DNA of 39,042 nucleotides from Bacteroidota bacterium (lineage in GTDB: Bacteria; Bacteroidota; Bacteroidia; Bacteroidales; Bacteroidaceae), in contig JAEXAJ010000131.1 of assembly GCA_023458215.1 (NCBI GenBank), positions 1 through 39,042 on the forward strand, written 5' to 3'. The translations under genes were made by a program, and so were the position numbers. Shown here piece after piece: positions 1-39,042 of the stretch. Numbering within the stretch: the stretch's first letter is position 1; each line of letters starts with the position of its first letter. A model generated the notes under the pieces. That model was not told where the DNA came from. It saw nothing but the letters and a program-made list of their open reading frames with translations, and ran no database searches.

Positions 1-8
1 AATAAACT

Positions 9-1907
9 ATGGCAGACAGTAAAGAAAAACTCTTCTCAGGCTTTGCACCCGCTACAACCGAACAGTGGATGGACAAAGTAACAGCCGACCTTAAAGGCGC
101 TGACTATGAGAAGAAACTCGTTTGGAAAACAAACGAAGGATTCAAGGTGAAACCTTTCTATCGCATGGAAGACCTCGAAGGATTGGCCACTACCAATGCA
201 CTTCCCGGTGAGTTCCCTTACCTGAGAGGTACTAAGAAAGACAACAACGAATGGTTGGTTCGTCAGGAAATCAAAGTAGAATGCCCTAAAGAAGCTAATG
301 CAAAAGCATTGGATATTCTGAATAAAGGTATTGATTCGCTTTCTTTCCATGTAAAAGCCAAAGAACTTGATGCAGCTTACATTGAAACTCTGCTCGAAGG
401 CATTTGTGCTGAATGTATAGAACTAAACTTCTCCACATGCCAAGGTCATGTAGTGGAGTTGGCGGAGATTCTTGTTTCCTACTTCCAAAAGAAGGATTAT
501 GACTTGACCAAACTTCAGGGTTCTATCGGTTATGACTACTTCAACAAGATGCTGGCTAAAGGCAAAGAAAAAGGTGATATGGTAGCTACTGCCAAAGCTT
601 TGATCGAAGCTACTGCCGCACTTCCCAAGTATCGTGTACTGAATGTAACCGCTTTGACATTGAACAATGCCGGTGCTTATATTTCTCAAGAACTGGGTTA
701 TGCTTTGGCTTGGGGTAATGAATATATGAATCAACTGACTGACGCCGGTCTTCCTGCAGCCCTTGTTGCCAAGAAGATTAAATTCAACTTCGGTATCAGT
801 TCAAACTACTTCATTGAAATTGCCAAGTTCCGTGCTGCCCGTATGCTGTGGGCTAACATTGTGGCTTCTTATAGCCCCGAATGTTTGCGTGATTGCGATA
901 ACAAAGGTCCGAAAGGTGAATGTCGTTGTGCTGCCAAGATGAAAATTCATGCAGAGACTTCTACATTCAACTTGACTTTGTTCGATGCTCATGTAAACTT
1001 GCTCCGTACACAGACCGAAGCCATGAGTGCCGCTCTTGCCGGTGTTGACTCAATGACGGTTACTCCGTTTGACAAAACTTACACTACTCCTGACGACTTC
1101 TCTGAACGTTTGGCACGTAATCAACAATTACTGTTGAAGGAAGAATCTCATTTTGACAAGGTAATTGACCCGGCTGCCGGTTCTTATTATATTGAAAATC
1201 TTACAGTATCTATCGCTAAGCAAGCTTGGGAATTATTCCTGGCTATTGAAGAAGAAGGTGGCTTTTATGCTGCTGTAAAAGCTGGTAAAGTACAGGCTGC
1301 AGTTAATGAAAGTAACACAGCTCGTCATAAAGCTGTAGCTCAACGTCGCGAAGTACTGCTGGGTACTAACCAGTTCCCCAACTTCAATGAAAAGGCTGGT
1401 GATAAGAAACCTTTTGAAGCTGCTTGTTGCTGTGGTGGTCATGACACTTGTGAAAAAGATGTGGCTACATTGAACTTTGACCGTGCTGCCAGCCAGTTCG
1501 AAGCTTTACGCCTTCAGACGGAAGCTGCTGCTCATCGTCCCAAAGCATTTATGCTGACTATCGGTAACTTGGCTATGCGTCAGGCACGTGCACAGTATTC
1601 TTGCAACTTCTTGGCTTGTGCCGGATATGAGGTTGTTGATAACCTCGGCTTTGCCACTATAGAAGAAGGTGTAGAAGCTGCTATGGCTGCTAAGGCTGAC
1701 ATCGTGGTACTTTGTTCCAGTGATGATGAATATGCAGAATATGCTGTTCCTGCCTTCAAGGCTGTAAATGGTCGCGCTATGTTTATCGTAGCCGGTGCTC
1801 CTGCTTGTATGGACGACTTGAAAGCCGAAGGTATTGAGAATTTCATTCACGTCCGTGTCAATGTACTTGATACATTGAAAGAGTTCAACGCTAAATTATT
1901 GAAGTAA
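9..1907 (+). CDS. mutA: Methylmalonyl-CoA mutase small (beta) subunit
   Basis: Non-catalytic partner of MutB in the cytoplasmic heterodimer that interconverts succinyl-CoA and (R)-methylmalonyl-CoA, the cobalamin step of propionate formation in Bacteroides. The 632-aa length fits the family. A TIM-barrel mutase region fills about residues 30-450 and a degenerate cobalamin-binding-type domain the last ~130. That domain lacks the D-x-H-x-x-G motif seen in MutB, as expected for the small subunit. Two Cys-rich insertions stand out: C292, C296, C305, C307, and C473, C474, C475 with H478 and C481. The start lies 8 bases inside the window, so its promoter is not visible. One base separates its stop from the mutB start, indicating co-transcription and probably translational coupling. 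Identification is firm; the role of the Cys clusters is unknown. Confidence 0.96.
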
Positions 1908-1908
1908 G

Positions 1909-4056
1909 ATGAGAAAAGATTTTAAAAACTTAGATATATATGCTGCTTTTCAGCCGGTTAATGGCGCTGAGTGGCAAAAGGCTAACGGTATCCACGCTGA
2001 TTGGAAAACGCCGGAACACATTGAAGTGAAGCCTGTTTATACAAAAGAAGACCTCGAAGGAATGGAGCACCTTGGCTTTGCTGCAGGTCTTCCTCCTTAT
2101 TTGCGTGGTCCGTACTCAGTGATGTACACCCTTCGTCCTTGGACTATCCGCCAATATGCCGGATTCTCTACAGCCGAAGAATCCAATGCTTTCTATCGTC
2201 GTAACCTGGCTGCCGGACAAAAAGGTTTGTCTGTAGCATTTGACTTGGCTACCCACCGTGGTTATGACCCTGACCACGAACGTGTAGTAGGTGACGTAGG
2301 TAAGGCTGGTGTATCTATCTGTTCGTTGGAGAACATGAAGGTGTTGTTTGATGGTATTCCATTGAGCAAGATGTCTGTTTCTATGACTATGAATGGTGCG
2401 GTACTTCCTATTCTTGCATTCTATATCAATGCAGGTTTGGAACAAGGTGCCAAATTGGAAGAAATGGCAGGTACTATCCAGAACGATATCTTGAAAGAAT
2501 TCATGGTGCGTAATACCTATATTTACCCGCCTGCATTCTCAATGAAGATTATCTCTGATATCTTTGAATATACATCTCAAAAGATGCCTAAGTTCAACTC
2601 TATTTCTATCTCGGGTTACCATATGCAAGAAGCAGGTGCTACGGCTGATATCGAGTTGGCATACACCCTGGCTGACGGTCTCGAATATCTCCGTGCCGGA
2701 ACAGCAGCAGGTATTGACATCGACGCATTTGCACCTCGTTTGTCTTTCTTCTGGGCAATCGGTACCAATCACTTCATGGAAATTGCCAAGATGCGTGCTG
2801 CACGTATGCTGTGGGCTAAGATCGTGAAAGAGTTCAACCCGAAGAATCCGAAATCATTGGCATTGCGTACTCACTCTCAGACTTCCGGTTGGTCGCTCAC
2901 CGAGCAAGATCCCTTCAATAACGTAGGACGTACTTGTATCGAGGCTATGGCAGCTGCACTGGGTCATACTCAGTCTCTGCATACCAATGCATTGGATGAG
3001 GCTATCGCATTGCCTACCGACTTTTCTGCACGTATTGCTCGTAACACTCAGATTTATATTCAGGAAGAAACTAACATTTGCAAGAACGTTGACCCATGGG
3101 GTGGCTCTTACTATGTTGAAACTTTGACTAACGAACTGGCTCACAAAGCTTGGGAGTTGATCCAAGAAGTAGAAAAACTGGGTGGTATGGCTAAAGCTAT
3201 TGAAACCGGTATTCCTAAGATGCGTATTGAAGAAGCTGCAGCCCGTACACAAGCTCGTATCGACAGCGGTTCTCAGACTATCGTAGGTGTGAATAAGTAT
3301 CGTTTGGAGAAAGAAGATCCGATTGATATTCTGGAAGTAGACAACACTGCTGTTCGTAAACAACAGATCGAAAACCTGAAGACTTTGAAAGAAGGTCGTG
3401 ACGAGGCTGCTGTTAAGAAAGCCTTGGAGGCTATCACCAAGTGCGTAGAAACTAAGGAAGGCAACTTGCTGGAATTGGCAGTGGAAGCTGCTCGCGTTCG
3501 CGCTACTTTGGGCGAGATCTCTTATGCTTGCGAGCAGATAGTAGGACGTTATAAAGCTGTAATCAGAACTATATCAGGCGTGTATTCATCAGAAAGTAAA
3601 AATGATAGCGACTTCAAGCGTGCTTGTGAACTGGCCGAGAAGTTTGCTAAGAAAGAAGGACGTCAACCACGTATCATGGTTGCCAAGATGGGACAAGACG
3701 GTCACGACCGTGGTGCTAAGGTAGTTGCAACAGGTTATGCAGACTGTGGTTTCGACGTAGATATGGGACCGTTGTTCCAGACTCCGGCCGAAGCTGCCCG
3801 CGAAGCTGTTGAAAATGACGTTCACGTAGTAGGTGTGTCTTCATTGGCTGCCGGACACAAGACATTGGTTCCTCAGATTATTGAAGAACTTAAGAAACTG
3901 GGTCGTGAAGATATCGTAGTAATCGCTGGTGGTGTAATCCCCGCGCAAGACTATGACTACCTGTACAAAGCAGGTGTAGCTGCTATTTTTGGTCCCGGAA
4001 CTCCGGTTGCCAAAGCTGCGGGTCAGATACTGGAAATCCTGATGGACGAAGAATAA
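1909..4056 (+). CDS. mutB: Methylmalonyl-CoA mutase large (alpha) subunit
   Basis: Catalytic, adenosylcobalamin-binding subunit that interconverts succinyl-CoA and methylmalonyl-CoA. The 715-aa length matches the family. The N-terminal barrel (about residues 40-560) has typical mutase stretches such as [10 protein letters not shown] and RTISGVY. The C-terminal cobalamin-binding domain (about 585-715) carries D597-x-H599-x-x-G602, in which His599 is the expected lower-axial cobalt ligand, followed by the conserved GVSSLAAGH and AGGVIP segments. It is the second gene of the mutAB operon and is followed by a hairpin terminator. No epimerase or decarboxylase gene lies downstream. Identification is firm. 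Confidence 0.98.
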
Positions 4057-4084
4057 GAAACATTGTTTTCTTAAATAATAGCGG

Positions 4085-4124
4085 GAGAGGTCTTTTCTGA
4101 GGATTAGACCTCTCTTACTATTTT
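4085..4124 (+). terminator. Terminator of mutAB
   Basis: A 9-bp perfect stem (4085-4093 with 4106-4114, extendable by two G-U pairs) closes a 12-base loop. It is followed by a T-rich stretch, 29 bases after the mutB stop. It probably separates mutAB from the sensor kinase gene. Confidence 0.7.
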
Positions 4125-4158
4125 ATATAAGTAGAATATGTAAGTTCTTCTTTTTTTT

Positions 4159-4166
4159 TATCTTTG
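4159..4166 (+). promoter_or_regulatory. Bacteroides-type -7 element of the sensor kinase gene
   Basis: TATCTTTG is a perfect match to the Bacteroides -7 consensus TAnnTTTG. It lies after the mutAB terminator and 44 bases before the kinase start codon. No good TTTG -33 box is seen at the usual spacing, so only the -7 half is well supported. Confidence 0.55.
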
Positions 4167-4210
4167 CATACAAAATTCAGATAGACAATATAATAGAGAA
4201 GGAAGTTGGT

Positions 4211-6160
4211 ATGTTGCGATATTTAATGATGATGGGTTTTATCTTGTTGATTCATTTGAATGCCTATTCAAATGCGGATAAAGTATTGGTGATTAGTTCA
4301 TACGGTACCGACTACCAATGGAGTAATTCAATAATGGATGCAATCAAGAATCGATTGAAAGAATCATATCCATCCATAGAATTCAGCCGTGAGTTTCTTT
4401 CGTCCGAAATGCAGTCCGATTCAGACAGTTGGGGTGATAAGATGAGTGTTTTGCTGAGCAACTATCACAAGAAACTACCTTTGGCTATTGTCCTTGTATC
4501 CGACGAAGCATGGATGGGGTATCGGGATGCGGATATCAGTGCTTTCAAGGATGTGCCTGTTATTTTATGTGCAGTCAAACCTCTTTCTATATCTACGGAT
4601 GATTTTATGATGAAGAAAGACAGTCTCCGTTTATCCGACTTTACCTCTACAGTTGAACTGATGAAAAAATATAATGCTACGGGGGTTCTGAGAGAGATGA
4701 ATGTATCGGGTTATCTATCACTCATGTCTAATCTGATAGCCGGATTGAATCGTTTTGCCTTTATTACTGACAGTCGTTTTTATGGGGTCTACACCCGCCT
4801 TTTGTTACAAGAAGAAACAGCGCTGAGCTACCCACAAATACCAGTTGAATATCTTGATGGCCGGTTTGTAAAGACCGATTCGTTGTTGGCTCTTTTGCCC
4901 GCTATTCCATCAACTACCGGAGTGCTACTCACTTCTTGGCTGACCGGTGAGTATGGATTTGAATATTCAAAAGATTATTTATACAGCCAGATGGAGAATA
5001 GGTTGAATGCTCCGATCTTTATAACCAATAATATCGGCCTGGAAAAAGAGTATTTTGTGGGAGGGTATTTTAATGACGCTTCTTTTTGGGGAAACAAGAC
5101 GGCGGATATGTTACTTTCTATTATAGGTGGGGCAGCTCTCGACAAGACGATACCTAAAATCTTGCACGACGACCAATGCTATATATCCTGGAAGGTTTTT
5201 CATCGCTATAACTTAGATTCGAACAAACTTCCTGCTAATGTAAACTACATCAATGCCCCCAAAACATTCTGGTCTGAGTATAAATACTACATTGTGTCTG
5301 TGGGTATTGTCTTCATTATCTTTCTGCTGTTCTATTTTTATACATTAAGAAGCAATTTCAAGTTGCACCATGCTCAACGGCTGTTGTTGAATGCGATTGA
5401 TGAAGCCCAGACTGCCAATGACAAACTTAAGAAAACTCAGGAAGAGCTTATTGTTGCCCTCCATAAAGCCGAAGAGTCCGACCGGTTGAAGTCAGCCTTC
5501 CTTGCCAATATGAGCCATGAGATACGCACACCGCTCAATGCCATAGTGGGATTTTCGGGCGTACTCGATGAAGTAGAAAAAGAAGAGCGCGACGAATACG
5601 TCGAACTTATCCGGCGAAACAGCGACTTGCTGTTACAGCTACTTTCGGATATCCTTGATTTGTCACGTATAGAGGCCGGCGTACTCGAATTTACCTTTGG
5701 CGAGACCGACGCCTATAAGGTTTGTAATAATGTAGTAACTTCTCTTGCCAATAAATGCCGTTCGGGAGTAGAACTTTATTTGAATCCTTCGGTTACCTCT
5801 ATGCCACTTTCCACCGATGTCAATCGCTTGATGCAGGTACTTATCAACTTAGTGAACAATGCGATTAAATTTACTTCAAAGGGAAGCATTGAAGTAGGAT
5901 ATGATTTGTATAATGACGAGTTGGTTGAATTTTATGTAAAGGATACCGGCATTGGCATAGCTGCCGATAAACAAAGTGCGGTGTTCGACCGCTTTACGAA
6001 ACTGAATATTTATGTAGAGGGCACCGGATTGGGGCTTTCTATCTGCCAAACTATAGTTTGCATGCTGGGCGGCGAAATGGGAGTGGAGTCGGAAGAAGGA
6101 GTTGGTTCCCGCTTCTGGTTCAGGATAAGGAAGAACCAAACGGCTGTGGATATTAAATAA
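4211..6160 (+). CDS. Membrane sensor histidine kinase with periplasmic binding-protein-like sensor
   Basis: A 649-aa kinase. It has an N-terminal signal/anchor (about residues 1-20) and a periplasmic region (about 22-355) beginning VLVISSYGTDYQWS, which resembles the substrate-binding-protein-like sensors of Bacteroides kinases. One transmembrane segment (about 360-380) and a short coiled coil (about 385-425) follow. The HisKA motif MSHEIRTPLNA has phospho-acceptor His436. The HATPase domain has the N box (NLVNNAIKF), G1 (DTGIGI), F box and G2 (GTGLGL). It has no receiver domain, and no response regulator gene is adjacent, so its partner is encoded elsewhere. It probably has its own promoter after the mutAB terminator. 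The ligand is unknown. A link to the DUF3575/DUF3868 genes 109 bases downstream is possible but unproven. Confidence 0.88.
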   Translation: MLRYLMMMGFILLIHLNAYSNADKVLVISSYGTDYQWSNSIMDAIKNRLKESYPSIEFSREFLSSEMQSDSDSWGDKMSVLLSNYHKKLPLAIVLVSDEAWMGYRDADISAFKDVPVILCAVKPLSISTDDFMMKKDSLRLSDFTSTVELMKKYNATGVLREMNVSGYLSLMSNLIAGLNRFAFITDSRFYGVYTRLLLQEETALSYPQIPVEYLDGRFVKTDSLLALLPAIPSTTGVLLTSWLTGEYGFEYSKDYLYSQMENRLNAPIFITNNIGLEKEYFVGGYFNDASFWGNKTADMLLSIIGGAALDKTIPKILHDDQCYISWKVFHRYNLDSNKLPANVNYINAPKTFWSEYKYYIVSVGIVFIIFLLFYFYTLRSNFKLHHAQRLLLNAIDEAQTANDKLKKTQEELIVALHKAEESDRLKSAFLANMSHEIRTPLNAIVGFSGVLDEVEKEERDEYVELIRRNSDLLLQLLSDILDLSRIEAGVLEFTFGETDAYKVCNNVVTSLANKCRSGVELYLNPSVTSMPLSTDVNRLMQVLINLVNNAIKFTSKGSIEVGYDLYNDELVEFYVKDTGIGIAADKQSAVFDRFTKLNIYVEGTGLGLSICQTIVCMLGGEMGVESEEGVGSRFWFRIRKNQTAVDIK

Positions 6161-6268
6161 GCGTTGGCTCTAAACATTGGGGTCTTATAAAAAAATCTAT
6201 TGCTTTAAAACAAAATAGTACTGTTTGGCGTTAACCCCGTATCATTTAAAACCTAAGCCAAGACAGTA

Positions 6269-6859
6269 ATGAAAACATTTAAACTCTTATTTGTGGCAGG
6301 TTTCCTGTTGGTCTTTGCCACTTGTGTTTATGCGCAAGAACAACCGGGTACCAAAACTTACCTGCCTAAGTTCGCCCTAAAGACAAATGCTCTTTATTGG
6401 GCTACAACTACCCCTAACTTGGGATTTGAAGTCGCGTTAGCTCCCAAAATGACACTGGATGTATCGGGAAATTATAACCCGTGGGAGTTTTCGGACAACC
6501 GCCAACTAAAGCACTGGCTCGTGCAGCCCGAATTGCGTTATTGGCTCTGCGAACGTTTCAATGGTAGTTTCTTCGGATTGCACGGTCATTATGGAGAAAT
6601 GAATGTAAGCAACCTCGACATCTTCGGTATGGGAGATTATCGTTACGACGGTAAAGTGTATGGTGGTGGTATCTCTTACGGTTATCAGTGGATATTAGGT
6701 AGACGTTGGAGTATGGAAGCTGAAATAGGTGTTGGCTATGCCCGCCTCGACTACGACAAATATAAATGTGGTAAGTGTGGTGAGAAACTTGGACATAACA
6801 CCAAGAATTATTTCGGACCTACCAAAGTAGCACTGAGTTTCATATATGTAATCAAGTAA
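6269..6859 (+). CDS. DUF3575 outer-membrane-type protein
   Basis: A 196-aa protein with a signal peptide (cleavage near residue 22, after YAQ). Its body matches the DUF3575 pattern: ALKTNALYWATTTPNLGFEVAL, then NPWEF, WLVQPELRYW, FFGLHGHYG and GGGISYGYQW. Alternating aromatic strands suggest a small outer-membrane beta-barrel. In Bacteroidales such genes usually open fimbria-like operons with a DUF3868 gene, which is what follows here after 28 bases. A CGKCG motif sits near the C-terminus. The exact function is unknown. A second DUF3575 protein is encoded at 27496-28272. Confidence 0.85.
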   Translation: MKTFKLLFVAGFLLVFATCVYAQEQPGTKTYLPKFALKTNALYWATTTPNLGFEVALAPKMTLDVSGNYNPWEFSDNRQLKHWLVQPELRYWLCERFNGSFFGLHGHYGEMNVSNLDIFGMGDYRYDGKVYGGGISYGYQWILGRRWSMEAEIGVGYARLDYDKYKCGKCGEKLGHNTKNYFGPTKVALSFIYVIK

Positions 6860-6887
6860 GTAAAACCTGCCTAAACCCAAAATTAGA

Positions 6888-8336
6888 ATGAAAAAGTTTT
6901 TATTTCCTATATTGTTAACTTTGCTCACTGTGCTTCCTGCAAGTGCGCAGAGTCTGCTGAACAATACCTTGAATTTGTCCGATGTCTCTTTGTGGCAACA
7001 AGGTAATACATTGTCCGTCACTATGAAGATTGACATGCAGAATTTGACGATCAGTCCGCAACGTTCCCTGACCTTGACTCCTTTGTTGACGGATGGTGAA
7101 CACAATGTGGCTCTTCAGGATATTATTATCAATGGCCACCGCCGTCAGAAAGCTTATCTCCGCGGACTTGCCATTGAACGTCAAGCTCCCGATGCTATTG
7201 TAGTTCCTTACGAAAAACGGGGAGTGCTGACCTATACCCAAGTCATTCCCTACGAACCGTGGATGGCGAATGCCGCATTCAATTTAGTAGAAAACCTTTG
7301 TGGTTGCGGTAATGCGAACGAAATGATTGCCCAGGAACTCATAACGAATGATGTTTCTACAGAAGCCAAACGTTTGGCTGCCATGATGCCAATAGTAGCT
7401 TTTATCCAACCCGAAGTAGAAATGGTGAAGATGCGTAGTGACCAGTACGAAGCTCATTTGGATTTCCCGGTGAACAAGTTTGTTATTCTGCCCGAATTTA
7501 TGAATAACAAGAAAGAACTGACAAGCATTCATGCCATGTTCGATAAGATTCAGAATGACCGCAATCTGACTGTCACTCAAATCAGCATCGAAGGTTTTGC
7601 TTCACCCGAAGGTCCGTTGAAGTTCAACGAACAACTTTCTCAGAAGCGTGCCGATGCTCTCAAGACTTACCTGGCAACTAACGAAAAAGTTCCGGCCAAT
7701 CTTTATAAAGTAACCTTTGGCGGTGAAAACTGGGATGGTCTTGTAAAAGCTCTTGAAGCTTCATCCATGAAGGATAAAGAAACCTTCCTGAACATTATTC
7801 AAAAAACCACAGACGACGTGCGTCGTAAGAAAGAGATTATGAGCGTAGGAGGTGGTGCACCTTATCGTATGATGCTGAAAGAAATTTATCCGGGACTTCG
7901 TAAAGTGAACTGTAAAATAGATTATAGTGTCGTGAACTTTGATGTAACACAAGGACGTACTATCATTCTGACTGATCCGAAATATCTGAGCTTGAACGAA
8001 ATGTATCAAGTGGCCAATAGTTATCCGGCAGGTAGCAATGACTTTATCAATGTATTCGATATTGCTGTTCGCATGTATCCGGATGATCAAGTCGCCAATC
8101 TGAATGCAGGTGCCGTGGCACTGAGCCGTAAAGACATACGTTCTGCCATGAAGTTTATGGAGAAAGCCAATAAAGAGTCTGCCGAATACATCAATAACCT
8201 GGGTGTTTATAATTTTCTGAATGGAAATGTGCAGCAAGCTATCGCCAACTTCAATCAAGCAGCCCAAATGGGAAACAAGGAAGCAAAGAGCAATATGAAG
8301 CGTTTACAAGAGATATTGAATATGCAGCCGAAATAA
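6888..8336 (+). CDS. DUF3868 / OmpA-like domain protein
   Basis: A 482-aa exported protein with signal peptide MKKFLFPILLTLLTVLPASA. The N-terminal part (about 22-140) fits DUF3868: NLSDVSLWQQGNTLSVTMKIDM, then VIPYEPWMANAAFNLVENLCGCG. The middle (about 190-270) is an OmpA-like module (ISIEGFASPEGP...LSQKRADALKTYL) that may contact peptidoglycan. The last ~120 residues look like TPR helices (ANLNAGAVALSRKDIRSA, then NLGVYNFLNGNVQQAIANF). It follows the DUF3575 gene and probably shares its transcript. In relatives the pair is followed by fimbrillin genes. Here it ends against a convergent operon, so the pair looks separated from its usual partners. The role in fimbrial assembly or anchoring is inferred. 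Confidence 0.82.
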   Translation: MKKFLFPILLTLLTVLPASAQSLLNNTLNLSDVSLWQQGNTLSVTMKIDMQNLTISPQRSLTLTPLLTDGEHNVALQDIIINGHRRQKAYLRGLAIERQAPDAIVVPYEKRGVLTYTQVIPYEPWMANAAFNLVENLCGCGNANEMIAQELITNDVSTEAKRLAAMMPIVAFIQPEVEMVKMRSDQYEAHLDFPVNKFVILPEFMNNKKELTSIHAMFDKIQNDRNLTVTQISIEGFASPEGPLKFNEQLSQKRADALKTYLATNEKVPANLYKVTFGGENWDGLVKALEASSMKDKETFLNIIQKTTDDVRRKKEIMSVGGGAPYRMMLKEIYPGLRKVNCKIDYSVVNFDVTQGRTIILTDPKYLSLNEMYQVANSYPAGSNDFINVFDIAVRMYPDDQVANLNAGAVALSRKDIRSAMKFMEKANKESAEYINNLGVYNFLNGNVQQAIANFNQAAQMGNKEAKSNMKRLQEILNMQPK

Positions 8337-8357
8337 TCTCTCTTATTCCTTATAACA

Positions 8358-8396
8358 AAATCCGTTACCTCTGCATCAAGCAGGAGTAACGGATTT
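8358..8396. terminator. Bidirectional terminator between convergent genes
   Basis: A 17-bp inverted repeat with two mismatches (8358-8374 with 8380-8396) and a 5-base loop lies between the stop of the DUF3868 gene and the stop of the minus-strand GH88 gene. A/T-rich flanks on both sides suit termination in both directions. Confidence 0.75.
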
Positions 8397-8413
8397 ACCT
8401 ATTAAAAACAATC

Positions 8414-9676
8414 TTATTTAGTTAAGTCCCGGTACCTTTTCAAAGCTTCCAGATAATAGTAGTCTGCATAGTTTAACGGCACATCTATCTCTGACCCATG
8501 TGGCAGAGAACCGGTAGAGTGCATCAATACGAATCCCTGGTTACTACCTTTTACAGCCAGATACTTGTCGCCGGAAAGATTCTTCAGAATGGTTTCTGCA
8601 TAGTCAAAATACTTCTTTCCATCCGGAATCAAAGTACTTAATTCAAGCATTGCAGAAGCGGTAACTGCTGCTGCCGAAGCATCTCTCGGAGTGGTTTCTC
8701 CTGCAGGTGCATCGAAATCCCAATAAGGGATACAATCATCGGTCTTAACGCGTTGCATGATCATATCTGCTATGTTTATAGCTTCTTGAAGGAACGCTGT
8801 GTCTTTGGTTTCACGGTAACATGCCGTATAGCCATAAATTCCCCACGATTGTCCGCGTGACCAGGCCGATTCATCATTCTTTCCCTGATGTGTCTGTTTC
8901 TTTTCTACGGTTCCATCGTTGTTATAGCTTACTAAATGGTAGGAAGTATAGTCCTGACGGAAATGATTTTTCATCGTAGTTTGTGCGTGTTTTACAGCTG
9001 CATCATAGTACTTGGAATCACCTGACAATTTAGAAGCGGTGAATAATAAATCCAGGTTCATCATATTGTCGATGATGACAGGGAAATTCCATTCGCCGAA
9101 ATCCCAGGAACGAATACAGCCGATTTCAGGATTGAAACGAGAATAGAGATTGTCCGCAGTTTCTATAATGACAGCTTTAATCGTATCATTAGGTGCAAGA
9201 CGCAAAGCATTACCATAACTGCAATTGATCATGAAACCTACATCATGCGTATTCTTTAAATAGCGCACTGTATTCAACATATTCGTGTATTGAATAGCGC
9301 GGGTTTTCAGTTCTTCATCACCTGTCATCTCATAGGCATACCACAGGCTACCGGGGAAGAAACCGCTGGTCCAGTCTTCAATGCCGCAAATGTATCTTTG
9401 CTTTAAGTCTTTGGCAGGCGGATTGGGGCGTAAAGAGTCGATGTATGACTTGTTTTCCCGCTGCAACTGGCTATCGAGGAAATTCAGATCATACCCCGCA
9501 TGTATGGAACGGGGTATCTGATTGGTACCTGTCAGTTCATCGGCAGTCTGTTTCAGTTGGGCCGAAGTGACATCAAGTGCACGATCTATCCAAGGATTCT
9601 CCGGTTGGGGGCTTTTGCAGGCTGTCAGGCATAGGATGAAGGCAGCCGTAAGGATAAAGTTTTTTTTCATACTCAT
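8414..9676 (-). CDS. GH88 unsaturated glucuronyl hydrolase lipoprotein
   Basis: Predicted to remove the 4,5-unsaturated uronic acid that polysaccharide lyases leave at the non-reducing end of oligosaccharides, by hydrating the double bond. It has 420 aa, including a lipoprotein signal with lipobox ending at Cys20 (CLTAC). The residues after Cys20 are not acidic, so a periplasm-facing location is likelier than the surface. GH88 hallmarks are DWTSGFFPGSLWYAYEMTG, HDVGFM (Asp145), IDNMMNLDLL (Asp203) and ESAWSRGQSWGIYGY. Asp145 and Asp203 are probably the two catalytic aspartates of the family. It is the last gene of operon A, which begins with a lyase, so the pairing is functionally coherent. 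An alternative start six bases downstream (9670) is equally possible. Confidence 0.92.
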   Translation of the reverse strand: MSMKKNFILTAAFILCLTACKSPQPENPWIDRALDVTSAQLKQTADELTGTNQIPRSIHAGYDLNFLDSQLQRENKSYIDSLRPNPPAKDLKQRYICGIEDWTSGFFPGSLWYAYEMTGDEELKTRAIQYTNMLNTVRYLKNTHDVGFMINCSYGNALRLAPNDTIKAVIIETADNLYSRFNPEIGCIRSWDFGEWNFPVIIDNMMNLDLLFTASKLSGDSKYYDAAVKHAQTTMKNHFRQDYTSYHLVSYNNDGTVEKKQTHQGKNDESAWSRGQSWGIYGYTACYRETKDTAFLQEAINIADMIMQRVKTDDCIPYWDFDAPAGETTPRDASAAAVTASAMLELSTLIPDGKKYFDYAETILKNLSGDKYLAVKGSNQGFVLMHSTGSLPHGSEIDVPLNYADYYYLEALKRYRDLTK

Positions 9677-9685
9677 CTGAATGAT

Positions 9686-10276
9686 TTATTTGATAAGGAC
9701 AGTTACAAAATAGTTTTCTGACATAGCGCGTACTTCATATTCATTGGTCTTAATGATGGAAGTAGTGCTGACATCTGTTACATCCATTTTCTTGGTCGGA
9801 TCAAAAGTCAATACCCGTAAAGAACCTTTCTTGCCGTTCAAGGTTTTGATATAGATGTTCTGTACACCTTTCACGGCATTGGGCCATATCATTTTGTAGG
9901 CACCCGATGCGTCGGGAGTCAAGGTGTTTCCTTCTTTATCTACTACTACATAGTCGATGCCACAAACTAAATCTACTACTACCTCATCTTTTTTGGGAGG
10001 AATTGTCGAAGTATAGTAATATACCTCCGGACTGTATTTGCGTGTGAAACTACTATAGAATTGAGTAGGGATCGCAATCGTCTCACCTTGCTTCACTGAA
10101 TAAGTGATATCATTTCCTCCGGGAATACCTCCCCATTGCTCGAAGCAATAGTAGTAAACGTGAGCCAATGCCGGGTCACCGTCTTCCCATTCGTCATGGT
10201 CATTGCTACATCCTGCAAGCAGGCAGCTTAAGGCAAACACACTCAGGAGTGTCAATTTATTGAATATAGTTTTCAT
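9686..10276 (-). CDS. Small surface lipoprotein in the PUL (possible glycan-binding protein)
   Basis: About 196 aa from the start chosen here, MKTIFNKLTLLSVFALSCLLAGC, which gives a clean lipoprotein signal. A start nine codons upstream would spoil it. The residues after the cysteine, SNDHDEWEDGD, are strongly acidic, as in surface-exposed Bacteroides lipoproteins. The rest is beta-rich (VYYYCFEQWGG, EVYYYTSTIPP, YVVVDKEGNTL). I do not recognise the family. Its place right after SusD and before GH88 is where SusE/SusF-like surface glycan-binding proteins are usually encoded, so binding of the target glycan is a reasonable guess. It sits 17 bases after SusD and 9 before GH88, so it is part of operon A. 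Confidence 0.75.
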   Translation of the reverse strand: MKTIFNKLTLLSVFALSCLLAGCSNDHDEWEDGDPALAHVYYYCFEQWGGIPGGNDITYSVKQGETIAIPTQFYSSFTRKYSPEVYYYTSTIPPKKDEVVVDLVCGIDYVVVDKEGNTLTPDASGAYKMIWPNAVKGVQNIYIKTLNGKKGSLRVLTFDPTKKMDVTDVSTTSIIKTNEYEVRAMSENYFVTVLIK

Positions 10277-10293
10277 ATTATCTTGTTTTTTAG

Positions 10294-11979
10294 TTAGTTC
10301 CATTTCGGATTTTGTTTGATATTGCCACCTGAAGTCGAAATCTCGTAAGAAGGTATCGGGTAGAGATAATCGCGTTCGGGGTTGAAGTTACGGCTAGAGG
10401 CTTCTTCTATAATGTACACATTGGCTTGGTTGTAAACCTTCACCCCATTATAGAACCCATTGGCATCGGTGAATCTGTACTCCAACTCCTTGTCGGTCTT
10501 GGTGCTCTCGTCGGCATTGAAAACGATACCTAGCATCGTTTGTGGCAATACCAGCTCGGCTGTTTTCCATCGGATGATGTCGTCATAATGCATGTTCTCG
10601 TCGATGAACTCTATGGCACGTTCCCGGCGGATCTCTTCGAGCATATCCAACTGATGATCTTTGACAAACTGATTGCTGAGTGCTACCTCGAAACCCGAAC
10701 GCTTACGAATGAGATTCACTGTTTCATTCAGTTTGGTATCGCTGATTTCACCATTGTATTCATACAAGGCTTCAGCATACGAGATAAGCACTTCGGCATA
10801 ACGCAGAATCATTCGGTCTACAGTCTCCAGAGCATTTGTATTGAACTCACTGTTCATATATCCTTTCTTTATCGGATATCCCGAACCGTTATGATTCACC
10901 TGGTCGAAGGGGCGGTATTCGGCACCTTTGTACGACACCTCTTTGTAAGCAAATACCGTCATAGCCATACGTGGGTCACGATTTGCGAAGATATCATCAT
11001 GATTGACGTCTACCTTATTAAAAGGTGATTTAGCTTTCGGCAATCCGTCGGCATACAGAAAGTTATCTATCATTTGGCGGGTGATGGTGGCCTGGGTAGC
11101 TTTGGTAGCCGACTGATTATGGTAAACAATAGCGTTTGAAGCTCCGTTGGGGCCATACACCTTCACTAAGATATTCTCTTTGTTCTGACGTCCTTCACCA
11201 TCAAAATAGAACAAGTTTTGGAAGTTAGGATAAAGCGTATGTTTCTTCTCTGTATAAATCATTGTTTCGGCAGCATCAATCGCTTTCTTCAGATGTGCCT
11301 GACTGTCGCCCTCGGTCAGCTTATGATATTTGATGAAGGTACCTTCATACAGACCGATACGGGTAGTCATGGCAAGTGCAGCCGAACGTGATACGCGTCC
11401 CCAGTTAGCGGCATCCGATACCTCATCGATCTCGGGTAACCATTGGGCGGCGAATTCCAAATCCTTGTAACATTGCTGTATTACAGTTTCACGGGGATCT
11501 CTTCCTTTCTTTATCTCAGGATCCGTAGTATTGTTGAATACTTTCAGCACCAATGGCACATCACCGTATTTCTTTACTAACTCAAAGTAATGGTAAGCAC
11601 GGAAGAAACGGGCTTCGGCTATCCAGCGATTCTTGCCGGCCTCGGCAATGGTCATCTTCTCACCTTTCACTACAATGTTATTGCAAACACCGATGTAGTT
11701 GTAGGGTTGTGTCCAGTCTTCTGCCTTTTCGGGAACGCTGCGATTGCCCGAAGAAATCAGGTCGGGTGTGTTTCCTATTAATTCTTCCGAACGTAAGTCG
11801 TGTCCACGTCCATCCAGAAAACCGGGTAAGTCGATGTACAGACGATTACAAGCACCTCGCAGGTCGGATTCTGTTCTCCAAAAGGTAGGGTCGGTCAATG
11901 TTGTTTCCGGTTCTCTGTCTAACGAGCAACTGCTGGCCAAGACGGCACAGATAAGCAGTGAATATATTTTCTTTATCAT
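10294..11979 (-). CDS. SusD-like outer-membrane glycan-binding lipoprotein (operon A)
   Basis: Surface lipoprotein that caps the SusC channel and binds the incoming glycan. It has 561 aa from the start used here (MIKKIYSLL...), whose lipobox ends SSC. An in-frame start 16 codons upstream would overlap the end of SusC and disrupt the signal. Typical SusD features are an N-terminal TPR-like region (WIAEARFFRAYHYFELVKKYGDVPLVL), the mid-protein RYAEVLISYAEALYEYNGE, the IRRERAIEFIDENMHYDDIIRW motif and the C-terminal YLYPIPSYEI...NPKWN ending. The gap after SusC is 17 bases. It is clearly distinct from the second SusD at 28424-30094. Confidence 0.95.
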   Translation of the reverse strand: MIKKIYSLLICAVLASSCSLDREPETTLTDPTFWRTESDLRGACNRLYIDLPGFLDGRGHDLRSEELIGNTPDLISSGNRSVPEKAEDWTQPYNYIGVCNNIVVKGEKMTIAEAGKNRWIAEARFFRAYHYFELVKKYGDVPLVLKVFNNTTDPEIKKGRDPRETVIQQCYKDLEFAAQWLPEIDEVSDAANWGRVSRSAALAMTTRIGLYEGTFIKYHKLTEGDSQAHLKKAIDAAETMIYTEKKHTLYPNFQNLFYFDGEGRQNKENILVKVYGPNGASNAIVYHNQSATKATQATITRQMIDNFLYADGLPKAKSPFNKVDVNHDDIFANRDPRMAMTVFAYKEVSYKGAEYRPFDQVNHNGSGYPIKKGYMNSEFNTNALETVDRMILRYAEVLISYAEALYEYNGEISDTKLNETVNLIRKRSGFEVALSNQFVKDHQLDMLEEIRRERAIEFIDENMHYDDIIRWKTAELVLPQTMLGIVFNADESTKTDKELEYRFTDANGFYNGVKVYNQANVYIIEEASSRNFNPERDYLYPIPSYEISTSGGNIKQNPKWN

Positions 11980-11996
11980 GGTCTTATTATCTCTTT

Positions 11997-14900
11997 TTAG
12001 AATGTAACATTTACTCCCACTGTCCAACTACGGAAGAAGGGATAGAGTGCTCTGGTTGCATTGTTATCAGCTTCGGGGTCAATTACTGAAAGCATGCCGG
12101 TGAATTCAAACAAGTCTTGCCCCGTAACGTACACCCTCAGTTTCTCCATATATTTTTTAGAGACGGGCACTGTGTAACCTAAAGTCAGATTCTTCAGTCG
12201 AAAGTACGATGCATCCTGCATCCATCTGTCTGCAGAGCGGCTGTTGAACGTATCACCTTTGTATTGATACAAACGGGGCCAGAATGCATCTTGGTTATCT
12301 TCTGTCCAATAATCGCGGTGGATAGTCCACGGCATTTCTTCAGCTTTGAATAACGGGAACATCGAACCATTGAGCATAACATCACGTTTGCCTACGCCTT
12401 GAAACATCACAGCCAGGTCGAAACCTCTCCACTGAGCACTGAGGCTGATGCCATATAGATAGCGGGGAGTGGTGTTACCCAAGCATACAAGGTCACCTGA
12501 ATCGCCCGGTTTACCACCGCCAATACCAATTTCGTGATCAGCCTTGCCTTGTGCCACGTATTTCACGTCACCACCGGTAACAATACCATCGTTGAATGAC
12601 TTATAACCCGGATTATCTTTCTTGTATTGCAGATACTCCTCACGGCTCGACCAGAAGCCATCGGTCTTATAACCCCAAATGGTGTTCATGGCATGACCTT
12701 CGAGCAAAGTAACCAATCCCTCTTTTACCACACTTGCACCATCGTATTGCATCAGTTTGTTCTTGCTGTCTGATATATTGAAGCCTACTTGATAGCTGAA
12801 GTCATCAATCTGGTCTTTCCAGTTGATGTTGAAATCCCATCCCCATGTCTTAAGTTTACCTACATTCATATTGGGCACGCGGATACCGATTTGCGAAGGT
12901 AGTTGTAGGGCGGCCAACATATCGTTGTTATATTTCCAGTAGTATTCAAAGCTACCGGTCAAGCGGTTGTTCAAGAAACCGAAGTCCACACCCAAGTTGG
13001 TGGTTTCAATAATTTCCCAAGTCTTGTCTTCCGAGGCCAGACTTGCTTGATAGAACCATTTCTCTCCTTGATAGGTGGCAGGAGTATTATTTTGTGCATA
13101 TTCGATCAGAGGCAGATAGTCGTACATACCTAATACGGCACCATTACCAAGCTGTCCCCATGAAGCGCGTAGCTTCAAGCTGTTTATCCATCCCAGTTTA
13201 AACCACTTCTCTTCGCTGACGCGCCAGGCGGCCGAAACCGATGGGAATGCTTTCCAACGCTTGGTAGGAGCCAGGCGTGAACTTCCGTCGTAACGTACAT
13301 TCGCTTCGAAGAGGTATCTCTCCATAAAGTTATAGTTGATACGACCAAAATAGGACATCATAGCCCAGGTGCCTATCTCATCTTCCAGTATGCTGTTGGT
13401 AGCGACAGAAGTATCGTAATAATTGAACGAGAAGAAATCGTTGGATATCAAATTCTTGGCGGTACCGTTTATCTTGTCCATGCGATAGTTCTCGTACGAA
13501 GTACCTGCCAGCAAGGTGAAGTTGTGCGCTTCCTTTAAGCTGAAGGTATAGTTGGCGGTTGCTTCGAGTATGTCGTGGGTATCGGAGTATTTCTCCTTGA
13601 ACAGTGAGTTGGCGGCATTGGCGGTGCGCTGAATTCCACCTTTCCAGTTATACCAGTTCAGCGTGCGCATATTCTTTTCTTGCGCGGCATAGCCTGCACG
13701 GCGGGACGCACTCAGGTTGATGCGCAGGTTCTTCACGAAGTCTTTGATTGTGATTTGTCCCTTGCCGATGTACGATTCACGCTTATAAGTTCTCTCGCCG
13801 CCATTCTTCATCAGGTCAATGGGATTCAACTGTAAGTCGCCATTGTAAGGATTGTCATAATTTTCGGCTTCGGGTTGCATAATAGGTTGACGGCCACGGT
13901 TCTCGTACAGAAGCTTAAAGATATTCTTGGAGCCATAGGAACTTTCGGCTGTATTATTGGCCTGATACTGTATGTTGACATTAAGGTCTACATATTTATT
14001 AATCTTAGCGTTTACTTTACCCATTAGGTTATAGCGGTCGTAATTATCGGGACCATATTGCAACAAACCATTCTTGTAGAAGTAGTTGGCAGAGAATAGA
14101 TAACTCATCTTGTCGGTACCACCGCTTACTGATACAGCATGATTGTGTTGCAAAGTGAAGTTTTTGGTACCTTCACCCAACCAATCCACACTGTCGAACA
14201 AATCCCAACGGCCGTTCTTCAAAGGGCGGTAGTTGAAATTAGGATTTCCCACCCATGATGATTTTTCAGCATTCCATTCAGGTCCTCCGATAGCCAGGCG
14301 TGAATTATTGATGAAGTCTTGTTCTTCACAAGCAGGGATACGTTCCGGCATATTACCGGGGACATTGAATGATACATAACCGTTATACGAAACTTTAGCT
14401 TTGCCTTCTGTACCGTTTTTAGTGGTAACCAATACCACACCGGCAGCGGCACGTGCGCCATAGATGGCACAAGATGCAGCATCTTTCAGTACAGAGATAG
14501 AGGCGATATCTTCCGCATTTACTTGAGACAGGCTACCTTCTACACCATCAATCAATACTAATGTCTGGGTAGTGTTGGCAGAGGTAGCTCCACGTATCTG
14601 CAAGCCCGATTCAGATCCTGGCTGACCGCTACTGCGAGTAATGGTTACACCTGGTAATTCGCCTTGCAGGGCAGATAGTACATCGGTCGATGGCTTGGCA
14701 GCAATTTGTTCACCCTCGATGGCTGATACCGAACCGGACAGATTGACTTTCTTCTGTACGCCATAACCTACTACTACTACTTCTTGCAGCATTTTTGAAT
14801 CTTCGGAAAGTTTTATGGTTGCTCCGTTGCAATCGGCAGCTTTTTTCTCAAGGGTGGAATAGCCGATGTACGAAAGTACAAGGATGGCTTCCGGGCTTGT

Positions 14901-15116
14901 CTGGATGCTGAAGTTTCCGTCAATATCTGTTATAACTCCGTTGGTAGTGCCTTTTTCCAAAATGGAAACACCGATTAACGGTTCATTGGTAGTTGCATCG
15001 ATCACTTTGCCCTTATAGGGAGTGCTTTGTGCGATTATCCCTGTGTTGCAGAGGAATAACATGCAACAAACCAACAGGAGCGATATAAAACTCCTTTGAG
15101 ATGTTTTTCTAGTCAT
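11997..15116 (-). CDS. SusC-like TonB-dependent outer-membrane transporter (operon A)
   Basis: TonB-dependent porin that imports oligosaccharides together with its SusD. It has 1039 aa: a signal peptide (about 1-30), a carboxypeptidase-regulatory-like domain (about 33-110, GKVIDATTNEPLIGVSI), the EVVVVGYGVQKK segment, a plug domain (about 125-240, LQIRGATSANTTQTLVLIDGVEG...ISVLKDAASCAIYGARAA) and a 22-strand-type barrel ending in the aromatic C-terminus SWTVGVNVTF. It starts 46 bases after lyase 1, leaving little room for a separate promoter, so lyase-SusC-SusD-lipoprotein-GH88 is read as one operon. Confidence 0.96.
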   Translation of the reverse strand: MTRKTSQRSFISLLLVCCMLFLCNTGIIAQSTPYKGKVIDATTNEPLIGVSILEKGTTNGVITDIDGNFSIQTSPEAILVLSYIGYSTLEKKAADCNGATIKLSEDSKMLQEVVVVGYGVQKKVNLSGSVSAIEGEQIAAKPSTDVLSALQGELPGVTITRSSGQPGSESGLQIRGATSANTTQTLVLIDGVEGSLSQVNAEDIASISVLKDAASCAIYGARAAAGVVLVTTKNGTEGKAKVSYNGYVSFNVPGNMPERIPACEEQDFINNSRLAIGGPEWNAEKSSWVGNPNFNYRPLKNGRWDLFDSVDWLGEGTKNFTLQHNHAVSVSGGTDKMSYLFSANYFYKNGLLQYGPDNYDRYNLMGKVNAKINKYVDLNVNIQYQANNTAESSYGSKNIFKLLYENRGRQPIMQPEAENYDNPYNGDLQLNPIDLMKNGGERTYKRESYIGKGQITIKDFVKNLRINLSASRRAGYAAQEKNMRTLNWYNWKGGIQRTANAANSLFKEKYSDTHDILEATANYTFSLKEAHNFTLLAGTSYENYRMDKINGTAKNLISNDFFSFNYYDTSVATNSILEDEIGTWAMMSYFGRINYNFMERYLFEANVRYDGSSRLAPTKRWKAFPSVSAAWRVSEEKWFKLGWINSLKLRASWGQLGNGAVLGMYDYLPLIEYAQNNTPATYQGEKWFYQASLASEDKTWEIIETTNLGVDFGFLNNRLTGSFEYYWKYNNDMLAALQLPSQIGIRVPNMNVGKLKTWGWDFNINWKDQIDDFSYQVGFNISDSKNKLMQYDGASVVKEGLVTLLEGHAMNTIWGYKTDGFWSSREEYLQYKKDNPGYKSFNDGIVTGGDVKYVAQGKADHEIGIGGGKPGDSGDLVCLGNTTPRYLYGISLSAQWRGFDLAVMFQGVGKRDVMLNGSMFPLFKAEEMPWTIHRDYWTEDNQDAFWPRLYQYKGDTFNSRSADRWMQDASYFRLKNLTLGYTVPVSKKYMEKLRVYVTGQDLFEFTGMLSVIDPEADNNATRALYPFFRSWTVGVNVTF

Positions 15117-15162
15117 GATAAATTCGTTTTAGCGTTTTTAAATATGATAATTAAGTTTCAGT

Positions 15163-17664
15163 TTATTCTGTTTTCCCGGTAAAAAGTTTATTTCTATCGT
15201 TCATTTCTTGTATTTGCCACTCCCCATCTATCTCGTCGTAGAGTATAGAAGAGAACTTGTTCTTATTCGGATAAACTTCTCCATTGATGACAGGAGCCTT
15301 CTTTCCATAGCTGAATGTTGCCTTTGATTGCTTGCTATATATGTACAGGCTTGCCGGTTTCTTTGAGCTTAATTCAGCTTCAATCGTCCAGTCTCCACAT
15401 TGGAAGCTATTATTGGTACGGCTGATCTTTGCTACTTTGTTATCATCAGTTTCTACCTGAATGACGGTTAATATCCGGTTCCCTTTACCGGGGCCGAAGC
15501 TGGCGGTCAATGACCACGGATTGGTAAAGTCTTCTCCGCGTTCGGCTATCTTTTCGTTGGGGGCGACTACATATTTGTCAGTTTGAGTAATGCTGCAAGT
15601 CTGTTCACTGAATAGCCGGGCTACAGAATAGATACCTTTCTCTTTATCTTCAGTCAAGAGGGTAGAAGTTGACTCATCAATGTTGAACTTGATAGGGCTA
15701 TGTAACAACCAATCCCAACGCACGCTCTTTTCTGCTTCCAATTCATCGTAGATAACGATGATGTTAGGGTGCAGCATGAAGATATGTCTGCGGTATTTTG
15801 TCAGCGGTGTTTCGCCGAAACCATTCTCGGGAGATTGTTCCAGTTTATGGGTAGCGAAGACGTTTTGCCACATCGGGTATTCACTGATTCCGCAATACGC
15901 ATTGGAAGCGTCGCCCAAGGCATAAGAGATATGATCCCCATTAAACATACGTGTAATATAGCCATAGGCTCTTGTGGTGAATGGTTGTCCGATGCCATCT
16001 ACCAATAGCGTGTTGTGGGCACGGGTATGGCGGTAAGACAATAAGTTGTGCGGATCGGCAAAATTCATATAATGACCTACTGCATAGTAAATAGCATTTC
16101 CACCATATTGCAGGTTGAAGGCATTCTGATTGGAATGCGTATGGCTACCCGAACCGTAAGGGCTTGAGTGAAAGCTTAAACTTACATTCTTCTTCTGATT
16201 GCTCATGTTACTGCTGGCTATCATTTCGCCGCAATCTTTGAACCATACGGCTTTGGGGACATCGGCTGGTAACTGTGTTATGGAAGGGCGTTGCTTGCCA
16301 CTTGCCATGCGGTATAGACGTGTCTCGGATTCGGCTTTGTACCGGTCGTTTATGGATGAATACCAGGTAGCATAAGCATCACCGGTAGTGCGGGCGATAA
16401 AGTCGGCAAAAGCACTGCGGATGCGTAAGGGCTTGGCATTACTTTTTTCAAAACCATCTCCGAAACCGGCACTGAGAGACTCAGGTTGCCAGCTATAGGT
16501 CATGGCCCGACCTACATTCTTGTACCATGGATGTTGCAGGAAGTCAGTTCCCGTCAGATAACTGAACAAAGTAGGCACATAGCATAAGCTGACAGCATTG
16601 GCGCTGAAGTAATTGCTGCCATTATGCCAGGCACCGTCACGGTTGAAACCGGAAGCCGGAGCACGTGCAGTCCATAGTTCATAACTATACTCCAGATACT
16701 CTTTAGCCAAGGGATATTTGTCATAAAGCACTAAAGCGGCCTGCATCAGATGGCGGAAAGTGAATTGCCAGAAGTGATTGTCGAAGATATGAGTTTCTTC
16801 ATGTCCCAATATGCGTTTACTGTAATATTGCGAAAGTATACCTAGCATCATCTCTTCCATCTGTTTCAACTCCTGGCTCGTGAAGCGGTCACGGCAATTA
16901 TCATAAGTGCATGCCAGTGTGTAGGCCAATTCTCCGGCATTGAAGTCGTTGTTGATAACTTTAGAATCAGTCTCCGCCGTAAGCAGACAGCGTATATTCT
17001 CCACCATCTTGTCGGCATAGAGATCCCGTTGTAACAGTTGGTAGGCTGTATTCAGTTTATCGCAACTTGCAGACATCCGGGTGATTTTACGGTAAGGCTT
17101 GGTATCATTCCTGTAGTCTATGCTGAGTGCTTCCCGTCCATCGTCAATCATGTTTTCAAATTCGGGGTGAGAGCGTACATTCTTGCGAGCCTGTTCCATA
17201 CTTTCATTTAAGAAACAGTAGATACGTGGATATCCTTTAGGAATATTCGTTAGAAATGTGTTGAAGGGGGGAGTTACAAATTGTGGAATATCCTCTGTAA
17301 CCGTAAAACTAAAAATCTTGCTCCAAGGCATCTCTTCGCCTGACTTGCTAACGGAGCGTACACGCCAGTACCAGGTTCCCGAACTCAGAATCTGATGAGG
17401 ATTGAACATGCACCAGGGTGCAGGCTCGGACAAGATGCTGCACTCATCTTTAAAGTTCTTGTCGGTAGACAGATTGAATTGCAGGTAGTCCGACTGCTTC
17501 ATTTCCAGCGGCACTAGCAGAGGCGAAGGATTGAGGTAGAGTGTATGCTCTTTTTGCGGATAAGGAGTTTCACGTACATTCTCATGAATGCGTCCGGGGA
17601 CGTTGGCATGCAGAGATGAAAGTACCATACATAGTACGGTGATCGTTATTAGAAATGTCTTCAT
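15163..17664 (-). CDS. Heparinase II/III-type polysaccharide lyase 1 (DUF4962 type)
   Basis: Predicted to cleave a uronic-acid polysaccharide by beta-elimination. It has 833 aa with an ordinary signal peptide (MKTFLITITVLCMVLSSLHA), so probably periplasmic. Order: FN3-like beta domain (about 40-125, WCMFNPHQILSSGTWYWRVRS), alpha/alpha toroid (about 130-460), C-terminal heparinase II/III beta-sandwich (about 480-830). Putative catalytic residues by family pattern are Asn296-His297 (DNHFWQ), Tyr352 (WHNGSNYF) and His508 (GSGSHTHSNQNAF), with YRHTRAHNTLLVDG also conserved. It is a paralogue of the lyases at 22236 and 33419. It is the first gene of operon A, with a good promoter and a shared upstream motif. 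The CAZy family (PL15/17/21/33-like) cannot be assigned by eye, and the substrate is unknown. Confidence 0.86.
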   Translation of the reverse strand: MKTFLITITVLCMVLSSLHANVPGRIHENVRETPYPQKEHTLYLNPSPLLVPLEMKQSDYLQFNLSTDKNFKDECSILSEPAPWCMFNPHQILSSGTWYWRVRSVSKSGEEMPWSKIFSFTVTEDIPQFVTPPFNTFLTNIPKGYPRIYCFLNESMEQARKNVRSHPEFENMIDDGREALSIDYRNDTKPYRKITRMSASCDKLNTAYQLLQRDLYADKMVENIRCLLTAETDSKVINNDFNAGELAYTLACTYDNCRDRFTSQELKQMEEMMLGILSQYYSKRILGHEETHIFDNHFWQFTFRHLMQAALVLYDKYPLAKEYLEYSYELWTARAPASGFNRDGAWHNGSNYFSANAVSLCYVPTLFSYLTGTDFLQHPWYKNVGRAMTYSWQPESLSAGFGDGFEKSNAKPLRIRSAFADFIARTTGDAYATWYSSINDRYKAESETRLYRMASGKQRPSITQLPADVPKAVWFKDCGEMIASSNMSNQKKNVSLSFHSSPYGSGSHTHSNQNAFNLQYGGNAIYYAVGHYMNFADPHNLLSYRHTRAHNTLLVDGIGQPFTTRAYGYITRMFNGDHISYALGDASNAYCGISEYPMWQNVFATHKLEQSPENGFGETPLTKYRRHIFMLHPNIIVIYDELEAEKSVRWDWLLHSPIKFNIDESTSTLLTEDKEKGIYSVARLFSEQTCSITQTDKYVVAPNEKIAERGEDFTNPWSLTASFGPGKGNRILTVIQVETDDNKVAKISRTNNSFQCGDWTIEAELSSKKPASLYIYSKQSKATFSYGKKAPVINGEVYPNKNKFSSILYDEIDGEWQIQEMNDRNKLFTGKTE

Positions 17665-17693
17665 AATACTATTTCGCTATTATTGTTCATTGG

Positions 17694-17701
17694 CAAAGAT
17701 A
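17694..17701 (-). promoter_or_regulatory. -7 element of PUL operon A
   Basis: On the minus strand TATCTTTG is a perfect Bacteroides -7 box, 29 bases before the lyase 1 start. A CTTGC block about 15-19 bases further up may stand in for a weak -33. The shared motif at 17721-17750 lies just upstream, as expected for an activator-dependent promoter. Confidence 0.65.
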
Positions 17702-17720
17702 GCGAAGCAGGAAGTGCAAG

Positions 17721-17750
17721 GCTTTCGGACTTGTGCAATCGAACTTTCAT
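17721..17750 (-). promoter_or_regulatory. Candidate HTCS operator upstream of operon A
   Basis: Minus-strand motif made of ATGAAAGT, a central TGCACA and a final GAAAGC. The two GAAAG cores are 22 bases apart, about two helical turns, in direct orientation. The motif ends 19 bases before the -7 box. A near copy (22 of 30 aligned positions identical) lies upstream of operon B at 36042-36070. Binding by the adjacent HTCS is inference. Confidence 0.5.
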
Positions 17751-17784
17751 AAAACACAAAAGGATTTCAATCGTGTTGAAATCC
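17749..17784 (-). terminator. Terminator of the HTCS gene
   Basis: A perfect 9-bp stem (17762-17770 with 17776-17784), 5-base loop, followed on the minus strand by CCTTTTGTGTTTT. It lies 37 bases after the HTCS stop and separates the HTCS transcript from operon A. Confidence 0.8.
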
Positions 17785-17821
17785 CTTGCAATCATGTTCT
17801 ATTTACGTTGGAGAGGAGCGT

Positions 17822-20800
17822 TTAGGAGGGTTGTCCCCCATTTTTTCCATATTCCGAAGGAAGACAGCCAAAGTATTTCTTGAAGCTGGTAGCAAAATAC
17901 GAAGGTGTATTAAACCCTACCATCGTACTGATTTCGGCTACCGTATAACGTCCCTCTTTCAATAATTTGCATGCCTTGTTGAAGCGTATCTTGCGGATAA
18001 ACTCGTTGGTCGATTCTCCGGTAAGCGCTTTCATCTTGAGGTGCAGATTAGAACGGCTCATATACATTTCACGGGCAAACTCATCGGTAGAGAACTCTAC
18101 GTTGTCCAAATGCTTCTCCACAATTTCTACGGCACGTTTCAATAAATCCTCGTCTATGGGGTTGAGAGCTACTTTCTCCGGTTCAATCTCCAGTGAGTTG
18201 GAGTAATGCTCGATGGCACGATGCCGTGTGCGGAACAGGTTCTTGATCTTGGTCGTGACCAAGGTCATTGAGAACGGTTTAGGAATGTAATCGTCGGCAC
18301 CTACTTGCAGCCCTTCCAGTTGTTCTTTCAAATCTGTCTTGGCCGAGAGCATAATTACCGGAATATGGCAAGTATATAAGTTCTGTTTAATGTGCTTGCA
18401 CAATTTGATACCGTCCATTACGGGCATCATCACGTCAGTCAGAATCAAGTCTGCTTCCTGCTCTTTCAGCAAGTTCAGTGCTTCTTCTCCATTTTCAGCT
18501 TCCAGAATGCGGAAGGACCGGCCTAATTCACTCTTGAGATAATTGCGGATTTCGAGGTTGTCTTCTACAATAAGAATGGTTTCACGCTTCGGCGCTTCTG
18601 TTTCCTTGGTAGCTTCTGTTTCGGTTTCCGTAACCTCAAGATCTATCAGGAACATATCGGCACTATTGGTAGAGTAGATGGGGCTGTCGTTCGGGGCTTC
18701 TTCGCCAGAAACTCTTTCTTCGGAGGTATAAGCTTCCTCGGCTATGGGTAGGCAGATGGTAAAGGTACTGCCTTTCCCTTCAGTGCTTTCCAGTTTTATT
18801 TCGCCGTGGTGCAATTCTACTAAGCGATGTACCAGTGACAGACCGATTCCGCTGCCAATGTGTTCATTGTCTATCTGATAGAAACGTTCGAAAATTTTGT
18901 CCTGCTTGCCGGCGGGAATGCCGATTCCGGTATCTTTCACTTGCAATATCAGGAAGCTGTTCTCCTCTTTGAGCGATACAGTGATGGATTGTCCTTCGCC
19001 GGTATATTTAAAGGCGTTGGATAAGAGATTGTTCATGGCAAGTTCCAGGTAATTGGGGTCACACCATACCTCTTTGTCTTCCACTTCGGAGTGGAAGTTA
19101 TAAATTATCTTCTTCTGTTGCGCCACACGATCATAGAGCAGGAAGTTCTTTTTGACTACCTCGTGGATCGGGTTACGTTTTACTTTGAGATGGAAAATAC
19201 CCAGTTCGGCCCGGCGGTAATCCATCAACTGATTTACCAGATGCAGCAGGCGGTTGGTATTCTTCTGTACATGTTCCAGTTGCCGTTGAATCCAGCGGTC
19301 GCTTACTTTGTCGAACAATTCTTGAAGAGGGGCGAGTATCATGGTGAGCGGCGTGCGCAGTTCATGTGAGATATTGATAAAGAACTGTAGCTTCATCTCA
19401 TTCATCTGCTTCTGCCGTTCCTTGTCGGCAAGTTCCATCTGTATTTGCGCTTTCATGCTCTTTCGTATCCAGAAGTAGTAGAAAATGAACACGGTGGCGG
19501 CAATGAAAAGGGCGATGAAGAGCAGGATGGCCCACCACGATTTATACCATACGGGCAGAACCACGATTTCCAGTTCGGTAGGCGACTCATTCCATTTACC
19601 GTCACTGTTGGCTGCTTTGGCTAAAAAACGATAAGTGCCTTGAGGCAGGTTGGAGTAAGAAACCATGCGGGTGGTGTTGGAGTAATACCACTCTTTGTCA
19701 TAGCCTTCGAGTTTATAGGCGAAGGTGTTATGACTGCCCGATATGTAATTGGAAACTACGAATTTCAATGAGAACATGGATTGACCGGCAGCCAGCGTAA
19801 TGCTTTGTGTCTGACTGATGTTTTGCTCCAGTATCCCCGTTTCATCTCCCGGTAGTACGGTTTTGTTGAAAAGTGTCAGCTCGGTGATAACTACCGATGG
19901 GGTGTAAGGGTTATCGGGCAACTGTTCGGGTTTGAAAGAAGTAATCCCGTTGATACCGCCAAAGTACATCAAACCGTCCCGGGTATGGCAATAGGCGTTA
20001 TTCGTGAATTGGTTACTTTGTATCCCATCTGTATCGGCATAATTTCTGAATTGGCCCGTTTGGGGATGGAAGCGGCTCAGCCCCTTGCCCGTACTGAACC
20101 AAAGGTTACCATACGAATCTTCCATAATGCCATGAATTACATTATTGGGTAATCCTTCAATGGTGGTATATTGCTTGATCTCTTTGGACTTCTCGTCAAA
20201 GCAATAGACACCGCTACGTGTACCAATCCAAAAGATGCCATTTTGTTTGGACTCATATACGCAATTGGTCATTTTATTGGCAAAAGGTGTTTCAGGCGGT
20301 AGTAAGGGGCAATGTAGCAACTGCCCGTTCATCTCGGTATAAATGCCCAATCCTTTCTCACCTATCAGCCAAAGGCGGTGTTTGCTGTCGCGCATGATTG
20401 AGGTGATTTGCTGGTGTAGGATTGGCTCGCCGTTGGCTTGCTTGTCTATGTCGGTAAACGTTTTGTTCTTCGGATTGAAGCGTGCCAACGAGCTTATCCC
20501 GCTTACCCAAAATTCTCCATCCCCGGTGGGTTCAAGCGTATAGATATTGCTTATTTGGCTGTTTCGTACTACTTCGATGCGGCCTGATTTACGGTGCAGA
20601 ATGTTAAGTCCACCGGTATGTGTACCGATATACACCAGATCGTTGGCTTCGTCTACATAGATTACTTTTACGTCGTTCGATCCCAGGCCATCCTTTTGCG
20701 TATAATGCTTGAAGACTCGTGTGCGGGGATTATAGTAGTTCACTCCACCACTATTGGTGCCTATCCATAGGTTATTTTGCGCATCTTCCTGTATACATCC

Positions 20801-21868
20801 TATGATGTTGCAATTTAATGAATTACCTTGGGAGGTAGACTGGATGTTGTAGAAACGGTCTTTAAACGGGTGGTAGTAATTCAGTCCTCCGAAGTAAGTG
20901 CCCAGCCACATGCCCCCTTGCGAGTCCATGAAGATGTCGCGCACGGATGTTTGCGACAATCTGCCGCTCTCCAACGGATCACTGGTATAAATGCTGAAAT
21001 TGTCTTCTTCTTGATTGTAGATGTTTAGTGAATTCAGAGTTCCTATCCACAGAAGGTTTTGTGAGTCGAGTGTAAGCGAACGGATGTAATTGGAACTGAT
21101 GGAATGGGCGATTTTGGGGTCATGAGTGTAATTGCTCACTTTCATGGTTTGAGGATTGAGGCAGAACAGACCGTTTCCCTCCGTACCTATCCACAAACGG
21201 ACGGGTGACTGTAGCAGAATGCTGTATATTTCTTTGCCTTGCAATTGATCGCACCCAATGTTTGCCAGCGTGTTCTTCCCGATGGAGTAATCGAACAGTC
21301 CTTGATAGCTGCCGATGTAGATATGGTCGTCTTGTTTATAGATAGCTGTAGGCACTATGGTAGAAAGAGAGGGAGCTAATCGGTTATCCGTGAATTGCAT
21401 GCTCTCCGTATCGAACAGTAATAGTTTCTTTTTCCGTGCACAAAGTAATAACAGTTTGTCACTGACTTGTACAATGCCGTTAATCGGGAGTTTCTTTCCG
21501 TTCTGCTGAAATGCAAAGTTCTCGAAACGGTCTGACCGGGCGTTATAAAGTGAGATTCCTTCATCGGTTCCTATCCAAAGCCTTCCTTGCCGGTCTACGG
21601 TACATGTCCGGATGATATCGCTTGAGATGCTGTGAGGGTTTTGATCATTATGTTGGTAAACGGTGAATTCGTATCCATCGTACTTGTTTAGTCCGTTGTG
21701 GGTGGCAAACCATAGGTTGCCTTGTTTATCTTCTGTAATATCTACCACCGTACTTTGCGATAAACCGTCTTTAACTCCGATTTGTACGAAATTGATGGGG
21801 GGCGGTTCCTGTGCATAGGTGGTTAATAGTAAAAGGTTAGCCAGGAAATATAGAATGTATCTTGTCAT
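17822..21868 (-). CDS. Hybrid two-component system (HTCS) regulator
   Basis: Sensor, kinase and DNA-binding regulator in one 1348-aa inner-membrane protein, the usual PUL activator. Order: signal peptide (MTRYILYFLANLLLLTTYAQ); two-component propeller repeats (about 25-700, repeated DxxGxLWxGT-like units such as DKQGNLWFATHNGLNKYD); Y_Y_Y domain (about 700-765); transmembrane segment (about 775-800); HisKA with His835 (NISHELRTPLTMI); HATPase (DTGIGIPAGKQDKIFERFYQ, GSGIGLSLV); receiver with Asp1145 (LTDVMMPVMDG) and KPF lysine; C-terminal AraC-type HTH (about 1240-1345). The start is at 21868 because an in-frame start at 21934 lies upstream of the promoter -7 box. It sits between lyase 2 and operon A. 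It probably senses a lyase product in the periplasm. Confidence 0.96.
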   Translation of the reverse strand: MTRYILYFLANLLLLTTYAQEPPPINFVQIGVKDGLSQSTVVDITEDKQGNLWFATHNGLNKYDGYEFTVYQHNDQNPHSISSDIIRTCTVDRQGRLWIGTDEGISLYNARSDRFENFAFQQNGKKLPINGIVQVSDKLLLLCARKKKLLLFDTESMQFTDNRLAPSLSTIVPTAIYKQDDHIYIGSYQGLFDYSIGKNTLANIGCDQLQGKEIYSILLQSPVRLWIGTEGNGLFCLNPQTMKVSNYTHDPKIAHSISSNYIRSLTLDSQNLLWIGTLNSLNIYNQEEDNFSIYTSDPLESGRLSQTSVRDIFMDSQGGMWLGTYFGGLNYYHPFKDRFYNIQSTSQGNSLNCNIIGCIQEDAQNNLWIGTNSGGVNYYNPRTRVFKHYTQKDGLGSNDVKVIYVDEANDLVYIGTHTGGLNILHRKSGRIEVVRNSQISNIYTLEPTGDGEFWVSGISSLARFNPKNKTFTDIDKQANGEPILHQQITSIMRDSKHRLWLIGEKGLGIYTEMNGQLLHCPLLPPETPFANKMTNCVYESKQNGIFWIGTRSGVYCFDEKSKEIKQYTTIEGLPNNVIHGIMEDSYGNLWFSTGKGLSRFHPQTGQFRNYADTDGIQSNQFTNNAYCHTRDGLMYFGGINGITSFKPEQLPDNPYTPSVVITELTLFNKTVLPGDETGILEQNISQTQSITLAAGQSMFSLKFVVSNYISGSHNTFAYKLEGYDKEWYYSNTTRMVSYSNLPQGTYRFLAKAANSDGKWNESPTELEIVVLPVWYKSWWAILLFIALFIAATVFIFYYFWIRKSMKAQIQMELADKERQKQMNEMKLQFFINISHELRTPLTMILAPLQELFDKVSDRWIQRQLEHVQKNTNRLLHLVNQLMDYRRAELGIFHLKVKRNPIHEVVKKNFLLYDRVAQQKKIIYNFHSEVEDKEVWCDPNYLELAMNNLLSNAFKYTGEGQSITVSLKEENSFLILQVKDTGIGIPAGKQDKIFERFYQIDNEHIGSGIGLSLVHRLVELHHGEIKLESTEGKGSTFTICLPIAEEAYTSEERVSGEEAPNDSPIYSTNSADMFLIDLEVTETETEATKETEAPKRETILIVEDNLEIRNYLKSELGRSFRILEAENGEEALNLLKEQEADLILTDVMMPVMDGIKLCKHIKQNLYTCHIPVIMLSAKTDLKEQLEGLQVGADDYIPKPFSMTLVTTKIKNLFRTRHRAIEHYSNSLEIEPEKVALNPIDEDLLKRAVEIVEKHLDNVEFSTDEFAREMYMSRSNLHLKMKALTGESTNEFIRKIRFNKACKLLKEGRYTVAEISTMVGFNTPSYFATSFKKYFGCLPSEYGKNGGQPS

Positions 21869-21895
21869 ATTCGGAGTGTTTATAAGGTTGTGGTA

Positions 21896-21903
21896 CAAAG
21901 GTA
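21896..21903 (-). promoter_or_regulatory. -7 element of the HTCS gene
   Basis: Minus-strand TACCTTTG fits TAnnTTTG exactly. It sits 27 bases before the start codon at 21868, implying a very short leader. No convincing -33 box is seen. It argues against the longer open frame starting at 21934. Confidence 0.6.
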
Positions 21904-22097
21904 TAATTATTTTGTATAATCTATTAATAAGCAAAAGGATTTTATACTCAAATGGAACTGATTCATTACAGATGCATTCGGTGAGAGAGCGGATATTGAT
22001 GAATGTGTGCTGTATTACTTCTCTTCGTCTTTGTCTTTACTCCCTACTATCTGTATGATTACTGCCTCTCATATTGAAGGCTTATTGTTATTATGCA

Positions 22098-22163
22098 CAA
22101 GATGCCATCTTATGTAGCGCAAGATGCCATCTTATGCAACACAAGATGCCATCTTGTGCATCG
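22098..22163. repeat. Three tandem 22-bp repeats, each with a 13-bp palindrome
   Basis: Units at 22098-22119, 22120-22141 and 22142-22163, each starting CAAGATGCCATCTT. The core AAGATGCCATCTT is a perfect palindrome around its central base. The outer ends (from 22094 and to 22161) also pair with one mismatch, so the whole block could fold as a single hairpin or bind a dimeric protein at two-turn spacing. It lies 73-138 bases after the lyase 2 stop and about 195 bases upstream of the HTCS -7 box. Confidence 0.85.
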
Positions 22164-22235
22164 TTCCTCTACGAGGGGAAGATGATAAGGTTATGGCATT
22201 AGCATGATATGAATAAGTGTCTCGTTTCCTTCGGG

Positions 22236-24806
22236 CTAATGCCTCACTTGTTTGGTTGCCCGTGTTGAGGCGGGCAGATAGTCCGTCTGTTCCGTTACGC
22301 GGTATTCCCCGTCTGTTTCATCGTAGAGCAAGGACGATTGAACCTGCTTTCGCGGATAGATTTCACCACCTAATAGAGGATTGCTGTCACCATAGCTGAA
22401 GACGGCTTGGTGCTTACGATTGCTGATAAACAGCGAGGCTGGCAGGGTTGTATTTAATTCAGCCTCTATGTTCCAGTCACCGCAATGAAAGCTATTCCCA
22501 TTACGGCGGATGATATGTACCTGGCTATCTGCCGGAGAAACCTGAATGAGGGTGAGGATGCGTGTCTTGCTGTTACCGTCGAAGGTAGCCGTAAGGTGCC
22601 ATTGGTTGGGATATTGAGGGTCGGGCACGGCAGTGGGAGGGACAACAAACTGATCGGTCTGTGCGAGGTTGAAGGGCTGTTCGCTGAACAACTGTGTGAT
22701 GGCATTGAAATTCTTGTTAGAGTTGGTTGTAGTTACCATTTGCTGTGCGTGGTCGATATAGAATCGGGTAGGGCTGTGTAATAACCAGCCCCAGCGTACG
22801 GGTTCGGAAGCTTCCAGTTCGTCGTATAACAGGATGGTATTGGGATGCAACATGGCGATATGGCGGCGGTATTTGGTCAGTGGGGTGGTGCCGAAGCCAT
22901 ACTCGGGAGTTTGTTCGATGCCGGCGGCTTGAAAGGCGGTTGTCCATAGAGGGTCGTCGGTGATGCCGCTGTATGCTTTGGAAGCATCGCCCAGGCAGTA
23001 GGTGATGTGTTTGCCCCCCATTACGCGGGCAATGTTGCCGTACCCTTTGGTAGAGTAGGGTTGTCCGATGCCGTTGATAAGAATGGTGTTGTGGGCACGG
23101 GTGTGGCGGTAGGACATCAGGTTGTGTGCATCCGAGAAGTTCAGATAGTAACCACTGCTGCGGTAGACATCGGCACCCCGGTACAGCAGATTGAAAGCAT
23201 TTTGATTGGACAAGGTGTGGCTGCCCGAACCGAAGATGCTGGAACGAAAACTTAGAGCGAGGTCATTTTTGGTATCAGCCAGTTGGCTGTGCATGACTAC
23301 TTCGCCGGCATCTTTGTACCAAACGTATTTGGGATAATCCGCAGGTAGCTCGGTGGCATAGCTGTGCAGGCTTGCCATGCGGTAAAGCCGTAAGTCTATG
23401 TCTTGTTGCAAGGTGGCGCGGCACTGGTCGGCATACCAGCCTGCATAGGCGTTTCCCGTTTCGCGTGCCAGGAAATCGGCAAAGGCAACCCGCTGTCGGG
23501 CAGGGGCATCTCCTTTCTCGCTGCCATCGCCGAAGCTGCCGCTCTTGGACTCGGGTGCCCAGCTATAGACAAGGGATTGTCCGGCATGCTGATACCATGG
23601 ATGTTGCAGAAAGTCTTTCCGGGAAATATAGGAGAATAGTAGGGGGATGTAGTAGAGTGTTTCTACGTTGTTAATGAAGTAACCGCTGCCATTGTGCCAA
23701 ACTCCGTCACGGTTGAAGCCGGACGCAGGGGCACGGGCCGTCCACAGTTCATAGTAATACTTCATCATGGGGAGGGCTTCTTTAGAATAACTGTCCTTAT
23801 CGTATAACAGGAAGGTGGCTTGAAATAGAACCCTCATGTTTTGTTGCCAGAAGTGATTATTGAATATATGGTTTTCTTCGGAGCCGCATTGTTGGGGGTA
23901 ATAATAACGTAGTATGCGTAGCAACATCTCTTCCGTACCGGTTCTCTCATCGGCAGAGAGGGTGGAATAGAGTAAGTCGTAGGCGGTGATGAAGCAGTAG
24001 GCTATGTCGGTGCTTCCGAAGTTGGTGGCAAAAAGTTGCTTGTCGGTCACAGGGGTAGAGAGTAGGAGTTGCAGAAGCTCGTGCAGGCGGTTGGAATAGA
24101 CGTATTGTTGTGTCAGGTAGTAGGCTTGAGAGAGGTAGAGCACATAGGCTTTTATCTCTTCGATGTGGTCGTAAGGGTTACCGAGCGTGCCGAGGTTTGC
24201 TGAGAGAGCGGTTGCGGCACGGCTGCGCAGGGATTTGTATTCGGGGTGTGAAGATATATTCTTACGGGCTTCGTCTATGCGTCCGTCGAGAAAACAATAG
24301 AGGCGGGGGTGCAGGCGGGGGGCATTGGTATAGAAGGTTTCAAAAGACGGGGTGACAAAACGGGGTGTTTCGTCTTTCAGTTCAAACTGATAGGTGTCGC
24401 TCCAGGCTTGTTGTTGTCCGTCGGCTGTGATGCTACGGAAGCGCCAGTACCAGATACCGGTCTCCATGGTCTGATGAAGATTGAACATACACCAGGCCCG
24501 TGGCTCGGAGAGCAGCGTTTCGGGACTACTGAAATCGGCACTGCGTGAGAGGGAGAATTGAAGAAGCTCTGCTGTTTTCATGGGTTGAGGAACGACAAGG
24601 GGGGTGGGGTTCAGATAAACCTCATTATCCGCTTTGGGGTAGGGCTGGGTACGAATCTTGTCGTGGTAGGAATCAAGCATCTCCGACGGAGTTTCGGGCT
24701 CTATTCCTTCATTGGGCTCGGGCAGATTGTCGGAGGTACAGGCAGATGTACTTAGCAGTGCGGTGGCAAGGCTGGTGATTATCCAGAGTCGGAAATGCTT
24801 TTTCAT
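22236..24806 (-). CDS. Heparinase II/III-type polysaccharide lyase 2, lipoprotein
   Basis: Paralogue of lyases 1 and 3, 856 aa. Unlike them it has a lipoprotein signal (lipobox ending STSAC, followed by TSDNLPEPNEGIEPE), so it is probably membrane-anchored and perhaps surface-exposed, where it could make the first cuts in the polymer. It has the same order: FN3-like domain, alpha/alpha toroid, C-terminal heparinase II/III sandwich. Putative catalytic residues are Asn317-His318 (NNHFWQ), Tyr376 (WHNGSGYF) and His530 (GSGSHTLSNQNAF). The coding strand is richer in G+C than its neighbours. It stands alone between HTCS and the fimbrial operon; only 34 bases separate it from a strong upstream terminator, so its promoter is unclear. 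Substrate unknown. Confidence 0.85.
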   Translation of the reverse strand: MKKHFRLWIITSLATALLSTSACTSDNLPEPNEGIEPETPSEMLDSYHDKIRTQPYPKADNEVYLNPTPLVVPQPMKTAELLQFSLSRSADFSSPETLLSEPRAWCMFNLHQTMETGIWYWRFRSITADGQQQAWSDTYQFELKDETPRFVTPSFETFYTNAPRLHPRLYCFLDGRIDEARKNISSHPEYKSLRSRAATALSANLGTLGNPYDHIEEIKAYVLYLSQAYYLTQQYVYSNRLHELLQLLLSTPVTDKQLFATNFGSTDIAYCFITAYDLLYSTLSADERTGTEEMLLRILRYYYPQQCGSEENHIFNNHFWQQNMRVLFQATFLLYDKDSYSKEALPMMKYYYELWTARAPASGFNRDGVWHNGSGYFINNVETLYYIPLLFSYISRKDFLQHPWYQHAGQSLVYSWAPESKSGSFGDGSEKGDAPARQRVAFADFLARETGNAYAGWYADQCRATLQQDIDLRLYRMASLHSYATELPADYPKYVWYKDAGEVVMHSQLADTKNDLALSFRSSIFGSGSHTLSNQNAFNLLYRGADVYRSSGYYLNFSDAHNLMSYRHTRAHNTILINGIGQPYSTKGYGNIARVMGGKHITYCLGDASKAYSGITDDPLWTTAFQAAGIEQTPEYGFGTTPLTKYRRHIAMLHPNTILLYDELEASEPVRWGWLLHSPTRFYIDHAQQMVTTTNSNKNFNAITQLFSEQPFNLAQTDQFVVPPTAVPDPQYPNQWHLTATFDGNSKTRILTLIQVSPADSQVHIIRRNGNSFHCGDWNIEAELNTTLPASLFISNRKHQAVFSYGDSNPLLGGEIYPRKQVQSSLLYDETDGEYRVTEQTDYLPASTRATKQVRH

Positions 24807-24840
24807 GGTAATGGTGTTTAAAGGAGAGGTTTAATGAGAA

Positions 24841-24876
24841 AAGAAAGGCAAGGCATAGGGGTGCCTTGCCTTTCTT
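24841..24876 (-). terminator. Terminator of the fimbrial-type operon
   Basis: A perfect 15-bp stem (24841-24855 with 24862-24876) with a 6-base loop, followed on the minus strand by a T-rich run. It lies 33 bases after the fimbrillin stop and only 34 bases before the lyase 2 start codon. Confidence 0.85.
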
Positions 24877-24909
24877 GAAGTTGATGTAAGGTCGAATAAT
24901 AGATGTAGT

Positions 24910-26421
24910 TTAGAAAGTGATAACAGCACGTATGCGTTGTGCAGAATTAGAACCACTGGCTTTGGTTGCATTTCCAGCTTCGCCTGTCACTGCAGGATCA
25001 AATTGTACACGGAAAGGTTTGCCGGATTCTGCAACGATGCAACCCCAGTAGATTGCCGACTGGAACTTGGCGGCAGCATCTCCCAATGCTTCAAACTTAG
25101 GATCGATAGTCGACAAATTATCATAAATGTCTTTCAGTTGGAAAGTAGTGGGCAGATACCAACCGCTGGTTTTGCTCTTGTCAACAGTTACATTGTAATC
25201 TAATGCAGTTTTTACGGGGGCAAACTGATTGAAGGCTGTACCATTTACATCGGTAGTGAGGTGACTGTAAGCATAGCCGTTGTAGTTCTCTTCGGTAGTC
25301 TGAGTCATTCCGGTGATGGTTGTAGGGTTGGCAAAGACTGCTTCATTCCATTTCACGCCCGCTTCTACTGCATCTTTCAAGGCTACAGCATAGCCATTAA
25401 CACTATTCATGGTATAGCTTCCGTTATCGGCGGTGTGTTTTCCTACGTGGAACACTATTCCTACTGCTGGTGAACTACTTGTGCTTGTAGTAGTGGTACC
25501 CCATGTTCCGTCGGCATATAAATATTGTCCGATGGCGAGTGCGGGAACTTCAGGTTTATCAAACTCATTATCAAATCCTACTTCAACTTCTACATTATTA
25601 CCTTCGGCAGCATCGAATTTTCCGTTAATCTCAAAGTTTTCAGTCAAAGGAACTTTGTCAGCTCCAATGGTCAGTGTCTTGGTTGCAACACCATTGTCAC
25701 CTTCGAGTTTCATCGTGATGTCCGAATCCAGTTTGCTCATATTGGCTGCGGCGAAGATATAGCTGGTAAACCAGGCACCTTCAGCAGCTTTGAATGCCGT
25801 GTTGGTGTATGTCACTTTCTTAGAAGTGGAACTTACGGTTTTTGTTACCATATTAAATCCGCTGGGTGCATCGTAGGATACTGTTAGTTTATTGTAATCG
25901 GCATAGTTACTGGCACTGTTGGGAGTTACTGATACTTTAGCAAAAGGACGTTTCAGTTGAATGGTAGTCGTTCCATTAGATACATAACCACAGAAAGCAT
26001 CGGCGGCAGCACTGAATACATCATTGCCGATTGCTTTGTATGTGATGTTGGTAAGATCGGTCGTTGTATAAATGTTATCAGTACCAATGGCAGTCACAAA
26101 GTCGGCCCAGAACAAGCATTTATAATCACCTTCGGGAGCTTTGAACGTAAAAGTCGCTTTATCCGTTTTGATTTCGAGAGTTTGTCTCATGCCTTCGCCT
26201 TCAATGGGAGTATTGTTGTTGTCTACTACCTGCATGATGCAACGCAGTATTTTCCCATCTACCGATGGTATTGCACGTGTTGTTGCTCCACTAGGTACAC
26301 CTACAGTCATGTTTACGGTTTTCCCGCTTTGGCCTGCTTCAGGAATAATCTCTTCCTGGCTGCATGCTGCGAACAGGCAGATGTACAGTGCCATAAACGA
26401 ATACAAAAAGTTCTTTTTCAT
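24910..26421 (-). CDS. Fimbrillin-like surface lipoprotein (DUF6562 type)
   Basis: A 503-aa lipoprotein (LFAAC, Cys20). The N-terminal half is fimbrillin-like, with landmarks shared with the next gene upstream: a WADF block, a D-A-F-C-G block and KRPFAKVSV. A TTR-A site at Arg49 resembles the arginine cleavage site used to mature Bacteroidales fimbrillins. The C-terminal ~200 residues form a separate module (GQYLYADGTWGTTTT, then SGWYLPTTFQLKDIYDNL and RIRAVITF) reminiscent of DUF1566/FISUMP-type domains often placed at tips of surface structures. It is the last gene of a three-gene operon. A shaft or tip subunit role is inferred. The family name is given from memory of motif pattern. Confidence 0.72.
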   Translation of the reverse strand: MKKNFLYSFMALYICLFAACSQEEIIPEAGQSGKTVNMTVGVPSGATTRAIPSVDGKILRCIMQVVDNNNTPIEGEGMRQTLEIKTDKATFTFKAPEGDYKCLFWADFVTAIGTDNIYTTTDLTNITYKAIGNDVFSAAADAFCGYVSNGTTTIQLKRPFAKVSVTPNSASNYADYNKLTVSYDAPSGFNMVTKTVSSTSKKVTYTNTAFKAAEGAWFTSYIFAAANMSKLDSDITMKLEGDNGVATKTLTIGADKVPLTENFEINGKFDAAEGNNVEVEVGFDNEFDKPEVPALAIGQYLYADGTWGTTTTSTSSSPAVGIVFHVGKHTADNGSYTMNSVNGYAVALKDAVEAGVKWNEAVFANPTTITGMTQTTEENYNGYAYSHLTTDVNGTAFNQFAPVKTALDYNVTVDKSKTSGWYLPTTFQLKDIYDNLSTIDPKFEALGDAAAKFQSAIYWGCIVAESGKPFRVQFDPAVTGEAGNATKASGSNSAQRIRAVITF

Positions 26422-26465
26422 GGTTTTAAGTTTTAAAGTGAATATTATTATTAAGTTCTTTTCTT

Positions 26466-27482
26466 TTATAAGTCACCGAAATCTACATCCAGACTTCCGT
26501 CATAACCCGGATCAATCCCTACTCCGCCATTCGGGTCTGCCGTGAGAAATGCACTACGAATTTGTGTCAGTTTACCTGCCTGAACGGGAACACTCAAGGA
26601 GGTACGTGCGATGGTTACACTTTTCTCATCTACAATCTCTATAGTCAGGGGAATCTTTTCGGGCTCAGTTCCTGTAAATACATAGTCGAAACCGAGGGCT
26701 AATTCTTTCTCTGTAGTTGCAGGCACACTGAAAGTGCGGGAGTACTGCATGTACATCAGTGCATGCTTGGGCAGATGGTCGAAGGCATTGAATCCTACCG
26801 GCAGGTAATAGTCATACTTTACACGGGCAGAGAATTTCTTTCCGGTCACTGTGCCTTGAGTGATGCGGCGCAGGAAGGTGGCTACATCGGTGGCTATCAG
26901 TTCGTAGCGAGCTACGGGGCGCTTCAACTCCATCTTTACGGGCACTTTTGCACTCCACTCGTCTCGCATTTCACTCAAGTCCAATTCCTTACTACCGCAA
27001 AATACATCTTTCCATCCGGTATTTCCCTGGTAAGGTTCGGTACCATAAACGGTCATTAAGTGCTCTTGCGTATTGTAGTAGAGATCGCTTTCGCTTCCAG
27101 TTTCTACGTAATCGGCCCATACCACCAATTGATAGTTGCGGGCATGTAGCTTCATACTGATTGGGATGGTAATGTTTGTACGTTCTGTCAGTTCCTCATA
27201 CACCACTTGGCGGGCGGCTAATTCACGGTTCAGATAAGCCTCAACGATGAATCGGTGGCGATACGTGGTAGTGGTTGCTTCGGCACGGGTGCCTGGCGTT
27301 CCGCTTTCAGTCAACTTCAGATTGATATTGATATCTGCCGTGATGGTAACTTCGGTAGGGTCTACACCCGGTTGGCCGTCACTTGTCATTTCGGGTTCCT
27401 CGTAGAGGCAACTGCTGAATGTGAATAGAAGTAGCAACAGGCAGAACCATTTGCGGAAGGAGTGTGTATCTATCTTTTTCAT
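26466..27482 (-). CDS. FimB/Mfa2-like fimbrial lipoprotein (DUF6562 type)
   Basis: About 338 aa with a lipoprotein signal whose lipobox ends FSSC (Cys25). A start three codons upstream (27491) is also possible. The fimbrillin-like body has VVWADYVE, WKDVFCG and LKRPVARYEL, matching the blocks of the downstream fimbrillin. The protein ends soon after a GVGIDPGYDGSLDVDFGDL tail and lacks the extra C-terminal module. Shorter lipoproteins of this type in Bacteroidales anchor fimbriae to the outer membrane or limit their length. It follows the DUF3575 gene by 13 bases and precedes the fimbrillin by 44, so one operon is likely. The role is inferred. Confidence 0.7.
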   Translation of the reverse strand: MKKIDTHSFRKWFCLLLLLFTFSSCLYEEPEMTSDGQPGVDPTEVTITADININLKLTESGTPGTRAEATTTTYRHRFIVEAYLNRELAARQVVYEELTERTNITIPISMKLHARNYQLVVWADYVETGSESDLYYNTQEHLMTVYGTEPYQGNTGWKDVFCGSKELDLSEMRDEWSAKVPVKMELKRPVARYELIATDVATFLRRITQGTVTGKKFSARVKYDYYLPVGFNAFDHLPKHALMYMQYSRTFSVPATTEKELALGFDYVFTGTEPEKIPLTIEIVDEKSVTIARTSLSVPVQAGKLTQIRSAFLTADPNGGVGIDPGYDGSLDVDFGDL

Positions 27483-27495
27483 AAGTGTCATGGTT

Positions 27496-28272
27496 TTAGA
27501 AACGGTAAACTAAGGAAAGGCCCAGGCGGGTAATGCCCCAATAGTTGCGGACGCGAGTGTCAATCTTCGCTCCATTCTCTATATTATAATAGGTGTCGTA
27601 CTTCATGTTGGCATAACCGGCGCCCATATTGAATTCGGCTCCCCAGTGTTCGGAGATGGGTAGCTTGTAGCCGTAACTGATACCTGCACCCAGCAAAGGA
27701 CGCTTTTGACTTTGGTAACGGTCTTCCTCCCACTTCAAGTTAAACCAAGCTACGTGGGCGTGCAGTCCGAAGAAATGTCCTTTGCCTACAGTTCCGCTCC
27801 ACCAGCGACCTTCGGGTTGAAGGGCGAAGGTGCGAACTGCGTGTTTGGGATCAAGGTCACTGATGCTCCACATTACAGGGAAGTCTATAGATATGTGTTC
27901 GTGGCATTGCACTTCCAGTGCAAGATTCTGTATGGCGACGGCTGCAAAAGGAATATTGGCTTTCAAGACAATGTAGCGATCGGAAGAAGCTGCTGATTGG
28001 TTTTTGGCCACCTTGCGCTCATTCTTCTTATTATTATTATCTTTCTTCTTGTTCGCATCTCTTTTATCGGCAGCCTGGGCATTTGCGTCGGTTGCTGAAT
28101 TCTCCTTTGTGGCTACATTGGAGTCCATCTGTATGATTCTCCCCCGTTTGGCAGCCGGGTAGGGTTTCTGTGCCGACTGTGCATAAGTGATAATAGCTAC
28201 CACCATGCAGAGTATCAAGAGAATGCTTCGTCGTAAATAGATTTTTGATTCCATATATTGGGTGCTCTTCAT
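27496..28272 (-). CDS. DUF3575 outer-membrane-type protein with charged linker
   Basis: A 258-aa protein. A signal peptide (LLILCMVVAIITYAQ) is followed by a low-complexity charged linker (about 55-95, rich in Lys, Asn, Asp, Ala), then a DUF3575 domain (about 100-258: VLKANIPFAAVAIQNLALEVQ, FGLHAHVAWFNLKWEED, LGAGISYGYKLPIS, YWGITRLGLSLVYRF). The linker is absent from the DUF3575 protein at 6269-6859. It is the first gene of the fimbrial-type operon. A start six codons downstream (28254) is possible and would give a more usual signal peptide. The cellular role is unknown beyond probable involvement in assembling or anchoring the surface structure. Confidence 0.82.
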   Translation of the reverse strand: MKSTQYMESKIYLRRSILLILCMVVAIITYAQSAQKPYPAAKRGRIIQMDSNVATKENSATDANAQAADKRDANKKKDNNNKKNERKVAKNQSAASSDRYIVLKANIPFAAVAIQNLALEVQCHEHISIDFPVMWSISDLDPKHAVRTFALQPEGRWWSGTVGKGHFFGLHAHVAWFNLKWEEDRYQSQKRPLLGAGISYGYKLPISEHWGAEFNMGAGYANMKYDTYYNIENGAKIDTRVRNYWGITRLGLSLVYRF

Positions 28273-28302
28273 TATATTCAGTTATTGAATGATCTCTGTC
28301 AG

Positions 28303-28310
28303 CAAATGTA
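28303..28310 (-). promoter_or_regulatory. -7 element of the fimbrial-type operon
   Basis: Minus-strand TACATTTG fits TAnnTTTG, 30 bases before the DUF3575 start. No clear -33 box is seen. It lies in the 151-bp gap after SusD of operon B, so the fimbrial genes probably have their own promoter. Confidence 0.5.
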
Positions 28311-28423
28311 TCGCATTTACACAAGATGGTTGTTCTTGTTTGTTTTTACGATGTTCAATGCTGATGAAATGAGTTTTAAATCTGTATTGTCCACTTTCAG
28401 TTTTGTATAGAAAGTGCTGTTTA

Positions 28424-30094
28424 TCAATATCCGGGATTGTTTTTCTTCTCCAGTTTGTAGTTAATCTGTATCTCATCTTCGGGTATGGGGAGCAATTCAT
28501 GTTTCCCTTTCTGGAAGTTTGTACCGGCCGGATAAGTAACTCTTGTGGACGTATTCAGCTGCGTTTTCTCGCCGAAAAGCTGAACAGCCTCTTTCATAAT
28601 TCCCCATCGGATCAGGTCGTACTTGCGTTGACTTTCGAATGCCAGTTCAAAACCACGTTCCCAGTAAAGGGCGGTGTGGAATTTGCCTTTTTCCTCTTCG
28701 TCATTAATGAAATCGAGATTGAAAACCTTAGGAGCTTTTAAGAGAGATGCATAGTTGGCGGAAGTTATTTCGGTGGCACCTGCACGGCGGCGGACGCTGT
28801 TCAACAATTCCCATGCTTTGGGCGTGTTTCCAATTTCATTATAAGCTTCTGCTGCCATAAGCACGACGTCGGCATAACGCAGAAGGCAGAAATTGACGTC
28901 CGTATAGTTGGGCTCTTTATAGCCGATAGGCATCCATTCGCGGCGCCACTTGCCCGGAGTCCAGTTGCTTGCACTGCTTTCTACCTTTTCGTGTGTTTGC
29001 AAGGCGGCGTTCCATTTCCAAGTATAGGTACAGATGGCAATATCCCGTCGTTCGTCTTTCTCATCAAAGAACTTTTTCCATTCGGGAATGACACGGAAGT
29101 TGACGGCAGCACGTCCCATCACACTGTTGGCATCTGCCGAAGTACTTGGCGCATCTACCAAGCCGCCGATATAGGTACCCCAGCAGCCGTTTGTACCGGG
29201 ATAGTAGAAGGCTACTTCAAACAAGCTCTCTTTAGAGCCGAGTTTGCCCGCCGAGAAATCTTTGAAAAGTGCCGCATAACCTCCGTCATAGAAACCGTGA
29301 TAACCGCCTTGGCTTTGAAAAGCTTCCCATTGTTTAATGACCGCTTTGTAATAGCTTTGGCGTTCGGATTCTTCGGGCTGTGTGATTTTACCATCCGGTT
29401 GTAAGCTGTAACCGGCACGGGTCAGCAATACACGCATCAGTAATGCACGGGCTGCACCTTGAGAGGCACGTTCGGGCGATGTTGAGACGGTAGCCCAAGG
29501 CATGTGTCCGCCGGCAAAAGTAAGGTCTTCTATAATTTGGTCATAGATCGTTTCACGGTCTGTACGGGGCTGGTAGGCGTCTTCGTACTTAGCAGAATAG
29601 GTGGTTTTGAAAGGTACATCCCCCCAGTATCGTACTAAGTCGAAAGCCGATTGTGCACGCAGAAACTTGGCTTCGGCTACAAGGGCTTGCAACTTATCAT
29701 CTTTGGAGTAGCCTTTCATGCTTTCAATGCCGCTGATGCTGTAGTTTGCGCGGTTGATGCAGGTGTATTTCCCTTTCCAGACATCATTCACCCACTGGTT
29801 GGACGGGCGCACAGTGTAGTGGGCCAAGTCACGGCGGGTATTGTCGCTGCCTGTACCGTAGACGTAATACATATCGTCCGAGCAAGGTATTGCCATGCCG
29901 TCTTTGGAACCATAGAGGCTGGGTAGCACGTTGTAGATGCCTATTATAGCCATATCAGCCTTTTCGGCAGTGGTGAAGTAATCTTTGCGTTCATAATAAG
30001 AATCCGGTTGTTCGGTCAGTGTTTCTTCGCAGGCGGTGGTCATCAGTAGACTGGTTGCTAGAAACAGTATATGGAGGAATTGATTTCGTTTCAT
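28424..30094 (-). CDS. SusD-like outer-membrane glycan-binding lipoprotein (operon B)
   Basis: A 556-aa partner of the adjacent SusC. Lipobox ends MTTAC, followed by acidic EETLTEQ, consistent with surface exposure. SusD landmarks: AEKADMAIIGIYN, LVAEAKFLRAQSAFDLVRYWGDVPF, LLRYADVVLMAAEAYNEIG, LNSVRRRAGA, LYWERGFELAFESQRKYDLIRWG and a C-terminal LLPIPEDEIQIN. It begins 12 bases after the SusC stop. No surface glycan-binding protein or hydrolase gene follows; the next gene belongs to the fimbrial-type operon. A weak 7-bp inverted repeat at 28392-28416 follows the stop but lacks a T tract. Confidence 0.95.
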   Translation of the reverse strand: MKRNQFLHILFLATSLLMTTACEETLTEQPDSYYERKDYFTTAEKADMAIIGIYNVLPSLYGSKDGMAIPCSDDMYYVYGTGSDNTRRDLAHYTVRPSNQWVNDVWKGKYTCINRANYSISGIESMKGYSKDDKLQALVAEAKFLRAQSAFDLVRYWGDVPFKTTYSAKYEDAYQPRTDRETIYDQIIEDLTFAGGHMPWATVSTSPERASQGAARALLMRVLLTRAGYSLQPDGKITQPEESERQSYYKAVIKQWEAFQSQGGYHGFYDGGYAALFKDFSAGKLGSKESLFEVAFYYPGTNGCWGTYIGGLVDAPSTSADANSVMGRAAVNFRVIPEWKKFFDEKDERRDIAICTYTWKWNAALQTHEKVESSASNWTPGKWRREWMPIGYKEPNYTDVNFCLLRYADVVLMAAEAYNEIGNTPKAWELLNSVRRRAGATEITSANYASLLKAPKVFNLDFINDEEEKGKFHTALYWERGFELAFESQRKYDLIRWGIMKEAVQLFGEKTQLNTSTRVTYPAGTNFQKGKHELLPIPEDEIQINYKLEKKNNPGY

Positions 30095-30106
30095 GGTTTC
30101 TATTAT

Positions 30107-33100
30107 TTAAAAGGTGATGTTTAATCCGAAGATGAAGGAACGGCTGCGTGGACAGGCTCCATAGTCAACGCCTGGTGTCAGGTTGCTGCCCATGGTCGAT
30201 ACTTCGGGGTCGAATCCGCTGTAAGGAGTCCACACAAAGAGGTTGCTGCCTGTAGCATAGAGACGCAGTCCTTGGATGGACGCTTTGCGTAACATCTGCC
30301 GGGGAAAGGTATAACCGATGCTTACATTGCTCAGTCGCAGGAACGAGGCGTCTTCTACCGCCCAGGAGTGGATGTATTTGTCGCCCATCTCCATATCATA
30401 AATGCAAGCTACTGTTTTGCCGGCATTGAGGGCTGCCAGTTGTGCGGGGTCGGAAACCAAGGCACCCTTGTCATCGATAAGCATCCAGCGGTTGCTGCTG
30501 TTGGCATGATTGAGCACACTGTAGTTGGTGGTGGCGGTCTTGGTGTTTGTCAACTTGGTGGCATTCAATACTTCGCCTCCGTAACTGAAACTGAGAAACA
30601 GACTGAAATCCCATTGTTTGTATTTGATGGAGTTATTCAAACCGCCGTAGAAGTCGGGGTTGGCATTTCCGATGACGGTCATGTCGTCTTCGTTTATCAC
30701 ATCGTCTTTGTTGGTATTGGCAAACTTCCACATACCGGGCTTTACGCTGCTACGGTCGCCCATGCAAGGTATCCCTTTCTTTAAGGTATAGGTCTTGGTG
30801 GCTCCGTCATAATCGAAGTCATCCACTTGATATAATCCCGAAGTCTTATAACCGTAGAACTGCCCGATAGATTTGCCTACCTCTATCTTATGCGTCTTTT
30901 GGGTATAGCCGAAAGCTGCTTCTTCCAGAAAGAACTGTTCGCCGGAGAGGGCTTCAATCGTATTCCGGTTATGGGAGATGTTGAAGTTGGTAGTCCAGGT
31001 AAAGTCTTTCTTCTGGATGTTGATAGACGTAACGGTCAGGTCGAATCCCACATTGCGCGTCTTGCCGATGTTGCGCATCACATTGGTATAGCCCGACGAA
31101 CTGGGTACGCGTGAATTGAGCAACAGATTGGTACTGTTATTAATGTAAAATTCGGGCGAGATAAGGAGGCGTTGTTCCAGAAAGCCTAAGTCCAACCCTA
31201 TATTCAACGTCCGGTTCGATTCCCATTTCAAGTCTGCACTCGGAATACCGGCGGGTGCATATCCCGGCGTCATTGCATCGTTACTGGGATATCCGGCGGA
31301 TGTGAGCAGGTCGAGCGACTGGTAGCTTCCCACGCGGTTGTTGCCCGCCATACCATACCCTATGCGTAGCTTCAAGTCGGAGAACAGGTTCATCTTCTTG
31401 ATAAACTCCTCTTCACCCAATCGCCAGGCACCTGAGATCGAAGGGAAGAAGCCCCACTTATTGCTTTTACTGAATTTGGAAGAACCGTCGGCACGGACGG
31501 TAGCTGTCAGCAGATACTTTTCACCCAGATTATAGTTGGCACGGGTGAAGAAAGAGATCAGCTTATCGTCATAGTTTACGCCCGAACGGATTTCTTTCGG
31601 TGTACCGAGTCCCATGTCATCCAGTCCGATATCGTTGTTGGGAAAGTTGGTGGCTGCGGCTCTGAGGAACTTGGTCCAGCGTGAAACCCATTCTTGTCCT
31701 AACATCAGGGTTAGCTTATGTTTCTTGTTGTGGCTGCGGTAGTCGTAGTTCAGTACGTTGGAGGTCTGGAAACTGCCGCTTTCGTTATAGAGAATGAAAC
31801 CGTTGATGCTCGAACGTTTCCCTTCTACAGATTTGGCTCCGAGGAAGTTATCCTGGCGGGAATTCTGATAACGCATACCGGTACTATTGCGGAAACTGAA
31901 CTGCTTGGTGAAGTTGAACGTAAACCCGCCGTTTGCCTGGAACGTCTTGAGCAGGCGTACTTTCTTCTCCTCCTGGGCTGAGATGATGGGGCTTTGCATC
32001 GGGTTCGACTCGTCATCTTCCAGGAAGGGGTCTTCTCCTTTTATCAAGTCACGGTCGTTGCCGGTCAGTCCGATAACGGGACGGTATTGCAAGATATGTT
32101 CCATCTTGTTGAAGCGGTTGGTGCTTTCCGAAGTACCCATGCCGTATATGTTGCTTTGGTCGTAACTGATGCGTGCATTCGCCTGAAAGCGGTCGGACGC
32201 TTTGTGAGACAAATTGAGGGAGATGTTATGCTTGTTGTTGCCACTCTTGATCATGGCACCCATATCTTTGAAGTAGGCATAACTCAAGCCATACTTTAAC
32301 TCCTTGTTGCCTCCCGAGATGCGTACACGGTAGTTTTGCGAGGTAGCTACACGTCCCAAGGCTTCTTCTTGCCAGTCAACGCCTTCACGGTTGCCATAAT
32401 TCTCCTGTATCTCCATGAACGAACCGTAAAGAGACTGAAACCTTCTGACACCATTCTCTCCGTTCAAAGCAAGACTGCGCTCATAGTCCAGCAGTACAAA
32501 CTCTTCGGGCGAGAGGACGGGCAGCTTACGGGCTATTTTCTTTATACCTATATAACTATCGAAATTGACGGTCATCTTGGAAGCGTCTTTTGTACCCTTC
32601 TTAGTAGTTATTACTACTACACCATTGGCGCCACGTGCACCGTAAATGGCAGTAGACGAAGCATCTTTCAAGATATCGATAGTTTCTATTTCGGCAGGGT
32701 CGAGGTTTGCCATACCGTCTTCACTGGGAAAACCGTCGATGACATACAGCGGTTCGTTGCTTTGCGTAATGGAGATACCTCCACGTACACGGATGGAGAC
32801 GGATGCCCCCGGAGCACCTTCGCTCTGCACGACTTGTACACCGGCTACACGCCCCACCAATGCCTGGGCGGCATCCGAAGTAGGAGTTTGCATCAGATCT
32901 TCACTCTTTACAGAGACTACGGATCCGGTCAGGTCGCCACGTTTGGTATAACCGTAGCCTGTAACGACAACCTCGTCCAGCACTTTGGCATCATCTTTCA
33001 GGGTGATGTCGATCTTGTTTCGTTCTTTAACGGGAACTTCTACCGTTGCCATACCAATATACGAAAATACCAGTACATCCTTTTTAGCATCGCTTACGGT

Positions 33101-33283
33101 GAGTGAGTAATGGCCGTCTATATTTGTGATAGTACCTACGCCTGCTTTTCCTTTAATGGTTACGTTGGCGCCTATCACTTCCAGGCCGGTTCCGTCAATA
33201 ACTTTACCGCTGACGGTGAGGCTCTGTGCATGGAGTTGCAGGCAGGATACAAACAGGCAGATTATAAATAGGATCTTCTTCAT
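30107..33283 (-). CDS. SusC-like TonB-dependent outer-membrane transporter (operon B)
   Basis: A 1058-aa transporter. Signal peptide (MKKILFIICLFVSCLQLHAQ), carboxypeptidase-regulatory-like domain (about 22-100, GKVIDGTGLEVIGANVTIKG), the EVVVTGYGYTKR segment, plug (about 115-235, IRVRGGISITQSNEPLYVIDGFPS...ILKDASSTAIYGARGANG), barrel to the C-terminal RSFIFGLNITF. It is clearly a different lineage from the operon A SusC, so the two pairs probably bind different fragments or glycans. It lies downstream of lyase 3 with a 135-bp gap containing a long inverted repeat. I see no perfect -7 box in that gap, so it may be read from the lyase 3 promoter. Confidence 0.96.
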   Translation of the reverse strand: MKKILFIICLFVSCLQLHAQSLTVSGKVIDGTGLEVIGANVTIKGKAGVGTITNIDGHYSLTVSDAKKDVLVFSYIGMATVEVPVKERNKIDITLKDDAKVLDEVVVTGYGYTKRGDLTGSVVSVKSEDLMQTPTSDAAQALVGRVAGVQVVQSEGAPGASVSIRVRGGISITQSNEPLYVIDGFPSEDGMANLDPAEIETIDILKDASSTAIYGARGANGVVVITTKKGTKDASKMTVNFDSYIGIKKIARKLPVLSPEEFVLLDYERSLALNGENGVRRFQSLYGSFMEIQENYGNREGVDWQEEALGRVATSQNYRVRISGGNKELKYGLSYAYFKDMGAMIKSGNNKHNISLNLSHKASDRFQANARISYDQSNIYGMGTSESTNRFNKMEHILQYRPVIGLTGNDRDLIKGEDPFLEDDESNPMQSPIISAQEEKKVRLLKTFQANGGFTFNFTKQFSFRNSTGMRYQNSRQDNFLGAKSVEGKRSSINGFILYNESGSFQTSNVLNYDYRSHNKKHKLTLMLGQEWVSRWTKFLRAAATNFPNNDIGLDDMGLGTPKEIRSGVNYDDKLISFFTRANYNLGEKYLLTATVRADGSSKFSKSNKWGFFPSISGAWRLGEEEFIKKMNLFSDLKLRIGYGMAGNNRVGSYQSLDLLTSAGYPSNDAMTPGYAPAGIPSADLKWESNRTLNIGLDLGFLEQRLLISPEFYINNSTNLLLNSRVPSSSGYTNVMRNIGKTRNVGFDLTVTSINIQKKDFTWTTNFNISHNRNTIEALSGEQFFLEEAAFGYTQKTHKIEVGKSIGQFYGYKTSGLYQVDDFDYDGATKTYTLKKGIPCMGDRSSVKPGMWKFANTNKDDVINEDDMTVIGNANPDFYGGLNNSIKYKQWDFSLFLSFSYGGEVLNATKLTNTKTATTNYSVLNHANSSNRWMLIDDKGALVSDPAQLAALNAGKTVACIYDMEMGDKYIHSWAVEDASFLRLSNVSIGYTFPRQMLRKASIQGLRLYATGSNLFVWTPYSGFDPEVSTMGSNLTPGVDYGACPRSRSFIFGLNITF

Positions 33284-33323
33284 AATGAGTTTTTTTGTGG
33301 TTATGAATGAAATGACAGAGAGG

Positions 33324-33408
33324 TTTTAGACATAAGAACAAAAGAACAAATTAGGAAACATAGGTTATATCATTTAGTGAATATGTTCTTTTGTTCTTAT
33401 GTCTAAAA
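33324..33408. repeat. Perfect 25-bp inverted repeat between lyase 3 and SusC of operon B
   Basis: Arms at 33324-33348 and 33384-33408 are exact reverse complements and flank a 35-base AT-rich loop. In the minus-strand transcript this makes a strong hairpin but it is not followed by a T run, so a simple intrinsic terminator is unlikely. It may block 3' decay of the lyase mRNA, attenuate SusC expression, or be a remnant of a small mobile repeat. No target-site duplication is seen at its edges. Confidence 0.85.
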
Positions 33409-33418
33409 AACAATATTC

Positions 33419-35944
33419 TTATTCCGGTTTTGCCCCTGTAAAGGAAGGTTCGAAACTCGGCATTTCGTACAACGACTGTTTGCCGTCTATTTCATCGTAC
33501 AATACGGAAGCGCCTTTAGTATAAGCATATTTCTTGCCACCTATCTCTATCTCAGTACTGCCGAAGCTGAATTGTGCCCCGTTATCCGGATTGTTAATAC
33601 TGATTGCAGCAGGTTTGCCCGGGTCCATTTCGGCTTTGATGTTCCATTTGCCACTGCGGAAGTGATTGCCGTTACGACTGAGCATCTTCCGGCTTCTTCC
33701 GTCGGGCAATATCTGAATAATGGTAAGTACACGGTTGGCACTGCTCGGAGTAAAGGCAGCGGTGAGGTGCCACTGATTGGGTATCTTGCGGTTGTGCTTG
33801 ACGAGCTTCGCATTAGGGGCGGCTACAAACTGGTCTGTTTGAGACAACGTATAGTCACTGTTACTGAATATCTGGGCAAGCGAGGAGAATTTCTTCTCGT
33901 CATAGCGGGTAGTCAGCAACTTGCTTTGCTCGTCTATCTGGAATTGTACGGGGCTGTGGAGCAACCAATCCCAACGTACCGGCTTTTCGGCTTCCATTTC
34001 GTCATAGATCACTACGATATCGGGATGCAGCATGAAGAGATGGCGGCGATAGAGCTTCAGCGGTGTTTCTCCAAAACCGTTTTCTACCGATTGTTCTACT
34101 TTGCTGTCTGCGAAGAACTTCTCCCACATAGGATATTCGCTGATACCCGAATAGGCATTAGAGGCGTCTCCCAAGGCGTATGAGATATTCTTTCCGTTCA
34201 GTGCCCGTACTATTTTGCCGTAGCCTTTGGTAGAGAAGGGCTGCCCTATTCCATCTACCAAAATGGTGTTGTGGGCACGGGTATGGCGATAGGAGAGCAG
34301 GTTATGCGGGTCGCTGAAGTTAAGGTAGTATCCGGTGGAGCGATATACCGGAACACCCCGATAGTGCAGGTTGAAACCATTCTGATCGGCCAGTGTATGG
34401 CTTCCTGAACCGTAAGAACTGGAGCGGAAACTCAGGAATAGGTTGTTTCTATATCCGTTGAGGTCGGAGTGCATCATCATTTCGCCGGTATCTTCCAGCC
34501 AAAGGGCTTTGGGAGCATCTGCGGGAAGTGTTTCTACGGGGTCATAGTTCTTGGATGCCGAACGGGCAATGCGGTAAAGGCGTATGTCAAAGTCGCCCCC
34601 GGCATTCTTGCATTGGGTGGCATACCAGGCAGCATACGTATCTCCTGTTTCACGGGCTATGAAATCGGCAAAGGCAGTGCGTTGCTTCGGAGGGATTGCT
34701 TCGCCTTCATTACCATCGCCAAAACCGGCACTCATCGAACGGGGCGGCCATACGTAGGCCATTGTCCTTCCGGCATTCTGATACCAGGGGTGTTGCAGGA
34801 AGTCGGTCTTTGTTACATACGACATCAGGCTGGGGACGTAGAACAGGGTTTTCAGATTGGCATCGAAATAGCCGTGTCCGTTGTGCCACTCTCCGTCTCG
34901 GTTGAAGCCGCTGGCGGGGGCACGTGCCGTCCATAGTTCATAGCAATATTCCAGTATCTCTTTGCCTTGAGGATCTTTGTCGCCAAATAGCAGTCCTATC
35001 TGCAACATCTCGCGGAAGGCACGTTGCCAGTAGTGGTTGTCGAAAATGTGGTTTTCTACTTCGCCGGTGCGTTGGGTGTTATGATGTGCTTTGGCGGCTT
35101 TGAAGACGAGTTGTTTGAGTTGCTCGCGTTCGGTTTCGGAGAATTGGTTGTAGCAGAGGTCGTAGGTATGTGTCAATACATAGAGCAGGTCGCCGGCATA
35201 GAAGTCATTTTTCAATAGCTTTTCGTTGGGGGTGGCTTTCAGCAGTTGGCGCACAAAAGCTACCATTTTGTTGCCGTAGGCTTCATCGCCCGTCAGTGCA
35301 GAAGCGGTGTGCATATGGCAAAAGTAGAGGGCGGCTTTTCCGGCCACGTCAAAGGGGTTGGGGGCGGATTGGTAGTCAAAGTCGAGTCCCATCTTGGCTC
35401 TGCGAATCATATCCTGATATTCCGGGTGAGTTTGAATGCTCTTGTGTGCTTTCTCGATGTCTTCATTCAAGAAACAATAGAGACGTGGGCTTTCGGTGGG
35501 CATGTTCTTGAAGAACACTTCGAAGGAGGGTGTTACAAATTGGGGTATTTCGTCCGAGATAGTGAAATCGTATGTCTCGCTCCAAGGTAGGGATGTTCCG
35601 TCTTGGGTGACCGAACGGAAGCGCCAGTACCACGTACCGTTGCTTAATACTTGATGTGGGTTGAACATACACCACAGCAAGGGTTTTGAAGTAATAGTAT
35701 GGCCTACAGGGAATGACTTGTCGGTAGAGAGTTCAAATTGGAGAAACTCCGCTTTGCGCATCCCTTTGGGAACCAACAAGGGAGTGGGGTTCAGGTAGGG
35801 AGTATGAAAAGATTGCGGATAAGGAATTTCGCGCATATTTTCGTGTACACGTACCAGAGATGTTTTTTGAGCAGTGGCATACCCTGTACCTATCAGCAAT
35901 GACATGAGGGTTACAAATAGCAGTTGAAAGGACTTTGTTTTCAT
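33419..35944 (-). CDS. Heparinase II/III-type polysaccharide lyase 3 (DUF4962 type)
   Basis: An 841-aa paralogue of lyases 1 and 2 with an ordinary signal peptide (MKTKSFQLLFVTLMSLLIGTG, then YATAQ), hence probably periplasmic. Same architecture: FN3-like domain (about 45-130, WCMFNPHQVLSNGTWYWRFRS), alpha/alpha toroid, heparinase II/III sandwich. Putative catalytic residues are Asn303-His304 (DNHYWQ), Tyr359 (WHNGHGYF) and His516 (GSGSHTLADQNGF). It differs from the others at these sites by Tyr after the His and Ala-Asp in the SHTLADQ block, perhaps reflecting altered specificity. It is the first gene of operon B, ahead of SusC and SusD. The candidate regulator motif at 36042-36070 lies upstream. 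Substrate unknown. Confidence 0.86.
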   Translation of the reverse strand: MKTKSFQLLFVTLMSLLIGTGYATAQKTSLVRVHENMREIPYPQSFHTPYLNPTPLLVPKGMRKAEFLQFELSTDKSFPVGHTITSKPLLWCMFNPHQVLSNGTWYWRFRSVTQDGTSLPWSETYDFTISDEIPQFVTPSFEVFFKNMPTESPRLYCFLNEDIEKAHKSIQTHPEYQDMIRRAKMGLDFDYQSAPNPFDVAGKAALYFCHMHTASALTGDEAYGNKMVAFVRQLLKATPNEKLLKNDFYAGDLLYVLTHTYDLCYNQFSETEREQLKQLVFKAAKAHHNTQRTGEVENHIFDNHYWQRAFREMLQIGLLFGDKDPQGKEILEYCYELWTARAPASGFNRDGEWHNGHGYFDANLKTLFYVPSLMSYVTKTDFLQHPWYQNAGRTMAYVWPPRSMSAGFGDGNEGEAIPPKQRTAFADFIARETGDTYAAWYATQCKNAGGDFDIRLYRIARSASKNYDPVETLPADAPKALWLEDTGEMMMHSDLNGYRNNLFLSFRSSSYGSGSHTLADQNGFNLHYRGVPVYRSTGYYLNFSDPHNLLSYRHTRAHNTILVDGIGQPFSTKGYGKIVRALNGKNISYALGDASNAYSGISEYPMWEKFFADSKVEQSVENGFGETPLKLYRRHLFMLHPDIVVIYDEMEAEKPVRWDWLLHSPVQFQIDEQSKLLTTRYDEKKFSSLAQIFSNSDYTLSQTDQFVAAPNAKLVKHNRKIPNQWHLTAAFTPSSANRVLTIIQILPDGRSRKMLSRNGNHFRSGKWNIKAEMDPGKPAAISINNPDNGAQFSFGSTEIEIGGKKYAYTKGASVLYDEIDGKQSLYEMPSFEPSFTGAKPE

Positions 35945-36041
35945 AATAGTATATTTTGTTCTTTTCGTATCGCTAAAGTAGCCCTTTTGCCGATAAATAG
36001 CTTTTGCGCCTGTTCCGGGTATTTGTAGTCCGGTTTATTTA

Positions 36042-36070
36042 GCTTTCAAGTCTGTGCAGCGGACTTTCAT
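36042..36070 (-). promoter_or_regulatory. Candidate HTCS operator upstream of operon B
   Basis: Minus-strand ATGAAAGT, TGCACA and GAAAGC blocks in the same order as at 17721-17750, with the two GAAAG cores 21 bases apart. It lies about 98 bases before the lyase 3 start. A perfect -7 box at the spacing seen in operon A is not visible, so the promoter here is weaker or differently placed. Confidence 0.5.
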
Positions 36071-36171
36071 TTTTGTGCTAAAAACTGTTTTCCGGTGCTA
36101 GGAGGATCGTTAAAAGAACTTTTCCGGGCATCTTATTTCTCTTCTCTGTGTTCTTTCATTCTTCGAAGTAC

Positions 36172-36179
36172 CATCTTTG
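36172..36179 (+). promoter_or_regulatory. Possible -7 element of the recombinase gene
   Basis: CATCTTTG matches seven of eight positions of TAnnTTTG, 37 bases before the recombinase start codon. No -33 box is obvious. The rest of the 272-bp gap 35945-36216 holds the operon B upstream motif and nothing else I can name. Confidence 0.35.
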
Positions 36180-36216
36180 GAGAGATATTCTATGACTTAC
36201 TAAACAACTGTATGTT

Positions 36217-37200
36217 ATGAAAAGGGAAAGAAAGAAAAAGGAAAAAGAAGAGGAGCCGATAGACTTTACCGACTTTATGCTTCGGGTAATTAATGAGTTG
36301 GAAGAGGAAGAGCGTTACAGCACGGCACATGTGTATTGGTATGCTTACCAAGCTTTCGCGGAGTTTGTAGGCGGTGGTAAGATCTTCTTCGGAGCCATCA
36401 ATCGCTACTCGCTGAAACGTTTCGAGAAGTACGAGGGCGACCGGCAGAAGAAGTGGAACACGATTTCTACGTATGTCCGTGCCCTGCGGTCGGTGTATCA
36501 CCGGGCGGTAGATGCAGAAGTGATTCCCGGCGAGTATCGCCTGTTCAGTGGTGTGTTTACGGGTACAAAGGTGGAGCAGAAGCGGGCATTGCAGGACGAA
36601 GAGATGCGACGGCTGCTGAAGGATGATGAGTTGTGCGAACCTTTGTGCCAAGCACGAGATTTGCTCTCGTTGATGTTCCGTCTGCAAGGCATGCCCCTGG
36701 TGGACTTGCTGCACCTGCACCGGGGCGACCTGCACACCGATGCCATCGGCCTCACCGTGCTGACTTGCCACCGCCAGAAGACGGGCACGCCGCTACGGGT
36801 AACCGTCACTGCCGAGGCATTGGCACTGATTGACCGCTATCGCAGCACCGATCCCGCCTCGCCCTACCTGCTATGCTTCTTCGACGGTATTACCGGAGCC
36901 AAAGACATCTACCATGAGTACTGCCGCCAACTGCGACTGCTCAACAGTAGATTGGCCAAGCTGGCTGCTTTCCATGGACTGACCGGCGTGCGGGTAAGCT
37001 CGTACACTGCCCGCCATACTTGGGCTACGGCTGCCAAATACTGTATGGTGCCCGAAAGCGTGATATCCGAAGGACTAGGACATTCATCGCTCGAAGTGAC
37101 TCGCACGTACCTGAAAAGTTTTGAATGCGGAGAACTGGAATTGGCTAACAAACTTGTGATGGCACGTGTTCTTCTCGGAGAGGCAAGTTGTTGGAAATGA
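36217..37200 (+). CDS. Tyrosine-type site-specific recombinase (DNA invertase class)
   Basis: A 327-aa cytoplasmic recombinase, probably the enzyme that flips the adjacent promoter segment. A highly charged N-terminus (KRERKKKEKEEE) precedes a SAM-like core-binding domain (about 15-110) and a catalytic domain (about 125-320). Active-site residues by pattern: Arg155 (MFRLQGMPLVDLL), Lys188 (HRQKTGTP), Arg266 with Tyr263 in place of the first His of H-x-x-R (SSYTARHTWATAA), His289 (LGHSS), nucleophile Tyr298 (TRTYL). That Tyr substitution is, from memory, common in Bacteroidales invertases. The gene stops 11 bases before the left inverted repeat, the arrangement of locus-specific Bacteroides invertases. 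The second half is markedly G+C-richer. A phage or transposon integrase is less likely since no other mobile-element genes are nearby. Confidence 0.88.
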   Translation: MKRERKKKEKEEEPIDFTDFMLRVINELEEEERYSTAHVYWYAYQAFAEFVGGGKIFFGAINRYSLKRFEKYEGDRQKKWNTISTYVRALRSVYHRAVDAEVIPGEYRLFSGVFTGTKVEQKRALQDEEMRRLLKDDELCEPLCQARDLLSLMFRLQGMPLVDLLHLHRGDLHTDAIGLTVLTCHRQKTGTPLRVTVTAEALALIDRYRSTDPASPYLLCFFDGITGAKDIYHEYCRQLRLLNSRLAKLAAFHGLTGVRVSSYTARHTWATAAKYCMVPESVISEGLGHSSLEVTRTYLKSFECGELELANKLVMARVLLGEASCWK

Positions 37201-37211
37201 AACTTGTATAG

Positions 37212-37235
37212 TAGTTACTTGTTAGGTAACGGAAA
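37212..37235 (+). repeat. Left inverted repeat of the switch (recombination site)
   Basis: A 24-bp arm, exact reverse complement of 37512-37535. It contains the dyad GTTAC-TTGTTAG-GTAAC (37214-37230): 5-bp arms around a 7-base spacer, the usual layout of a tyrosine-recombinase core site. The base outside and the bases inside the 24-bp arm do not match, so the edges are sharp. Confidence 0.88.
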
Positions 37236-37249
37236 GGCCTAAACCACGA

Positions 37250-37257
37250 CAAAGATA
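37250..37257 (-). promoter_or_regulatory. -7 element of the invertible promoter, facing left (OFF)
   Basis: Minus-strand TATCTTTG, a perfect TAnnTTTG, preceded by a T/A-rich stretch but without a perfect TTTG -33. Transcription would begin near 37243, cross the left repeat and run antisense into the 3' end of the recombinase gene. Confidence 0.65.
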
Positions 37258-37511
37258 TAAAAAGAGTTTAAAACAGTGGTATATAACACTCTTTTATTTG
37301 TACATAAAGCACGATATTTCCTTTATAAGACTCTTGAACCCTAAAACCTACCTTATTTTTTCATTCTTTACGTGGAGTAAACCATGTGTCGTGCCACCTT
37401 GCGCTTTTGTCAAAAACGCGAGGTCGGATGCTTGTTGCCTTTACTGAACCTACAAATCGAAAATACGGGTGTCATGCCTCTGCAACGCCTTGCAGATTGG
37501 TGTATTTGTGG

Positions 37512-37535
37512 TTTCCGTTACCTAACAAGTAACTA
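37512..37535 (-). repeat. Right inverted repeat of the switch (recombination site)
   Basis: Exact reverse complement of 37212-37235, with the same GTTAC-N7-GTAAC core read on the minus strand. Its outer edge lies 41 bases before the start codon of the 86-aa gene. Confidence 0.88.
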
Positions 37536-37576
37536 AGCCCCCCAAAGCTAGAACATAAAGTATTAAATTACTACTT

Positions 37577-37837
37577 ATGAAGAACAAACAAACATATAAA
37601 AAAGGTGATAAAGTATGGGTACAAATACCCACAGCAGGTAACAACCCTACCAAACACCTTGCATTGATTCTGGCAGTATTACTAACTCCAACTCATTATA
37701 ACCGGGAACTTCACTTTGCAGTCCGCTATCTGGACAACACAGGCACAGCCGCTTATCAATGCATCCCCGAAAGCTGGATCGAAGGACTTGCCAATGATGA
37801 ACAAGTAAACAATGTACGAACAACAATATATCATTAA
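37577..37837 (+). CDS. Small SH3-like protein, first gene of the switched operon
   Basis: An 86-aa protein with no signal peptide, hence cytoplasmic. I do not recognise a named family. The opening YKKGDKVWVQIPTAG, the middle HFAVRYLDNTG and the closing CIPESWIEG resemble the strand-turn pattern of small SH3/KOW/Tudor-like barrels (GDKV-, -RYLD.G- and -PES.I-). Such folds bind nucleic acid or protein, so a regulatory role in the downstream transcript is possible but only a guess. It lies 41 bases after the right inverted repeat and 40 before the lipoprotein gene, so it should be co-expressed with it when the promoter is ON. Confidence 0.7.
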   Translation: MKNKQTYKKGDKVWVQIPTAGNNPTKHLALILAVLLTPTHYNRELHFAVRYLDNTGTAAYQCIPESWIEGLANDEQVNNVRTTIYH

Positions 37838-37840
37838 CCC

Positions 37841-37859
37841 TCTTCCCGCCTCGGGAGGA
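37841..37859 (+). promoter_or_regulatory. Hairpin between the 86-aa gene and the lipoprotein gene
   Basis: An 8-bp stem with one G-U pair (37841-37848 with 37852-37859) and a 3-base loop, followed by CTTTAAAAAC. It lies just after the stop of the 86-aa gene. It could attenuate the downstream lipoprotein gene or be an mRNA processing point; there is no clear T run. Confidence 0.35.
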
Positions 37860-37877
37860 CTTTAAAAACTCAATTTT

Positions 37878-39042
37878 ATGATGAAAGCAATTAGATTCTA
37901 TGCCATGCTCCTTGTAGCAGCAGTGGCAATGTGGAGTTGCGGTGACGATTATGACGACACCGCTTTGAGAAAAGACGTAAGCGATCTGCAATCGCGAGTA
38001 GAGAAACTGGAAGCGTGGAGCACCACCGTGAACGGGCAGATCAGTGCCCTGCAAGGATTGGTCACCGCTCTGCAAGAGAATGACTACGTGACAGGCGTAT
38101 CGCCCATCACCGTAGACGGAAAAACCGGTTACACCATCACCTTCACCAAAAGTGACCCCATCACCATCTTCGACGGTCTGGACGGAAAGAACGGCGCTGA
38201 CGGTACCACTCCCGTAATCGGTGTAGATAAATTCACCGACGGAGTTTACTACTGGACGGTGAAGACCGGTACAGCCGCTGCTATCTGGGTAAAGGATGCC
38301 GCCGGCAACAAAATACCCACTACCGGCGCTGTGGGCGCAACACCCCAGTTGGGCGTAGCCACCCACACAGATGGTAAAGTGTACTGGCAGTTGAACGGCA
38401 CTTGGTTGAAAAACGGTCAGGACATGGTACCCGCCACAGGCGATAAAGGCGAAACCGGAGCAACAGGTGCCCAAGGCGACACTGTGTTCAAGAAAGACGG
38501 TGTGACAGTGAATGCTGACAATACCGTGACCTTCACCCTGGCGGGCGACAATGGAGCTACATTTACTTTGCCTATGGCCGATGCCATCAATATTTTCAGT
38601 GACTTCAGCACTATCACTACCGCCGCAGCAAAGGACATCACACTGGCACTGAACATAAAGGATGCTGATTATGCTGCCATCAAAGCCGAAGTGACCAACA
38701 ACAAGGGACTGGGCGCAGCTGTTGCCACTCGCGCTGCCAGAACACCGTGGACGGTAGCTATCAAGCAAGTTCCGACCTTCAATGCCGATGGCAGCATCAA
38801 GGACCAAGCTATCGTTACCGTTACCCCTCCGACAATGGATGATGCGATAAAAGACACAGACACCGCTCTGCTGAAAGTAACAATCGTAGGCAAGGATGGA
38901 AAAGAGCACACCGCCACCCGTGTACTTTATTATAGCAATCAGATAGAGTGGGCAGAAGGTAACTTGATAGCCAACGCCGATAATAGCGGTTGCGAAATAG
39001 GTGCGCCAACCGATGCCGGTTTGTACTTCCAGTTCGGTTCGC
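37878..39042 (+). CDS. DUF4988-type surface lipoprotein, 5' part (runs off the window)
   Basis: At least 388 codons, open to the window edge. Lipoprotein signal ending AMWSC, then acidic GDDYDD, as in surface-exported Bacteroides lipoproteins. A coiled coil follows (about 30-70, DVSDLQSRVEKLEAWSTTVN), then the DUF4988 pattern (VSPITVDGKTGYTITFTKS, IFDGLDGKNGADGTTPVIGV, GVYYWTVKTG, ATPQLGV). A short collagen-like G-x-y run is at about 188-202 (GDKGETGATGAQGDT). Beta-rich domains then begin. The domain also occurs at the N-terminus of PL29 lyases, so an enzyme or an adhesin could follow beyond the edge. The start at 37878 or the next codon is equally good. Expression is predicted to be phase-variable through the upstream switch. 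Confidence 0.85.
   Translation, partial: MMKAIRFYAMLLVAAVAMWSCGDDYDDTALRKDVSDLQSRVEKLEAWSTTVNGQISALQGLVTALQENDYVTGVSPITVDGKTGYTITFTKSDPITIFDGLDGKNGADGTTPVIGVDKFTDGVYYWTVKTGTAAAIWVKDAAGNKIPTTGAVGATPQLGVATHTDGKVYWQLNGTWLKNGQDMVPATGDKGETGATGAQGDTVFKKDGVTVNADNTVTFTLAGDNGATFTLPMADAINIFSDFSTITTAAAKDITLALNIKDADYAAIKAEVTNNKGLGAAVATRAARTPWTVAIKQVPTFNADGSIKDQAIVTVTPPTMDDAIKDTDTALLKVTIVGKDGKEHTATRVLYYSNQIEWAEGNLIANADNSGCEIGAPTDAGLYFQFGS

Follow-up and report, generated by a model that had tools for sequence, protein, structure and literature searches.

Local phase switches of the kind considered here are already well known in Bacteroides. The available portion of a study of B. fragilis (PMC4747536) describes the Tsr19 recombinase (BF2766), which flips a local promoter and also a distant one, and IVp-I, which is about 1% ON, a bias that is lost once a plasmid supplies the recombinase. 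It also describes extra repeat copies at the EPS switch, with lower expression where there are more copies, and Mpi, one serine recombinase that acts on many capsule loci. For BT1927, the accessible text of PMC12548429 reports an invertible promoter that lies between short repeats, targets a surface lipoprotein and is ON in about 1 in 1,000 cells. Invertase-linked Bacteroidales promoters (PhaseFinder invertons and the IP-ARG classes) lie directly downstream of the invertase gene, and the consensus for such promoters is TTTG at −33 and TANNTTTGY at −7, as given in the part of PMC8748976 at hand.

We analysed a 39,042-nucleotide stretch of DNA from a Bacteroidota bacterium (contig JAEXAJ010000131.1), the whole of which we call the window, and conclude that it most likely holds an additional local phase switch of the Tsr19/BT1927 type. 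As in the Tsr19/IVp-I system, a tyrosine recombinase gene is followed by short repeats around a promoter and then by a surface-molecule operon, and such switches are mostly OFF; the cargo is EPS there and a DUF4988 lipoprotein here. As at BT1927, a presumed invertible promoter flanked by repeats has a surface lipoprotein as its target, and, as in the invertase-linked Bacteroidales promoters, the segment lies directly downstream of the invertase gene. Mpi capsule promoters are also invertible and serve surface molecules, but there a single serine recombinase serves many capsule loci, whereas the window has a local tyrosine recombinase; no capsule gene was found in the 1.5 kb of sequence that the window still covers after the segment. 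Neither the serine recombinase and capsule operon of the Mpi type nor the S-layer lipoprotein of the BT1927 type was seen at this locus. Our preferred reading, to which we assign a probability of roughly 0.87, is that positions 37212–37535 form an inverton that is flipped by the adjacent tyrosine recombinase and switches an operon for an SH3-like protein and a DUF4988 lipoprotein.

Inverted repeats between a recombinase gene and a lipoprotein operon

The presumed invertase gene (36217–37200, plus strand) encodes a tyrosine recombinase of 327 aa with PF13102 and PF00589 matches above cutoff. Behind it lie two inverted-repeat arms of 24 nt, at 37212–37235 (plus strand) and 37512–37535 (minus strand), which are exact reverse complements of each other (24/24) and enclose a presumed invertible interior of 276 bp (37236–37511) that contains no listed open reading frame (ORF) of at least 80 aa. 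The left arm has the core GTTAC-TTGTTAG-GTAAC, the presumed recombinase site. It starts 11 bp past the end of the recombinase ORF, and the right arm ends 41 bp before the start of an 86-aa ORF. This pair was the sole perfect inverted repeat of at least 13 nt at a spacing of 150–450 nt in the window, and none of 300 first-order Markov shuffles of the 2.2-kb region reached 14 nt or exceeded 13 nt. The first-pass annotation had claimed perfect 24-bp repeats around a non-coding interior, placed 11 bases after the recombinase and 41 before the operon, and the ORF and repeat coordinates bear this out. A recombinase of the Phage_integrase family thus stands 11 bp from fully complementary arms whose core is shared with relatives, as in local Tsr-type invertons.

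Membership of the phage-integrase family would also fit a reading without inversion, in which the repeats mark the ends or attachment sites of a mobile element or form an RNA hairpin. The whole segment is stable when folded against shuffles (z = −5.8 and −5.4). Stripped of its arms, the interior folds no better than shuffles on the minus strand (z = −0.66), and Rfam gave no match in 36000–38000, which led us to drop an RNA element. We also dropped a mobile element or attachment site, because the arms enclose no ORF of the size given above and the layout recurs in relatives with the promoter in a fixed place. Both forms of this alternative are very improbable. An exact 17-mer of the repeat was present in three stretches of viral contigs; tblastn of these three found no recombinase, small-protein or lipoprotein match, and the plasmid collection searched alongside gave no match.

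Related modules share a repeat core and a promoter position

Relatives of the recombinase were collected by a contig scan (2 loci), from one genome, from 301 genomes of the family (5 loci at E ≤ 1e-70) and from 158 genomes of a genus (45 loci at E ≤ 1e-60). Perfect arms of at least 14 nt lay directly 3′ of the recombinase in 38 of the 44 genome loci with sequence (L003–L046), a figure that does not count independent events, since there are near-copies among the loci (for example, L016 and L017; L003 is the L001 locus). The other six (L004, L005, L011, L015, L042 and L044) had no perfect arms of this length 3′ of the recombinase. Together with the Pfam domains, the published switches of this kind, and the conserved promoter position and the inversion at two relative loci described below, this recurrence makes the original proposal for this DNA the best reading, namely an invertible promoter that is linked to a recombinase and serves a surface lipoprotein, not a capsule.

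With the window and L078 added, the 38 loci with arms formed a set of 40 modules, whose interiors ranged from 223 to 402 nt. A TTAC-N7-GTAA core was found in 37 of the 40, window included, with 15 different 7-bp centres; GTTAC-N7-GTAAC was the dominant core among relatives. Within each locus the two arms shared their centre, partly as a consequence of the arm search, which demanded exact arms. The segment might instead be inverted mainly by a recombinase encoded elsewhere, with the neighbouring enzyme acting elsewhere or on several sites; Tsr19/BF2766, which flips both a local and a distant promoter according to the available portion of PMC4747536, offers a precedent. We judge this quite unlikely, because recombinase and repeats adjoin each other in 38 of the 44 loci, with 15 different repeat centres. 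A further likeness to Tsr19/IVp-I is that extra repeat copies also occur in relatives, on the recombinase side of the segment (L001, 8948–8998; L051, 6460–6509; L052, 11930–11979).

A search of both strands of the segment's interior for TAnnTTTG gave exactly one Bacteroides-type −7 box, TATCTTTG, at 37250–37257 (minus strand), separated from the left arm by 14 nt. Because this box is directed toward the recombinase, the orientation in the window is OFF; after inversion, the box would occupy 37490–37497 and face the operon. The single −7 box of the first-pass annotation was therefore recovered, but that annotation had overlooked both the OFF orientation and the poor −33 element. In an alignment read by eye, the −33 position is TACC in the window, as against TTTG-like sequences in relatives, so the promoter may be weak or may need help. 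At L012, the other DUF4988 switch in the promoter alignment set, the −33 position is likewise off consensus. Set against the invertase-linked Bacteroidales promoters in the part of PMC8748976 at hand, the window matches at −7 but not at −33, and its cargo differs.

The exact −7 box of the window sits at a conserved distance, as each of the 38 modules whose state could be called had its better box at 10–18 nt from the arm. Most of these 38 had a TTTG-like −33 element at a fixed spacing of 20 nt from the −7 box; relative to the box, positions −24 to −21 were T in 26, T in 29, T in 36 and G in 28 of the 38, window included. The −7 box was exact in 17 of the 40 modules and had one mismatch in the rest. 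The better box was on the recombinase side (OFF) in 36 modules and on the operon side (ON) in two (L014 and L046), and the state of the remaining two (L008 and L078) could not be called. With exact boxes only, 16 modules were OFF, one was ON and 23 gave no call. The survey thus yields consensus sequences for repeat and promoter, and it shows a strong bias toward OFF among these modules.

These features suggest how the switch could work. The recombinase (36217–37200) would bind the two inverted GTTAC-N7-GTAAC sites and flip the 276-bp interior. In the orientation in the window, the promoter would read away from the operon (OFF). In the flipped (ON) orientation, the −7 box would be separated from the right arm by 14 nt, and transcription of the operon would produce a leader RNA that includes the repeat. 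The genes for the SH3-like protein and the DUF4988 lipoprotein would be co-transcribed, and the few cells that are ON would display the lipoprotein in a presumed adhesin-like role.

Inversion among relatives

L056 and L057 are orthologous loci in two genomes, and EPS genes follow their segments. Identity between the two interiors is 49% in the given orientations and rises to 68% when one of them is reverse-complemented. The same two loci in the genome survey (L013 and L014) gave an interior alignment score of 285 reverse-complemented and 109 as given. On their gene content, L056 and L057 appear to be tsr19 loci; their recombinases are 44–45% identical to that of the window, with R157/E296 as against Q157/R296. 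The interior of L046 is flipped relative to those of L035, L040 and L041. Among the well-scoring interior pairs, 4 were flipped and 113 had the same orientation, and the four flipped pairs rest on L014 and L046. Because the interiors of these two relatives match others only when reverse-complemented, inversion does occur in this switch family, as judged from aligned sequence. None of the flipped pairs falls within the window's own recombinase clade. Compared across related loci, L014 and L046 were inverted, and all eight modules of the window's clade were OFF.

Residue exchanges in the recombinase

The window recombinase has an intact ORF and retains K188, R266, H289 and Y298. Among the best 120 of 2349 homologs, K188 and R266 were each kept in 120 and H289 and Y298 in 119, and residue 157 was Q in 118, H in one and R in one. 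This residue was R in 33, Q in 7 and H in 4 of the 44 genome loci, and Q in 126, R in 34 and H in 5 of 165 sequences. In the latter set, residue 296 was R in 125 of the 126 Q types and E in 30 of the 34 R types. The window recombinase is Q157/R296, and R296 lies beside the catalytic tyrosine, Y298. In a tree of 77 tips, the 38 Q types and two non-Q members share an ancestor (support 0.51).

We dropped position 157 as the canonical motif-I arginine, because by our own reading of a profile alignment to 4a8e this arginine falls at P160; column 160 is P in 41 of the 44 loci. R157 of the relatives would at best be a relocated motif-I arginine, and a relocation of the active-site arginine in the Q157/R296 clade is possible. 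A displaced catalytic arginine is known from the CTnDOT integrase, according to the available text of PMC8138268. Within a general picture that is unchanged, it is the bias toward OFF and the exchange of arginines that merit specialist attention.

Alternatively, the switch could be dead, or nearly so: a former inverton locked OFF by decay of its recombinase or promoter. The Q-type clade, in which 8 of 8 modules are OFF, window included, points this way, as do the replacement of R by Q157 in the motif-I region and the degenerate −33 element (TACC); together with the presence of a switch at only 2 of 25 DUF4988 loci (see below), these are the counterpoints to the inverton reading. We nevertheless consider a dead switch unlikely. 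The arms are perfect over 24 nt, the recombinase ORF is intact with its K, R, H and Y kept in 119–120 of the best 120 of 2349 homologs, and R296, present in 125 of 126 Q types, looks like part of a working variant. An OFF bias is also normal in such systems, as the available parts of PMC12548429 (BT1927, about 1 in 1,000 cells ON) and PMC4747536 (IVp-I, about 1% ON) indicate.

In the OFF orientation, the promoter reads antisense toward the 3′ end of the recombinase gene (across 37200–37257), from a distance of about 50 bp. A doubtful but conceivable elaboration of the inverton reading is a self-limiting switch in which OFF-state antisense RNA would repress the recombinase and ON cells would make more recombinase and flip back, with a clade that would use R296 in place of the usual catalytic arginine. 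Antisense repression, if true, would explain the OFF orientation of 36 of the 40 modules, and the loss of IVp-I bias with plasmid-supplied recombinase, as reported in the accessible portion of PMC4747536, fits this feedback. Terminators were absent within 120 nt between the OFF-facing promoter and the recombinase in 38 of 40 modules; we discarded this absence as evidence because the same detector scores only 2 of 24 convergent gene ends.

The operon behind the segment

The first gene of the presumed switched operon (37577–37837, plus strand) encodes the 86-aa protein, which has no Pfam match and, by eye, no evident signal peptide. A structure model built on an alignment of 4 sequences (pLDDT 79) predicts a five-strand SH3-like barrel. 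Foldseek returned 773 matches at E up to 10, of which none reached 0.001 (best 0.026); the top weak matches were PWWP and chromo-barrel domains and 5ycq, which we take to be HspQ. The model agrees with the small SH3-like partner proposed earlier. Four sequence clusters of the small protein were found, including that of the window, and a search of the 158 genomes, run without a positive control, found none. The longest contigs of the small-protein clusters P0122 and P0124 (41409 and 29279 bases) have the same values as those of the recombinase clusters P0001 and P0010, so the small protein probably travels with this switch. A regulatory role for it would be a guess. In L001 (9314–9688) and L050–L054, the first gene after the repeat encodes a different-sized small protein of 124–126 aa (alike by eye), and these modules belong to one recombinase clade. 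The 124-aa protein of L001 has an Rrf2-like match below cutoff and gave no local alignment to the 86-aa protein.

The lipoprotein gene (37878–39042, plus strand) runs off the end of the window, which contains its N-terminal 388 aa with DUF4988 (PF16378). By eye, the N-terminus has a lipobox followed by the acidic stretch CGDDYDD, and a short collagen-like stretch is also present. These acidic residues resemble the export signal described in the available part of PMC12632263, which consists of acidic residues after the lipoprotein cysteine. The closest full-length allele, P0160, has 534 aa and is 89% identical over 379 residues. The last ~79 shared residues are identical and the differences lie mainly in the DUF4988/collagen-like middle, as in a mosaic gene. 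The C-terminal region of P0160 matches Fib_succ_major (32.5 bits, cutoff 33.9) and Lcl_C (29.4 bits, cutoff 34.9), both just below cutoff, and the predicted structure of this allele has a mean pLDDT of 35. From P0160, the complete window protein is probably about 544 aa long, with DUF4988, a coiled coil and an Lcl_C-like end, and we infer that it is adhesin-like. The gene had been described as encoding a large surface lipoprotein; a DUF4988 lipoprotein it is, but 'large' is doubtful given 388 aa in the window and 534 aa in the closest allele. In NCBIfam, the BT3328 hyaluronate lyase model alone was matched, in its N-terminal part and far below cutoff (64.9 of 1100 bits), so this N-terminus is common to different surface proteins. 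In the literature searched, mostly papers outside subscription, no DUF4988 lipoprotein was described as phase-variable; DUF4988 appeared there in one row of an expression table (available part of PMC10434189).

Cargo of related switches

First genes were listed for 27 modules. By Pfam, fimbrial-type cargo was found at L001 (Mfa_like_1), L053 and L054 (DUF3575), L050 (DUF5119) and L065 (DUF3868), and EPS genes (sugar transferase, polysaccharide export, Wzz/kinase) at L056. The cargo of L059–L064 and L066–L069 is presumably S-layer-type lipoproteins, and we take L059 and L061 to be BT1927-like. The products of these two loci had no Pfam family above cutoff, hence no DUF4988, which sets the DUF4988-bearing window lipoprotein apart from them; it aligns with the L059 product over only the first ~70 residues (E 0.003). 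The cargo of local phase switches in Bacteroides, which includes S-layers, fimbriae and EPS, is thereby extended by a presumably adhesin-like DUF4988 lipoprotein.

We also surveyed 25 loci of DUF4988 relatives (L078–L102) taken from a longer list. A recombinase and repeats lay upstream in 2 of the 25, the two closest, L078 and L079 (the L055 locus); two others, L099 and L101, had too little upstream DNA to judge. The cargo of L055 is a BspA-type LRR protein whose N-terminal DUF4988 region is 47% identical to that of the window. At L078, the recombinase is 35% identical to the window's and the repeat centre is different. Related DUF4988 N-termini thus occur behind two recombinase subtypes and bear either LRR or Lcl_C-like tips, a pattern which suggests that switch and cargo may be exchangeable units. 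The DUF4988 frame of L078 (1501–2508), the closest relative in the 158 genomes (52%), carries one TAG stop. On the other side of the window's recombinase, and divergent from it, lies a polysaccharide locus (28424–35944, minus strand) with a SusD-like protein, a SusC-like TonB receptor and a DUF4962/heparinase II/III-like protein.
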